Shown here in pieces: positions 1-49,166 of a stretch of 49,166 bases of DNA. The position numbers were made by a program, and so were the translations under genes. The number at the start of each line of letters is the position of its first letter. Position 1 is the first letter of the stretch. Under the pieces are notes generated by a model. It did no database searches. It was given only the letters and a program-made list of their open reading frames with translations, and was not told where the DNA came from. Source of the stretch: Candidatus Blackburnbacteria bacterium RIFCSPLOWO2_01_FULL_40_20 (GTDB lineage: Bacteria > Patescibacteriota > Microgenomatia > UBA8517 > UBA10165); contig MHCC01000024.1 of assembly GCA_001816475.1 (NCBI GenBank), positions 1-49,166 of the forward strand, given 5' to 3'.

Positions 1-3000
1 ATTGAGACGATGTACCTACTGCAAAAAGTTGTGTTGGTGCTGTTGTACCAATACCAACATTTCCACCAATTACCGAAAGTCTTGTCCCAGCCCCAGGTGT
101 CGAAGTTCCTATCCCAACATTTCCAGCGGGAGACAAGACAATGTTGCCCGTTGTTGTTGTTTGCATTGTGAGATCCGCGCCTGTTGAATTGATAGTCAAG
201 CCTCCGGAGGTTACAGACCAAGTTGAAGCGGAGGCTCCTGTCAGGTTTAGCGCTCCTGCACTAGTTAGCGCTAATGTACCGGAAGTGATAGTCGATAGAT
301 CAAGATTGCCTGTTGTGACCGAGAAGGAGGAGTTGCTGGTCGAAGCAATGGTCACTGCGCCTGCGGCGGCATTCCCAATTGTTATGGCTCCGGTTGAATT
401 GCCACCATTGATTGAAGTATCAAAGTTTGATGAGTCGTTGACGCTTACTGTACCGCCTGAGGTTGTTAGCGCTCCTGTGTTGACAATGCCAGTTGTGGTC
501 AGGTTGTCTGTAAACCTTCCGGTTCCGGTAACGTCTAATTTGTATGCAGGCAGTGTATTCCCAATCCCAACATTCCCACCAAAGCTGGCTATCCCATCAA
601 CCTCCAAATACCCTTCAATGTAGGCATCCTCTCCATCTTGGGTTACACTGGGGGTTCCATTGCCAACTTTCAAGTTTCCTGTAAGGATATTAACAATGCC
701 GGTTTCCAAGGCTGTTGTTGCTGTAATATTTCCGGATGTTGTGGTGGTCAAGCCTAAATCTGCCCCTGTTGAGTTAAGTGTGAGCCCGCCTGCGGTAACT
801 AAGCCTGTGTAGGATGTTGAACCAAGGGTATAATTTGCAGTTGGGGTTAGGCTTGCCCCAAAGGTGATATTTCCTGATGAGTCAATCTTATATGTTGACC
901 CATGGAAGTAGAGGATACCTGTCCCATTTGGATCAAGTGTTAAATCCTCATTGGTGTCGCTTGTGCTGAGCGTAGCCGAAGGATCATCGTATCCCAGGTA
1001 AAGGTCGCCAGAGTATGTGTCTGCATCTGTTCTTATTGACCCTTCAACCACATCAACGCTCATTCCAGCGCCTGGTGTAACAGTTCCGATTCCCACATTC
1101 CCTCCCATTACTGCCAATTGCGCTCCAGCACCAGGAAGTGTTGTTCCAATCCCTGTGTTCCCTGAGATGATCATTCCGTTTGTCGGTGCGGCTGTTGCAA
1201 AGTATGAACCTGCCGATATCCCGCCATTTACACCAAGTACGGAGCCGGGGAGGGTGGTACCAATCCCGACATTTCCTGCAACTGTTAAACCGTTTGTTGG
1301 GGCGACTGCCGAATTTGCGTAACCAATTGCCGCACCGCCGTTAATTTGGAGCTTAGATCCGGCCATGGTTGTTCCAACTCCAACGTTGCCCCCGCCTAAA
1401 AACCAAAAATTCGGATTTGTGGACGAGTTTCCAAATGCAATCGTCTCAGATGAGTTAGTAGTATCTATATTGATATAGTTATTAGCTCCCTCTTGGATAT
1501 CCAGTGCGTTTGTGTTGTTATCGTTTATATTTGCAATCAGGTTGTTGTTTAATGTTGTGTTCCCACCGCCTGCACCTACGCTGAGCGTGGTTGCGTCGCC
1601 GCCGATGTTGAGGGTTGAGACGGTTGTATTGACAAGGTTAAATGTGCCGGAAGTTGAGGTTAGATCTCCACCGTTTATTGCTGCGTCGCCAGCTACGATA
1701 ATATTTTCTGAAAAGAGGGCATCGCCACTTTTTACATGCAGAGCATATGCACCCGACCCTGGATTAATTCGTTCAAGTACGAGTGTGTCCTGTCCTGAGC
1801 CAGTTGTGGCAGTCTCGTCCAGTTTCAAAGTCAGAACATCCGCACTTGCGCTTCCTTGGGCAGCAGTTGGCTTTTTTGTTATCCTGGCAAAGTCGGGGGA
1901 TCCTTGGTCAATCTCAAAAATTCCTGAGTCTTGATAGTAGCCTGTGATTGATGCAAGCTTGCCGTCACTCTTGAGCCTTGGCACGCCACCAATCTTTAGA
2001 TCTCCACTTTGGATGTCTAAACCATTTTCAGCTTTAACTTCTTGAGCAAAAAAGGCAGCTCCATCAACATCTAAATTGCCTTGAACATATGTATTGCCAA
2101 GTGCATCAACTTCAAAACGGATTTGGGGGGTAGAGCCGGAGGAAAGAGCTAGTAAGTTATAGTCTGATGTATTATTACCTACATATCCGGAAATGAGTGA
2201 GCCGGTTGTAAGGTTTGCATTTTGAATTTTAAACGAGTCATTTGCTGTTGTTGAAGAGTGTAATAAAACTTGTCCCTCGCCGTCCGGTGCCAAAATTATA
2301 TTTCCGTCGGATGTTGGAGCTGTTACCAAAGCAATCTCGGGGCTTTGAACCATCAAAGCGCCATCAAGTGCTTGGATAAGTGGGTTGTTGCCAATGAGGT
2401 TTAGGATCGTGCCAACCAAAGATCCAGGGGCGCCTGATGGGGTGGAAGAAGGGGTTGGTGAGGCGGAGGAAGAGACAGAGCTAGAGGGGGATGGGTATGC
2501 AATGGGACTAAAAGATGGCAAGGGGGAATAGGTTGATCGTGGGAGGCTGCTTGCTAGTGGTGAACCCGAGGGTCGTGGCGAAGGAGTGGGCGAGACAACA
2601 GGAGAGACAAAGCCGGACGGTGAGGGTTGGGGGGATAATAGGGGGGAAATAGTAGGAGTAGCGCTGACACTAGTGACGTCAGGGGAAGAGGGGGATTGGG
2701 CTAAATTATTGTTTTGTGTGCCAGTTATTTGTTGGGCGAGGCTTGAAAGTACAACAAAAGGTGAACGGTTCATTGCAACTATTGTTCCCAAGAAAGCAGC
2801 TGAAATAATTGCCATCGCACCACCTGCGATTAAAAGAGATGTTTTGAGCCCACTTCGCCCGCTCAGCGAGGCGAGCCAGTTTTTTGAGTAGGACTGCTGA
2901 GGGAAAAAAGAGGAAGTGGTGGACGCTCGCGTGCCTAAAGTCGCGGACTGGGGAGAATTTTGTCCGTCTGACACGGCAATCTTTTGCAAGTCGCGCTCTA

Positions 3001-3205
3001 CATTCGTCGTGCTTGCTTCAATGATTGCTGTTGGATTAACGATGGTAATGGGGTTTGAGGAAATGTGACCTTCCTTGTGTGCCCACTCAAAAAAACGGCG
3101 CAGGGAAGAAATTTTGCGCTTTGATGTGGCGAGGGAAGAAGAGCGTGCAATTTCTTCTTGATATTTTTGAACTGTTTGAGTGGTGATGTTTGGCAGAGCT
3201 GACAT
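1..3205 (-). CDS. Giant GIGT-repeat surface protein with N-terminal recombinase SAM-like domain (C-terminus off window)
   Basis: An open frame starts at ATG 3205 (MSALPNITTQTVQKYQEEIA) and stays open for at least 1,068 codons to the window edge. Residues about 5-55 resemble the core-binding (SAM-like) domain of tyrosine recombinases, including SSLRRFFEWAHKEGHISSNP. A hydrophobic helix follows at about 123-148, then a Ser/Pro/Thr linker to about 250. The rest is low-complexity beta-type sequence with recurring GNVGIGTT / VGIGTSTPG motifs, as in tail-fibre and adhesin-like proteins. I infer a cytoplasmic N-domain, one membrane anchor and a long exported stalk. There is no catalytic recombinase domain. 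The neighbouring minus-strand gene at 3606-4127 carries the same N-type domain, suggesting a shared origin or partnership. The function is unknown; adhesion or a cell-surface fibre is the best guess. Confidence 0.8.
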   Translation of the reverse strand, partial: MSALPNITTQTVQKYQEEIARSSSLATSKRKISSLRRFFEWAHKEGHISSNPITIVNPTAIIEASTTNVERDLQKIAVSDGQNSPQSATLGTRASTTSSFFPQQSYSKNWLASLSGRSGLKTSLLIAGGAMAIISAAFLGTIVAMNRSPFVVLSSLAQQITGTQNNNLAQSPSSPDVTSVSATPTISPLLSPQPSPSGFVSPVVSPTPSPRPSGSPLASSLPRSTYSPLPSFSPIAYPSPSSSVSSSASPTPSSTPSGAPGSLVGTILNLIGNNPLIQALDGALMVQSPEIALVTAPTSDGNIILAPDGEGQVLLHSSTTANDSFKIQNANLTTGSLISGYVGNNTSDYNLLALSSGSTPQIRFEVDALGNTYVQGNLDVDGAAFFAQEVKAENGLDIQSGDLKIGGVPRLKSDGKLASITGYYQDSGIFEIDQGSPDFARITKKPTAAQGSASADVLTLKLDETATTGSGQDTLVLERINPGSGAYALHVKSGDALFSENIIVAGDAAINGGDLTSTSGTFNLVNTTVSTLNIGGDATTLSVGAGGGNTTLNNNLIANINDNNTNALDIQEGANNYINIDTTNSSETIAFGNSSTNPNFWFLGGGNVGVGTTMAGSKLQINGGAAIGYANSAVAPTNGLTVAGNVGIGTTLPGSVLGVNGGISAGSYFATAAPTNGMIISGNTGIGTTLPGAGAQLAVMGGNVGIGTVTPGAGMSVDVVEGSIRTDADTYSGDLYLGYDDPSATLSTSDTNEDLTLDPNGTGILYFHGSTYKIDSSGNITFGASLTPTANYTLGSTSYTGLVTAGGLTLNSTGADLGLTTTTSGNITATTALETGIVNILTGNLKVGNGTPSVTQDGEDAYIEGYLEVDGIASFGGNVGIGNTLPAYKLDVTGTGRFTDNLTTTGIVNTGALTTSGGTVSVNDSSNFDTSINGGNSTGAITIGNAAAGAVTIASTSNSSFSVTTGNLDLSTITSGTLALTSAGALNLTGASASTWSVTSGGLTINSTGADLTMQTTTTGNIVLSPAGNVGIGTSTPGAGTRLSVIGGNVGIGTTAPTQLFAVGTSSQ

Positions 3206-3209
3206 ACAA

Positions 3210-3310
3210 ATAAATTCGAAATCCTAAATTCGAAATCCGAAATAAATTCCAAATTCAAAAAACAAAAATTCAAAACGTTTCATACTTCGAATTTCGTGCT
3301 TCGAATTTTT
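3210..3310. repeat. AT-rich imperfect palindromic repeat block
   Basis: This block is made of overlapping AAATTCGAAAT / AATTCCAAATTC words on both strands. Similar blocks lie at about 4568-4675, 8311-8390, 14614-14770, 16159-16280, 18459-18595, 19062-19198 and 24293-24400, and one lies inside leuS. It separates the surface-protein gene from its upstream region. Confidence 0.6.
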
Positions 3311-3395
3311 TCGTTTTGGCGCAAATTGGTCTTTGATAGTGAAAATTTTTGGAATCATGTTTTTTGAGGGAGGGAAGTAAACTGCGTCCCGATCA

Positions 3396-3414
3396 ACTCC
3401 GATCGGATCGGAGT
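3396..3414. repeat. Dispersed palindrome, ACTCCGAT-type
   Basis: A perfect 19-bp dyad, ACTCC-GATCGGATC-GGAGT. Variants recur at 4092-4110, 8090-8106, 18489-18507, 19151-19169, 19224-19240 and 45056-45074. Three of those lie inside reading frames. Confidence 0.7.
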
Positions 3415-3435
3415 CAAATCGGGGCTTGCAAAGTG

Positions 3436-3600
3436 TGGTATACTAAACACGCGAACACTGTTCCCGTTTAGCGGGAAGTGTAATCGCGTGGTTTGCGGGT
3501 GGCTTTAAATTACACTGATCAAAGATTTCCCCCCAGATTCCTTTGATTTTTTATTTAAACCACCCGCCTTCGCTTTGCTTCGGCGAGGTACAGCATGCTT
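3436..3600 (+). ncRNA. Possible small structured RNA or attachment-like stem-loop, with an extended -10 box
   Basis: This 400-base gap between two minus-strand genes holds an extended -10 box (TGtGG-TATACT, ending near 3444) on the plus strand. It is followed by a hairpin TTCCCG/CGGGAA (3461-3477) and a long stem GCGGGTGG-CTTTAAAT (3495-3510) pairing with ATTTAAA-CCACCCGC (3553-3567). That stem encloses a third pair, ATCAAAG/CTTTGAT. No convincing reading frame is present. It could be an sRNA, a terminator for the minus-strand gene at 3606, or a recombination site. The nearby recombinase-type domains are suggestive only. Confidence 0.3.
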
Positions 3601-3605
3601 TATAG

Positions 3606-4127
3606 CTAGACAGTGCCCGCTTCGGGTATCCAATTTAGAAATTGCCTAATGTCAGATAAGTAATTTTTGCGCGAAACTTTAGAGATTCCTTCGTTCTCCA
3701 AATACTTTTCAAATTTCACAACGATTGTCTCGATGTTTTTTTTCCAAGAAATGGCTTGCTTAAGGTTGGAAACTACAGTCATAGGATTGGCCTCGATGAT
3801 CCCTTGTGCAACCAAGAACTTACTAATGTTTCTCAAGGTTGAAAGTCTCCGGTTTGTTGTAGCCTCGGGAACACGGTTTTCAAGGTGGTGTCCCTTGTAG
3901 AGAGCAACGAGTTGTCCAGAGAAGTAGCTAAAGACGTCGTCAGTTGACGAAATAGAGCACCCCTGTTTTTGCAAGTGGAGTTTTGCCCATCCTGCAAAAT
4001 GCGCGAGATCGGCTCGGTAGTTCCTGATTGTCTTTGAAGAAACGCCGCTTAAGCGCAAGTTCTCTTCAAATTTTTTTGTTAGCAGTGATTGACCCCGATC
4101 TAATCGGGGTTGAGTGGGCAGACTCAT
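3606..4127 (-). CDS. Tandem SAM-like core-binding domain protein, no catalytic domain
   Basis: 173 residues. Residues about 17-115 (FEENLRLSGVSSKTIRNYRA ... RRLSTLRNISKFLVAQGII, then EANPM) and about 133-170 (KFEKYLENEGISKVSRKNYL, SDIRQFLNW) match the N-terminal DNA-binding fold of XerC/D-type tyrosine recombinases. The Arg-His-Arg-Tyr catalytic domain is absent. The N-terminus, residues about 6-12, is encoded by one of the dispersed CCCCGAT palindromes (4092-4110). The gene lies upstream of the surface-protein gene, whose N-terminus has the same domain type. It may be a truncated integrase or an independent DNA- or protein-binding adaptor. Confidence 0.65.
   Translation of the reverse strand: MSLPTQPRLDRGQSLLTKKFEENLRLSGVSSKTIRNYRADLAHFAGWAKLHLQKQGCSISSTDDVFSYFSGQLVALYKGHHLENRVPEATTNRRLSTLRNISKFLVAQGIIEANPMTVVSNLKQAISWKKNIETIVVKFEKYLENEGISKVSRKNYLSDIRQFLNWIPEAGTV
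4092..4110. repeat. Dispersed palindrome inside a reading frame
   Basis: ACCCCGAT-CTA-ATCGGGGT, a near-perfect dyad that codes residues near the start of the SAM-like protein. Confidence 0.7.
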
Positions 4128-4881
4128 AATTGTTTAAATTCCAAATGTCAAAATCCAAATGTCAAATGCCTTTGAACTTTGAGCGTTGCTGTTTGATCTT
4201 TGTTTGTCATTTGTTGTTTAGATTTTGGATTTAGCCTTAGCCTTAGATTATACAAGATTATACGCAATTAGACTATGTAATTAATATAGTAATAATGCAG
4301 ATATGTTGTCAATACCCATTTTCAATATTGCCATTCAGCCGCTCAGTGCGAGGAGTAGGGAGTTGATATATTTTGATGCTCAAAAAAGATGGGGAGCGCG
4401 CAGTCGAAAGACGCACAAACAATATTTTCACACAAATGTTCACGGAAACCAGCGACAAAACTCTGCTTACCTAAAAGCATCAAACAGTATCAGTGGCATA
4501 ACTAGAAATGTTGAGTGGTTTTGATATAGTTGAGTGGCAGGTTTTTGCAAAGACCAACTAACTAGCTCATAATTTTCAATTTACAAATTCCAAACAGTTT
4601 GAAAATTAGAATTTGGTGTTTCATCCCGATTAAGTCGGAATTTGTTGTAAATTGAAAATTGAAAATTCTAAATTGTTCGCGCTTTTGCTTTTGGCAGTTT
4701 TTGAAGCCGGGTGCTAGGATTTTTAACAGGGGATTTGGATTGAATTATCGAGATTTTGTTGATCGGTCAAATTTACTGGTTTCTTACTGCATTTTAACCT
4801 AACTCCGATTAAATAGGGACAGGTTTTTGAAGCGTAAAAGTGTGCCTGGCGCGCATGCTTTTGAGTGGGAAATTCAAAAAC
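4128..4881. other. Intergenic region with AT-rich repeats, no gene seen
   Basis: About 750 bases separate the divergent SAM-like gene and leuS. The stretch 4568-4675 is an AT-rich repeat block with a degenerate CCCGATTAAGTCGG dyad, and another degenerate copy (ACTCCGATTAAATAGG) lies near 4801. A 73-codon plus-strand frame at 4303-4524 has no ribosome site, no family resemblance and a composition like non-coding DNA. I see no tRNA or T-box-like structure. Confidence 0.5.
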
Positions 4882-4911
4882 TTGCTTCACTTGGCGTTCA
4901 TCTAATATAAT
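4882..4911 (+). promoter_or_regulatory. leuS promoter, leaderless
   Basis: TTGCTT (4882-4887), an 18-base spacer, then TATAAT (4906-4911). The ATG at 4918 lies six bases after the -10 box, so transcription should begin at or next to the start codon and no ribosome site is possible. Confidence 0.75.
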
Positions 4912-4917
4912 ACATCT

Positions 4918-7677
4918 ATGGTAGCAAAAAAGTCAACCCGCCAAAGGCGAGGCTCGCCAAAGGCGGCTTACGAGCCAAGTGAGGTTGAGTCGAAGTGGCA
5001 AAAAGAGTGGGAAAAGGGGGGTTTGTACGAAACTTCCAATGCCCCCAAGCGAAAAAAATACATCTTAGACATGTTCCCTTATCCGTCTGGGGACACTTTG
5101 CATGTAGGTCATGTTGAAGGATATGTTGGCACAGACATCCTTTCCAGATTTGAGAGAATGAGGGGCGCAGATGTGCTTCACCCGATGGGGTGGGATGCTT
5201 TTGGTTTGCCAGCCGAAAACTACGCCATTAAAACCGGTATCAATCCAGATCAATCTACACACAACAATATCAAAATCTTCAAGCGCCAACTTACAAACAC
5301 CGGCATGTCTTACGATTGGGATCATGAGATAGACACAAGTAGCCCCGAATTCTACAAGTGGACTCAATGGTTGTTTATTTTAATGTACAAACGTGGTTTA
5401 GCTTACAAAAAGATGGCGGACGTAAATTGGTGCCCGTCCTGCGAGACTGTTTTGGCAAACGAGCAGGTTGTTGAGGGTAAATGCGAACGATGCGGGACCG
5501 AAGTCGTTCAAAAGAAGTTAAGCCAGTGGTTTTTAAAGATAACAAAATATGCCGATAGACTCATTTCGGGATTGGACAAGATCGATTGGCTGGAGGGTGT
5601 AAAAGTACAACAGAAAAATTGGATAGGGCGTTCCGAGGGTGCCCAAGTTAAGTTTGAAGTTGAAAACGATAAAGCCGGACAGTTCATTTCTGTTTTTACA
5701 ACTCGCCCAGATACTTTGTTTGGAGCAACATTTATGGTTATACCTCCGGACTCTGAATGGGTTGAGAAATTGACAACAAAAGGCAAAAAGGATGCCGTAT
5801 CAGAATATATTAAACTTGAAACGAGTAGAACAAACAAGGTCGGGGAAGAAAAGGGAAAAACAGGAATATTTACTGGCTCTTTTGTTATTAATCCGGCGAC
5901 CGAGGAAAAAATTCCTGTTTGGATTGCAAACTATGTTGTTTCTGGGTACGGCTCCGGAGCGGTTATGGGAGTTCCGGCCCACGACGCGCGCGATTTCGAC
6001 TTTGCTAAAAAGTATGATTTACCAATTAAGTGGGTAATAGAGTCTACTCGCGGAAAGGCAAATGAGAGTGAAGCTTATACAGGCGAGGGGAAAATTGTTA
6101 ATTCCCAAGAGTGGAATGGGTGGACAACCCCAGATTCAATAGGGAAAGTGATTGAGTACCTTGAGAAGAAAGGAACTGGTAAAAAACAAGTTCAATATCA
6201 TCTTCGTGATTGGCTAATTTCAAGGCAGCGTTATTGGGGTGCACCCATACCTATGGTTTATTGCCCAGCTTGTGCCAAGAAGGGCTTGTCCTGGTTTACA
6301 ACCTCAATAGGTAGCGATGGAGCTGGAAATTCGAAATTCGAAATTCGAAATTCGAAAACAAATAAAAAAAATGAAAATTTGAAATTTAAAATTGAAAATT
6401 CCGCCGACTGGTCGGCGGGCTGGTATCCTGTCCCCGAGGATCAACTGCCTGTTTACCTGCCAAAAGATGTTGATTTCAGGCCAACAGGCGAGTCGCCAAT
6501 CGCTAGGTCTAAAGAATTCCAGGAAGGCGTTGTATGTCCAAATTGCGGGGCAAAAGCCAAGAGGGAGGTTGACACGATGGATACTTATGTTGACTCTTCT
6601 TGGTACTTTATCCGCTTTACTGATCCGAAAAACACATCAGAGTTTGCGTCACGCGAGGCGATAAAACAATGGCTGCCTGTGGACACTTATGTTGGAGGTG
6701 GGCATGTTGTTCAACACTTGTTGTTTGCAAGATTTTTCTGGAAGGTTTTGTTTGACGCGGAGTTGTTAGACGAGTCGGCTGGAGATGAACCATTCTTAAA
6801 GCTTCGCGCGCCTGGTTGGATCTTGGGTCAGGATTCCCGAAAAATGAGTAAAAGATGGGGCAATATTGTCACTCCGGACGACATTATTCCGAAATATGGC
6901 GCTGATACCTTGCGGATGTATGAGATGTTTATGGGACCGTTTGATGCTGTGAAGCCGTGGAATTTGACTGGAGTTGAGGGCATGTGGAGGTTTATAAACA
7001 GAGTTTGGAGGCTGGTTGTAGAAAACGATAAGGTCAATTTAGTTGAGGAAAAAGACCAACAAGAAGTCGTCAGGGTTCAACATAAAACAATACAAAGTGT
7101 AACAAAAGATATCGAAGAGCTACATTTTAACACTGCGATTGCAAGCTTGATGGAGTTTGTAAACTTACTGCAGGACAAGGCTCAAGAATCTACCGACCAC
7201 AGACTACAGTCTATGGCTAAAAAAGATGCGATAGTTGGCCGCCAGAGGCCCGCTTCGACTCGGCCTGCTTCGATTTGCGTCGAGCGAGCCTCGCCCATAG
7301 CGGGTAGTCAGTCGACTGTAGACAGAATTATATGTGCCGAGTGGAAAGACGCAATCAAGGCCTTGCTTTTGCTTTTAGCCCCGTTTGCACCCTATATAAC
7401 TGAAGAACTTTGGCATCAAACAGGATCGGAATCTTCGATTCACCTGCAGCCTTGGCCGGAATTTGATCCTGAGCTTATTCAGGAAGAAACAGTTGCAATA
7501 CCTGTACAAGTTAACGGCAAGTTCCGCGGGACAATTGAAGTCGATCAGGTTCAAGGCAGGGATCAAAAAGAGGTTGAGACTCGTGCGCGCGAAAGCGTAC
7601 CAAAATACCTGGAAGGGAAGAAAGTAAACAAGGTCATTTTTGTGCCAGCACGATTGATTAATTTTGTAGTATCGTAA
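4918..7677 (+). CDS. leuS: Leucyl-tRNA synthetase with repeat-derived insertions
   Basis: Class Ia synthetase that charges tRNA-Leu in the cytoplasm. The HIGH box is HVGH (residues 62-65) and the KMSKS box is KMSKR (642-646). The CP1 editing domain shows TTRPDTLFGATFMVI and GVPAHDARDFD. CPNC and CPAC knuckles mark the zinc-type module. At 919 residues it is longer than the usual 800-870. The excess includes an AT-rich repeat-encoded insert at about 469-500 (SKFEIRNSKTNKKNENLKFK), just after CPACAKKG and before WYPVPEDQLPV. A second, Arg/Ala/Ser-rich insert sits at about 774-802 in the C-terminal anticodon-binding part. The extreme N-terminus is also encoded by a small GC-rich repeat. The gene has a leaderless promoter, and comEA follows after 15 bases. 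Confidence 0.97.
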   Translation: MVAKKSTRQRRGSPKAAYEPSEVESKWQKEWEKGGLYETSNAPKRKKYILDMFPYPSGDTLHVGHVEGYVGTDILSRFERMRGADVLHPMGWDAFGLPAENYAIKTGINPDQSTHNNIKIFKRQLTNTGMSYDWDHEIDTSSPEFYKWTQWLFILMYKRGLAYKKMADVNWCPSCETVLANEQVVEGKCERCGTEVVQKKLSQWFLKITKYADRLISGLDKIDWLEGVKVQQKNWIGRSEGAQVKFEVENDKAGQFISVFTTRPDTLFGATFMVIPPDSEWVEKLTTKGKKDAVSEYIKLETSRTNKVGEEKGKTGIFTGSFVINPATEEKIPVWIANYVVSGYGSGAVMGVPAHDARDFDFAKKYDLPIKWVIESTRGKANESEAYTGEGKIVNSQEWNGWTTPDSIGKVIEYLEKKGTGKKQVQYHLRDWLISRQRYWGAPIPMVYCPACAKKGLSWFTTSIGSDGAGNSKFEIRNSKTNKKNENLKFKIENSADWSAGWYPVPEDQLPVYLPKDVDFRPTGESPIARSKEFQEGVVCPNCGAKAKREVDTMDTYVDSSWYFIRFTDPKNTSEFASREAIKQWLPVDTYVGGGHVVQHLLFARFFWKVLFDAELLDESAGDEPFLKLRAPGWILGQDSRKMSKRWGNIVTPDDIIPKYGADTLRMYEMFMGPFDAVKPWNLTGVEGMWRFINRVWRLVVENDKVNLVEEKDQQEVVRVQHKTIQSVTKDIEELHFNTAIASLMEFVNLLQDKAQESTDHRLQSMAKKDAIVGRQRPASTRPASICVERASPIAGSQSTVDRIICAEWKDAIKALLLLLAPFAPYITEELWHQTGSESSIHLQPWPEFDPELIQEETVAIPVQVNGKFRGTIEVDQVQGRDQKEVETRARESVPKYLEGKKVNKVIFVPARLINFVVS
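6325..6418. repeat. Intergenic-type AT-rich palindromic repeat inserted in frame in leuS
   Basis: Tandem GAAATTCGAAATTCG words pass into AAATTTGAAATTTAAAATTG and a GC-rich dyad (CCGCCGACTGGTCGGCGG). The same sequence type is found between genes elsewhere in this window, here translated without a frame break. Confidence 0.75.
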
Positions 7678-7692
7678 GCATTTTCCGCCCAA

Positions 7693-8313
7693 ATGAACGA
7701 CGAGTCGATAGGTTCAAAGCTTGAGAATCTCGTTTTTGCCAACAGACTTCTTTTCTTCTACGGCCTGTTAGGCTTACTTTTTGTCGGTGTGGGTTTATTC
7801 CTCTACAAGTCTGAACTCCTTGGTAGCAAAACCAAAGTTGAAGTGCTAGGTTCCTTTGACGCTCAAGTTCCCAATCAAGCTAAAGTTACAGTTGAGATTG
7901 CAGGTGCGATAGTGAAGCCAGGAGTCTATGAGTTGTTAGCAAGCGATCGGGTAGAGCGCTTGCTAATAGCCTCGGGAGGGCTATCTGCCAATGCCGATCG
8001 GGAGTGGATTTCCAAAAATTTAAACAAGGCGGCAAAATTAGTTGATGGTCAAAAGATTTACGTGCCGAAGGAAGGGGAGCAAGAGCTTGCCCCGATTAAA
8101 TCGGGGTCGGGGAGATCAGCGAGATTGGGGGAGGCAATAAATATAAACAACGCGTCCGTCGCCGAGTTGGACGCATTGTCTGGGATTGGGGCTGTTCGTG
8201 CGCAAAAAATAATTGACAACCGGCCATTTTCGTCGGTTGAGGAGTTGCTTGCCAAAAAAATCTTGCCGAAAGACGTTTATGAGAAGATAAAGGACAAAGT
8301 TGTGGCGCCGTAA
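7693..8313 (+). CDS. comEA: ComEA-like DNA-binding competence protein
   Basis: 206 residues. There is a membrane helix at about 18-38, then an SLBB-type domain (about 63-125: VTVEIAGAIVKPGVYEL ... GQKIYVP). The C-terminal double helix-hairpin-helix domain (148-205) includes ININNASVAELDALSGIG. This is the architecture of ComEA, which binds incoming double-stranded DNA outside the membrane. It lies between leuS and the two comEC parts, which supports a DNA-uptake role. Residues about 133-142 (APIKSGSGRS) are encoded by a CCCCGATT-AA-ATCGGGG dispersed palindrome in the linker between the domains. It is probably cotranscribed with leuS, since the gap is 15 bases and no separate promoter is evident. 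Confidence 0.93.
   Translation: MNDESIGSKLENLVFANRLLFFYGLLGLLFVGVGLFLYKSELLGSKTKVEVLGSFDAQVPNQAKVTVEIAGAIVKPGVYELLASDRVERLLIASGGLSANADREWISKNLNKAAKLVDGQKIYVPKEGEQELAPIKSGSGRSARLGEAININNASVAELDALSGIGAVRAQKIIDNRPFSSVEELLAKKILPKDVYEKIKDKVVAP
8090..8106. repeat. Dispersed palindrome inside comEA
   Basis: CCCCGATT-A-AATCGGGG dyad within the interdomain linker of comEA, with the frame intact. Confidence 0.7.
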
Positions 8314-8351
8314 TTAATTTTCAATTTTAAAATTAAATCATTGATAATTAT

Positions 8352-9539
8352 TTGAAAATTTCAAATTTTAAATTTCAAATTAAATCTTCTCTTCCTCAAA
8401 TCAAGTTTGTCGTGGTCGTAGTGGTAATTTATTCAGCGTTGTTCATGATCCGTTACGATACAGTGAGACTTAGTTTTTCAGAAGGACAGACGGTTCGGGT
8501 GGAGGGAGAAATTTCAGACAGTCAAATTGAAGGGGTAAGACAAAACTTAACAATTGGCCAATTTAAGTTTTATCTTAACCGGTTTCCGGAATATCAATAC
8601 GGTGACAAGATAAAAGTCGAAGGAATTGTGCAACAGGGAAAGAGCGGGTGGTACCTTAAAGACCCGAAAGTAATTTCCGAATTTTCGGGTCAGCCTTCTG
8701 GGCTCAAAAAAATTTTGGTTGATTTTCGCAAGAGGGTTTTGTCTCTTTACAACCACTATTTTTCAGAGCCACACGGGTCTCTTTTGGCGGGGATGATATT
8801 GGGTACAAAAAATAGCCTCGATATTAATTTTTTTGAGGCATTGCGTAAAACTAGTACTCTACATGTTGTTGTTGCTTCAGGCACGAATATAGCCTTTTTT
8901 GGTGGTGGGACTTTATTTATCTTTGCGTCCTTGATTGGTCGCAAAAAAGCAATAGTTTTATCCCTGTTTTGCATTTTTTGCTACACGGTTTTAGTTGGGT
9001 TTCAGCCACCAATAGTTAGAGCAGCAATTATGGGAGCAATTGCTTTTACGGCACAAGCCTTGGGACGGGAGGCGGCCAGCTGGCGAGCTTTGTTTATAGC
9101 TGCAGGAGGAATGCTTCTTATCAACCCTCTGTGGCTTTGGGATTTGGGGTTCCAACTTTCTTTCTTGGCAACTGGTGGGATTTTGGGTTTTGAGGAAAGG
9201 ATAAAGGGGGTGGTTGATAAGGGAGATAAGGAAGATCGGGGGCGTTGGGGAAGTTGGGGGAGGTTTGTACCGGGAGTTTTTAAGGACAGCTTCTCGACAA
9301 CTTTGGCTGCGCAACTTGCAGTTACTCCACTTTTGTTTATCAAACTTGGCCAGTTTTCCCCAATCTCGCTTTTAGTTAACACACTAGTTTTGTGGACTGT
9401 GCCTTTTATCATGTTCGGAGGAGTCTTAACTGCCCTGGTTGGGTTAATCTATGAACCTCTTGGTCAAGTTGTAGCCTGGTTTGTTTGGTTGCCCTTGGAG
9501 TATTTTGTAAAAATAGTAAAGCTGTTTGGATCTTATTAG
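8352..9539 (+). CDS. comEC: ComEC/Rec2 channel, N-terminal and membrane part
   Basis: 395 residues. It starts with an N-terminal helix and an OB-like DUF4131 segment (about 45-115). The polytopic Competence domain follows, with GSLLAGMILGTKNSLD and LHVVVASGTNIAFFGGG, which corresponds to the family HLLAVSGLH motif. Several hydrophobic helices run to the C-terminus. It should form the channel for single-stranded DNA entry. The metallo-beta-lactamase domain that normally follows in the same chain is here a separate gene that starts 14 bases before this one stops. The first dozen codons (MKISNFKFQIKSS) are made of the AT-rich repeat sequence, so the true start could be slightly downstream. Confidence 0.9.
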   Translation: MKISNFKFQIKSSLPQIKFVVVVVVIYSALFMIRYDTVRLSFSEGQTVRVEGEISDSQIEGVRQNLTIGQFKFYLNRFPEYQYGDKIKVEGIVQQGKSGWYLKDPKVISEFSGQPSGLKKILVDFRKRVLSLYNHYFSEPHGSLLAGMILGTKNSLDINFFEALRKTSTLHVVVASGTNIAFFGGGTLFIFASLIGRKKAIVLSLFCIFCYTVLVGFQPPIVRAAIMGAIAFTAQALGREAASWRALFIAAGGMLLINPLWLWDLGFQLSFLATGGILGFEERIKGVVDKGDKEDRGRWGSWGRFVPGVFKDSFSTTLAAQLAVTPLLFIKLGQFSPISLLVNTLVLWTVPFIMFGGVLTALVGLIYEPLGQVVAWFVWLPLEYFVKIVKLFGSY

Positions 9540-10446
9540 TTTCATGGGCTATATGTGTCTTATGAAGAAAAACCTTTGGAAATACACTTTAATCCTGCTT
9601 TCTGCTTCTGTTGTCTTGGTCTTTCTTGCCGCCTTTTCTTTACAAGATGACCAGCTGCATTTGGTATTTTGTGATGTTGGACAAGGCGACGCGATTTTAA
9701 TTTACCAAAAATCAACTCAAATCTTAGTTGACGGCGGGCCGGATTCAAAAGTTATAAATTGTTTATCGGCCCATATGCCATTTTGGGACAGGGAAATTGA
9801 AGTGGTAGTTTCCTCACATGCAGAAAGCGATCACTTTATAGGTTTTCTTAACGTGGTCGATCGTTATCAAGTCGACAACTTTGTATATTCAGGCGTAGGA
9901 AAGGAAAGTAAAGGTTGGGAAGAGCTTTCAAGAAAGGTAAAGGTACGCGGCATTAAGCAAGATATCTTGCAAAAAGGCGGAGAGATAAAGTTTGGGGATA
10001 TTCAAATTTTTGTTTTATGGCCAACGCAAGAGCTGGTGGCAGGAATTTTACAAGACCCAAACAGTAAAGTAATGGGCGCAACAACAAAAGAAAGTTTAAA
10101 CGAATACTCCCTGGTTTTAAAATTGGCCTACAATGACTTTACATCGCTTTTGACAGGAGATATAGAGCCCCCCGAGGAAGATATAGTGGCAGGGGTTATC
10201 TCGGGTCCCATATCAATTTTAAAAGTCCCACATCACGGGTCAAAAAACGGATTGGACACGGAGTTGTTGAATGCCACTTCACCAAGTTTGGCAGTCATTT
10301 CAGTTGGCAGTAAAAATCAGTTTGGCCACCCCCATTTTGAAACTTTATCCATGTTGGAACGTAACAATATTAGGGTAATGCGGACAGATAAGGATGGGGA
10401 GGTAGAGATTGTGACGGATGGAAGGAAATGGAATGTGTTTAAATGA
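9526..10446 (+). CDS. ComEC C-terminal metallo-beta-lactamase domain as a separate protein
   Basis: 306 residues. A membrane helix (about 19-38) precedes a metallo-beta-lactamase fold: LHLVFCDVGQGDAILI, metal motif HAESDH (98-103), a later LTGD and VPHHGSKNG near 235. This matches the C-terminal half of ComEC/Rec2, proposed to degrade the non-imported strand. It overlaps the end of the channel gene by 14 bases in another frame, so translation is probably coupled. In-frame ATGs at 9544, 9553 and 9562 are alternative starts; the last (MKKNLWKY) looks most like a membrane-protein start. This could be a natural gene split or an old frameshift. The intact metal motif and its own membrane anchor favour a functional two-subunit form. 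Confidence 0.9.
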   Translation: MDLISFMGYMCLMKKNLWKYTLILLSASVVLVFLAAFSLQDDQLHLVFCDVGQGDAILIYQKSTQILVDGGPDSKVINCLSAHMPFWDREIEVVVSSHAESDHFIGFLNVVDRYQVDNFVYSGVGKESKGWEELSRKVKVRGIKQDILQKGGEIKFGDIQIFVLWPTQELVAGILQDPNSKVMGATTKESLNEYSLVLKLAYNDFTSLLTGDIEPPEEDIVAGVISGPISILKVPHHGSKNGLDTELLNATSPSLAVISVGSKNQFGHPHFETLSMLERNNIRVMRTDKDGEVEIVTDGRKWNVFK

Positions 10447-10474
10447 GTCACATTAGACTCAAGCTCGTCAGAGC

Positions 10475-10975
10475 TCAGCTCTGCTTATGAGACTTATGCG
10501 ACAAAATTGAGTCATGCTCTCTAAGAAGAACCATCGACATCAAGAAAGCAAGTTGCGACTTGTTATCGGGTTGCAGACTTGAGGCTTGGATTCTTGTTGC
10601 ATCTTCTCGGTTTTTGGGCTCTTCAATATTACTTGGCAAGCAATATTTCTTTATCCACTCGATTGCTGCTCTTGTGCCGTCTTGAGTTGTTAGATCTTGG
10701 GCTTTCTCTAAAAGTTGAATGTCCCGCAAAGAATTACCGAAGGCTTCATTCATGCGATTGAAGGAACGATTCCAATCCATGTGGCTGGCAAGAAACTTTT
10801 GGACTTTCTCAACAGTTGGACCTTCATCCGCATAAAGTGCATCTCGTGCGCTGTAGGTTACCTGAAGAGCATCGCCAACTTGATTGAGCAACTCTTCCAT
10901 GGATTGTTTTTTGGCAATTCTACTTTGAGCCACGACCTCGGGTGGCGTTCTTCGTCTTAGCAATGTTTCGAACAT
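10475..10975 (-). CDS. Hypothetical helical protein
   Basis: 166 residues, predicted largely alpha-helical and charged, with no signal peptide or membrane segment. I do not recognise a family. It lies on the minus strand between plus-strand comEC and argS, next to another minus-strand hypothetical. It overlaps no other credible gene, and its amino-acid composition is normal for a protein. Its true start may be ATG 10975 (MFETLLRRRTPPEVVAQSRI); no strong ribosome site is visible. Confidence 0.5.
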   Translation of the reverse strand: MFETLLRRRTPPEVVAQSRIAKKQSMEELLNQVGDALQVTYSARDALYADEGPTVEKVQKFLASHMDWNRSFNRMNEAFGNSLRDIQLLEKAQDLTTQDGTRAAIEWIKKYCLPSNIEEPKNREDATRIQASSLQPDNKSQLAFLMSMVLLREHDSILSHKSHKQS

Positions 10976-11026
10976 ATGTTTAAGTATATCAAATCACAGG
11001 TTGAAAAATCAAATACTACGGGGCAA

Positions 11027-11398
11027 TTAGGCAGGAGCATGTTTCCCTGTGGGGTGTAGTTTTTCTAGCTTGGAAATTCGCTGTCCGTTGTTGTCTAAGT
11101 AGTCTTGGTGGTTTTCAAGTTTACGTTCAATTCGGTCAGTGGTTTTAGAAAGACATTTGACATCCTCTGTTAAATCATCCACACGATCTGTTAAATTATT
11201 CACACGATCTGTTAAATTATTCACACGATCTGTTAAATTATTCACACGATCTGTTAAATTATTCACTTTCTCTGAGAGGTCGTCTATCTTGGGGAGTATT
11301 TGGTCGGATATGACTTCAGCAATGTCCTGATTTATCTCTTTCCGCTGCTTCTCGAACATTTTTCCTAGAAATTTTATGTCATCTTGAGTAAAAGCCAT
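11027..11398 (-). CDS. Coiled-coil protein with perfect heptad repeats
   Basis: 123 residues. The middle (about 45-75) consists of VNNLTDR heptads repeated four times, flanked by degenerate heptads (IDDLSEK, VDDLTED). This is a textbook parallel coiled coil, similar to the tethering coils seen in phage and Mollicutes DUF-type proteins. The heptads come from a 21-bp DNA tandem repeat at 11181-11264, so their number can change by slippage. There are no membrane segments. It may be an oligomerisation or spacer protein; the partner is unknown. Confidence 0.6.
   Translation of the reverse strand: MAFTQDDIKFLGKMFEKQRKEINQDIAEVISDQILPKIDDLSEKVNNLTDRVNNLTDRVNNLTDRVNNLTDRVDDLTEDVKCLSKTTDRIERKLENHQDYLDNNGQRISKLEKLHPTGKHAPA
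11181..11264. repeat. 21-bp tandem repeat, 4 units
   Basis: Four essentially identical 21-bp units, each coding one heptad (VNNLTDR) on the minus strand. Near-perfect DNA identity suggests recent expansion. Confidence 0.9.
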
Positions 11399-11481
11399 AA
11401 TGACATATTTTAGTACAATAAGGTTTTAAAGGTCAATTGGAACTTAAGACATCAAATAATATATGAACCGCTTGTTAGCTT

Positions 11482-11490
11482 TGGTATACT
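11482..11490 (+). promoter_or_regulatory. argS extended -10 promoter, leaderless
   Basis: TTGG-TATACT, with TATACT at 11485-11490. The ATG at 11497 follows after exactly six bases. No good -35 is seen; the TG-extended -10 may compensate. Confidence 0.65.
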
Positions 11491-11496
11491 ACACGT

Positions 11497-13308
11497 ATGG
11501 ATATAAACAAGTTTGTTGCTGACATAATTAAAGACCAATTAACCAAGGCTGTTCAAGAAGCACTTCAAGAGTTAGGGATTGAGGCGACAGTCGTACTTGA
11601 ACATCCGACAGAAGGTACACACGGGGACTACTCGACGAATGTTGCCATGATGGGGTTTAAAAAAGTTCCGGGAGAATGGAAAAGTCCGATGGAGTTGGCG
11701 GAGGAGATTGTAGGTACGATTAAAGATAAAGATACAGATAAAGAGGGTGGGGAATTGGTGGATAAAATTGAGGTTGCTGCCCCGGGATTTATCAATTTCT
11801 GGCTTACTCCCAATGCATTACTTAAAGAGTTGGACCATGCTCAAAAAGCTGGTGATGCCTACGGTGCCGGTAAACCCGACAAAACTATGGTAATTGATTA
11901 TTCGGCACCAAACATCGCCAAGCCATTTGGGATTGGGCACTTGCGGTCAACAATCATCGGCCAGGCAATTTATAACCTGTACAAGTTTTTGGGCTGGAAA
12001 ACAATTGGCGACAACCATTTGGGGGATTGGGGGACACAATTTGGGACTTTGCTTTATCAAATAACAACTAAAAAGCTGGATGTAAACAGGCTAACAATCG
12101 CAGACTTGGAAGGGGAATATGTTGAGTTTAATAAAATGGCAGTTGAAAACCCGGACTTAAAAGAGGAAGCACGGGCATGGTTTAAGAAGCTTGAAGATGG
12201 GGATCCCGAATCTCGCGAAATTTGGGAGAAATTAAAAGAAATTTCATTGGCGGAGTTTAACAGAATTTATAAGTTACTTAACGTTGAAATTGATTATGCG
12301 TATGGCGAGAGTTTTTATCAAAACATGTTTGAACAAGTAATCCAAGGGTGTGTGGATAAAGGCATAGCAATGGAGGACCAAGGGGCCTTGATTGTGGATT
12401 TGTCAAAAAATGGCATGCCTCCTGCTTTAATTAGAAAATCAGACGGCGCGTCGACTTATCTAACGCGTGATTTGGCAACGGTCAAGTTTAGAATTGAAAA
12501 ATGGGATCCGGATGCAATGGTTTATGAAACCAGCTCGGAACAAGATCTTCATTTTAGGCAGTTGTTTGCCATTGTGGAGTTGTTAGGGTGGTCTAGTTCG
12601 ATACAGTTTTTACATGTAAAGCATGGTTTGTATTTGTCTCCCAGGGGCAAAAAGTTTTCAACGAGACGTGGAGACACCGTTCATTTGGAGGATGTTTTAA
12701 AAGAGGCGGTAGAGAGGGCGGGAAAGTTGGGTAAAGATAAAGATACAGATACAGAAAGGGGTGGTGAGTTGGCAAAAGAGGTGGGGATTGGGGCTGTGAA
12801 GTATTTTGATCTATCCCATCATCCGGCAACAAACATTGTTTTTGAATGGGAAAAGATGTTCGCACTTGAGGGAAACTCTGCCCCATATTTGCAATACACG
12901 TATGCAAGAACAAGGAGTGTGAGTGAGAAGGCAAGAGGATTGAAAAGAGATAAAGATAAAGATAAGAAGGCAGACCGTCCTTTAGACTCCTTTAATATTC
13001 CTTTAAATTCAGAAGAGCTGGCTGTTTTGAGGCATTTTTATAAGTTTCCAGTGGTAATTCGCGAGGCGGCCGAGAACTTTTCGCCAAACATTTTGGCCAA
13101 TTTCTTATTTGAACTGGCCCAAAAGTATAACAGCTTTTATAACAAACATAGGATTCTGAGTGACAACAAGACTACGGCAAAAAGTAAAGCTGTAGACGGC
13201 AGACGAGAGTCGGTAGTCGAATTCAGGCTTGAAATAACCCAAGTTACTGGTAACATATTAAGAACGGGGTTGGGATTGCTCGGGATACAGACGCCCGAGA
13301 GAATGTGA
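11497..13308 (+). CDS. argS: Arginyl-tRNA synthetase
   Basis: 603 residues, class I. The HIGH box is GIGH (145-148, within SAPNIAKPFGIGHLRST), the KMSKS-loop equivalent is KKFSTRRGD, and a DALR-type anticodon-binding domain sits at the C-terminus (PYLQYTYARTRSV and onward). It charges tRNA-Arg; a tRNA-Arg(CCU) gene occurs in this window at 20997. Three separate low-complexity Asp/Lys stretches interrupt it: KDKDTDKE near 76, KDKDTDTE near 417 and RDKDKDKK near 486. They share a DNA word (GATAAAGATA) that also occurs in tagA. The peptidase gene follows after 15 bases and is probably cotranscribed. Confidence 0.96.
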   Translation: MDINKFVADIIKDQLTKAVQEALQELGIEATVVLEHPTEGTHGDYSTNVAMMGFKKVPGEWKSPMELAEEIVGTIKDKDTDKEGGELVDKIEVAAPGFINFWLTPNALLKELDHAQKAGDAYGAGKPDKTMVIDYSAPNIAKPFGIGHLRSTIIGQAIYNLYKFLGWKTIGDNHLGDWGTQFGTLLYQITTKKLDVNRLTIADLEGEYVEFNKMAVENPDLKEEARAWFKKLEDGDPESREIWEKLKEISLAEFNRIYKLLNVEIDYAYGESFYQNMFEQVIQGCVDKGIAMEDQGALIVDLSKNGMPPALIRKSDGASTYLTRDLATVKFRIEKWDPDAMVYETSSEQDLHFRQLFAIVELLGWSSSIQFLHVKHGLYLSPRGKKFSTRRGDTVHLEDVLKEAVERAGKLGKDKDTDTERGGELAKEVGIGAVKYFDLSHHPATNIVFEWEKMFALEGNSAPYLQYTYARTRSVSEKARGLKRDKDKDKKADRPLDSFNIPLNSEELAVLRHFYKFPVVIREAAENFSPNILANFLFELAQKYNSFYNKHRILSDNKTTAKSKAVDGRRESVVEFRLEITQVTGNILRTGLGLLGIQTPERM

Positions 13309-13323
13309 CATTAATTACAAAGT

Positions 13324-14613
13324 ATGCATTTTGAAGAAACTACACTATCAAATGGTCTTCGGGTGATAACAACCCCCATGCCTTCAATGGAGTCGGCGAC
13401 CGTGCAAATTGCAGTTGATGCCGGCTCGCGGGACGAGAAAAAAGAAACAAACGGGCTTGCTCATTTTTTGGAGCACATGGTTTTTAAGGGAACTAAAAAG
13501 TATCCTTCAGCCCAAGCGATATCGCTTGCTGTGGATTCAATTGGGGCTGAGATTAATGCCAACACTGGAAAAGAGCGCACAGCCTTCCATATCAAGGCAT
13601 GGGAAAGACATCTTTCTTTAGCGTTTGATATACTTTCCGGCTTTGCAAAAGAACCAATTCTTGACCCTGAAGAAATCAAAAGGGAAAGTGGAGTAATAGT
13701 CCAAGAGATTGCAATGTATGAGGATTTGCCAATGCAAAAAGCCCCATGTGTTTTCGAAGAACTATTGTACGAACCGTCGTCTCTGGGGTGGGACATCGTG
13801 GGCAAGAAAGAAACTGTAGAAGGGACCAGGCAAGAAGACTTTAAAGAGTTTATGGACCGGTTTTATCGGGCAGAAAACATGGTCTTGTCAATCGCCGGCA
13901 AGTTTGACAAAGACAAGATTTTAAAGATGGCACAAGATTATTTTGGGGACATAAAATCCGGCGGCAAGGCAAGTAAAGTCAATCCAACCGACAAAAAACC
14001 CGAGGACAACGAAAGCAAAAATCCGGAAATCAAACTATCCCACAAAAAGACTGAACAAACGCACATGGTGGTTGGAGTGCGGGCATATCCTTTGGCTCAT
14101 GTTAATCGTTACAAAAGCGCGGTTTTGGCCTCGATTTTAGGTGGTGGAATGTCCTCTCGGCTTTTTGTTGAAATTCGCGAAAGACGCGGGCTGGCATACT
14201 ACGTTCGGGGCGAAGTTGGAGATTATACCGACAAAGGTTATTTTGGAACCCGTGCTGGGATAAAAAATGGATCAGCAGAAGAAGCGATAAAAGTAATATT
14301 GGAAGAATACAACAAGGTGGCAAAGCTTGGAGAAATAAAAGCGGAGGAGTTATCAAAAGCAAAAGAATATATCAAGGGAAGAATGGCCTTGGGACTTGAG
14401 GACACCCATGCGGTCGCAGACTTCCACGGAGACCAGGAGCTTTTTGAAGGAAAATTAAGAACCCTGGACGACATTATTAAAGAAGTTGATAAAGTAACTT
14501 TGGAAGATATTCAAGGCTTGGCAGAAGAGTTGTTTGTTAACTCAAGATTAAATTTGGCAATTGTTGGACCGGATGAAGACAAAGAAAAGTTTCAACAATT
14601 GTTGAAACTTTAA
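13324..14613 (+). CDS. M16 family zinc metallopeptidase
   Basis: 429 residues. The inverted zinc motif HFLEH (47-51) and the downstream Glu in VIVQEIAMYED (about 128) define the active N-terminal half of an M16 (pitrilysin/processing-peptidase-like) enzyme. The second half carries the usual R/Y region (ERRGLAYYVRGEVG). It resembles the bacterial PqqL/YmxG type of about 420 residues. No signal peptide is seen. The charged insert near 220-240 (NPTDKKPEDNESKNPEIK) is unusual. It is probably cotranscribed with argS. Confidence 0.93.
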   Translation: MHFEETTLSNGLRVITTPMPSMESATVQIAVDAGSRDEKKETNGLAHFLEHMVFKGTKKYPSAQAISLAVDSIGAEINANTGKERTAFHIKAWERHLSLAFDILSGFAKEPILDPEEIKRESGVIVQEIAMYEDLPMQKAPCVFEELLYEPSSLGWDIVGKKETVEGTRQEDFKEFMDRFYRAENMVLSIAGKFDKDKILKMAQDYFGDIKSGGKASKVNPTDKKPEDNESKNPEIKLSHKKTEQTHMVVGVRAYPLAHVNRYKSAVLASILGGGMSSRLFVEIRERRGLAYYVRGEVGDYTDKGYFGTRAGIKNGSAEEAIKVILEEYNKVAKLGEIKAEELSKAKEYIKGRMALGLEDTHAVADFHGDQELFEGKLRTLDDIIKEVDKVTLEDIQGLAEELFVNSRLNLAIVGPDEDKEKFQQLLKL

Positions 14614-14770
14614 ATCCAAAATTCAAAATTACAAATCACAAATAAGCAAAGCTTGAGACTTTGTCTTAAATTTCAATTTCAAAAACTTAAAATTCAAAAC
14701 GTTTAGAATTTTGAACATTTGAATTTTAGTATTTATTTGGAATTTGTTATTTGTAATTTGGAATTTACAA
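14614..14770. repeat. AT-rich palindromic repeat block
   Basis: Words such as AATTTCAATTTC and AACTTAAAATTC occur on both strands between the peptidase and ndk. The block runs right up to the ndk start. Confidence 0.6.
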
Positions 14771-14773
14771 AAT

Positions 14774-15331
14774 ATGGATCGAACATTATTAGTTATCAAA
14801 CCGGATGGAGTGAAGCGCGGGTTGGTTGGCGAGATAACAGGCCGCTTTGAGCGCTTGGGTTTAATAATTGTTGGCATGAAAATGATTTGGGTTGGAAATG
14901 AAATTGCAGCGCGCCACTACAACAAAGACGAAGAGTGGCTTCGAAAAGTAGGGACAGATATGTTGAAATTTTATGAGGAGAATGGTAAAGATCCAGGGGA
15001 GAACTTGGGAACAAAAGACGAGCTGGAATTGGGTAAAAAGGTTCAGGGGTGGTTGTTTGATTATGTAACAGAAGGGCCGGTTGTAGCAATGGTTATGGAA
15101 GGTCCGCATGTTGTCGAAATAGTAAGAAAACACATTGGGGCAATGAACCCGTCAGATTCACCAGCTGGAACCATAAGAGGGGATTTGGGACATGATGCAT
15201 CAGATGTTGCAAACTTTGGTGGACGATCAGTGCGGAATTTAGTTCATTCATCGGGAAATAAAGAAGAAGCGGAATTTGAGATTAAATTGTGGTTTAAAGA
15301 AAGTGAGCTTCACGATTGCGACAAGGATTAA
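14774..15331 (+). CDS. ndk: Nucleoside diphosphate kinase, long form
   Basis: The start is taken at ATG 14774 (MDRTLLVIKPDGVKRGLVGE) because the further upstream codons lie in the AT-rich repeat. 185 residues versus about 140 in the usual form. The extra length is an insertion at about 52-97 before the GPVVAMVMEG strand. The phospho-accepting His is His158 (RSVRNLVHSS), and the RGDLG loop is present. After the His the usual GSD reads SSG, a conservative change. It makes (d)NTPs by transfer of phosphate from ATP. Confidence 0.95.
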   Translation: MDRTLLVIKPDGVKRGLVGEITGRFERLGLIIVGMKMIWVGNEIAARHYNKDEEWLRKVGTDMLKFYEENGKDPGENLGTKDELELGKKVQGWLFDYVTEGPVVAMVMEGPHVVEIVRKHIGAMNPSDSPAGTIRGDLGHDASDVANFGGRSVRNLVHSSGNKEEAEFEIKLWFKESELHDCDKD

Positions 15332-15456
15332 TTTTGTCGATACAATTGATGCAATTGACACAAAGGTTGATATACTTTGATACACTTCCCCAAATTTAGC
15401 CTCGATTAGCTGCCAGAGGCAAGCCTCGCCTTCGGCGGGACGTCAGACGTCTAACG
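15332..15456. other. Intergenic region with a GC-rich repeat
   Basis: It contains a TTGACA...TGATAC promoter-like pair on the plus strand with no gene downstream. A GC-rich dispersed repeat (TGCCAGAGGCAAGCCTCGCC) is related to the insertion in the leuS C-terminal part. Confidence 0.4.
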
Positions 15457-15738
15457 CTACGTGCTTTGTTGGTATATGCCGGCTTGAGGTTGGTATTGTC
15501 GAGATTGTTGCGCGAAACGCAACAACTTCAATAATGCTTTCCCCAAGCCAGCTTGGTGCACTTCAGTCACTCTCTCCTTGCTTGAACGCTTCTGGAAAGC
15601 GTTCGTAAAGGTTGGCCAGTAACTTTTCTTTTCTTTCTGCCGTTTTTCTCGCAAGTGAATAACTCGTGCAACGACCAAACCAATAACCAACGAAGTTCCC
15701 ACTGAAACAGCGTCTGCCAGCTTGTAACCCTCGAGCAA
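15457..15738 (-). CDS. Small basic membrane protein
   Basis: 93 residues from a TTG at 15738, the first usable start after an upstream in-frame stop. One hydrophobic helix (about 10-27, VSVGTSLVIGLVVARVI) is followed by a strongly basic cytoplasmic tail (HLREKRQKEKK). It is the third gene of the operon that starts at 16080. The function is unknown. Two alternative frames on the same strand are less plausible because they lack the clean helix/basic-tail pattern. The start is uncertain. Confidence 0.45.
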   Translation of the reverse strand: MLEGYKLADAVSVGTSLVIGLVVARVIHLREKRQKEKKSYWPTFTNAFQKRSSKERVTEVHQAGLGKALLKLLRFAQQSRQYQPQAGIYQQST

Positions 15739-15776
15739 GCAAATGCAGCAGACAAGGAATCCTGCAGGCCAGATTC

Positions 15777-15977
15777 TTAGATCGTGTCCTCAGCTGCAAA
15801 CTTGAATCCGAGCTCTTGAATCATGCTTTCGACATCCACTTTTACTCCCGGATTGGCGTCCAAGTAGCTGGAACACCCGGCGCATTGGTTGATATGCACC
15901 AGCTCTTTTTTGCGTTCTGATGGCCGCCAGTGAAAGTCGAGTGCGCGCATGATAATTGTAGGATGAGCTTGATTCAT
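15777..15977 (-). CDS. Tiny HxxxCxxC protein, anti-sigma-like zinc motif
   Basis: 66 residues from ATG 15977, chosen for the GAAGGAGG ribosome site just upstream. A longer frame to 16049 would overrun the preceding gene. It carries HINQCAGC (H-x3-C-x2-C), the zinc signature seen at the end of zf-HC2/ZAS anti-sigma domains. There is no membrane helix. It is the second gene of the 16080 operon. Two other small proteins nearby (16692-16874 and 16426-16665) carry similar motifs. Confidence 0.6.
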   Translation of the reverse strand: MNQAHPTIIMRALDFHWRPSERKKELVHINQCAGCSSYLDANPGVKVDVESMIQELGFKFAAEDTI

Positions 15978-15987
15978 TTTTCCTCCT

Positions 15988-16080
15988 TCATTGTCGTTTG
16001 CTGAATTGGTTTGAAAACAGTGCAAGCGTAACAGCCACGACCAGAACAAATGCAGCCAACTGAGCGATGGGTTTTTCCAC
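15988..16080 (-). CDS. 30-residue single-helix membrane peptide
   Basis: It starts at GTG 16080 behind a GAGGAG ribosome site; the product is VEKPIAQLAAFVLVVAVTLA followed by a short polar tail. One transmembrane helix fills most of the protein. It is the first gene of an operon with a CCCATAA-associated promoter. The stop codon lies 10 bases from the next ATG. The function is unknown. Confidence 0.6.
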   Translation of the reverse strand: MEKPIAQLAAFVLVVAVTLALFSNQFSKRQ

Positions 16081-16100
16081 TAATTCTCCTCTTATAAATA

Positions 16101-16155
16101 TGTAAAAGTGCTTGGGAATTGTAGCATGAAGAGGAGAGGAGAAGCAAACCCATAA
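16101..16155 (-). promoter_or_regulatory. Regulon promoter and leader motif, operon 16080-15457
   Basis: On the minus strand: TTATGGG (forward CCCATAA at 16149-16155), then TTGCTT (16142-16147), an 18-base spacer and TACAAT (16118-16123). A leader motif GCACTTTTACA lies at 16101-16113. Confidence 0.65.
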
Positions 16156-16285
16156 CAATAATTTTCAATTTACAATTTTCAAATTCCAATGAAGCACCAA
16201 TTCACAAATTCCAAAGAGTTTGAAAATTGGTATTTGGAGCTTCAATGAAAATTGGGATTTGAAAATTGAAAATTAATTATGTTTT

Positions 16286-16352
16286 CCAGCCGGGGAAGAG
16301 ATGTTGTCATCCCGAGCTTAGTCGAAGGACAACGCCATCTTTCCCCAGCCGG
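16286..16352 (-). terminator. Large stem-loop downstream of the small-protein operon
   Basis: An imperfect long stem (CCAGCCGGGGAAGAGATG with CATCTTTCCCCAGCCGG) encloses TTGT/ACAA and a CGAGCTTAGTCGAAGG repeat. It lies just after the end of the minus-strand gene at 16426. Confidence 0.4.
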
Positions 16353-16425
16353 ATTTTGTTGGTACGCTGAGCGTACCTTTTACCACGCTTAGTGTGGTTG
16401 GCTCATTGCCGGTTATAGACTAACA

Positions 16426-16665
16426 CTATGCCCTCCTTGCCCTTGGTCTGATGTCGGCCGTCGAATAATGTCGTATGGGAACGATTGACCTGCCTGTTGC
16501 CTGCGCGCATTCATCGCAAGAGCGCACGTGTGTTTCAGCTTGTCTAAGTTGTGGACGTTCGAACTCTTGCGGTTGGGCAAGAACGTATTGCGCTCGTCTG
16601 CAAGCAGGAGTTCGTGACAGGGTAAAGTCTAACTTTCCCAACCTGCCTTGGTTTTTCACCACCAT
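16426..16665 (-). CDS. Small HxxxCxxC zinc-motif protein
   Basis: 79 residues from ATG 16665, which sits behind GGAAGGGAGG. It contains THVRSCDECAQATG (H-x3-C-x2-C), typical of zf-HC2-type anti-sigma zinc domains, followed by a short basic tail. No membrane helix is seen. It is the second gene after 16692-16874. It could sequester a sigma factor (inference); two sigma genes lie at 36-38 kb. Confidence 0.55.
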   Translation of the reverse strand: MVVKNQGRLGKLDFTLSRTPACRRAQYVLAQPQEFERPQLRQAETHVRSCDECAQATGRSIVPIRHYSTADIRPRARRA

Positions 16666-16691
16666 TACCTCCCTTCCAATGGCCCTTACGT

Positions 16692-16874
16692 TTAGACTCT
16701 GGCTTCTTGGGGAAGTTGCAATGCTTCCTCGATCAGATCCTGGTATAGATCGGGCCTCGCTCGTAACTGATCGGTACATTCCTGGCAGTTGTCCAAAGCG
16801 TGCCGAAGGACTTGAACCTTTCGAGTTGCAGCCAATTGCTTGTATCGCAATGCGTCCCGAAGTTGTTGGTGCAT
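16692..16874 (-). CDS. Small helical protein with HxxxxCxxC motif
   Basis: 60 residues from ATG 16874 behind AAGGAAGG. It is predicted to be helical, with RHALDNCQECTDQLRARP resembling the zinc-binding end of zf-HC2 domains but with four residues between His and the first Cys. It is the first gene of a two-gene operon with a CCCATAA promoter. The function is unknown. Confidence 0.6.
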   Translation of the reverse strand: MHQQLRDALRYKQLAATRKVQVLRHALDNCQECTDQLRARPDLYQDLIEEALQLPQEARV

Positions 16875-16885
16875 CAAACCTTCCT

Positions 16886-16954
16886 TTGTAAATGTGCCAA
16901 CTTTACTAATTGGAATTTTAACACAAAAGGGGAGGAAGAAGCAAAATTATGGGG
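16886..16954 (-). promoter_or_regulatory. Regulon promoter and leader motif, operon 16874-16426
   Basis: CCCATAA (16948-16954), TTGCTT (16939-16944), an 18-base spacer and TAAAAT (16915-16920). The leader motif TTGGCACATTTACAA (16886-16900) ends just before the ribosome site. Confidence 0.75.
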
Positions 16955-17056
16955 CATTTGAAGTTGGTAGAATGTGTGGCGGAACGTCGTACGTTCCTGC
17001 CACGTATGACGTGGCGTCGGAGAGAAAACTTACCCAAGAGTCCCGTAAATTTACGT

Positions 17057-17114
17057 GGCTGGCTTGCTTTGGATTGTCTCGCCGAAAAGGCGGATTTTCC
17101 TCTGCAAGCCAGCC
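17057..17114 (-). terminator. Strong hairpin after the KGG gene
   Basis: A perfect 11-bp stem GGCTGGCTTGC/GCAAGCCAGCC with an inner GCC-GAAAA-GGC hairpin. There is no clear U-run. Confidence 0.5.
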
Positions 17115-17135
17115 TGGCACGTTTTTGTGGTTGGA

Positions 17136-17474
17136 CTAGTTTATCTGGCAGGGACGTCTTGGATGTTTTGGAGCGTCGCCGCCAATCTTGCCAATTCGCC
17201 GGAAGAAATCCGGTCCATGCATTTTCTTGACCAGGTCTCCGCCAGTTTTGCCAATCTGGCGATAGAAGTCCGGTCCGAACTTTGCCTTCACAGCCGCGCC
17301 GCCAGCCTTTCCTATCTTAGAATAGAAATCTGTTCCGTGGCGTACCTTGCCTGCTGCTGCACCACCCTTTTTGCCCATGGCAACGTAGTGCTCCTGGCCG
17401 TATTTTGCTTTGACCGCCTCGCCACCCTTCTTTCCAGCTTCGCTGACAGTCATTTCCTTGTGTGGCTGTGCCAT
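17136..17474 (-). CDS. KGG-repeat (GsiB/Con-10-like) stress protein
   Basis: The start at ATG 17474 (MAQPHKEMTVSEAGKKGGEA) is chosen for the GAAGGAGAAAAGG ribosome site. The 112-residue protein consists of about five copies of a ~20-residue repeat of the form (F/Y)Y-x2-(I/M)GKxGG-x2-VKxK(F/Y)G. This is the hydrophilic KGG motif of GsiB, Con-10 and LEA-like desiccation/stress proteins. No membrane helix is seen. It is the last gene of the operon from 18233, which otherwise encodes two-helix membrane proteins. The presence of a stress protein is the best clue to the operon's role. Confidence 0.85.
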   Translation of the reverse strand: MAQPHKEMTVSEAGKKGGEAVKAKYGQEHYVAMGKKGGAAAGKVRHGTDFYSKIGKAGGAAVKAKFGPDFYRQIGKTGGDLVKKMHGPDFFRRIGKIGGDAPKHPRRPCQIN

Positions 17475-17522
17475 TACCTTTTCTCCTTCGCAAATTCGCG
17501 ACGTGTAAGACAAGTTCCGGGT

Positions 17523-17771
17523 TTACGCCAACGTTTGAGTTTGTACCTCCTGCTCGGGGTTTGGCTGATCCCCTTGTTGCTTGAATTGTTGCTCAAGCTC
17601 GAAGACGGTTTGTCCAGCAAGAGCTGCAATTTCCATCCCGATCGCGAAAATGACAGTTAGGACAGCTATGACAAGTATTGTCCAGAGCACGCTTTCCCTC
17701 CCAACTTGGCCAGGAACCAGTAGCATAATCAAAATGATCGTTGTCAAACTACCGATTCTTACCTGACTCAT
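17523..17771 (-). CDS. Small two-helix membrane protein
   Basis: 82 residues from ATG 17771 behind GAGGAG. There are two hydrophobic helices (about 9-22 and 29-52) and a hydrophilic, Gln-rich C-terminal tail (FELEQQFKQQGDQPNPEQ). It is the third gene of the 18233 operon. I recognise no family. Confidence 0.7.
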   Translation of the reverse strand: MSQVRIGSLTTIILIMLLVPGQVGRESVLWTILVIAVLTVIFAIGMEIAALAGQTVFELEQQFKQQGDQPNPEQEVQTQTLA

Positions 17772-17796
17772 TGTCTCCTCGGTCAGTCTTGGACAC

Positions 17797-18039
17797 TCAG
17801 CTTTTGCCAGTACCCTTTGTGTAACCGTTCAATACTCCAATATGTCCCTCGTCCATGTCGTCGGTTGGGTCAACAGTGTAGACAAACCAGACAATCGTCA
17901 GGATTGCTGCCTCGCCTACAAGGACGACCGGAACAATTTCCCAAAGAACTCGTCCTTGTTGTGCCAGCAAAGAGACCGCGAGCGTAAGGACTAAAGCGAT
18001 GGTCAGAACGACACCAACAAGCTTAGCAACAAAACACAT
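17797..18039 (-). CDS. Small two-helix membrane protein
   Basis: 80 residues from ATG 18039 behind AAAGAGG. There are two transmembrane helices (about 5-27 and 34-54) followed by an acidic tail (DPTDDMDEGHIG). It is the second gene of the 18233 operon, 17 bases after the first. The function is unknown. Confidence 0.7.
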   Translation of the reverse strand: MCFVAKLVGVVLTIALVLTLAVSLLAQQGRVLWEIVPVVLVGEAAILTIVWFVYTVDPTDDMDEGHIGVLNGYTKGTGKS

Positions 18040-18056
18040 GGCGGGTGCCTCTTTCT

Positions 18057-18233
18057 TTACCTTCTTGCTTTTCCCAGAACGATATCAAGGATCAGAGTGG
18101 CAACGACAACGAGAACGATGGAAAGTAGCACGTAGGCGAATCTGCCTTGTATGGTTTCCCACAAGGCAAGTCCTAGCGACGCAATCAGTATTACGAGCAA
18201 GACTGTGTTGAGAAATGTCCAGCGCTGCCTCAT
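18057..18233 (-). CDS. 58-residue two-helix membrane protein
   Basis: From ATG 18233 behind AAGGGAG: MRQRWTFLNTVLLVILIASL, then a short loop, a second helix (YVLLSIVLVVVATLILDIVL) and a basic end (GKARR). It is the first gene of a four-gene operon (18233 to 17136). The promoter and leader motif lie 55-130 bases upstream. The function is unknown. Confidence 0.7.
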   Translation of the reverse strand: MRQRWTFLNTVLLVILIASLGLALWETIQGRFAYVLLSIVLVVVATLILDIVLGKARR

Positions 18234-18287
18234 GGCATGCTCCCTTGGAATAGTAACGCCTATGGCGCTTTACGTTCCTAAATCAGG

Positions 18288-18365
18288 TGTTAATGTGCAA
18301 ATCTCCTTTAAATTAGGATTAGTAAGTATTGTACAACAAGGGAGTGAAAGAAGCAAAATTATGGG
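18288..18365 (-). promoter_or_regulatory. Regulon promoter and leader motif, operon 18233-17136
   Basis: CCCATAA (18359-18365), TTGCTT (18351-18356), a 17-base spacer and TACAAT (18328-18333). The leader motif TTGCACATTAACA lies at 18288-18300. Confidence 0.78.
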
Positions 18366-18488
18366 TCATGCGAAGCATGGCACATGTCAAATTATTAATT
18401 TGTCATAGGGTAGCGGAGCTACCATATGTCAAAAAGCAACTTTTTGTCATGGGCCAAGAAATAATTTTCAATTTTAAATTTTCAATCA

Positions 18489-18507
18489 ACTCCGATCAGA
18501 TCGGAGT
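18489..18507. repeat. Dispersed palindrome, ACTCCGAT-type
   Basis: Perfect dyad ACTCCGATC-A-GATCGGAGT set within an AT-rich repeat block. A sister copy lies at 19151-19169. Confidence 0.75.
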
Positions 18508-18698
18508 CAAATTCCAATTTTTAAAATCCAAAATTCAAAGCTGTTTTGAATTTGGAAATTATTTGGAATTTGGAATTTAGAATTTGGAATTTTTTAATTG
18601 AGAGTTGGGGGTTGGTCTGCATCAAGATTTATCAAATACTCGACATCTTTGTCGATTTTGACATCATCTCTATCAGACCAACCAGCACCCTGGAACGC

Positions 18699-18974
18699 TT
18701 ATCTGGCTATTGCAAGCTCGACAACAACTCTCGGATCAGGACAAAGATGCCATGTTTTGCCGTTGTCGCGGGTCCGCTCGAAAAAGTATTCGATACTTCC
18801 GCCTGCGTCAAGTGGTTGATGCGGATGGTTTACCGGGAATGCTATTTCAAGTTCGTGGTCGGGCTTTGTACCTTTCCAGACCTCTTTCAGCTCGTGCTTA
18901 CGCCAACGGCTACCTTCAGCTTTAGGAATAACCGTGATTGTCGCGAGGTGATAGATCCAGTCGCCCGTTAACAA
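18699..18974 (-). CDS. Small hypothetical soluble protein
   Basis: 91 residues from TTG 18974, preceded by GGAGG at normal spacing. No membrane helix is seen; it has mixed beta-type sequence with several Trp and His residues (NHPHQPLDAGGSIEYFFERT). I recognise no family. It is a single-gene unit with the TTGCACATT leader motif directly before the ribosome site (18986-18994). Its promoter is TACAAT (19016-19021) with a weak CTGAAA -35 and no CCCATAA box. An imperfect TTGGTCTG/CAGACCAA stem follows the stop. Confidence 0.6.
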   Translation of the reverse strand: MLTGDWIYHLATITVIPKAEGSRWRKHELKEVWKGTKPDHELEIAFPVNHPHQPLDAGGSIEYFFERTRDNGKTWHLCPDPRVVVELAIAR

Positions 18975-19150
18975 ACTTTCCTCCGAATGTGCAATTTGGC
19001 TTGGTGCCGGGCATCATTGTAGCAAACTTTGGGAAAAATTTCAGAATGGAGAAGAACAGAAAAAGAATTTTCAATTTTCAATAACCAATTTACAATGAAT
19101 TTTCAATATTATAATTTTCAAACCATTTGGAATTTGTAAATTGAAATTTG

Positions 19151-19169
19151 ACTCCGATCTGATCGGAGT
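19151..19169. repeat. Dispersed palindrome, ACTCCGAT-type
   Basis: Perfect dyad ACTCCGATC-T-GATCGGAGT in an AT-rich block. A weaker TTCCGACTTGGTCGGAA copy lies at 19224-19240. Confidence 0.75.
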
Positions 19170-19283
19170 TGAATGAAAATTGTAAATTGAAAATTAAATT
19201 TGTTGCCGGGGGATAGGGGTTTATTCCGACTTGGTCGGAACTTACCCTTACCCCCGGCGGGAAACTAGCGCGTGTTTGCCAAG

Positions 19284-19505
19284 CTACGGTTGTAGCCGGA
19301 GACTTAGCCAGAGCGAACCCGGGATCAGAAATAGGAGTAGCGCCAGTGCGATACTTGCCGGGTTTACTCCTCCTATCGCAATCATTCCGGCAGCACCGAA
19401 TGCTGTCAGGATGAACAACCTTCGGATTCCAGGTTTTGCTTCTTCATACCTCTGTGCTTTTTCTTCTGGTGTTGCCGGTGGCCTTGGATCGATGTGTGGT
19501 GGCAT
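19284..19505 (-). CDS. Small two-helix membrane protein
   Basis: 73 residues from ATG 19505 behind TTAGGAGG. The N-terminal third is polar and Pro-rich (MPPHIDPRPPATPEEKAQRY). Two close hydrophobic helices follow (about 29-47 and 50-70). It is the last gene of the 20422 operon. The function is unknown. Confidence 0.7.
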   Translation of the reverse strand: MPPHIDPRPPATPEEKAQRYEEAKPGIRRLFILTAFGAAGMIAIGGVNPASIALALLLFLIPGSLWLSLRLQP

Positions 19506-19514
19506 GGCTACCTC

Positions 19515-19619
19515 CTAAGGCCGATCGAGTTGGTTGTAGCTGATGGCGAAAAAGACGACTGTGGCCACGAGCACCCAGATAACCATCAAGATTGGGGCGA
19601 GCGTTTTGATAAGCTCCAC
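19515..19619 (-). CDS. 34-residue single-helix membrane peptide
   Basis: GTG 19619 behind AAGGAGG; the product begins MELIKTLAPILMVIWVLVAT and is almost entirely one helix. A longer in-frame reading to 19730 would overlap the upstream gene and ignore the ribosome site. It is the third gene of the 20422 operon. Confidence 0.6.
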   Translation of the reverse strand: MELIKTLAPILMVIWVLVATVVFFAISYNQLDRP

Positions 19620-19629
19620 GTTTTCCTCC

Positions 19630-20211
19630 TTAGTTGTCGAGCGGTGGGGTAGGCGGCTTGTCAGGGTTTCTTTCGCGAGCTTGCATTCTTGCACGCAGAC
19701 GTCTTTCAACTTCTGCCTCGAATGTGGCATCCTGCCTTTCCTTCATCACGCGGTCGTGATAGATCTGGTACATTCTGCTGGTATTCCGGCGCCCTGCAAT
19801 TGTGAGTCCCAATCGAATGCCAAACCACAGAAAAACTGCGCTTGCAAGGGGCACAAAGACCTTGATATTCCAATCAGGGTCACCGAAATACAGGTATGAA
19901 TATGTCCACCAAACTGGAATGGCGATTGTGCTCCATATGGTCATTAACAGCAAGGCGGTCGCATTGTCTTTATCTTCGTGGTAACGGTTGAGTGTTTGGT
20001 CCTCGTCGTTGTACCGGTGAAGCAGAGGGCTAACCATTATTAGCGTTCCCACGCCAGTTAGCACAAGCACCCAAATCACATACTTATCGGCGACTGCGAT
20101 CAGGTCTGGTATCATTGTTAGCCTGATCAGTGCCAGAACGAAAATCACAGCGTTTGCGACAGTTGCAAGTTGCCACCAACGGTCTCTTAGGGTGTTGACC
20201 AGATTTCTCAT
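19630..20211 (-). CDS. Four-helix membrane protein with charged tail
   Basis: 193 residues from ATG 20211 behind GGAGG. Hydrophobic helices lie at about 14-34, 44-62, 86-105 and 117-137. A long basic/acidic helical tail (EAEVERRLRARMQARERNPD) ends in a Pro-rich terminus. It is the largest protein of the small-protein cluster and may be the core of whatever complex this operon makes. I recognise no family. Confidence 0.7.
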   Translation of the reverse strand: MRNLVNTLRDRWWQLATVANAVIFVLALIRLTMIPDLIAVADKYVIWVLVLTGVGTLIMVSPLLHRYNDEDQTLNRYHEDKDNATALLLMTIWSTIAIPVWWTYSYLYFGDPDWNIKVFVPLASAVFLWFGIRLGLTIAGRRNTSRMYQIYHDRVMKERQDATFEAEVERRLRARMQARERNPDKPPTPPLDN

Positions 20212-20224
20212 GTCTTTCCTCCAG

Positions 20225-20422
20225 TTACGACTTCATTTTTTGGTTGATCTGGCTAACTTCAACGAAGATAGCAAGAAGAACCAGGAAAGAGGCGAGCAAG
20301 AGTGGCATTGTTAGGTTGTTGCCCAGTATTCCTCCTGCAACTACTCCTGACGCAGTAATGGTCAGCAAATGGGACAGTCTTGGCAACCAGCCCTGTTTTA
20401 TTCGTGCAAAGAAGTCACCCAT
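20225..20422 (-). CDS. Small two-helix membrane protein
   Basis: 65 residues from ATG 20422 behind AGGAGG. Two hydrophobic helices lie at about 17-34 and 38-56. It is the first gene of a four-gene operon (20422 to 19284) with very short gaps. The promoter and leader motif lie 40-105 bases upstream. An imperfect GTGCTTTCGAAAGCAC hairpin lies in the leader. The function is unknown. Confidence 0.7.
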   Translation of the reverse strand: MGDFFARIKQGWLPRLSHLLTITASGVVAGGILGNNLTMPLLLASFLVLLAIFVEVSQINQKMKS

Positions 20423-20463
20423 GAGAATCCTCCTGCGCTAGTTTTGTGCTTTCGAAAGCACGC

Positions 20464-20526
20464 TGTAAATGTGCAACTTAACAAACCGAGTGTAGCACCA
20501 ATGGGGCGCGAAGTCAAAGTTATGGG
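20464..20526 (-). promoter_or_regulatory. Regulon promoter and leader motif, operon 20422-19284
   Basis: CCCATAA (20520-20526), TTGACT (20512-20517), a 17-base spacer and TACACT (20489-20494). The leader motif TTGCACATTTACA lies at 20464-20476. Confidence 0.78.
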
Positions 20527-20589
20527 ACACGTAATTTCATATACCCCAGCTTCGCTGGGTTTTGAGACTTTGTGAGAAGATGAGGAATG

Positions 20590-20625
20590 TGACAAACTTT
20601 TATGCACGTGCACAAAAGTTTGTCA
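20590..20625. repeat. Hairpin repeat with TGCACGTGCA core, copy 1
   Basis: TGACAAACTTTT pairs with AAAAGTTTGTCA around a TGCACGTGCA centre. A second copy is at 30918-30953. It lies in the 380-base gap between the 20422 operon and tRNA-Pro, in which I see no gene. Confidence 0.6.
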
Positions 20626-20813
20626 GTTTTGAGTAGTGAGCAAAGTGTCATCCGGAAAAGTGAAAGAAGGGGGACTAAGTTTGTAGTTAGATTGTTAAAA
20701 ATCAATTGACTAACAACCCAATGGTGTGTTTCAATTGTAGCCCATGTTATTCAGAAGAAGTGTTATAAGTCAAGTCTTGAGGCGGATTAAGCATTAGTCT
20801 GTTAAGAAGAATG

Positions 20814-20885
20814 TCGGGGTGCTGGGAATTGAACCCAGTGTCTCTTCGTCCCGAACGAAGCGTGATACCGATTCACTACACCCCG
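20814..20885 (-). tRNA. tRNA-Pro(CGG)
   Basis: A complete cloverleaf: acceptor CGGGGTG/CACCCCG, D stem GTGA/TCAC, anticodon arm CTTCG-TTCGGGA-CGAAG with anticodon CGG (codon CCG), T arm CTGGG-TTCAATT-CCCAG, and discriminator A. CCA is not encoded. Confidence 0.93.
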
Positions 20886-20890
20886 AATTG

Positions 20891-20924
20891 CGTCCCCGGC
20901 AGGAGTTGAACCTGCATTTAAGGT
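20891..20924 (-). tRNA. Orphan 3' half of a tRNA
   Basis: Read on the minus strand: ACCTT (positions 39-43), AAAT, T arm GCAGG-TTCAACT-CCTGC, then CGGGGAC and discriminator G. No GTCCCCG acceptor partner lies nearby. A possible 5' anticodon-stem strand AAGGT with loop TTCTTAT and a preceding GAAC lies at 21149-21165, beyond the interrupted tRNA. The two flanks are joined by the 8-bp pair CGAGCCGC/GCGGCTCG (21141-21148 with 20932-20939). It may be a remnant or a second-level interrupted tRNA. Confidence 0.5.
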
Positions 20925-20944
20925 AAAGACGCGAGCCGCTTTTG

Positions 20945-21145
20945 CGCCGCTGGGAGGAATTGAACCTCCAACCTTTCCCATGAGTCTGATGCTGTGCGTC
21001 TCTACCAAGAGTCGAACTTGGATTTAAGGTTTAGGAAACCTCCGTTCTGTCCGTTGAACTATAGAGACAAATACGCATCAGCCTCTCTCCAAAGCTTCGC
21101 TTTGGTGGGAGGACGGGACTGCTCTGTCCGTTGAGCTACAGCGGC
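20945..21145 (-). tRNA. Interrupted tRNA, anticodon loop split by 133 nt containing tRNA-Arg
   Basis: The 5' part (21145-21113) reads acceptor GCCGCTG, TA, D arm GCTC-AACGGACA-GAGC, A26, GTCCC, GT. The 3' part (20979-20945) reads GGGAA, AGGTT, T arm GGAGG-TTCAATT-CCTCC, acceptor CAGCGGC, G73. All segment lengths are canonical, the acceptor stem pairs 7/7 and the anticodon stem 4/5. The interruption 20980-21112 folds as CCTC/GAGG around CCAAAGC-GAA-GCTTTGG, then CTGATGC/GCATCAG around the intact tRNA-Arg. The anticodon cannot be assigned: straight reading from U33 gives CCU. The D loop with GGA suits an Arg isoacceptor. It could be a real intron-bearing tRNA or a tRNA disrupted by insertion. 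Confidence 0.7.
20997..21068 (-). tRNA. tRNA-Arg(CCT), nested inside an interrupted tRNA
   Basis: Complete: acceptor GTCTCTA/TAGAGAC, D arm GTTC-AACGGACA-GAAC, anticodon arm GAGGT-TTCCTAA-ACCTT (anticodon CCT, codon AGG), T arm CCAAG-TTCGACT-CTTGG, discriminator G. It closely follows the standard bacterial tRNA-Arg(CCU) pattern. It lies wholly within the insertion of the flanking tRNA. Confidence 0.93.
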
Positions 21146-21317
21146 TCGATAAGAAACCTTTGTTCTGACTCTTATATTTTACCACAGCGGAACTTACATT
21201 ATTGGATAAAACTCGATAATGGAAATTGATATACTTTTTTAGGGTTTGGGACAGTTTGAAGGAATTGACTTTTTGAAGTTTAAGGGGAAAATCCGATATG
21301 ATCGGAGTAAAAGTGTG

Positions 21318-21805
21318 GGCGCCGGGGCTGTAATCGTCGAGCGAACTCGAGGAGTTACAGGCCCCAGCGCCAGGCGGGAGGGGAGAAACAGAGAGGAGGA
21401 GGTCGGCTGCTGTAACCAAGGTCAGTTCACGGTATGCCGGGATCCAGTCTCGACCCCGAAACCCGACAGGAACCGGTTTTTGCTTACTACCAAACTAGGC
21501 AGCCCAAGTCGGTGACCTGGCGCAAAGACCCAAACACGGGCCTTACCTGTCACGAACATCCGCCCCCACCCCACAAGAAGTGGACAGGTAATATGCGCCC
21601 GTGTTACTCTCGCACCTAAGTCGGTGCGTCATCGAGTTTTTTGCTGCCTCTTAGTCGGCCGTTCGTATCCTCTTGCTTCAGCTCTCATCTCGCCCCAAAA
21701 AGCTTCCAATATTGAAAACCTTTTGCGGGCAAGGTGAGTTTTTCTCTCTCCCTTTTAAAGAACTTGTCGAGAACCTGGAAGCTTATCTCCCAGTTCTCAA
21801 CTCAT
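21318..21805 (-). ncRNA. Large structured RNA of unrecognised class
   Basis: About 490 nt with no credible frame and many compensating helices. They are ACACGGGC/GCCCGTGT (21534-21541, 21597-21604) stacked on TTACCTGTC/GACAGGTAA (21543-21551, 21583-21591); GGCTGC/GCAGCC (21405-21410, 21499-21504); a GCACC/GGTGC hairpin (21611-21628); a GAGAACC.../...GTTCTC hairpin (21769-21798); and a ~25-bp imperfect terminal hairpin 21318-21371 (GGCGC...GCGCC). The strand is inferred from the TTGACA-N17-ACAATA promoter just upstream on the minus strand. I could not find the invariant RNase P P4 words, the tmRNA tRNA-like ends or the SRP tetraloop motif, so no identity is claimed. The plus strand also has a hairpin plus T6 near 21640. 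Confidence 0.55.
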
Positions 21806-21811
21806 AGTGTG

Positions 21812-21840
21812 TATTGTGACACAGAAAGAAAGATTGTCAA
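21812..21840 (-). promoter_or_regulatory. Promoter of the structured RNA
   Basis: TTGACA (21835-21840), a 17-base spacer and ACAATA (21812-21817) on the minus strand. It lies directly after the stop of the PEGA protein gene. Confidence 0.6.
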
Positions 21841-21857
21841 GAGTCAGTTGGAGATTT

Positions 21858-23036
21858 CTACTTCAATATCACTGCATACAAATTCGCTAAACTATTACCC
21901 GACCCGAGCTTGGTTAACATAAGAAGCCTTGAGGAGTTTGGGTAGGGAACAGCGTATGGGAAATCATACGGACCATTCCAAATAACTTGTCTGTTTGTCC
22001 CGTCATAATCCATAATTGTAATCTTGTTATTTTCCGCCAGTAACAAATGGTTTGAGGTTGGGAACCAAGCAATAGTTGAAGAGTCTGTTTTGATTTTTTG
22101 GTCGGAAATCAGGAAATTCCGATCCTCTTTGATATCGTACACATAGGTTTGACCATCTTTAATAACTCTCTCTTGTTTTTGAGTTGAGCTACCCGGAAGT
22201 TGAGGAATTAAATTGTCCGGAATAGTCGCGGAGCCCGAGGCGGTATATAGAACCTTGTTGTTATCAGGAGAAAATGTTACATTGTCAGTCTTGTTCTTGA
22301 AGATTTCCTGAAGTTTCTCCGGAAGTCGGGAAAGTGAGGAGTCCATTTTCTTGCTACTTTCCGTTTTCCATTCTGCAAATGTTTTTTCAAGCTTTGCGCC
22401 TTGAATATTAACCAGCTGGTATTGGGGAGTAAAGCCGCCTGAAGGCAAGATATACTTTGCGGTTTGAATAGTTATTAATATTTCCCGAGAATCAGGTGAC
22501 CAAGTCCAACTTGCGTTTGTCGGGTCAAGATTACTAATTCGTCTTGGATCATTTGAAAAACCAATTGGCAAATTTCCAAGCTCCATAACCCAAAGCCCAA
22601 CTTTTTGGCTGTCTTCTGAGGGGATGCCAAACAAAACTTTTGTTCCGTCCGGGGACACAACGGGATTTATTGCTCCATTGAAAGTTACCGCCGAAAGCGA
22701 AGGCGCAATGGGGAAGAGGGCTGCGTCAACTTTGGTTACTTCTTCTTTTTTGACATCTAATCGTTTTTTCCAAGGCATAAAGCCCTCTTTTTTTACTTCA
22801 ACGTCGTAAGTCTCAGGAACAAGAGAGATTGTTGCATTTGTTGCTGATTCAAGAGCCCCATTAACCAAAATTTGGGCACCGTCAGGGCTTGAGGTAACAA
22901 CAAGAAGGCCGGTTGGCTTGATGACGAATTTTTTGGGATCAAACTTGTAGCCTCTGGCAAAAAAAGACATTGCAATCCCGGCAATGGTTATGACAAGGAC
23001 AGTTACAAACAAAGAAAGAATGCGGAGGCGGTTCAT
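21858..23036 (-). CDS. Membrane-anchored PEGA domain and beta-propeller protein
   Basis: 392 residues from ATG 23036 (MNRLRILSLFVTVLVITIAG). The six codons further upstream are rejected because they run through the -10 box itself. A signal/anchor helix (about 5-25) is followed by a PEGA domain (about 40-110: GLLVVTSSPDGAQILVNG ... VPETYDVEVKKEGFMPW). WD40/TolB-type propeller blades follow (SPDGTKVLFGIP, SPDSREILIT, SPDNNKVLYTA, WFPTSNHLLLAE). This suggests an exported envelope protein, possibly glycan-binding. It is divergent from mreB. Confidence 0.82.
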   Translation of the reverse strand: MNRLRILSLFVTVLVITIAGIAMSFFARGYKFDPKKFVIKPTGLLVVTSSPDGAQILVNGALESATNATISLVPETYDVEVKKEGFMPWKKRLDVKKEEVTKVDAALFPIAPSLSAVTFNGAINPVVSPDGTKVLFGIPSEDSQKVGLWVMELGNLPIGFSNDPRRISNLDPTNASWTWSPDSREILITIQTAKYILPSGGFTPQYQLVNIQGAKLEKTFAEWKTESSKKMDSSLSRLPEKLQEIFKNKTDNVTFSPDNNKVLYTASGSATIPDNLIPQLPGSSTQKQERVIKDGQTYVYDIKEDRNFLISDQKIKTDSSTIAWFPTSNHLLLAENNKITIMDYDGTNRQVIWNGPYDFPYAVPYPNSSRLLMLTKLGSGNSLANLYAVILK

Positions 23037-23044
23037 ATGGGTAA

Positions 23045-23050
23045 AGTATA
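23045..23050 (-). promoter_or_regulatory. -10 box of the PEGA gene
   Basis: TGA-TATACT on the minus strand, eight bases before the ATG at 23036, so a near-leaderless transcript is expected. Confidence 0.6.
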
Positions 23051-23285
23051 TCATTAGTTCGGGGTCTCAGAAAACTCAAGGAGTTGGTGGGTCGGAAGAT
23101 CGGTGAGTGAGGGTGTCAGAAGGTCAGCTTTGCCGACTTACCGATATTCTGATTTTCTGGTACACAGATATGTTATACTGCCATTGAAAATCTGCCCAGA
23201 AAAAGTAATCAGTCTAAGTCTAAGTATATATAACTGTATCAAATCAACCTGCCTCTTAGACTTGGTCTTAGACTTGGGCTTTCTC

Positions 23286-24290
23286 ATGTTGTCTCAACGA
23301 ATTGCTATAGACCTTGGAACTGCCAACATATTGGTTTGGGTTGCTGGCGAGGGGATTGTTGCCAATGAACCGACAGTTGTTGCAGTTTCTGAAGAGGATA
23401 ATCGTGTAATTGCTGTTGGAAATGAGGCCAAGAGAATGCTTGGCCGAACCCCGGGAAACCTTTTAGCATTGCGCCCGATGCGCGACGGGGTTGTTGCCGA
23501 CTACCAAGTTACCGAGGCGATGCTCCGCTATTTTATCTCCAAAGTTGCCCCCCGCATCTCACTTTTTAAGCCCGAAGTTATGATTTGCGTGCCTGCAGGT
23601 TGTACTCAAGTTGAACGGCGGGCGGTATTGGACGCAACCTTGTCTGCTGGCGCACGAGTTGCTTATTTGATTGACGAACCTCTGGCTGCCTCAATTGGTG
23701 CAAAAATTCCGATTGCTGCCCCGTCGGGACATATGATAGTTGATATAGGAGGCGGAACAACCGAGGCTGCAGTCATTTGTTTGGGAGGAGTTGTTGTACA
23801 CAAATCCGCTCGTGTTGCTGGGAACAAGCTAGACGGGGCAATCTCGGATTTTATGAAGCGAAAGTACAATTTGATAATTGGGGATCAAACCGCGGAAAGT
23901 ATAAAAATAAAGGTTGGTTCAGCCACCCGTTTGGTTCAAGAAGAGGCGATGGAAGTTTCGGGGCGAGATCAGGTTTTAGGTCTACCGCGGACGATAGTTT
24001 TGTCGTCTCACGAGGTAACGGATAGTATTCGACCAGTGCTGTCTCAAATGCTTGGGGCGGTCAAGGGAGTTTTGGAGGATACGCCCCCTGAGCTTGCCTC
24101 AGACATTATTGAACGGGGGATAACAATGTCGGGCGGGACAAGTTTGCTCCGCAATTTCGACAGGTTTATGACTGAAGAAACCGGAGTTCCGGCCCACTTG
24201 GCCGAGGACCCTTTGCTTTGTGTTGTGCGGGGAACGGGGATCGCGCTTGAGAACCTAGATATTTATAAAAGAAGCGTGACGAAAAGATAA
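23286..24290 (+). CDS. mreB: Rod-shape actin homologue MreB
   Basis: 334 residues from ATG 23286 (MLSQRIAIDLGTANILVWVA), the usual MreB start. The frame extends upstream but that part has no homology. The actin-fold ATP site is present: phosphate-1 DLGTAN, phosphate-2 IVDIGGGTTEAAVI, adenosine motif SGGTSLLRN. It polymerises on the inner membrane to guide cell-wall synthesis. The upstream region has TGTTATACT near 23170 as a promoter candidate and an inverted CTTAGACTTGG repeat. Neighbouring envelope genes (PEGA protein, two glycosyltransferases) fit a cell-surface cluster. Confidence 0.96.
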   Translation: MLSQRIAIDLGTANILVWVAGEGIVANEPTVVAVSEEDNRVIAVGNEAKRMLGRTPGNLLALRPMRDGVVADYQVTEAMLRYFISKVAPRISLFKPEVMICVPAGCTQVERRAVLDATLSAGARVAYLIDEPLAASIGAKIPIAAPSGHMIVDIGGGTTEAAVICLGGVVVHKSARVAGNKLDGAISDFMKRKYNLIIGDQTAESIKIKVGSATRLVQEEAMEVSGRDQVLGLPRTIVLSSHEVTDSIRPVLSQMLGAVKGVLEDTPPELASDIIERGITMSGGTSLLRNFDRFMTEETGVPAHLAEDPLLCVVRGTGIALENLDIYKRSVTKR

Positions 24291-24292
24291 GA

Positions 24293-24400
24293 CAAATTTT
24301 CAATTTACAATTTTCAATTTTCAATGAAATCTTAAATGCATGATTGTAAAAATTTAACATTTCAAATTCATTACAAATTTCGAATTTTAAACTGAAAATT
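24293..24400. repeat. AT-rich palindromic repeat block
   Basis: CAATTTACAATTTTCAATTTTC words follow the mreB stop directly, with complementary TTTCGAATTTTAAAC words on the far side. Confidence 0.6.
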
Positions 24401-24443
24401 AATCGCGCTTCGACCAGGAAAACTTTGTGATAACATAAGTACT

Positions 24444-25667
24444 ATGCAAGCAAAAACCCCACTTACTATCGGTATCGACGCCTCCCGAGCATTCGTCGAC
24501 GATCCCGCAGGACCAGAGTACTATAGTCTTCATTTAATAGAAAACATTGCCAAAATTGATACATTTAACAACTACAAACTGTATGTTAAGGTCGGACAAT
24601 CACCCAATCATGCTTTACCGCGGAACTTTCAAGTCATTCAGGTTCGTTTACCGCGCCTTTGGACGCAAGTAGGGTTGGCACTGGAGACCTTACTAAGACC
24701 CCCGGACGTGTTGTTTGTTCCGGCACACACACTGCCCTTGATAACCAAGATGTTATTGCCGCACATGCCTATTTTGGTGACAGTCCACGGACTCGAAGGT
24801 AAGTTTTTACCGCAGAGCGGGAATTCCTTAGCACACATATACCGCAACTGGTCAATTGGGTGGGCAGTTAAGTTTTCTGACAGGTTAATTGCAGTTTCAG
24901 AGGACACCAAACGCGATGTCTTGAATACATATAATATTAGCCCAAACAAGATCAAAGTGATACACGAGGGAGTCGATTTGATGTACTTCGTGGCAGATAA
25001 GTATAGTTCCTCTAAAGCAGAAGCTTGTAGTATAGTTGATAAATTTGGAATTAGTAAAGACTATATTCTGTTTGTTGGAACAGTCCAACCAAGGAAAAAT
25101 TTGGTTCGTTTGATAGAAGCTTTTTCTTTGTTAACAAATAGAGACAGCATTGGTAGTGGGTGCGGTCGATTGATTGGGCAAAGAAAACCTAAGCTCGGCG
25201 CGAGGTATCGCGACGATTTAGAATTGGTTATTACAGGAAAGTTGGGTTGGATGTATGAGGATGTTCTTGCGGCGCCCCACCGCTTTGGGGTCGAGAGTAG
25301 GGTTAAGTTTATCGGTAGAGTGAGCGACGCTGAACTGTTAGAGCTCTACAGTGAGGCTCGCGTTTTTGTACTCCCATCTGTAACTGAAGGTTTTGGTCTA
25401 CCAATCCTTGAAGCCCAAGCCTCGGGCATTCCTGTTGTTGCATCAAACAGCGGGGCAATTCCGGAAGTTGCTGGAAATGGGGCGTTGTTAGTTAATCCGC
25501 TGTCTGTAAAGGAAATTTCCCAGGCACTTGAAAAAGTATTGACGGACGACAAACTACGGACTAAATTGATCGCCAAAGGGAGGGAAAATGTGCGTCTTTA
25601 TAGCTGGACTACAGCAGCTGATAGTACAATCAAAATGCTTAGGGGTATGTTAGTCAATAAATCCTAA
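24444..25667 (+). CDS. GT4-family glycosyltransferase
   Basis: 407 residues with the GT-B fold. The N-terminal half carries IGIDASRAFVDDPAGPEYYS and VTVHGLEGK. The C-terminal half is a Glycos_transf_1 domain: LFVGTVQPRKNLVRLIEAF, then SEARVFVLPSVTEGFGLPIL, then EAQASGIPVVASNSGAIPEV. The E-x7-E donor-binding pair lies in EGFGLPILEA. It probably transfers a sugar in surface polysaccharide or glycolipid synthesis. The ATG at 24444 lies seven bases after TAACAT, so it may be leaderless. Confidence 0.9.
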   Translation: MQAKTPLTIGIDASRAFVDDPAGPEYYSLHLIENIAKIDTFNNYKLYVKVGQSPNHALPRNFQVIQVRLPRLWTQVGLALETLLRPPDVLFVPAHTLPLITKMLLPHMPILVTVHGLEGKFLPQSGNSLAHIYRNWSIGWAVKFSDRLIAVSEDTKRDVLNTYNISPNKIKVIHEGVDLMYFVADKYSSSKAEACSIVDKFGISKDYILFVGTVQPRKNLVRLIEAFSLLTNRDSIGSGCGRLIGQRKPKLGARYRDDLELVITGKLGWMYEDVLAAPHRFGVESRVKFIGRVSDAELLELYSEARVFVLPSVTEGFGLPILEAQASGIPVVASNSGAIPEVAGNGALLVNPLSVKEISQALEKVLTDDKLRTKLIAKGRENVRLYSWTTAADSTIKMLRGMLVNKS

Positions 25668-26018
25668 GTTCGTGTAATATACGTGTACTATAGTCCAGGT
25701 TGTAGATTTATTTGAATAATTGTTGATGAAATATAGTAGTTAGCCTTGAAGATTGCTTAAATAATTGGGGATAAATTGTGAGCAATATAGGAAAAGGGGT
25801 AGAATCGAGTTAGGGTGATCGTTAGCTGATAGTAAACAGAGGTATTTTGAGTAGGGGAGTAAAAATTATTATGAGAAAATGTGTAGAGTATAATATATAG
25901 GGTATATAAAATACGCAGGAAATTGACATTTTTTTGAAGGTTGCAAAAGACTCTGAGGGTTTTGTTTGATAAAATTAGGATGAGCTTGTAAAAAGTTGAG
26001 CAGAGAGGTTATAAAACA
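25668..26018. other. AT-rich intergenic region
   Basis: About 350 bases with no reading frame. Promoter-like words for tagA occur near its end (TTGACA near 25923, TGATAAAAT near 25970). A GAGAGG about ten bases before ATG 26019 may act as a ribosome site. I see no hairpins of note. Confidence 0.4.
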
Positions 26019-26921
26019 ATGCAAAACAGGCTAAAATATACGCATGAGGTAACTAATAAGGAGCGTTTTATCGTGCCGGTATTGGGGATAAACGTGGATA
26101 GCACTGAGCTTGTCGAAGTGCTAAAACAGATATGTGAGTGGATTGAGGCTAAGTCTGTGAAAAGGCCGAGGCTTGTGGTCACGCCTAATCCTGAGATTTT
26201 GCTTCAGGCTACGCACGACCGAGAACTTGCAAAGATTTTAAATAATGCTGATCTGTCCTTGCCTGATGGGGTGGGGACTGTTGCTGCTATGCATTTTATC
26301 AGTTTACCCACAACAAAGAACTCCTTTGTAAAACCAACAACACTCCTTTTTCAAGGAGTTAAAACAGGCCTTGATCTACTTTTGCAGAAAAATTCATCTT
26401 TGTCAAGAGTCCCCGGAAGAGTAGTTTTTGATGAGTTGGTAAAGTTGTCGACCGAGAGAGGGTGGAGGGTATTTCTAATGGGCGGGAAAGCGGGTGTTGC
26501 CCAAGAAGCAGCCAAAAGGCTAAAAGTGCGGTTTCCAATTTTGGAGGTCCAGTTTGATGCGGGACCATGGTTGGGGGAAGACGGGAAACCTGCAAGAGAT
26601 AAAGATGCAGATACAGAAAAGCAGATTATTGACAAGATAAACAGGTTCAAACCGGACTTGCTTTTTGTTGGCTTTGGGGCGACAAAGCAGGAGAAGTGGC
26701 TTGCGTGCAATCTTCCAGAGTTAAATGTAAGGGTAGCAATGACGATTGGAGGAGTACTTGATTATGCCGCTGGTGTCGTTCCGACCCCTCCTCGCGCATT
26801 TGAGAAGGCCGGTTTTGAGTGGCTTTGGAGGCTATTTACGCAAAAAGGCAGAGCATGGAGGATATTTAACGCGGTTGTAGTATTTCCGGCAAAGGTATAT
26901 TTGTATAAACTAAGGTCTTGA
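26019..26921 (+). CDS. WecG/TagA/CpsF family glycosyltransferase
   Basis: 300 residues of the GT26 family. It has VVTPNPEILLQATHDREL, ADLSLPDGVGTV, the Rossmann-like WRVFLMGGKAGVAQEAAKRL, KPDLLFVGFGATKQEKWLA, and the C-terminal GGVLDYAAG with a PPRAFEKAGFEWLWRLFTQ tail. The family transfers ManNAc-type sugars to lipid-linked intermediates. A Lys/Asp insert (ARDKDADTEK, about residues 193-202) shares its DNA word with argS inserts. A palindrome of the AGCACT-GAGCTTGTCGA-AGTGCT type encodes STELVEV near residue 35. It probably acts with the GT4 enzyme upstream. Confidence 0.93.
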   Translation: MQNRLKYTHEVTNKERFIVPVLGINVDSTELVEVLKQICEWIEAKSVKRPRLVVTPNPEILLQATHDRELAKILNNADLSLPDGVGTVAAMHFISLPTTKNSFVKPTTLLFQGVKTGLDLLLQKNSSLSRVPGRVVFDELVKLSTERGWRVFLMGGKAGVAQEAAKRLKVRFPILEVQFDAGPWLGEDGKPARDKDADTEKQIIDKINRFKPDLLFVGFGATKQEKWLACNLPELNVRVAMTIGGVLDYAAGVVPTPPRAFEKAGFEWLWRLFTQKGRAWRIFNAVVVFPAKVYLYKLRS

Positions 26922-26970
26922 AACGTTTCAAGACATGCCTAAACCAGCCTCTATTCAAATATCAACTACA

Positions 26971-27007
26971 CTTATGGGCTTGATTTTTGACAAAAAACGT
27001 GGTATAC
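26971..27007 (+). promoter_or_regulatory. Regulon-type promoter of the hairpin-dense locus
   Basis: TTATGGG (26971-26977), TTGATT (26979-26984), a 17-base spacer and TATACT (27002-27007, TG-extended). The box and -35 placement match the 16.1-kb operon promoter. The leader motif GCACATTCACAA follows at 27087-27098. Confidence 0.72.
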
Positions 27008-27805
27008 TACCGGATATAAAGTAAAACTTACTATCTTGTTGGATTGTTAATTATTTTTGACAGGCTAACAAGGTAACAATGTTTATCGCACATTCACAAT
27101 TCTCTTATCTTCAATCCGAGCCTAAAACGGCCCAGAGGAACGTAAGTGTCCAAATGGACTGCGAGGGTGAGGTTGGGGAAAGAGACCAAGACAGAGAAAA
27201 GAGGTAAAAATGTCCTGGCTAGCAGGTGACGCCGACTCGTCTTCCTTTAGAAAATGGGACAAGCCCATTGTTTCCCGTCAAGGGAGAACATGGGCGCAAA
27301 AAATGCGCCACGAAGAATCCTTGTCAACGGTCCTCGTTCAAACGTGGACCGAGTACGACAAGAGAAAGGTGTGTTGTTTAGTGATGGTTGTTCTCGTAAA
27401 GAGAACAAGATTCGCTCTCGTTCTCGTCGAGAGGGAATTAGGATCGAGCGAAGTAAAAATCGTTCGATCTCATTCAGGCCGGGATGTGGATCATATGATC
27501 GAAGTGGGTACGGGAGTTGTTCCGACCCATGATGATGTTGATGAATCTACTTCCGAGGAAATGCTCGTTATAGAAGAGCTTAGGTCGAAAGGCCAGCTAA
27601 GCTACTAACGGCTACTCGGTTGGGTCCAGCGTGGCAAGACTTTGTGCCGAAGGGTGCGGGGGAATGACGCCAACGCGCGTCTACTTCTTGCTAATACGAG
27701 CGATCTTGTCTTGGAAATCCGCCAGCCGGCGGACTCCGGGAGGATGAATGTCTATCACGCTTAGTGTGAGAAACAAGATTCCTTCCGGAGCAACGAGTAT
27801 TAAAA
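27008..27805 (+). ncRNA. Hairpin-dense transcript of about 800 nt (structured RNA or highly structured mRNA)
   Basis: Successive helices are visible: CTTGTTGG/CTAACAAG (27034, 27064), GTCC-AAAT-GGAC (27147), CCCATTGTT...AACATGGG (27263-27293), GGCGCA/TGCGCC (27292-27308), CTTGTC/GACAAG enclosing GGTCC/GGACC (27319-27361), TTGTTCTC/GAGAACAA (27387-27407), CTCTCG/CGAGAG (27414-27432), GATCGAGCGA/TCGTTCGATC (27441-27468), and GGGT-CGGGA/TTCCG-ACCC (27504-27527). A multibranch domain at 27690-27800 has TAATAC/GTATTA, ATCTTGT/ACAAGAT, CTCCGG/CCGGAG, TCCGCC/GGCGGA and a CACGC/GTGTG hairpin. Many are local, perfect and tightly packed, which is unusual for coding DNA. It does not match any class I know; large ornate RNAs such as GOLLD or ROOL are worth testing. 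Confidence 0.55.
27210..27608 (+). CDS. Possible protein within the hairpin-dense locus
   Basis: 132 residues from ATG 27210, preceded by AAGAGG at good spacing. A 42-codon frame (27079-27207) ends just before it, and a third short frame starts at GTG 27144 behind AGAGGA. The protein resembles no family I know and has an odd composition; its C-terminal third is acidic (VPTHDDVDESTSEEMLVIEE). The same stretch is covered by strong hairpins. I therefore give both readings: a real regulon-encoded protein with a structured message, or a chance frame in a non-coding RNA. Confidence 0.3.
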   Translation: MSWLAGDADSSSFRKWDKPIVSRQGRTWAQKMRHEESLSTVLVQTWTEYDKRKVCCLVMVVLVKRTRFALVLVERELGSSEVKIVRSHSGRDVDHMIEVGTGVVPTHDDVDESTSEEMLVIEELRSKGQLSY

Positions 27806-27828
27806 TGGTGTCACATTATAGGCGTGCC

Positions 27829-28152
27829 TTAAAAGGCGCGATGCACAGCCCCGTAAGGTTCTGCTTTGGAAGAGGGAATTGATTGGATAATTCTAAAAAC
27901 AGTCTCTGTGTTCGCACAATCTGTTTCTCGCAATTTTCCATCAGGAGCTTCTAGTTTCAACTGTCCGATTTTTTCGGACACTTCAATATAACCTTCCTTT
28001 ATAAGTTTGCTTTTTAAGTCGTTCCAGTATTTTCTGGGTCTTTCTGTTCCTGTTAATGCCTCAATAACGTCAACAATTGAAAACCACCATTCGTTCTTAT
28101 AGATTGTTTTTCTAACCTTTTTGCCTTTAAAAATTGCAATTTTTGTGTCCAT
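27829..28152 (-). pseudogene. Truncated BRO/DinD-type N-terminal domain protein
   Basis: From ATG 28152 (MDTKIAIFKGKKVRKTIYKN) the sequence follows the BRO-N / DNA-damage-inducible D-like family: WWFSIVDVIEALTGTERPRK, then YWNDLKSKLIKEGYIEVSEK, then TETVFRIIQSIPSSKAEP. In relatives the chain continues for more than 100 residues after KAEP. Here it ends within eight unrelated codons (YGAVHRAF). The break lies about 25 bases from the end of the hairpin-dense locus, so the two events may be linked. It is probably a remnant, though a short Bro-N-only protein cannot be excluded. Confidence 0.7.
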
Positions 28153-28251
28153 AATTTCGCAATATCCCAAATTTAACCCGAACGTCAAGGGTGCAAATTT
28201 TTTTCTTCTTGACTACTGTTTCTTAAAGTATTACTTTTCAAGTATCCCTAT

Positions 28252-30780
28252 ATGTTAACCGAAAGACGGTTATCATGGTATTTAAAAAAGGGAGCAAGGG
28301 TGGCTTTGGTGCCATTGGTGCCAATAGCTGCGTCGCTTGCCCCCGCTACTCCTCCTACCCCTGAAAAATGGCTTTCCGAACCCTCAACCGCTCAAGCAGA
28401 AGAATTAACAAGTATTTCAGAACAACAACTTGATCCGTTTGAACAACTTATCGTGGATGTGGCAAGGCTTCTTGGGAGTAATGATTTAGGAAAAATTGGT
28501 GCTAATTTATACGCTGGACGTTCATACTGGAAAGTTTATGGTGAGCAGTTTCCAACAACGCCTCGTTCTTCCTCAAACATGGTTGATCTTTTTTCCCAAT
28601 CGTTTAAGAATCGTGGCAAACCAAACTGTTTGGGATACACATCAACTGGTCCAAATCACAAATACTTGGGCATAGTTTTTGAAAACTTTGGAGCTTTTAG
28701 TTCTCCTGGTGTAAGCGGGTTGTCTATGGTTGTTGTTGGAGTTGATCCTCGAGTTGATGACTTCAAAAGTGGTCTACTACACGGTAATCGTATTTATTGG
28801 GTTGACGAGATACTAAGTAGTGACGTTACACGAGTCAAAGGCGAAATTAAGCCGTGCCCCGGATTGTCTAAAATTGCGGAACCAAAACCGGAAACAAACC
28901 CAAAAGAATCTCCAAAAGTTCCAAAAGATATTGCCCAAACAAAGATTTTGTATATTGCTATGGAATCTGGAAAAACAAAAATATATAGCTCAAATCCGGA
29001 CGGGTCAGATAAACAGGAGTTGGTCGATAAAGAGAATATTTTTGGGAATCCCCGATGGATTGATTCAAAAAGATTTGTTTATGGTACGGGCGGCTTGGGA
29101 CCAAAATTTGGTATTTTTCTTTATGACATCCAAACGAATAAGGAGATACAGTTGACTTTCGGCCAAACTGGCGGCATTGAAATGTGCGCTGCTCCGGATG
29201 GTAAGGGTGGCATTGTGTTTACGGCCCGTGGAGTTTTTCCTGGAAAAGGTGCAAATGAGGATATTTTCAAAATTGGGCTGGATGGAAAAAATTTGGAGCG
29301 GTTGACCGACGATAAAGTTGGAAGTAACGAGCATTGTCCGATTGTTTCGCCTGATGGAAAGTACATCGCCTTTCAAGTCTACTCGCCAGGACAACACGGA
29401 ATACCTGTCGATATAGCAATTTACCCGATTGAACGTCTAAAGAACGATTTTAGCCCACCGAATCATTCAATGTTTATTGATGGATCCGAGGCAATCGACT
29501 GGTCGCCTGATAATCAATGGCTTCTTTTTACACGGGAGGTAAAATTGGGGCCGCCCAGAGGTTATCGATATGATCTATTTAAAGTTCATCCTGATGGGAC
29601 TGGGGAGACACTGGTTGTAAAAGATGCGGAAGGAGGTTCATGGTCTAACGACGGTAAATGGGTAATTTACTCAAGCCGCCGGGCGGATGAGAAAAATTTG
29701 GATTTGTATCTTGTGTCCTCAGACGGTGGTGAGTCAGTAAAAATTACAAACACTTCTTATAATGAGTTTTCGCCGAGTTGGCAACCAAGAGAGAAAATAG
29801 TAAGGGAAGAGAGGGATATATTGATTGTCTTTGGGTTGATAACCGAAATTAAAGATGGTTATGAAACCCACGGCTTAACGCGCAATTTTGAAAATTGGGC
29901 AACGACAGAATACAAATACGGGAAGAAAAATATACTAAGAATGAGCTGGGGAGGGTGGGAGTTTGATAATGATGGGAATTTAAAATCCCGCGACCAGGTT
30001 TGCACTGACACATTAAAAGATCCAAATCTGCGCGCTGATATGTTGATTCAAATGTGGAACGACCTGGAAAACAAACGTCCAAACAGAAAACTTACTGTTG
30101 TCACCCAATCAGAAGGTGTTGTCCCAACTTTTCTTGCATTGAAAAAAGGCATGAAAGGCGAAGCAAAAGTTAATTTAGAACAAATTGAAAAAATTATTTT
30201 TGTTTCTCCGCCGGCACATGGCGTTGATAAACCAATTTTCGACAAGCTTGCCGCTCTTTGGCCGGTTGAACAACCTGAAACTTGCAGGATACTTTTTGGC
30301 GCAACTCCGTCACCCTCAATTCTTGAATATCCGACAGGTGAAAACCTGCTAAAGATGTGGGAAAACAGAAAATCTGTTGATAAGGAATGGGCCGAAGTTA
30401 CAGCATGGTTAGCCAAAAATGGCGTAGAAGTTTATTCTCTTTACAACTTCGAAGATGGGATAATTTCTTTCCGAACATTACCCATACCTCAAGAAATCTT
30501 GGAGTTGATGTTTTTCAAAGGTGGAAAACTTACAGAAGTTATCAAGTCTCAGGAAATTCCTGGAGCAATTAATATCGGAAGATCGTTAGGAAAAGGTGGT
30601 TTGGGACATGACAGATTTTGGAATACTCCGGAAGGTTTGGAAATATTAATGACGATTGTTGGTGAGCAAATTAAAAGAACAGGGGGAGACCTAAATGCAA
30701 TTTTGTGGGAGTTAAGAAGAGAGTTGTTTGTAAGGTTAAACAAAGCGGTGCTAAATCAAACGAAAGGTCTGAAAGGTTAA
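28252..30780 (+). CDS. Exported TolB-like propeller with C-terminal alpha/beta-hydrolase-like domain
   Basis: 842 residues. A basic N-terminus and hydrophobic stretch (about 13-33, GARVALVPLVPIAASLAP) suggest export. Residues about 50-200 are a domain I do not recognise. Residues about 230-515 carry PD40/TolB-type blades (IYSSNPDGSDKQELVD, VSPDGKYIAFQVYSPG, WSPDNQWLLFTREV, WSNDGKWVIYSSRR, FSPSWQP). The last ~300 residues look like an alpha/beta hydrolase: DILIVFGLITEIKDGYETHG, then TVVTQSEGVVPTFLALKKG with a nucleophile-elbow-like S-E-G, and FVSPPAHGV. Its function is unknown; a surface esterase or lipase is possible. Confidence 0.75.
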   Translation: MLTERRLSWYLKKGARVALVPLVPIAASLAPATPPTPEKWLSEPSTAQAEELTSISEQQLDPFEQLIVDVARLLGSNDLGKIGANLYAGRSYWKVYGEQFPTTPRSSSNMVDLFSQSFKNRGKPNCLGYTSTGPNHKYLGIVFENFGAFSSPGVSGLSMVVVGVDPRVDDFKSGLLHGNRIYWVDEILSSDVTRVKGEIKPCPGLSKIAEPKPETNPKESPKVPKDIAQTKILYIAMESGKTKIYSSNPDGSDKQELVDKENIFGNPRWIDSKRFVYGTGGLGPKFGIFLYDIQTNKEIQLTFGQTGGIEMCAAPDGKGGIVFTARGVFPGKGANEDIFKIGLDGKNLERLTDDKVGSNEHCPIVSPDGKYIAFQVYSPGQHGIPVDIAIYPIERLKNDFSPPNHSMFIDGSEAIDWSPDNQWLLFTREVKLGPPRGYRYDLFKVHPDGTGETLVVKDAEGGSWSNDGKWVIYSSRRADEKNLDLYLVSSDGGESVKITNTSYNEFSPSWQPREKIVREERDILIVFGLITEIKDGYETHGLTRNFENWATTEYKYGKKNILRMSWGGWEFDNDGNLKSRDQVCTDTLKDPNLRADMLIQMWNDLENKRPNRKLTVVTQSEGVVPTFLALKKGMKGEAKVNLEQIEKIIFVSPPAHGVDKPIFDKLAALWPVEQPETCRILFGATPSPSILEYPTGENLLKMWENRKSVDKEWAEVTAWLAKNGVEVYSLYNFEDGIISFRTLPIPQEILELMFFKGGKLTEVIKSQEIPGAINIGRSLGKGGLGHDRFWNTPEGLEILMTIVGEQIKRTGGDLNAILWELRRELFVRLNKAVLNQTKGLKG

Positions 30781-31090
30781 AGAACGCGCTCTCTTTTTAT
30801 GCTTATGAAAGAAGACCCCGCTTAATGGGGATGAATCCAAACTAGCTCGAAACTCGCCTAGGACGAGGATACCACGCTTTATGTGGTAGTTCATTACCTA
30901 ATCAACAATGATTTGACTGACCAACTTTTAAGCACGTGCATTATAGTTGGTCACTATTAGTTTTGACTTAAGTTGGTTAAGTTGGATTGGGGTGTTTGAT
31001 TTTTTTGCAAAAAAATATTTTAGCAATAGATATTTTAATAATTTGAAGAGACGAAAAGTACCGAGTCATACTCGGCTGCCACATAAGACA
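30781..31090. other. Intergenic region with hairpins, no gene seen
   Basis: After the propeller gene come CCCCGC-TTAAT-GGGG-type and ACCACGCTTTATGTGGT hairpins. The ACCACGCTTTATGTGGT hairpin has relatives at 16380 and 27753. The second copy of the TGCACGTGCA hairpin (30918-30953) and an AT-rich tract follow. Confidence 0.5.
30918..30953. repeat. Hairpin repeat with GCACGTGCA core, copy 2
   Basis: TGACCAACTTTT...AGTTGGTCA around AGCACGTGCAT. The core and both arms resemble the copy at 20590-20625, with paired changes in the arms (A-T to C-G). Confidence 0.6.
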
Positions 31091-31092
31091 TA

Positions 31093-31136
31093 GTGCCGGT
31101 TGGGTTTCGCCAAAGGCGAATTTGCCCAACCGGCAC
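31093..31136 (-). terminator. Long perfect hairpin after the small-protein operon
   Basis: GTGCCGGTTGGG/CCCAACCGGCAC with an inner TTCGCC-AAA-GGCGAA hairpin. It lies downstream of the minus-strand genes at 31203. It has no strong U-run, so it could also be an RNA-stability element. Confidence 0.5.
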
Positions 31137-31202
31137 TTAAGTTTCGTATTTGCTGCCTCGCCTTGAATTTTGGACGCGTGTCCAAATAAGCGAAGAAGCA
31201 AA

Positions 31203-31325
31203 CTAGTTTCGATTCTGCTCTTGTTTGGGGAGGACTACCCCAAATAGATAGAGGGTTGGTAGCGCAACTGCGATTACCAAGAAGGTGACCAGTGGCCAGT
31301 GGTCAGATGCTTTGTTTGTCGACAT
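31203..31325 (-). CDS. 40-residue single-helix membrane peptide
   Basis: ATG 31325 behind CGGAG; the product begins MSTNKASDHWPLVTFLVIAV, with one helix and a polar end (LPKQEQNRN). It starts inside the end of the upstream gene (31303-31533), so translation may be coupled. A longer frame to 31418 lacks a ribosome site. Confidence 0.5.
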   Translation of the reverse strand: MSTNKASDHWPLVTFLVIAVALPTLYLFGVVLPKQEQNRN

Positions 31326-31533
31326 TGCTCCGACCGCGATCGCGAGAAAGACGAAGAAATTGACGTTTGGCCCGCAGAAGAGCGTCGATTGTCTTTGTAA
31401 CAATATCGCTTGCGACATTGTTACGTTGCAGCCAACGGGCTACCTGGTCCAGATCCATTCGTGTCATGAAACTGTTATGGAGTGACCAAGTATATGGCTC
31501 AAATGACGGTACTGATCTCTCAACCTCAACCAA
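31303..31533 (-). CDS. Small basic helical protein, start uncertain
   Basis: 76 residues from TTG 31533, or 54 from ATG 31467 (MTRMDLDQVARWLQRNNVAS). It is predicted to be soluble, helical and Arg-rich at the C-terminus (LLRAKRQFLRLSRDRGRS). No ribosome site precedes either start. A strong AAGGAG with GTG 31576 lies in another frame and stops after 16 codons at 31526, so a frameshift between the two pieces is possible. I recognise no family. Confidence 0.4.
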   Translation of the reverse strand: MVEVERSVPSFEPYTWSLHNSFMTRMDLDQVARWLQRNNVASDIVTKTIDALLRAKRQFLRLSRDRGRSNVDKQSI

Positions 31534-31639
31534 CTACTTTGTGGTTCTTGTTGACAAAGGTTTGGATGGATCCCACGCTTTCTCCTTTTTGGTGTTTTTG
31601 TGTCGGATTGGCTTTGGGCTTTTCCGGCACTGGAATTTC

Positions 31640-32008
31640 TTAGATTGGCAGGCTGTCTTCAACACCGACCCGAGCCCGTTTGGCTTCTTGAAGTAGATCC
31701 TGGCGTGAACCGCTTTTTCGTGTCCACACGTTTTCAACTTGTGCGATCCTTGCCCAAGTTGTTCCCGGGTTGTCGACTAGCAGGTTGAGCACCCACTTCT
31801 CGAATTCGCGCTGGTCGCTGTATTTGGTTTCAACTACAAACTGGTAGTATCCCCTCGTTCTATGGATCTTTTGTACCGTTGGATTTTGTCTTATCCAACG
31901 GTCTAACCTGAGGTGATTGGCATTTTCGGTGCGTACCAACACAAAGGCCTTCACTGCGTCTTTCTCCTTCTTCAGTTCAAGTAACGATTTGGCCCAGCCG
32001 TTCCTCAA
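31640..32008 (-). CDS. Lrp/AsnC-type ligand-binding (RAM) domain protein
   Basis: 122 residues from TTG 32008, behind AAGGA at good spacing and just after an AGGAGGAGG run. The part AFVLVRTENANHLRLDRWIR ... HRTRGYYQFVVETKYSDQRE, then FEKWVLNLL, matches the beta-alpha-beta-beta-alpha-beta ligand-binding/oligomerisation domain of Lrp/AsnC regulators. No DNA-binding helix-turn-helix precedes it. It may be a stand-alone RAM effector sensor. It lies in the operon starting at 32225. Confidence 0.7.
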   Translation of the reverse strand: MRNGWAKSLLELKKEKDAVKAFVLVRTENANHLRLDRWIRQNPTVQKIHRTRGYYQFVVETKYSDQREFEKWVLNLLVDNPGTTWARIAQVENVWTRKSGSRQDLLQEAKRARVGVEDSLPI

Positions 32009-32036
32009 ATTCCGATTCCTTAACCTCCTCCTTAAT

Positions 32037-32225
32037 CTAGTGCCACAATGGCACCCAGGCATCGCTTCCTACAAGTAGACATGCAAAAAAGAAGAGAATT
32101 CCAACAACGGTCATGAGTACGCCCAGGGTCATTGGTGACAAGTGCCAATTCTCTCTAGACCAGATTGGTGTCACAAGGTACTTTTGGTAGACAAATCGCT
32201 TTGACGGCGTGGGGTGGTTGCACAT
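32037..32225 (-). CDS. Small single-helix membrane protein
   Basis: 62 residues from ATG 32225 behind AAAAGGAGG. The N-terminal half is polar and one helix (about 33-53, TLGVLMTVVGILFFFACLLV) follows. It is the first gene of the second small-protein operon, with a CCCATAA promoter 95-130 bases upstream. The function is unknown. Confidence 0.65.
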   Translation of the reverse strand: MCNHPTPSKRFVYQKYLVTPIWSRENWHLSPMTLGVLMTVVGILFFFACLLVGSDAWVPLWH

Positions 32226-32245
32226 GCTTCCTCCTTTTAATTCAC

Positions 32246-32355
32246 TTGTGAATGAGCAATTGAGAACGTTAATCTCGATTAGATTGGGGCAACGTTCTGG
32301 TAGGTTTTACCTACGTGCAATCTTACTCTATGCCTAAAAATTATGCAATTATGGG
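32246..32355 (-). promoter_or_regulatory. Regulon promoter and leader motif, operon 32225-31203
   Basis: CCCATAA (32349-32355) abuts TTGCAT (32343-32348), followed by a 17-base spacer and TAAGAT (32320-32325). The leader motif TTGCTCATTCACAA lies at 32246-32259, and a partial TTGCACGT overlaps the -10 (32313-32320). Confidence 0.75.
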
Positions 32356-32397
32356 TTAAAAATGTATCTGGTGGGTACAACATGTTACAACGGTGGC

Positions 32398-32574
32398 ATG
32401 CGAAAAACATATCTTCGTATCTCAGATGAATTAAACAGTAGAGTAACGAAAATCGCAAAAGACCAAAACAAGAGAAAGGCGGAAGTGTTTAGACAGGCGA
32501 TTGAATATGGACTACAAAAAGCCGAAACGAATAATCCGGCCCTGCGAAACTTAGCCAACAATTTTCAGTTTTGA
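32398..32574 (+). CDS. Ribbon-helix-helix (CopG-type) DNA-binding protein
   Basis: 58 residues from ATG 32398 (MRKTYLRISDELNSRVTKIA). The pattern strand-RISDEL, helix, KRKAEVFRQAIEYGLQK is a classic RHH fold. ATG lies six bases after TACAAC, so the message is probably leaderless; the upstream 12 codons are therefore excluded. It is divergent from the 32225 operon, about 170 bases apart, and its promoter region adjoins the CCCATAA box. It could regulate that operon (inference) or be an orphan antitoxin. Confidence 0.8.
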   Translation: MRKTYLRISDELNSRVTKIAKDQNKRKAEVFRQAIEYGLQKAETNNPALRNLANNFQF

Positions 32575-32650
32575 CAAGTTCTACAAGAAGAAGGGGTTTA
32601 AATTGGCTTCAGAAATTTAACTTTATTTATGATACAATCTTCCAACACTC

Positions 32651-33103
32651 ATGTATAAAAATATTAAAATTACAGATATTTTGCGGGGTGAGCATGGAGT
32701 TTTCCGTGCGCAACTTGCTCATCTTGAAAAATCAGTTTTGGGATCAAACGATCTTCCAAATATAAAATCTCAAATGGCTATGTTTGGGGCTGGGTTAATT
32801 CCACATGCAAACATGGAAGACAAATTACTTTTTACCAAACTTGATCCTGTTTTTGGGAAGATGGGGCCGGTTAGCGTTATGCGAGCAGAGCATAAGGAAA
32901 TTGAAGGTGCTTTTGAAAAATTGCCAAAGACTGACAAATTAAATAAAGCAAAAGATTTTGTTTTGAATACTATTCAAGTCGCCAAGGAACATTTTGGAAA
33001 AGAAGAACAAATGCTTTTTGCAATGGCCGAAGAAGTATTGTCTGAGAAAGTGCTTTTTAGTTTGGGCGAAAGGTGGCTTGAAAAAAGGGGAGTCTTTTTC
33101 TAA
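32651..33103 (+). CDS. Hemerythrin-like HHE cation-binding protein
   Basis: 150 residues, a four-helix bundle with the metal-ligand pattern GEHGVF (His15), PHANMEDKLLF, MRAEHKEIEG and KEHFGKEEQMLF. Di-iron hemerythrins bind O2 or NO, or sense redox state. The promoter is TGATACAAT at about 32628-32636, leaving a short leader. It overlaps the convergent Tat-lipoprotein gene by four bases at the stop. Confidence 0.88.
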   Translation: MYKNIKITDILRGEHGVFRAQLAHLEKSVLGSNDLPNIKSQMAMFGAGLIPHANMEDKLLFTKLDPVFGKMGPVSVMRAEHKEIEGAFEKLPKTDKLNKAKDFVLNTIQVAKEHFGKEEQMLFAMAEEVLSEKVLFSLGERWLEKRGVFF

Positions 33104-34770
33104 ATTTTTACCAAAGTAAGTTGGGGTTTTCGGTTGTCAATTGACTGGACTAAAACATATCCCGGGAGTGGGATTTTTATATCTTGGGCTTGACCGGGAA
33201 TTGATATCTCGCCTTGCATTTTTCCATCAATTCCCAAGATGTTTACTTTTTTAGTATTGGGATTTACAAAAACAATTTTGTCTTCGGTTACAAGTGGACC
33301 TGGACCGGCAAAGGGGTAGTCTGTTTGTTTAATTTGCCATGCCGGTTCTCCATCATTTTTATAAAACGCAAAAATTCCACCACTCTTTTCGCCTTTTGCA
33401 ACGACAACAAAATCGCCCAAAGTTCCTAAGAATTTGTCGATTTGAAAGTCCGGCTTTTTCCAAGATTTTCCGGAAGTTCCATCAATCACCAGGATACCTT
33501 TTGATTCATGATCAGGAAGAACAATAAGATTGTTCGATTCACCATATATATCCCTCTCATTAATGTCACTAGTATTCGTTCTCCAAATATCTTTTCCGGT
33601 CTTTTTATCAATAGCTACAAGTTGGGTAAGGGTTGTTAGGGACGTTGTGGAGGTAGGGGTAAATAACAAGTAAATTCTGTCCGGGCTTTGGCCCCTAAAT
33701 CTTGCAATACTTTTAAAACCTGGAAGTTTTTCGTCTGGGATTCTCCAAATCTCTTTGCCAGATTTTATGTCGATTGCCAAAACAAACCCCTCTCTTCTTG
33801 TGAACATAACCTTCTCGCCTCTGAAATTTTCAATTACTTGTTTTGTTTCGGTTATGGTTGCAAAAAACGCTGTCTCGTCGACGGACGTTGTGTCAACAGT
33901 ATATTCATTTGGAACGTCTCGACTTAGAGTTGTTGATCTGCCTGTTTTTACGTCAATTGTTTTCCAAACCTTTTCAGCTTTTGATTGAACAATAATTATT
34001 CCAAAATTTTTGTTTGTATACCAGATTCTACCTTCGCCACGCCATATTTCGTGCGTTTCTTTTTTATCAATCAGTGCGCTGCGGTAAGAAGTTGACCCTT
34101 GCACCGGGAACAAGAAATTTAATCCAAGATTTGTAACGGTAAATTGGATTTCGGTCTTGACGTCTTGTGGTTTGAAACTTTCATACCGTTGTCTTATGAC
34201 TGATCCATCTTGTGCGCCTCGTTTAAAAAACATCTGTCCTCCTAAAAATTCATATGCTGGATTGTAACAGTAAATGTAGGGGTCGTTTGGGTCAGTAAAA
34301 AATTTGAATCGCGAGATATTGGTTTCCATCCAAGGCCACACCAAATTGCCGGTTTTAAGATTTACAACTTGCATTTGATCTTTTGAGGTGAAGTAATAAA
34401 CATTCCAATTGTCAAAAAAATAATTTGGTCCTTCGCTACTTGGCGCCCAAACTTCTTTTGTCCATAGTTGGCCTTTTGGCTGTTCGGGAGTTGATTCGGG
34501 TTTAGGGGGAGTAAGGGACTTAGGGGACGTTGGGGAGAGTTCGGGGATTGAGACTTTTTGTTTGGAGGTGGGGATTAGGGCTGGGGTGGTTTCAGGAATA
34601 GGGGTTTTAGGGGGTGCAGGGGGAATTGGGGAGGAATCGGGGATGGAAGTCTCTGGAGGTGGGGTTGGGTCTGAATGGGGCAAAGCACAACCTAGTATCA
34701 CTGCCGTTGTTCCTGCTCCAATCATTTCCAAAAAATTTCGTCTTGAGAGTTTTCTTTCAAGATTGGACAT
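33100..34770 (-). CDS. Tat-exported lipoprotein with PQQ-type beta-propeller (copy 2)
   Basis: 556 residues. The N-terminus has a twin-arginine motif SRRNFLEMIGAG and then a lipobox ending ILGC (Cys28), followed by a Pro/Ser/Thr linker to about 100. The body shows PQQ-like blades with AxDxxTGKxxW motifs (VNLKTGNLVWPW, IDIKSGKEIWRIP, IDKKTGKDIWRT, NPNTKKVNILG). I predict a folded, membrane-anchored surface propeller. The gene follows its paralogue at 34774 with a three-base gap, forming a two-gene operon. Confidence 0.85.
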   Translation of the reverse strand: MSNLERKLSRRNFLEMIGAGTTAVILGCALPHSDPTPPPETSIPDSSPIPPAPPKTPIPETTPALIPTSKQKVSIPELSPTSPKSLTPPKPESTPEQPKGQLWTKEVWAPSSEGPNYFFDNWNVYYFTSKDQMQVVNLKTGNLVWPWMETNISRFKFFTDPNDPYIYCYNPAYEFLGGQMFFKRGAQDGSVIRQRYESFKPQDVKTEIQFTVTNLGLNFLFPVQGSTSYRSALIDKKETHEIWRGEGRIWYTNKNFGIIIVQSKAEKVWKTIDVKTGRSTTLSRDVPNEYTVDTTSVDETAFFATITETKQVIENFRGEKVMFTRREGFVLAIDIKSGKEIWRIPDEKLPGFKSIARFRGQSPDRIYLLFTPTSTTSLTTLTQLVAIDKKTGKDIWRTNTSDINERDIYGESNNLIVLPDHESKGILVIDGTSGKSWKKPDFQIDKFLGTLGDFVVVAKGEKSGGIFAFYKNDGEPAWQIKQTDYPFAGPGPLVTEDKIVFVNPNTKKVNILGIDGKMQGEISIPGQAQDIKIPLPGYVLVQSIDNRKPQLTLVKI

Positions 34771-34773
34771 GCT

Positions 34774-36234
34774 TCACCCAACAATAGCTAAATCGTTTTC
34801 TCCTCCAACAATTAAAAAGTTGCCACTTGCAGTTATTTGCTTTGGATCAAACCCAATTTGTAAGTCTGACCTACCTTGACTTCCGTCAATGTTGCGAAAA
34901 ACAAGTCTTTTGTTCCCTTGGAAATTTTTACCTACATAGAAGGCGAATTCTTTTCCAAATGTTACACCTGCGCAATTCACTCCGTTTGGTCGGAAATCCC
35001 CCAAGTCATATTTCCAAAGCCTTTTTGTTCCATCCTTCCCGGCAAGTGCTGTTATTGAATTATCTGTGGCCAAAACAACTTGATTCTCGTTTACCCCAAT
35101 CACTTGTTTGGGTAGGATTTCATCATTCACCCAAAGTTCTTTTCCGGAATTTGGGTCGATTGCTATCAGAGCATCCTGTTTTTGATTTGTAACGAGGATG
35201 ATATCTTTCGAGAAGTAAAAAGGCGGCCATTTTGTCGGTTGTGGGTAAGTCCAAGGTTTACCAATTGAAGTTAGATCTAATACTTCGAGATTGTTTGGAA
35301 TAAGGGCACCATATCTGTAAAGCGCTTTTGCGAGAACAATTTTATCTTCGCCTACCATCCCGGCAACAACGCTTTCGGTTATTCCTTGTTGTTGTCCGAT
35401 TGTTGAGTTTGTTTCAAGGTCAATTATACCCGCAAGGGCGTCCGGGTGGAGATATGTGGTTGCAAGAACGACGTACCTTGATGTTGCAGTTTTTATGCGC
35501 AAAGAATAGCCTGAATTCACTTGCATAGAAGGAAGCGTTTTGTCTTGACCCGTCTCTTGGTCAACAATGTGTATTGTGTATATTGTTGATGCGCCGGGAA
35601 GGTCTTTGCGTGTAGTGAGAAATAACTTACCGTCAAACGACATTGGAATATTGTCAAGCGGACTTTCAAAATCAATTCTTGCATGTTTTTCACCATCTTT
35701 TATATCAAGTCCGTAAAGACGGTCTTCTCCTGTTCTTAAAACCCAAACTGTATTTTTAGTCACCGCAAGAGGAATTCCTCCAAGATCCCACGAGTCGCGC
35801 CAAAGAGGTTTTCCGTCTCCCAGGTTAACTTTTATAAACTTATGGTTTTGGGCTCGTGTCAAAAAAAGTGACTCGTTTTGAACCATGAAAGGTGGGGTGG
35901 GAATGGGAATTCTAAAGCCAGGTGGTGAGCTTTTAAAAATACTTTTTTCTATTTTATCCTGCCAAAGAATTTTAAGTTCAGTTCTTTTTACTTCTTGTTT
36001 CGCGGGACTTGGTGAAAGCTCGGGGGGAGAGGCTTTTTGTTGGGAAGTTGGGATTAGGGTTGGTTCGGAGGTAAGGTTAGTGAGGGGTGTGGGGGGCTTA
36101 GGGGGAAGAGAAGTTGGTGAGGATTCAGGGACGGGAACCTCAGGAGGCGGCGTACAACCAAGTATTGCAATGGTTGCTCCTGCCCCAATCATTTCCAAGA
36201 AACGTCTTCTGGAAACTCTCTCAACACTGGGCAT
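34774..36234 (-). CDS. Tat-exported lipoprotein with PQQ-type beta-propeller (copy 1)
   Basis: 486 residues. The N-terminus MPSVERVSRRRFLEMIGAGA carries the twin-arginine motif and AILGC lipobox. The linker (PTLIPTSQQKASPPELSPSP) is closely similar to the one in the next gene, pointing to duplication. Propeller motifs include VNLGDGKPLWRDSWDLGGIP, LDIKDGEKHARID, IDPNSGKELWV and LAGKDGTKRLWKYD. It is first in the operon. Both are likely outer-envelope scaffold or binding proteins; no catalytic residues are recognised. Confidence 0.85.
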   Translation of the reverse strand: MPSVERVSRRRFLEMIGAGATIAILGCTPPPEVPVPESSPTSLPPKPPTPLTNLTSEPTLIPTSQQKASPPELSPSPAKQEVKRTELKILWQDKIEKSIFKSSPPGFRIPIPTPPFMVQNESLFLTRAQNHKFIKVNLGDGKPLWRDSWDLGGIPLAVTKNTVWVLRTGEDRLYGLDIKDGEKHARIDFESPLDNIPMSFDGKLFLTTRKDLPGASTIYTIHIVDQETGQDKTLPSMQVNSGYSLRIKTATSRYVVLATTYLHPDALAGIIDLETNSTIGQQQGITESVVAGMVGEDKIVLAKALYRYGALIPNNLEVLDLTSIGKPWTYPQPTKWPPFYFSKDIILVTNQKQDALIAIDPNSGKELWVNDEILPKQVIGVNENQVVLATDNSITALAGKDGTKRLWKYDLGDFRPNGVNCAGVTFGKEFAFYVGKNFQGNKRLVFRNIDGSQGRSDLQIGFDPKQITASGNFLIVGGENDLAIVG

Positions 36235-36303
36235 ATGTGTTAGTTGTTTCTGTAAAAATATTGCGACAATTTTATTTGTTTGTCAATAGTATTTTTAAAT
36301 ATG

Positions 36304-37251
36304 CTACTTCTGATTGATGTATTCTTTAAAGTTTTCAGCTTCTTTTTTTGACAAAATTCCATTTTTGACAAGCCGAGCGATTGCTTTATTTTGAACCAAA
36401 GCAACTTTTTGCCGCGTCAATCCAATAATTCTCCCAATTTCCTCTAAAGTAAGGCTGTAAATGCCTCTTAACACAAGCACCCTTTTTTGTTCAATTGTTA
36501 GAACATCAAAGGAAGCATCAAAGACCTCCTCAAGTTGTATTCTGGTCTCTGCCAGTTTTCCTGCACTAGGCCAACCTGAGTCGATAAAGTCTCCAAAACA
36601 ATCGCCATCTGGTTCGTCGACCAGGGCATCAAGTGATACAATGCTTTCGCCAATATCTTGTATTCGTTCAAGTTTCCGAATTTCGATGCCAGTTTTTTCA
36701 GAGACTTCTTCCCAAGACGGTTCGCGTCCCAGTTTTGTTGTCAATTCTTGTTTTGCTCTGGCCGAGGTGATGTAATCCTCGACAATGTGAACAGAAGGCC
36801 TAAGCAACCTAGATTTAAGCACTGCACGAATAATGGACTGCCTTATCCAGGGGAAGGCGCATGTTGAAAATCTATTCCCTTTTCGATAGTCAAATTTGTC
36901 AACTGCAACTAGCAACCCTATATTTCCTTCTTCTATGAGTTCTGAAACGGAGACACCTCTATGTTGGTATTTATTTGCAATAGTGACAACAAGGCGGAGG
37001 TTTGATTCGGCTAGAGCACTCCGTGATTGAAGTCCGGTCTCGATCCTTCTTTTAAGATTGTTCTTTTCTTCCGGACTTGATAAACCATTATTGGCCAGTG
37101 TTGTGCGTGCTGCAACACCTTCGCTTATTGCCCGACCCAACATCTGTTCTTGTTCAAAAGTAAGGAGTTCAAGTTGTCTAATTTCTTTTTGGTACAATTC
37201 GTCCAAGTTAAGCGCGTTTTGTGTTGGGAGTTGCGCTTCACATCTGGGCAT
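36304..37251 (-). CDS. Sigma-70 family factor, divergent
   Basis: 315 residues. Region 1.2 is near LDELYQKEIRQLELLTFEQE. Region 2 has NLRLVVTIANKYQHRGVSVS, ELIEEGNIGLLVAVDKFDYR and FSTCAFPWIRQSIIRAV. Region 3 covers KQELTTKLGREPSWEEVSEK. Region 4 is LTIEQKRVLVLRGIYSLTLE with EEIGRIIGLTRQKVALVQNK. Region 1.1 is absent. The 4.2 recognition helix differs from the RpoD norm (TRERVRQ reads TRQKVAL), suggesting an altered -35 preference. It lies 22 bases after another sigma gene. Confidence 0.88.
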   Translation of the reverse strand: MPRCEAQLPTQNALNLDELYQKEIRQLELLTFEQEQMLGRAISEGVAARTTLANNGLSSPEEKNNLKRRIETGLQSRSALAESNLRLVVTIANKYQHRGVSVSELIEEGNIGLLVAVDKFDYRKGNRFSTCAFPWIRQSIIRAVLKSRLLRPSVHIVEDYITSARAKQELTTKLGREPSWEEVSEKTGIEIRKLERIQDIGESIVSLDALVDEPDGDCFGDFIDSGWPSAGKLAETRIQLEEVFDASFDVLTIEQKRVLVLRGIYSLTLEEIGRIIGLTRQKVALVQNKAIARLVKNGILSKKEAENFKEYINQK

Positions 37252-37272
37252 TGAGCAATTCTAAGGGGGTTG

Positions 37273-38313
37273 TCAGTTGTTGTCAACCGGATGCTTCTTT
37301 TTTTTCTTTCGTCTTGCGACACCTTCACGGGCAAATTGTATTAGGGCGACAGAAGCTCTCCTTTTAGGGTTTTTTAGGGCATCTAGAATTTTTCTTTGCA
37401 CCTGTCTAACGCGCTCCCTAGTTAGCCCGTAGCGTCTAGCAATTTCTTCAAGTGTGAGTTCTTTGCCGTTTTCTTCACCTAATAATCTAGCAATGGCAAT
37501 TTTTATGTCCCTTTCTTTGTTTTGGGTATTTGGCATGGCTTCTGCTAATAGTTCTAAAGCCCTTTCTCGGTTTACACGAGTAAAAGCCAGTTCATCTGTG
37601 CCGTCTGCGTTTGGGGAAGCAAGTGTTTCTGATAGGATTGCTTCTTCGTTTTCGTGGAGTGGTTTTTCCAAGGAAAGGTGCGGCTTAAATAGGTCTCTAA
37701 TGAAAGTTATTTTTTCTCCAGGGAGACCGGCTGATACGGCCAACTCACTTAATTCAGGAGTTCTTCCGAGTTCTTGCGTAAGGTATGCTTCGACTTTGTT
37801 TATTTGGGCATTTTTCTCATGTGCCCACACAGGGATTCTTGGGCCGTCAGGTTGGTTTTGCAGGGCACGCGTTATGTAATGATCAATCCAATGGACAGCA
37901 TATGTACTAAACTTAAAGCCTTTTTTCCAATCGAATTTTCCTATGGCGTGGATAAGTCCGAGGTTGCCTTCCTGGATTAAGTCTAAAAGTGGCACTCTAT
38001 GGTTCATCTGCTTTTTTGCGCGCGAAACAACCAGGCGAAGGTTGCTTTGGACAAGCTTTTCAAAGGCGGTATTACCTGTTTCTATTCTTTCTTCCAAGTC
38101 TGTTCTTTTGGCCAAATCCATAGTATGGGCTAGAGCATCGGAGGCTTTTTTACCACGCTCGATTTTTTGGGCGAGATATACTTCATCTTGCCGCGTTAAA
38201 AGTGGGAATTGAGTGATTTCCGTTAAATATCTCTCGATAGGATTCTGTGGGCCGTCAAAGCAATCGGGAGTTTGAGGTTCGAAGGTGTATGGTGGCGGCA
38301 TTTCCCTGATCAT
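37273..38313 (-). CDS. Sigma-70 family factor, RpoD-like
   Basis: 346 residues. Region 1.2 is NPIERYLTEITQFPLLTRQD. Region 2 has NLRLVVSRAKKQMNHRVPLL, DLIQEGNLGLIHAIGKFDWK and FSTYAVHWIDHYITRALQNQ. Region 4.2 is ELTLEEIARRYGLTRERVRQ, canonical for RpoD. In region 2.3/2.4 the usual WIRQ reads WIDH, an uncommon change in the part that melts and reads the -10. The C-terminus is Lys/Arg-rich (GVARRKKKKKHP). It is probably cotranscribed with the second sigma gene. Confidence 0.9.
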   Translation of the reverse strand: MIREMPPPYTFEPQTPDCFDGPQNPIERYLTEITQFPLLTRQDEVYLAQKIERGKKASDALAHTMDLAKRTDLEERIETGNTAFEKLVQSNLRLVVSRAKKQMNHRVPLLDLIQEGNLGLIHAIGKFDWKKGFKFSTYAVHWIDHYITRALQNQPDGPRIPVWAHEKNAQINKVEAYLTQELGRTPELSELAVSAGLPGEKITFIRDLFKPHLSLEKPLHENEEAILSETLASPNADGTDELAFTRVNRERALELLAEAMPNTQNKERDIKIAIARLLGEENGKELTLEEIARRYGLTRERVRQVQRKILDALKNPKRRASVALIQFAREGVARRKKKKKHPVDNN

Positions 38314-38371
38314 GGGGGTATTTTAAATAGTAAACAGCGAATAGTAAATAGTAAGAAGTAAAAAGTAGTTT

Positions 38372-38422
38372 GCCCGGGGAGGAATGAAAGTCCGCTAAGC
38401 GGAACGATCATCCTCCTCGGGC
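38372..38422 (-). terminator. Terminator-like stem-loop after the 38.5-kb gene
   Basis: On the minus strand, a stem of about 12 bp (forward GCCCGGGGAGGA with TCCTCCTCGGGC, one G-U) contains an inner TCCGC/GCGGA hairpin and is followed by AAACTACTTTTT. Between it and the gene (38423-38536) further hairpins occur (GGTAG/CTACC, GGCCA/TGGCC), so a structured 3' UTR or small RNA is possible. Confidence 0.5.
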
Positions 38423-38536
38423 GAGGTAGAACACTCGAGGGAGGACAGTTCCTCAAATGCCTACCTGTTGCGGCCAGCCAAAAGGTGGCCATACGTGCTT
38501 GCTCACCAAGAGGCTGGGCTCGCAGAATGTGGCGCG

Positions 38537-38911
38537 TTAGGCGGCTACTGTTGCCTTAGCCGGTCCAGGCTGGCTTAGTTTGACGAGCCAGTTCACGACG
38601 CCCGGTACCAAGTAAGCCGTTGCAAATGTCGTAATCGTTGGTTCACCGACGATCGCCTTGACTTGAGCCGAAACAGCGATTGCACCAACGATGACTGCTG
38701 TGGCTGCCAGAGAGATCAGGTATTCCAGATCAACATTGACTGGCGCTGCCAGTTTAACCAGCGGAAGCAACACGTCCCAGAGGAACACCACCACGCCGAA
38801 TGCAATTGCCACAGCAAACAGCGGATGGAGAGTCGTGGACGCAACGATCGGAACCAGGATCAATGATACAACTACGACAAGAACCGCACGAATGATGGTA
38901 AGCGCGTTCAC
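38537..38911 (-). CDS. Four-helix membrane protein
   Basis: 124 residues from GTG 38911, chosen for the perfect GAGGTGA ribosome site; a 143-residue version is possible. Helices lie at about 4-20, 27-45, 60-80 and 90-108 (LTIIRAVLVVVVSLILVPIV, HPLFAVAIAFGVVVFLWDVL). Its GC-rich look and strong ribosome site resemble the small-protein operons. A TTGCACGTTAATA relative of the leader motif lies upstream at about 39133-39145. The function is unknown. Confidence 0.65.
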   Translation of the reverse strand: MNALTIIRAVLVVVVSLILVPIVASTTLHPLFAVAIAFGVVVFLWDVLLPLVKLAAPVNVDLEYLISLAATAVIVGAIAVSAQVKAIVGEPTITTFATAYLVPGVVNWLVKLSQPGPAKATVAA

Positions 38912-39223
38912 TTTTCTCACCTCATAGGTAAGTTTGTTTGTCTCCGCTTCTGTCCTCACTGCCGACAATTTACAAGAACCACTCTTGCAAATGTTGACAG
39001 TTGGCGCGAGCCGTTAAGCGAAGATGGGCCAGAAGAAAGGACGCTTTACTGAGCTTGTCGAACGTGTTCGGAATGACATACTTTCGCCTGAACTTACAAA
39101 GCGTTCTCTTTTTAAGCCCATCTTCTTTGCTCTATTAACGTGCAACGTTGTTTGAACTATTTGTAAATCATTGCGACAGGGAAGTCTGTAATGTACGTTA
39201 CACGCGCTAAGCAGTAATCACGT
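38912..39223 (-). other. Long upstream region with large stem-loop
   Basis: A long stem GAAGATGGGC/GCCCATCTTC (about 39020-39127) encloses GGACGCTTT/AAAGCGTTC and a GAGCTTGTCGAA repeat word. It lies between the divergent membrane-protein and CRP-type genes. If transcribed leftward it would be a structured 5' leader. Confidence 0.4.
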
Positions 39224-39236
39224 GGTATGCTACAAT
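39224..39236 (+). promoter_or_regulatory. -10 region of the CRP/FNR gene, leaderless
   Basis: TGG-TATGCT overlaps TACAAT (39231-39236); the ATG at 39243 follows TACAAT after six bases. No good -35 is seen. Confidence 0.5.
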
Positions 39237-39242
39237 CAGGCT

Positions 39243-39995
39243 ATGGGCAAGGCGAAACTGTTAGAAAGAATTTGGCGACCACGATCCAAACCTTCTTTAA
39301 AAGACAGGCTTGAACACATTTGGGAATCTCCAGACTTTGCCTCATTTTTTGAAAAAACAAAAAGACCGGCGTGCTTAATCAAAAAAGGAACAATAATATT
39401 CGATGAGAGTGATCCTTTGGAGAAGCTCTACTTTATTAAAGAAGGATTTATCAAACTTTACAGGCTTTCTGAGGACGGGCGAGACGGGACATCATATCTT
39501 CTTGGACCGGGGCATATTGTAGGGCTAAGGGCTTTGCTGTCTCCTGATAAGTCTGCCAAACACAACGCAGAAGCTTTAACTGATATAAAGGTTGTTAGTA
39601 TTTCGCGTGAGGAATTTTTTGAGCATGCAGTCCGCGACTCGTCACTTCTTGTTGATCTACTGCATGCATATATTGAAAGACTTGACTATACAGAACAAAG
39701 ACTTGTTGGGTTTATGTTTACCGATTCAACCGCGCGAGTTGCCCATTTTCTTTATGACTGCGCGGAAAGATACCCCACCTCGCCTTCGGCTACGTTAGGG
39801 GCAGGCAGAGAGATTGTGCTTCCACTTAAGTTGTCTCACCAGCGAATTGCAGATTTTGTCGGTTCATTTCGGGAAACTGTAACGCTTTCCTTGAACCGCT
39901 TGGAAGACGCAAAAATTATTCGAATCAACAAGGGCGAAATCGTAATTTGTGACCTTCAAAAACTTCGCGAATATGCAGTAGGGGGGACACCTTAA
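39243..39995 (+). CDS. CRP/FNR family transcription regulator
   Basis: 250 residues from ATG 39243; a GTG at 39222 in frame would overlap the -10 box. A cyclic-nucleotide-binding-like beta-roll (about 45-140: KKGTIIFDESDPLEKLYFIK, EGFIKLYRLSEDGRDGTSYL) is followed by the dimer helix and a winged helix-turn-helix (LSHQRIADFVGSFRETVTLS). The recognition helix carries R-E-T-V as in CRP, and there is no FNR-type Cys cluster at the N-terminus. It is a candidate regulator for the CCCATAA or TTGCAC motifs of this window (inference). The nearby perfect hairpin at 40027-40051 follows the stop. Confidence 0.92.
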   Translation: MGKAKLLERIWRPRSKPSLKDRLEHIWESPDFASFFEKTKRPACLIKKGTIIFDESDPLEKLYFIKEGFIKLYRLSEDGRDGTSYLLGPGHIVGLRALLSPDKSAKHNAEALTDIKVVSISREEFFEHAVRDSSLLVDLLHAYIERLDYTEQRLVGFMFTDSTARVAHFLYDCAERYPTSPSATLGAGREIVLPLKLSHQRIADFVGSFRETVTLSLNRLEDAKIIRINKGEIVICDLQKLREYAVGGTP

Positions 39996-40026
39996 AGGTG
40001 TGGCCTTGAATGTGTATCATAATCAC

Positions 40027-40051
40027 ATATCACACCTCGGAGGTGTGATAT
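40027..40051. promoter_or_regulatory. Perfect inverted repeat between the regulator and Kelch genes
   Basis: ATATCACACCT-CGG-AGGTGTGATAT, an 11-bp perfect dyad carrying TCACA and TGTGA half-sites. It could be a terminator stem (there is no U-run) or an operator for the CRP-like protein next to it. Confidence 0.5.
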
Positions 40052-40107
40052 GGCATCAGGGCTAAAAAAGTTGAAAATTGCTACAAATTGGTGAATACTG
40101 ATAATTA

Positions 40108-43100
40108 ATGGTGAATTATCCTTTACTTAAATTAACAAAAAGGGACGTTGTTTCTTTGGGCATTGTTGCCTTTCTTCTTGCGTCTTTGGGTGTTGGGCTT
40201 GTATTAACCCAGAAGATTCAAATATTTAATCCTCGTGCTGCGACGACTCCTTTTGATTTTTACGGAACTCAAATTAAGGTTTTGAAATTTTTTGGACAAA
40301 AGGGAATTGGGGAAAATTCTCGTGGAAAAGTGGGACCGTTTGGCATTGACCACTCCTCGGGTGTAATTGTGGACAAGTCTACAAGTCCAAACAAATTGTA
40401 TGTTGTTGATACTGGGAACAACAGGGTTCTTGGTTATAATGGGACAGGAAAATGTGTGGGCAACAGCTCGCTGTCTTGCACGACTGATTCAGACTGTAAT
40501 GGGGTTGGCGGGAATTCATGCTACATGGACGGGACAAAAGCACCCGACATTGTTTTTGGCCAACCGGATATTGAAAGTGGGGCTTGTAACGGAGACAACA
40601 ATTTAGGTTTTAACAAAAGTCCAACAGCATCGCTTTTGTGCTTAATTGATTTTCCGGCCCGAACCAACACTGCCGAGTATTGGATGAGGACCAACATCGA
40701 TGTTGATAGTGAGGGAAACTTGTATGTACCCGATGTTTACAATAATAGAGTTTTAAAGTACGACCAACCGCTAAGCGCAGACAAGTCAAATGGAAAAGGG
40801 GACAATGTTGCTGATTTTGAAATTGGACAGGACAGTTTAGAAACAAACGGTCGGAACAAGGGGTCGAATTATGACGACTACACAACTCCTTCCTCCAACT
40901 CGCTTTGGATAAGTTCCGGACCACCGGACCATGTTGCTTCGCGGGGCGTATCGATAGATATACAAGACAATGTTTGGGTTGCAGATACATTCAACGGAAG
41001 GGTTTTGCGTTTCCCCAAAGATTCCCAAACTGCCGATTTGGTTTTGGGTCAAGACAATTTCAGCAACAGATATAAAGGAAACTGTTATTTGAATGTTGGC
41101 GCATCTACTCAACAGTTGCCGAATAATTTGCCTCGAAACAGATTTTGTTCTCCAACACTTGCAAAAGTTGATCCGGATACTGGGGATTTGTACGTAATTG
41201 ATGAGTATCCTCAAGCTTTTAGAGCAAGGATCCTAGTTTTTAGACCAAACTTTACGAACGGGATGCAGGCTTATAAGGAATTAACACCTTTGGGCGGAAG
41301 TGATTACATTTTTCGTACCACTGGGTTTGCATTTAACACATACAAAGTTGGCGATTATACCTCAGGCAAGTTATGGATAAATGACGGGATGGACAGGACG
41401 ATATTAACCGACTCGGACGGAAACATTATCAAAGTTTTGGGGGCAATTGATCAAAACCACGCGGGGGGTGATAGGTCGGGATATGACGCAGCTTGCGGCT
41501 CGATATATGACGAGGGATTTAATCTCTGGAAACCGGGCGGATCAATTGGATTTGATCAGGACAATAACATTTATTTGGCTGATGAGTTTTTTAACAGGGT
41601 TTCGCGATATAAAGTTCCATTTGAAACAAGAACAATAAACGATAAAACTTGTTTTCCGTTGCCCAGCGGTGGTTTGTTTCCGGGGCAAGGTCCAAATGTG
41701 CCGGATGATTCCAGATTAGGTGGTGGATCAACAGGAACAGTTGTTTACCAAAATCAGTTGATTTTGGCTGACGGAGGGCGTCTCTTGGTTTGGAACAATT
41801 ACCAAGGCAAGTCGTTTGACGCGCCGCCTGACATAACAATAAATGCCCGCTTGCCCCGCGTTTGGTTGTCTCAAGCAATTGATGATCGCGGTCGGCTTTG
41901 GGTTTTTAACGACCAAGGAAAAATTAGAGTTTACCAGCTGCCTTTTGTGCAAGGTGAAAATAGTCCGATTGCGGAAAATATTCCACTTTATTGGCAGGAT
42001 GACGGCAGTGCGGTTTCATATTTTTCAATGGGCACTAGTGTTAGCTATAGTTGGCAAGAGCGGGCTTTATACGTTGTTGACGGAGCAAACCACAGGATTT
42101 TGAGAGTTAAAAACTATGATGATTTGGGCGAGCCCGGAGCAAAACTTTTGGTTGATATGGTGATTGGGCAAAGAAACAAATCGGAAACCATGTGCAATCA
42201 CGACCAAATAGAAGTTGGAAGTTGGTCTCCAAGTGGTTCACCGACTGCTGAAAGCCTTTGTTCACCAACTCAAGCTTCGTTTGACAACTTTGGGAACCTG
42301 TATGTTGTTGAAAACAGATATGAGTGCCACGGCAACAACAGAATAACAACATTCATGTACGAGGATCTTGCAAATGCCCAAGGTCTTTTTCCCAATATTG
42401 AGGCAGAGAAGGTATTTAACAAAAACAGTTTAACGGAGCAAGCAATGCCCGGGTGTAATGATGGAAAGTTTGACCAACCTGGATCGCCCGTGAGTATTGC
42501 CTTTGACAGCGCAAATCACATGGTTGTGGGAAATGATGGGTATTTTGCGGATGTACAAACTCGTCAGAATAAACAACTTTGGTTTTACCAGGATCCATTA
42601 AGCAAACAAACGCCAGACGCTGCAGTTCAACTCCCAATGGGCGCGGCAGGTGAGGTTGCATTCGATCAAAACAACAACTTGATTATCCAAGATCATACAT
42701 GGCCACGTCTTTGGGCGATTAACTTGTTTGAAGATTCTTATTGGACTGGAATTACGTTGCCAAGCCCCCCGCCATATCCTGAAAGACCAACACGGTCGCC
42801 AAAACCATCACCGAGTCCCAGTCCATCACCTTCACCAAGCCCAAGCCCATCACCGAGTCCGGTTCCGGTACCTGATCCAGGTGATTTGGGGACCTGGCGA
42901 ACTGAAAAAACAATTTCAACAAACGAGCTTTCTGGCCATCGGCTCGTTTCGGTCAGGTCTTCCTATCTGTACAATATTGCGGGCAGCGATTCAAGGAGTG
43001 TTATAAATACAGTATATTATGCGCCACTTGTTGACGGAGTTGTTGGTGATTGGCAGGTAACAACTGGCTTGCCTGAAGCACGCTATCATTTTGCAGCTGT

Positions 43101-45351
43101 TGGTTACCGAAGGTTAATTTACGTTTTTGGTGGGAGAGGACCTGACTTTTTGCGGAAAAACACTGTGTATAGGGCTTTAACAAACTGGGACGGAACAATA
43201 TCTTCTTGGGAGCGACTTGGTAATCTACCAGTTTCTGCAAGCCATCTTACGGCTACAGTATGGAATAACAAAATTTACCTGGAAACCGGTGCGGCAGACG
43301 GCAACAACCTTTCAAAGATATATTCGACAACCATAGGGAGTGATGGATCGCTTGGTGAGTGGAGGCTTGAACTTACGTTACCCCAGAAAATATATTCATC
43401 ATCACTTGTTGCAACAGATGAATACCTGTATTTGGTTGGAGGGCAGGGAAGTTATTACACTGGACCTGGAACTGTTTTGAAAATGCGAATAAGTTCGGAT
43501 GGATCGCTTGGAGCATATCAAACAACAACGTCACTTCCTTTTATTACAACAAACCATCAGGCGCTGGTAATTGGAAATACCATTTATGTTGTTGGAGGGT
43601 ATGGAGACAATTCTAATTCGCCATCTTTTGGTAAAAGAGTGCTTAAAGCTATTATCCAAAGCGATGGAAATCTATCTAGTTGGCAGGAGACTACGCAACT
43701 AACAAGTCAGATATTAAATGCAGGTGCAACCTTTTCCCAGGGGAGGATTTACGTAACCGGAGGAATACCTGCGGTTTCAATTTCAGCGCAAGTTAACGGG
43801 CTGCCGGCTCCAGAGCCAGTTGTTGCCACAGGCTACTTTGCAACCTGGCTTAGTCCTGACAGAGATGGATCAACTGTCCTTGATGCAACCTCCCTAACTG
43901 GAGATGTTGCTACAGGCGATTTTTCACTTCCCGATTCACAAGAAGGCCAAAAAATACTTTACGCAAGGTTTTTCTATTCTGACGGATCACACAGGGATGT
44001 CCAAAAAACAATTGTTTATCGACCGCTTGCGAGCCCAACTCCTTCACCGATTCCATCTCCTGTTGTTCCAAGTCCATCGCCTTCACCCAGCCCAAGTCCT
44101 TCACCAGTTGCACAAGGCCATTTGAGTCTTTGGAGAAGTGAATCAAATTTGCCAGTTGCTACCTACGCTCGTAAGCTTGTTGCTTTGAATGGATACATTT
44201 TTAACATTGGAGGATACGCTGCTGACGTTCCTGTTGATACGGTCAGTGTCGCAAGAGTAAAAGAAGACGGATCTCTTGATATTTGGGATAGGGCGACTTC
44301 TCTTCCAAAAGCTCTAACTTCTCATGCTGCAGTTACCAGCGGCCAGTATTTGTATGTTCTTGGTGGGCAGGCTTCTGATTATTCTGCGTCAGACAACGTG
44401 TACTTTGCTCAAATGGGGAACGACGGGCGAATTGGCTCCTGGACGGAAACGACAAAACTACCAAAGGGCTTATATTCTCCGGTTGCTGTAGTCTCAAACG
44501 GTTACATATATTTGTTGGGAGGTGCAAATTACAGCTCTGGGCACAATTACAATGTTTATTCAGCCAGAATATTAGAAGACGGGGGGTTGTCCGAGTGGTC
44601 CAATATTGGAGAATTTCAAACGGGAATGGTTTACTCTTCAGCAGTGGCCATGAACGGTTATCTATATGTGGTAGGCGGATATCAAATAAGAGAGCCTGAA
44701 GGTGGAACCAACATTGTTTATCGAGCTCAAGTTGGTGAAAATGGAACCTTGGCGGACCCATTCAGACTATTGACGAATTTGCCAGGACGGTGGCTTTCAA
44801 ATGGGCTTGTAAGTTTCAATGGAAACATTTTTGTTTTGGGAGGAAGAAAGGACTATGCCCAGACGAGATTGGTAATGAGTTCTCGAATTAACCAATATAT
44901 GACCTTAAGCGATTGGGAAGAAAACACCTTGCTTCCTGAAGGGTTGTGGTCGTATGATGCTGCAGCTTGGGGAGACAGGGTGTATGTTTCTGGCGGGGGA
45001 AGCATGAACGTTTATTCAGCCCAATTTGTTGGCCTTGAGCCTACCCATTCGCCAAGCCCCGATCCAATCGGGGCAAGCCCTTCTCCCTCACAAAGTCCTA
45101 GCCCTTCGCCGTCTCCATCGCCAAGTGTTGAACCATCTCCAAGTCCCAGTCCGTCTCCTTCACCACAAACATTATTAGGTGATATCAATGGTGATGGAGA
45201 ACTGTCAATTGATGACTACAATATATTAGTTAGACACTTTGGTCCAAGAATGCCTGTTGGGGGGAGTCCTGCGGATCTTGACCAGGATGGGAACGTAGAC
45301 ATCTTTGACTACAATATCTTTGTTGAAAATTATCCAAGAAACAGGCAATAG
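40108..45351 (+). CDS. Giant surface protein: NHL propeller, Kelch repeats and dockerin
   Basis: 1,747 residues. An N-terminal anchor helix (about 15-34, VVSLGIVAFLLASLGVGLVL) is followed by NHL-type repeats (about 60-850; motifs such as LYVVDTGNNRVLGYNGTGK, NVWVADTFNGRVLRFPKDSQ, LYVVDGANHRILRVKNYD). A PSPSPSP linker follows at about 890-920. Kelch-like blades come next (LYLVGGQGSYYTGPGT, IYVVGGYGDNS), then a second linker and a second Kelch set (YLYVLGGQAS, LYVVGGYQ). A third PSPSPS linker precedes a C-terminal type-I dockerin (DINGDGELSIDDYNILVRHF ... DLDQDGNVDIFDYNIFVENY) with two calcium loops. It is exported and probably assembles with a cohesin-bearing partner not seen here. A CCCCGAT palindrome (45056-45074) is translated in the last linker. 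Confidence 0.92.
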   Translation: MVNYPLLKLTKRDVVSLGIVAFLLASLGVGLVLTQKIQIFNPRAATTPFDFYGTQIKVLKFFGQKGIGENSRGKVGPFGIDHSSGVIVDKSTSPNKLYVVDTGNNRVLGYNGTGKCVGNSSLSCTTDSDCNGVGGNSCYMDGTKAPDIVFGQPDIESGACNGDNNLGFNKSPTASLLCLIDFPARTNTAEYWMRTNIDVDSEGNLYVPDVYNNRVLKYDQPLSADKSNGKGDNVADFEIGQDSLETNGRNKGSNYDDYTTPSSNSLWISSGPPDHVASRGVSIDIQDNVWVADTFNGRVLRFPKDSQTADLVLGQDNFSNRYKGNCYLNVGASTQQLPNNLPRNRFCSPTLAKVDPDTGDLYVIDEYPQAFRARILVFRPNFTNGMQAYKELTPLGGSDYIFRTTGFAFNTYKVGDYTSGKLWINDGMDRTILTDSDGNIIKVLGAIDQNHAGGDRSGYDAACGSIYDEGFNLWKPGGSIGFDQDNNIYLADEFFNRVSRYKVPFETRTINDKTCFPLPSGGLFPGQGPNVPDDSRLGGGSTGTVVYQNQLILADGGRLLVWNNYQGKSFDAPPDITINARLPRVWLSQAIDDRGRLWVFNDQGKIRVYQLPFVQGENSPIAENIPLYWQDDGSAVSYFSMGTSVSYSWQERALYVVDGANHRILRVKNYDDLGEPGAKLLVDMVIGQRNKSETMCNHDQIEVGSWSPSGSPTAESLCSPTQASFDNFGNLYVVENRYECHGNNRITTFMYEDLANAQGLFPNIEAEKVFNKNSLTEQAMPGCNDGKFDQPGSPVSIAFDSANHMVVGNDGYFADVQTRQNKQLWFYQDPLSKQTPDAAVQLPMGAAGEVAFDQNNNLIIQDHTWPRLWAINLFEDSYWTGITLPSPPPYPERPTRSPKPSPSPSPSPSPSPSPSPSPVPVPDPGDLGTWRTEKTISTNELSGHRLVSVRSSYLYNIAGSDSRSVINTVYYAPLVDGVVGDWQVTTGLPEARYHFAAVGYRRLIYVFGGRGPDFLRKNTVYRALTNWDGTISSWERLGNLPVSASHLTATVWNNKIYLETGAADGNNLSKIYSTTIGSDGSLGEWRLELTLPQKIYSSSLVATDEYLYLVGGQGSYYTGPGTVLKMRISSDGSLGAYQTTTSLPFITTNHQALVIGNTIYVVGGYGDNSNSPSFGKRVLKAIIQSDGNLSSWQETTQLTSQILNAGATFSQGRIYVTGGIPAVSISAQVNGLPAPEPVVATGYFATWLSPDRDGSTVLDATSLTGDVATGDFSLPDSQEGQKILYARFFYSDGSHRDVQKTIVYRPLASPTPSPIPSPVVPSPSPSPSPSPSPVAQGHLSLWRSESNLPVATYARKLVALNGYIFNIGGYAADVPVDTVSVARVKEDGSLDIWDRATSLPKALTSHAAVTSGQYLYVLGGQASDYSASDNVYFAQMGNDGRIGSWTETTKLPKGLYSPVAVVSNGYIYLLGGANYSSGHNYNVYSARILEDGGLSEWSNIGEFQTGMVYSSAVAMNGYLYVVGGYQIREPEGGTNIVYRAQVGENGTLADPFRLLTNLPGRWLSNGLVSFNGNIFVLGGRKDYAQTRLVMSSRINQYMTLSDWEENTLLPEGLWSYDAAAWGDRVYVSGGGSMNVYSAQFVGLEPTHSPSPDPIGASPSPSQSPSPSPSPSPSVEPSPSPSPSPSPQTLLGDINGDGELSIDDYNILVRHFGPRMPVGGSPADLDQDGNVDIFDYNIFVENYPRNRQ
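45056..45074. repeat. Dispersed palindrome inside the Kelch/dockerin gene
   Basis: GCCCCGAT-CCA-ATCGGGGC within the final PSP linker (codes PDPIGAS), with the frame kept. Confidence 0.75.
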
Positions 45352-45424
45352 TTCCGAGCTTGACTTGCACCCACTGTCGAAGGTGATGTAGTTTGATATG
45401 TTTCTTCAAATAGAGAACTAGATT

Positions 45425-45453
45425 TTGCAAAATTGAAACAGAGTGTATACAAT
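45425..45453 (+). promoter_or_regulatory. Promoter of the toxin-antitoxin pair, leaderless
   Basis: TTGCAA (45425-45430), a 17-base spacer and TACAAT (45448-45453). ATG 45460 follows after six bases. Confidence 0.7.
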
Positions 45454-45459
45454 CAAAAC

Positions 45460-45663
45460 ATGGGTTACCTTTGGGATTATCCAACAACGATTAAATCAAC
45501 TAAGGCTGGGAAACTGTTGATATTGGAGAGAAAAATCAATTTTGGTACTAAGCCTGGAAAAACGACAAAGATCAAATTATCTGAAGTAAAGAAAAATTGG
45601 AACAAGTTAAAACTTCAACCGAGAAAGAAACGACTTTTTGAACTCTTAATATGGGGAAAGTAA
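45460..45663 (+). CDS. Small partner of the AbiEii-type toxin, likely antitoxin
   Basis: 67 residues from ATG 45460 (MGYLWDYPTTIKSTKAGKLL), the start set by the -10 box. The protein is basic (KLKLQPRKKRLFELLIWGK). It is not the usual winged-helix AbiEi, but a small gene directly before and overlapping (by 13 bases) a nucleotidyltransferase toxin gene is the standard arrangement. It is an antitoxin by position only. The overlap suggests coupled translation. Confidence 0.65.
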   Translation: MGYLWDYPTTIKSTKAGKLLILERKINFGTKPGKTTKIKLSEVKKNWNKLKLQPRKKRLFELLIWGK

Positions 45664-46310
45664 GGGAATTAACAGATAAGCAATTACTTATCTTTCGAGA
45701 AATAGCAAACGACGTTTTTTTCCGATCTCAATTTTATTTCAGCGGGGGAACGGCGCTCGCATCAGTTTATCTTCACCACAGGGTTTCTGACGACCTTGAT
45801 TTTTTCTCACAAAATAAATTTGACCCACTAATCTTGTTGAATAAAGTAAGTTCATGGAGTATTAAGCACGATTTCAAATTTTCTCCCCAAACAATTGAGG
45901 ATACACATGTTTTTAACATGTCTTTTCCCGACAGGTATTTATTGAAAGTTGATTTTGCGTATTATCCGTACAAAAGACTTAAGGTTGGTGAAATTTTTGA
46001 AGGTATGGAAACTGATAGCCTTGAAGATATCGCAGCAAGTAAAATGATGCTTATCAATCAACGCAGCGAGGTTAAGGACTTTGTGGACTTGTACTTTTTG
46101 TTGAACAAATTTTCCGTTTGGGACTTGTTGATTATGGCAGAGGCTAAATTTGGGGTCAAATTGGATATTTTGAACCAGTCTGCTGATTTTTTGAAAGTAG
46201 AGGAATTCGAGTTTTTACCAAGGATGATTAAGCCCTTGACCATTGCGCAATTAAAAGACTTCTTTAGGAATTTAGCTAAAGAAATGGGTTCGAATGTTGT
46301 TGAAAAGTAA
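45651..46310 (+). CDS. AbiEii/AbiGii-type nucleotidyltransferase toxin
   Basis: 219 residues. QFYFSGGTALASVYLHHRVS, then DDLDFFS: the G-G-T-A-L and D-D-L-D-F-F motifs are the nucleotidyltransferase signature of the AbiEii/MenT group, which adds nucleotides to tRNA acceptor ends or similar targets in type IV toxin-antitoxin and phage-abortive systems. LLKVDFAYYPYKR carries the third Asp, and SLEDIAASKMMLINQRSEVKD, then FVDLYFL, is the conserved C-terminal motif. The gene is intact. Confidence 0.9.
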   Translation: MGKVRELTDKQLLIFREIANDVFFRSQFYFSGGTALASVYLHHRVSDDLDFFSQNKFDPLILLNKVSSWSIKHDFKFSPQTIEDTHVFNMSFPDRYLLKVDFAYYPYKRLKVGEIFEGMETDSLEDIAASKMMLINQRSEVKDFVDLYFLLNKFSVWDLLIMAEAKFGVKLDILNQSADFLKVEEFEFLPRMIKPLTIAQLKDFFRNLAKEMGSNVVEK

Positions 46311-46322
46311 AGCCTCGCTTGT

Positions 46323-46351
46323 TTGACATTTAGCTCAAAATATGTTAACCT
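46323..46351 (+). promoter_or_regulatory. Promoter of secreted protein 1, with leader motif
   Basis: TTGACA (46323-46328), a 17-base spacer and TAACCT (46346-46351). The leader of about 95 bases includes TAGCTCATTCACAA (46422-46435), the regulon leader motif, before AAAAGGAGAGG. Confidence 0.7.
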
Positions 46352-46455
46352 CTAGTAAGTAAATGATGGGGTTGAATTAGGCACGAAAACGCTTGGTTTA
46401 GCTTCGTTGTTTTTACGCAGTTAGCTCATTCACAAATTCAAAAAGGAGAGGTCGC

Positions 46456-47538
46456 ATGAAGAAGCATTTGGTTTTCATCGCGTCATTTGTTGTTTTGGTG
46501 GTTGCTGGGATCGCGTTGTTTGCCGATAGGGCAGCAGCAGGTGGACCTGGGACGGTTGTTTTCAACTCGAACAAGTTTGCCTGGCATGTTCAATGGAGTC
46601 AGCCTCTAGGCAAGGAACCATCTCCGACAAGCTGGTCGTTGCGCTCGTTTTTCTCAGAAACGGTGCAAATGTCTGGGTCGGGAAGCACGTTTACAGTGCA
46701 GACAGGGCCGGATGGCGGGTTTCTCACGACGCTCTTAACCGATGTGGTTTTCTCGCCGCTGTATTTCTCGTTCATGGTGCAGGGCGCGGATACTCCAGTG
46801 GCAGAAACTCAGTGGTACACTCGAGGCTGTCCCACGGGTCCGGAGTACTTTGCTTTGATCAGCGAGTGGCCGCAGACTAACGATTCTACGATCCAACTTA
46901 TCGTGCACAACACGACGGGCAAGAGGATGTTGCTTGCGGCACAGTCGAATGCGTCCGTACGCAACGCTTTGTCCATCGAGACGAAGGCACTTTCGGTCAC
47001 GACGGTTCTAGGTATCGGGGATATGGGCTTTTGGCCACTGCCAGTTGATGGGTGGGCGACTGTTGAACAGCGAGTTAGCGTTGACTCCCGAGAAGGGATT
47101 GTATCCCTCCAGTCGGAGCCAACATATGACTTGGACACGACGTGCTCCACATTCAGCTGGTACTTTCCCGCAATGATCAATCTGGAGCTGACACCGGCGC
47201 CTAGTACGCCAACGCCAACACCGACTCCTGCGGCGCCTGTCACTGTCACATTGAACAGTGGCTGGAACAATATCGCAGTGTTGACTAACGGGCCGAGGTT
47301 TGCTCAGGATGTTCTAACAGAACTCTCGGAGCTCGGGCTTGGACCAATTCAGATCAGCCGATGGGAAGGAGGAGGATGGGAGTCTCACCTCCACAACTTC
47401 CCGGCCAACAGTTTCCCGCTTGAGCCGGGCCGAGGCTACTTCGTGCGCGTTGAGCGTGCGGGGGTCTGGGTGCCGGGCAGGGCGATCGTGATGAGCACTT
47501 CGACTCCGCTCAGTGCGGACACGCAGACTAAGAAGTAG
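46456..47538 (+). CDS. Secreted protein with C-terminal GWN...GYFV domain
   Basis: 360 residues from ATG 46456, behind AAAAGGAGAGG. The signal peptide is MKKHLVFIASFVVLVVAGIA with cleavage near AAA-GG. Residues about 35-240 form a beta-rich, Trp-containing domain I do not recognise, with two lone Cys. A TPTPTPTPAA linker leads to an ~80-residue C-terminal domain: LNSGWNNIAVLTN ... ISRWEGGGWESHLHNFP ... LEPGRGYFVRVERAGVW. The same domain ends the next gene. It is exported and may attach to or decorate the cell surface. It is followed by an excellent terminator. Confidence 0.85.
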   Translation: MKKHLVFIASFVVLVVAGIALFADRAAAGGPGTVVFNSNKFAWHVQWSQPLGKEPSPTSWSLRSFFSETVQMSGSGSTFTVQTGPDGGFLTTLLTDVVFSPLYFSFMVQGADTPVAETQWYTRGCPTGPEYFALISEWPQTNDSTIQLIVHNTTGKRMLLAAQSNASVRNALSIETKALSVTTVLGIGDMGFWPLPVDGWATVEQRVSVDSREGIVSLQSEPTYDLDTTCSTFSWYFPAMINLELTPAPSTPTPTPTPAAPVTVTLNSGWNNIAVLTNGPRFAQDVLTELSELGLGPIQISRWEGGGWESHLHNFPANSFPLEPGRGYFVRVERAGVWVPGRAIVMSTSTPLSADTQTKK

Positions 47539-47549
47539 TCTGCAAACAG

Positions 47550-47608
47550 GGGCGTGAGTGCCAGAGATTTCTCCTTTGGGAGATTGATCTGGTCGCACGC
47601 CCTTTTTT
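47550..47608 (+). terminator. Rho-independent terminator
   Basis: GGGCGTG/CACGCCC closing CCAGA/TCTGG and TCTCC-TTTG-GGAGA, followed by TTTTTT. Confidence 0.93.
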
Positions 47609-47646
47609 CGTAGCAAAAAGGCTGGTTTTAAGTTCCAAGTGAAAAC

Positions 47647-47675
47647 TTGACAAAATGCCAAAAACATGCTATCCT
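47647..47675 (+). promoter_or_regulatory. Promoter of secreted protein 2
   Basis: TTGACA (47647-47652), a 17-base spacer and TATCCT (47670-47675), near consensus. Confidence 0.7.
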
Positions 47676-47923
47676 GTAGTAGCAAGTATAGTAATATTGT
47701 GAAGCTAGATGTGGAGGTTAAAAACATCCATATTTACGTTCACAATATCTAAGGGTCGGCAAATTCTTATGATTTTGGCTTGAGGCCGATAAGGTTGATG
47801 GCTAATACGCATGAGGCTGCCGATTTTGCACCTTAATAACCTACTTTCCAAAGGGAGTTGTGCGACAACAAAATATAGCCAGCAGGGTCATGGTCCAAGA
47901 AAAGCGGAAGGAGAGAAACTCGA
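47676..47923 (+). promoter_or_regulatory. Structured 5' leader of about 240 nt
   Basis: ATATTGTGAA/TTCACAATAT (about 47694-47749) encloses GATG/CATC. A second region (47755-47835) has CGGCA/TGCCG pairing around GGCTTGAGGCC. AAGGAGAG lies just before ATG 47924. It is long for this genome, so riboswitch- or thermosensor-like control is possible. I recognise no known class. Confidence 0.45.
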
Positions 47924-49078
47924 ATGCGCAGGATTTTGGGGATTATGGGTTTGGTGGTGGCTGCGGTGGTGATTTCTCTTGCCAGCCTGGTCGGAGGAAT
48001 GGCATACGCAGGTGGGGGTGGGCCAACGCCTACTCCAACCACGATACCGACGACGACTTCGCCCCGGGCGATCGTCGCGGTAAGTTGGAGCTGCGCGGGG
48101 CCGCATACGTTGGTTCCGACGAGTCACGTCGATCTTGCCATTGATGCTCGGATCCTGTCCCCGGTTTTGGGGTATTGGTACGAGGTATCAGACGGTACGA
48201 TCACTGCACACTACGGTGCCGGGAGTGCTGTTTCGAGTACACTGGGCGATCACGCGGAATTCCACGGGTCAATTTCCAGCATCCGCTGGGAAGGGACGGT
48301 TCAACTGTTTCCGGGTGGAACCTATACGGTAACGGTTGCGGAAGCGCCGTATGATGGAGTGGGTTTGCCTACTTCGGAAACGGTTCTTGCATACAACGTG
48401 TTCACGATTGGGACATGCCCGACACCGACGCCAACCGCGACTATTACACCAACGGCGATTTCGACGCAACAAGTCCCGCCGGTGATCACGAAAGTGACTC
48501 CGATGGAGGCAGCGCCGGGGCAACAGGTAGTGGTCGAAGGTCAGAACTTTCGACGGCCTAACGAGATTTCGCTTTATGTTTGGCTTGAGCGGGATGGTGG
48601 AGGAATTGAACTTGCCCACTTTAATCCCGAGTACAACAGCCAGTACTGGACAAGTACGGCAGTGACGTTCACGATGCCGAACCTTTCGCCAAGGTCGGGG
48701 TTGATCAGGTTGGATGTCAACTCAAGGTTGGCGTATGCTGGTGGGACTTTCATAATCTTGCCGGAAGTTCCGACTGCGACACCAACGGCAACGGTCGAAC
48801 CAATCCCATTCCCTCCGACGTACATCGACGTACCGCTCGTGAACGGGTGGAACCTGGTTTCGATTCCTTCTGCCAACTCGGCATACACAGCACGTTCGTT
48901 GCTTGCCGAGATGAGCAGTCAAGGGATCGAGGTTGCGCAAATTGCCAGTTGGGAGAACGGTGGGTGGCACAGCTACTTGTCCGGACTCCCGACTGATGGG
49001 TTCTCAATCCGCTCCGGCTTGGGGTACTTTGTCAGGGTAACACGCTCTGGCACATGGCACCCCGGGTATCGCAGGTAA
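47924..49078 (+). CDS. Secreted protein with IPT/TIG and GWN...GYFV domains
   Basis: 384 residues from ATG 47924, behind GGAAGGAGAG. The signal peptide is MRRILGIMGLVVAAVVISLA with cleavage near AYA-GGG. A Thr/Pro linker, a beta domain (about 45-165), a second PTPT linker and an IPT/TIG Ig-like domain follow (about 185-285: PPVITKVTPMEAAPGQQVVV ... FRRPNEISLYVWL). After a third linker comes the C-terminal domain NGWNLVSIPSANS ... IASWENGGWHSYLSGLP ... IRSGLGYFVRVTRSGTW, shared with the gene at 46456. It is exported, and a strong terminator follows. Confidence 0.87.
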   Translation: MRRILGIMGLVVAAVVISLASLVGGMAYAGGGGPTPTPTTIPTTTSPRAIVAVSWSCAGPHTLVPTSHVDLAIDARILSPVLGYWYEVSDGTITAHYGAGSAVSSTLGDHAEFHGSISSIRWEGTVQLFPGGTYTVTVAEAPYDGVGLPTSETVLAYNVFTIGTCPTPTPTATITPTAISTQQVPPVITKVTPMEAAPGQQVVVEGQNFRRPNEISLYVWLERDGGGIELAHFNPEYNSQYWTSTAVTFTMPNLSPRSGLIRLDVNSRLAYAGGTFIILPEVPTATPTATVEPIPFPPTYIDVPLVNGWNLVSIPSANSAYTARSLLAEMSSQGIEVAQIASWENGGWHSYLSGLPTDGFSIRSGLGYFVRVTRSGTWHPGYRR

Positions 49079-49094
49079 GGGAAAGTAGGGACGT

Positions 49095-49152
49095 GGGGCA
49101 CTTGGCGCCGAGCAAATCAGCCTTTGGCTGAAGCTCGGTGTCCAAGTGCCCC
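49095..49152 (+). terminator. Terminator hairpin
   Basis: GGGGCACTTGG/CCAAGTGCCCC closing CCGAGC/GCTCGG and CAGCC-TTTG-GGCTG, followed by AATTAAATTATT. Confidence 0.8.
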
Positions 49153-49166
49153 AATTAAATTATTGT

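Follow-up and report, generated by a model that had tools for sequence, protein, structure and literature searches.

How does a complete tRNA-Arg(CCU) gene come to lie inside the anticodon loop of another tRNA gene, and is the interrupted tRNA still made by splicing? We addressed this question in the Microgenomates-type (CPR) bacterium Candidatus Blackburnbacteria bacterium RIFCSPLOWO2_01_FULL_40_20, for which a stretch of 49,166 nt (contig MHCC01000024.1, here called the window) had been described in a sequence-only reading as containing a tRNA split in its anticodon loop by a segment that holds a whole tRNA-Arg. The observation itself is real, as the detailed comparison below confirms. The accompanying interpretation is only partly supported: the nesting and its non-standard character hold, whereas splicing of the outer tRNA does not find support. 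Our findings suggest that the arrangement is most likely the footprint of a mobile element that targets tRNA genes. Throughout, genomes are denoted by G (G000 being the genome of the window) and loci by L.

Architecture of the tRNA-Arg(CCU) locus

The tRNA genes of the locus are read on the minus strand, and its components are as follows.
21145-21110 (-): 5' half (nt 1-36, ending in the anticodon CCT) of the native, outer tRNA-Arg(CCU), GCCGCTGTAGCTCAACGGACAGAGCAGTCCCGTCCT
21109-20980 (-): 130-nt interruption between nt 36 and nt 39, replacing A37 and A38
21109-21069 (-): left flank of the inner tRNA, 41 nt, with the hairpin CCAAAGC-GAA-GCTTTGG (21105-21089) and then CTGATGC (21081-21075)
21068-20996 (-): inner, complete tRNA-Arg(CCU), with anticodon arm GGTTTCCTAAACC
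20995-20980 (-): right flank of the inner tRNA, 16 nt, with GCATCAG (20992-20986), complementary to CTGATGC
20979-20946 (-): 3' half (nt 39-72) of the outer tRNA-Arg(CCU), GGGAAAGGTTGGAGGTTCAATTCCTCCCAGCGGC, followed by 21 nt
20924-20889 (-): orphan 3' half of a third tRNA-Arg (ACCTTAAATGCAGG..CGGGGACGCA), with its 5' half missing
20885-20813 (-): tRNA-Pro(CGG), a conserved neighbour
21181-21176 (-): probable -10 box (GTGG TAAAAT A) of the ancestral tRNA promoter, upstream of the outer 5' half
23054-21858 (-): PEGA/PD40-domain protein gene (Pfam PF08308), a conserved upstream neighbour of tRNA-Arg(CCU)
23103-24290 (+): MreB (Pfam PF06723), a conserved neighbour of the locus

The two outer halves form 7/7 acceptor pairs, 4/4 D-stem pairs, 5/5 T-stem pairs and 4/5 anticodon-stem pairs, and the G27-A43 mismatch is also present in intact relatives, which identifies it as native. 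When compared with the intact tRNA-Arg(CCU) of G035 (L050), the 5' half differs at 1 of 36 nt and the 3' half at 0 of 34 nt, and a 34-nt exact match is expected by chance only ~3e-16 times in the window. The unsplit gene reads GTCCTAAGGG where the window reads GTCCT-[130 nt]-GGG. The interruption is therefore 130 nt and not the 133 nt given in the sequence-only reading, and since two loop bases are replaced the net insertion is 128 nt. Of the helices involved, CCAAAGC/GCTTTGG and CTGATGC/GCATCAG are present in the sequence, whereas the weak CCTC/GAGG pairing proposed earlier is only a fold prediction (RNAfold).

ARAGORN and Rfam (RF00005, 64.1 bits) both identify the inner tRNA-Arg(CCU), as well as tRNA-Pro(CGG), but neither tool detects the split tRNA. 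Two features were absent from the sequence-only reading, namely that the outer tRNA is itself tRNA-Arg(CCU) and that a third tRNA-Arg 3' half lies close by. The latter is most similar to the 3' half of tRNA-Arg(CCU) of L021 (82%), and relatives have a whole tRNA-Arg(CCU) at this place, next to tRNA-Pro. A candidate remnant of its missing 5' half, AGAACAAAGGTTTC, occurs upstream of the locus at the expected spot but is not significant (p 0.25). The -10 box is inferred from the same GTGGTAAAATA standing before intact tRNA-Arg(CCU) in L062 and L026; it was not among the consensus hits of a promoter scan.

G000 comprises 958 kb in 27 contigs. Of the tRNAs found, the inner one is the only intact Arg(CCU), while an Arg(UCU) exists elsewhere, so AGG codons would not necessarily be unreadable without Arg(CCU). 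Around the 42 Rfam tRNA matches (loci L001-L019), ARAGORN found no tRNA-Asn(GTT) and only one tRNA-Met(CAT); the others may lie in assembly gaps or be interrupted. Elsewhere in the window, an arginyl-tRNA synthetase gene (11497-13308) lies about 8 kb from the tRNA-Arg locus, and a GC-rich, hairpin-forming non-coding stretch upstream of the locus (21315-21600) has no Rfam match at the gathering score. A 71-nt inverted repeat (18462-18532 and 19126-19196), 90% complementary and 593 nt apart, is located in a stretch (15.4-20.8 kb) of small minus-strand ORFs, several of which have no Pfam match. A small protein with repeated KGG motifs (17136-17513) shows a sub-threshold match to LEA_5 (PF00477).

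Recurrence of the insertion in the class

In the order, tRNA-Arg(CCU) often stands directly before tRNA-Pro(CGG), behind an ORF whose end (NLY.LT.K*) resembles the C-terminus of the PEGA protein in the window. G002, which belongs to the same family as G000, has an unsplit GCCGCTG..CAGCGGC tRNA-Arg(CCU) (L056), from which we infer that the outer tRNA is the native kind and the inner one the newcomer. Among the 57 genomes of the order, no other has such a split tRNA with a 105-135-nt interruption; three further pattern matches proved to be an unsplit tRNA (G009) and two stretches that do not look like a tRNA. In L023 (G021), a duplicate of the first ~22 nt of tRNA-Arg(CCU) lies upstream of the complete gene. 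Similarly, in L062 (G005) and L104 (G042) an orphan 5' half of tRNA-Pro(CGG) stands directly before a complete tRNA-Pro, without a protein gene.

We initially considered that the locus might be a unique curiosity, a reading rejected once further cases were found. A scan of 84,980 species genomes for the same interruption found one more, Levybacteria RIFCSPHIGHO2_01_FULL_41_15 (G132, locus L074, record MFNV01000006.1). A scan of the 374 genomes of the class for 5' halves not followed by A38 found four loci, comprising the window, G132, G248 of a third family (L085), and G386. G132 and G248 are nested like the window, with an outer tRNA-Arg(CCU), a complete inner tRNA-Arg(CCU), inserts of 106 and 101 nt, respectively, and related flanks CCGCGCCTGC..CGGCGRGCAGG. 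In G386, the 5' half is followed by an ORF and then by a complete tRNA-Arg(CCU). The nesting is present in 1 of 73, 1 of 45 and 1 of 6 genomes of the three families. No nested pattern was found in viral contigs, and phage and plasmid records match only the inner tRNA-Arg. A search of viral contigs for a shared mobile unit, CGCGCCTGC..CGGCGRGCAGG, returned 80 hits, none with CCTAA, which we regard as chance GC-rich matches.

An empty site was identified in the genus of G248, where G352 (L127) has the unsplit tRNA. Joining the two outer halves of G248 gives the G352 sequence with two changes, C13 to T and T71 to C, both of which keep their pairs, and the 101-nt insert lies exactly between A37 and A38 without repeat or loss. 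The unusual D-loop (AGTAGACA) and T-loop (TGCAATT) of the outer tRNA of G248 might suggest degeneration, but this was rejected because unsplit tRNAs of the same genus have the same loops. The surroundings are also syntenic (NDK, tRNA-Pro, tRNA-Arg, PEGA, MreB), with a PEGA-type gene and MreB at the G248 locus. In the same genus, G205 and G312 have at the same place the HTH-protein gene described below, followed by a complete tRNA-Arg(CCU).

A tRNA-adjacent HTH protein family

The G386 ORF encodes 212 aa, with an N-terminal HTH (sub-threshold Pfam HTH_38 and HTH_20) and a C-terminal domain with a conserved LYW[GA]EGxK motif, in which Y-W-x-E-G-x-K, together with N, W and G, is invariant. Relatives occur in 156 of the 374 genomes of the class. 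The 15 closest, in 15 genomes, all lie 3-34 nt upstream of a same-strand tRNA-Arg(CCU); of the 30 best hits, 25 lie within 150 nt upstream of a same-strand tRNA (Arg, Ile, Met, Gly, Lys), and of 25 relatives in large viral contigs, 21 lie within 150 nt of a tRNA, often inside tRNA arrays (L092-L121, L234-L258). In L096, L098 and L101, the open frame runs into the linked tRNA. Searches of Pfam and NCBIfam revealed no nuclease domain, only HTH. Two confident AlphaFold models of a viral relative (mean pLDDT 92 and 91) have no fold match in PDB or BFVD at E <= 0.001, and the only nuclease hint is a weak profile match to the homing endonuclease I-DmoI (E 0.0023); the family is a putative homing nuclease, and this assignment is not secure.

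In 5 of the 15 HTH-linked loci, a decayed tRNA-Arg 5' half ending exactly at nt 36 precedes the gene. It is significant in L092, L093 and L098 (0 of 300 shuffles) and weaker in L102 and L103 (p 0.03), while the other ten loci show no significant orphan 5' half and none shows an orphan 3' half. Together with the intact target in related genomes, this corresponds to a gene inserted in its own target site, as expected of a homing-endonuclease element, although it holds for the relatives and not for the window, which lacks the gene. In L121 (G005, from the window's own family), the same order is seen by eye for another tRNA, with a 5' half of tRNA-Ile ending at the anticodon, then the HTH-protein gene, and then a complete tRNA-Ile(TAT).

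Unsplit tRNAs often have the anticodon arm CCCGTCCTAAGGG, and the orphan 5' halves upstream of the protein gene end in CCCGTCCT in L092, L093 and L098. The linked tRNAs are recoded at this arm in 14 of 15 cases (recoded arms include GGTTTCCTAAACC and CTCGGTCCTAACGAG), whereas L097 keeps the site. Class-wide, 1 of 15 genomes with the close homologue has CCCGTCCTAAGGG anywhere, against 132 of 359 others (Fisher p 0.011), and within four genera 0 of 7 against 12 of 22 (p 0.012); these tests ignore phylogeny beyond the within-genus contrast. In the window, the outer tRNA is of the CCC/GGG type and the inner one of the recoded GGTTTCCTAAACC type, like the linked tRNAs of L092, L095, L104 and L105. 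However, this stem type also occurs in unlinked tRNAs of the order, and the nearest to the inner tRNA is one of those (L030, 92%), so for the window the recoding argument is suggestive only. Co-evolution of HTH protein and linked tRNA was not supported, since their similarities do not correlate overall (Mantel p 0.20), and co-mobilisation of one tRNA with one protein is consequently not general. Nevertheless, the linked tRNAs of G205 and G312 are 81-86% identical to linked tRNAs of two other families (f19 and f25) and at most 68% identical to unsplit ones of their own genus.

Origin of the nested tRNA and related systems

The explanation we favour, with moderate confidence, is that the native tRNA-Arg(CCU) gene was cut open in its anticodon loop by a DNA insertion that carried a complete second tRNA-Arg(CCU). 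In this view, the inner tRNA is the working gene, probably transcribed from the old tRNA promoter through the outer 5' half and released by ordinary RNase P and 3' processing, whereas the outer halves serve as leader and spacer and are not joined. The insertion would belong to a recurrent process at this locus in this class, in which cassettes enter exactly at nt 36-38 of tRNA-Arg(CCU) and bring a replacement tRNA whose anticodon stem is often recoded, which would make it immune to a site-specific nuclease. The likely driver is the HTH protein family, which we infer to recognise and break the anticodon arm, the break being repaired with a cassette carrying the protein gene and a whole tRNA; after loss of the protein gene, the rescue tRNA must stay, and the window would be such a protein-less remnant. 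Our comparisons demonstrate the place and precision of the insertion, its recurrence in the same loop, the intact outer halves and complete inner tRNA of the window, the empty site in the genus of one nested case, the decayed halves, and the presence of the HTH gene at the same site, whereas nuclease activity with site-specific cleavage, homing, the immunity role of the recoding, RNA processing and the descent of this insert from an HTH-carrying element are inferred. Several facts count against a simple version of the model: no trace of the HTH gene remains in the 130-nt insert, the inner tRNAs of G132 and G248 keep CCCGTCCTAAGGG, so that immunity does not explain those two, and intact outer halves would also fit a functional tRNA.

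A bolder version, which we consider possible but tentative, is a natural home-and-rescue element. Here, a small HTH protein whose second domain has no known fold match would cut the anticodon loop of tRNA-Arg(CCU) in CPR bacteria, insert there, and carry a complete tRNA-Arg(CCU) with a recoded anticodon stem that replaces the broken gene; a tRNA nested in a tRNA would remain as its fossil when the protein gene is lost, and sister families would do the same at other tRNAs and in phage tRNA arrays. If right, this adds a way in which mobile DNA can use an essential RNA gene, not by splicing and not by restoring part of it, but by carrying a whole, uncuttable replacement, which is the logic of an engineered rescue drive found in nature. 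It would also explain orphan tRNA halves and tRNA genes that annotation programs miss in CPR genomes, and it points to a widespread tRNA-adjacent protein family.

Splicing of a genuine intron that happens to contain a tRNA, with both tRNAs maturing, appears unlikely. Its strongest support is that the outer halves are undecayed in all three nested genomes and that in G132 and G248 the exons join exactly to the native GTCCTAAGGG, with the insert at 37/38, the canonical intron position of archaeal and eukaryotic tRNAs (PMC4090602); the two changes in G248 also keep the stems, and the insert helices enclose the inner tRNA. However, the nestings are singletons in each family, so recent insertion explains intactness equally well, and in the window the loop would be GUCCUAU, with AU instead of AA at 37-38. 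A profile search for the splicing ligase RtcB (PF01139) gave no match in 0 of 4 genomes searched, G000, G132 and G248 among them, while the control search returned matches in 9 of 14 genomes. Covariance searches found no group I intron, with no intron family at E <= 1 in window positions 20700-21700 or at E <= 0.5 in L122, L074, L092 and L098, and only ~30-57 nt lie outside the inner tRNA, too few for a group I core. The window insert does follow a U (U36), as bacterial group I introns in tRNA anticodon loops do, but those of G132 and G248 do not. Furthermore, ordinary end processing of the inner tRNA would sever the outer precursor, and relatives at the same locus carry a protein gene plus a whole tRNA with the outer 5' half decaying, which is what a dead outer tRNA does. 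An intact isoacceptor elsewhere, named beforehand as a finding that would speak against splicing, is present in a special form, since it is the inner tRNA itself.

The scar of a lost tyrosine-integrase island is also unlikely, although the displaced 3' half (20924-20889) and the multiple tRNA-Arg pieces would fit it and anticodon-centred sites are common (PMC4383910). No integrase was found among the window proteins scanned with Pfam, which did not include every ORF; the HTH loci at the same site hold one ~210-aa gene with no integrase seen beside the tRNA; classic integration supplies part of a tRNA and not a complete one; and the nested insert is only ~100-130 nt, with a clean junction and no repeat of the target in G248. 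Nuclease-independent duplication, in which a break in the loop was repaired by capture of another tRNA-Arg(CCU) copy with flanking repeats, is similarly doubtful. The flanks do look like short dispersed palindromic repeats (CCGCGCCTGC/GGCGGGCAGG in G132 and G248; CCAAAGCGAAGCTTTGG in the window), and the inner tRNAs of G132 and G248 keep the putative target, yet the same loop of the same tRNA is hit in three families and also in the HTH loci, which implies a site-specific agent, and G132 and G248 share the flank sequences across families. An assembly artefact is very unlikely: the genomes look like draft assemblies in many contigs, the named record is a MAG, and tRNA genes share sequence, but three separate assemblies show the nesting, the insert ends and orthologous synteny are clean, and record MFNV01000006.1 has the same sequence at the G132 locus.

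Literature searches on CPR tRNA introns, nested or split tRNA genes, and homing endonucleases at tRNA genes gave no report of this arrangement among open-licence papers, but related systems exist. In the disruption of Caldiarchaeum tRNA-Thr(GGU) (Sugahara et al. 2012, PMC3293823), a 5' tRNA fragment lies upstream of a whole copy of the same tRNA and is explained by mobile-element integration and recombination; that case is archaeal, with tRNA introns and an inferred pNOB8-type integrase, and we found no description there of a tRNA nested within the interrupted one. A homing endonuclease aimed at a tRNA anticodon region is also known in bacteria, where the tRNA survives by self-splicing, whereas here no ribozyme is found and the tRNA would be replaced by a second copy. 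The phage homing endonuclease SegB (PMC13096335) is likewise linked to phage tRNA biology, although its setting is unrelated and we found no split or replacement tRNA reported there. Engineered home-and-rescue or toxin-antidote drives (e.g. PMC7968924, PMC7046741) share the logic of disrupting a target gene while carrying a rescue copy that is not cut; they are synthetic, CRISPR-based and used in insects, while the present case is a comparative-genomic inference on a tRNA gene. Finally, integrative islands of tyrosine integrases (Islander database, PMC4383910) split the tRNA gene, often in the anticodon loop, restore its function with DNA that the element brings, and leave a displaced fragment; here, by contrast, no integrase was seen, a complete replacement tRNA takes the place of a fragment, and the whole insert is ~100-130 nt, or about 0.7 kb in the HTH form.

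Follow-up and report, generated by a model that had tools for sequence, protein, structure and literature searches.

A hairpin-rich stretch in the slot upstream of tRNA-Arg(CCU) as a candidate orphan RNA

The window analysed here, a whole stretch of 49,166 nucleotides, carries on its minus strand a hairpin-rich region of about 500 bases, running from 21806 to about 21288, beside tRNA genes. It starts next to a promoter-like site and occupies a slot that is nearly empty or otherwise filled in relatives; no homolog was found in the genomes of its order, class and phylum that were searched, and it matches no Rfam or Pfam family. The reading that we favour, with about even confidence, is that an insert rich in hairpins and specific to this lineage occupies a tRNA-Arg insertion hotspot and is probably transcribed on the minus strand, yielding an orphan accessory RNA. 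Little work has been done on the non-coding RNAs of this lineage, to which the candidate, if transcribed, would add an orphan. The genome holding the locus amounts to 958 kb in 27 contigs; among named relatives, the TolB-like protein places it nearest to Candidatus Woesebacteria and related Microgenomates.

Local hairpins and promoter-like site

The GC content of the candidate is 0.54, against about 0.41 in its flanks, and long GC-rich intergenic regions are what non-coding RNA discovery pipelines select, according to the description of DIMPL (PMC8723152). No Pfam match was found in the tested reading frames of the candidate. Its parts are listed in Table 1. The helices are better supported on the minus strand, which is also that of the tRNAs, in agreement with the initial annotation; the stacked 8- and 9-bp helices and the terminal hairpin proposed there were all recovered on this strand, with pair probabilities above 0.9. 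Two further, less certain hairpins are predicted between the stack and the terminal hairpin.

Table 1. Features of the locus, in window coordinates
Feature	Position	Strand	Remarks
Upstream TolB-like gene (PEGA/WD40-like protein)	21858..23054	-	conserved, defines the slot
Promoter-like site TTGACA-16-CACAAT, TG extended -10	21813..21840	-	begins right after the TolB-like stop codon
5' hairpin	21766..21801	-	9+6 bp, one bulge; pair probability 0.94-0.95
Long hairpin, ~24 bp	21684..21738	-	4+7+13 bp, several G-U pairs in minus sense; pair probability 0.98-1.00
Proposed closing helix of multibranched body	21385..21679	-	6+6 bp, 21679-21668/21397-21385; long-range stability not above shuffles
Small hairpin	21628-21611	-	inside multibranched body; predicted fold
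Stacked 9-bp and 8-bp helices with apical 7-bp hairpin	21533..21605	-	9 bp: 21605-21597/21541-21533; 8 bp: 21591-21584/21550-21543; pair probability 0.92-0.93
3' terminal hairpin, ~21 bp	21318..21371	-	11+5+5 bp, small interruptions; pair probability 0.95-0.99
Possible weak intrinsic terminator TCCGAT-CAT-ATCGGA-TTTT	21288..21306	-	only four T
Outer tRNA-Arg remnant	5' piece 21171-21153, 3' half 20924-20891	-	
Middle tRNA-Arg copy	21145-21110 and 20979-20946	-	split in anticodon loop
Intact tRNA-Arg(CCU), downstream	20997..21068	-	within the nest of interrupted tRNA-Arg copies

The initial annotation also credited the element with its own TTGACA promoter. Such a site is present, at the 5' edge of the candidate, where it abuts the 5' hairpin, and thus lies outside the interval 21318-21805 to which it had been attributed. 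Only 12 sites score at least 10/12 on both strands of the whole 49-kb window, and the chance of having one at the right place and on the right strand is about 1%, a post hoc figure; the -10 box is weak (4/6). In the RNase P RNA gene of this genome, by comparison, the promoter reads TTGACT...TATAAT and the terminator is a clean hairpin-T6.

A short palindrome of the ACTCCGATC...GATCGGAGT type is found in several spacers of the window (3395-3415, 18489-18507, about 19151-19170 and 21292-21306), the last of these copies bordering the candidate on its 3' side.

Folding statistics

Folding z-scores were measured against dinucleotide shuffles. On the minus strand the candidate reached -7.2 (511 nt) and -6.4 (519 nt), and on the plus strand -4.3 and -4.8; the difference between -6.4 and -4.8 favours a minus-strand RNA. 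The excess stability resides entirely in pairs spanning at most 80 nt (z -7.8), while long-range pairing is ordinary (z +0.25; the RNase P RNA and the tmRNA each have -1.8). Because its long-range stability is no better than that of shuffles, the multibranched body is a prediction without statistical support. The earlier proposal of a real structured RNA therefore stands in part: the helices do beat shuffles, but the single-body fold finds no such backing, and other spacers show an equal or larger excess.

Indeed, upon tiling of the window, several non-coding tiles were found at z -5 to -8, and at least five other spacers fold equally well: 3206-3605, 16000-16500, 18300-18800, 27180-27660 and 30839-31260, whose z-scores lie between -6 and -12 on one strand or both (-12.2 for 30839-31209 minus, -8.7 for 27212-27640 plus, about -8 for 3206-3605 plus). 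Four coding segments gave z-scores near zero. The whole-fold z was only about -1 for the RNase P RNA of this genome and about -5.4 for its tmRNA. Several spacers without signs of a gene are thus as stable as the tmRNA or more so, and the general lesson is that, in this genome, folding z-scores alone mislead; these equally strong folds count against our favoured reading. The GC content of the compared spacers, 0.37-0.50, is below that of the candidate. A strand-symmetric count of the wobbles in the hairpins gives, in the minus sense, 8 G-U versus 2 A-C (one-sided binomial p about 0.05), a marginal excess that may faintly suggest a constraint on pairing in a minus-strand RNA, and one that carries little weight because another spacer has a similar bias.

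Two of these spacers are worth describing in their own right. The 30839-31260 spacer (minus strand) has z of about -12 on the minus and -5 to -6 on the plus strand, with a predicted long-range closing helix; among 57 genomes it has short matches only and no full-length homolog, and one of its palindromes is also present on another contig (C18). The 27180-27660 spacer (plus strand) is long and hairpin-rich, with z of about -7 to -9 and no Rfam match. In addition, palindromes resembling each other lie in two spacers, at 20588-20625 and 30918-30953; both are built around GCACGTGC, with TGAC...AAC / GTT...GTCA on its flanks.

Homolog searches and the tRNA-Arg slot

At gathering thresholds, the Rfam scan of the window returned two tRNAs only. 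Around the locus, with E-values up to 10, there was only noise besides the tRNAs, and no family matched the candidate, which is consistent with its having been left unassigned: the models of RNase P RNA (RF00010/RF00011), tmRNA (RF00023) and bacterial SRP RNA (RF00169) had no match in the locus, nor did those of ROOL, GOLLD and OLE in the candidate at E≤10. The initial suggestion of a very divergent RNase P RNA or tmRNA is effectively refuted, since both RNAs were found elsewhere in the genome, on contigs C8 (78.6 bits, E 1.4e-24, under the curated cut-off) and C1 (144 bits), respectively. Small SRP RNA was not detected by RF00169 anywhere in this genome, and it likewise escaped detection in 16 of 17 relatives, including genomes in a single contig; this absence does not point to the candidate, because those 16 relatives lack the locus as well. 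For these 17 of 18 genomes of the order, either the SRP RNA is very divergent or the model is limited.

BLAST comparisons of the candidate found no homolog in 57 relatives (the same 57 that make up the order sample), nor in 374 genomes of the class and 380 of the phylum, all of them overlapping samples. The best pieces were scattered, 16-33 nt long and chance-like, two of them at edges outside the structured part. As a control, the same method recovered the RNase P RNA of this genome in 17 of 17 relatives, several as weak partial matches. Dispersed copies of the candidate hairpins were absent from the genome itself, and phage and plasmid collections contained nothing significant. Six scans of viral contigs with 16-18-mers gave no supported match: the loci of the first four scans were without a supporting second match, and the last two gave none and one locus. 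A covariance model built from a single 107-nt domain, i.e. the 9+8-bp stack and the hairpin 21628-21611, found nothing in the 56 other order members, and only itself in the 57 genomes. One 14-bit match to the model, beside the tRNA-Arg of a relative (G002), looked on inspection like unrelated GC-rich palindromes.

With no homolog found, covariation cannot be counted and a new RNA class cannot be shown. Conservation of the helices had been set beforehand as a test of the initial annotation, and the searched genomes showed none; for this reason the present sequence data do not sustain a new class, though they do not disprove it for relatives closer than those searched. That the locus represents a new class of accessory RNA of about 500 nt, carried by mobile DNA inserting beside tRNA-Arg(CCU) genes of Microgenomates and so far seen in a single genome, appears to us rather unlikely.

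A widespread gene order consists of the TolB-like gene, tRNA-Arg(CCU), tRNA-Pro(CGG), NDK and an M16 peptidase. In many members of the order, the TolB-like gene and tRNA-Arg are separated by roughly 20-130 bp (30 bp in G001). Elsewhere this slot contains reading frames whose families were assigned by eye: G055 has a GIY-YIG-like frame next to an incomplete tRNA copy, G042 a LAGLIDADG-like one and G005 a four-helix-bundle-like one. Here it is filled by about 0.6 kb containing the candidate, and no direct repeat of at least 12 nt flanking the insert was found. The simplest reading of these sequences would be a gain in this lineage; rapid sequence change in an older element is a possible alternative. 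Its varied filling among relatives makes the tRNA-Arg(CCU) slot useful for tracking mobile DNA in Woesebacteria. The initial annotation took the position of the candidate as a hint of a role in RNA processing; such a role finds no support beyond that position, which is in a hotspot where relatives carry unrelated inserts. Nor is the candidate a housekeeping RNA.

Downstream of the slot, three tRNA-Arg(CCU) layers are nested on the minus strand (20891-21171). A comparable tRNA-in-tRNA arrangement, with a shared TTATCGAG junction, is found in G003. Farther on, short orphan reading frames, most of them on the minus strand, take up about 5.5 kb from NDK to tRNA-Pro (15332-20810); those tested had no Pfam match, and most relatives in which both genes could be seen have a much shorter NDK-tRNA-Pro gap.

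Our favoured reading can be put as follows. An insert of about 0.6 kb would have entered the TolB-like/tRNA-Arg(CCU) slot, an insertion hotspot in Woesebacteria, and its own promoter would probably drive minus-strand transcription from about 21806, giving an orphan RNA of about 500 nt, i.e. a chain of strong local hairpins. The role that we infer as most likely is that of an accessory RNA brought by, or born from, mobile DNA around the tRNA-Arg gene, in which the hairpins would provide RNA stability and partial termination ahead of the tRNA promoter.

Alternative readings and known systems

The main rival of the orphan accessory RNA is that the region is only a hairpin-rich spacer, composed of palindromic filler and decayed repeats such as occur throughout the intergenic DNA of this genome and without an RNA gene, the promoter-like site being due to chance or serving read-through. 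We regard this as a serious, if lesser, possibility. Five other spacers reach z of -6 to -12 where coding segments stay near zero, the fold excess of the candidate is local only, and the spacer at 30.8 kb, which likewise has no covering homolog in 57 genomes, shares a palindrome with contig C18. The 4/6 match of the -10 box, the four-T terminator and the lack of a flanking repeat of at least 12 nt also count against an RNA gene or a mobile insert. On the other hand, a mere spacer does not account well for a GC content of 0.54, above that of all compared spacers, for a promoter-like site placed exactly at the 5' edge, or for hairpins that have no dispersed copies in their own genome.

The remaining readings would make the candidate part of something already known. 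It could be the 5' leader of a tRNA-Arg/tRNA-Pro transcript, helping to process or regulate the nested tRNA locus, as its location directly upstream on the same strand and the weakness of the proposed terminator would allow; this is improbable, because the tRNA cluster has an extended -10 of its own (TGTGGTAAAAT, 21186-21176), a similar one preceding a tRNA in G005, which is without the candidate, and because the nested tRNAs of G003 exist without the element. More improbable still is that the candidate belongs, as a divergent form, to ROOL or GOLLD, the large ornate RNAs associated with tRNAs, which it resembles in size and in position beside tRNAs (PMC12286853): it has no match to them at E≤10, no similarity in phages, no supported match in viral contigs and no recognised phage genes alongside, and its multibranched body is not above chance. 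As for a housekeeping RNA (RNase P, tmRNA or SRP) that has diverged strongly, the undetected SRP RNA speaks for it, but the RNase P RNA and tmRNA of this genome have their own genes, SRP RNA escapes detection in 16 of 17 relatives too, and RNase P RNA was recovered in all tested relatives, the candidate locus in none; we consider its probability negligible.

Among known systems, ROOL and GOLLD form homo-oligomeric RNA cages. The candidate shares with them a length of several hundred nucleotides, a richness in hairpins, a location beside tRNA genes and the absence of a protein product; it differs in that Rfam gives no match even with E-values of 10, no phage context was recognised, and neither homologs nor a supported long-range architecture were found. 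The candidate also resembles the orphan structured non-coding RNA candidates of DIMPL-type screens, being a long spacer, rich in GC, that has stable hairpins and a promoter-like site. Those classes, however, are defined by covariation between homologous sequences, and no homolog was found here. Finally, the candidate differs from the bacterial group I introns of tRNA-Arg(CCU) in lying outside the tRNA genes and in matching no Rfam intron family above noise, whereas the neighbouring tRNA-Arg(CCU) copies share with these introns an interruption in the anticodon loop.
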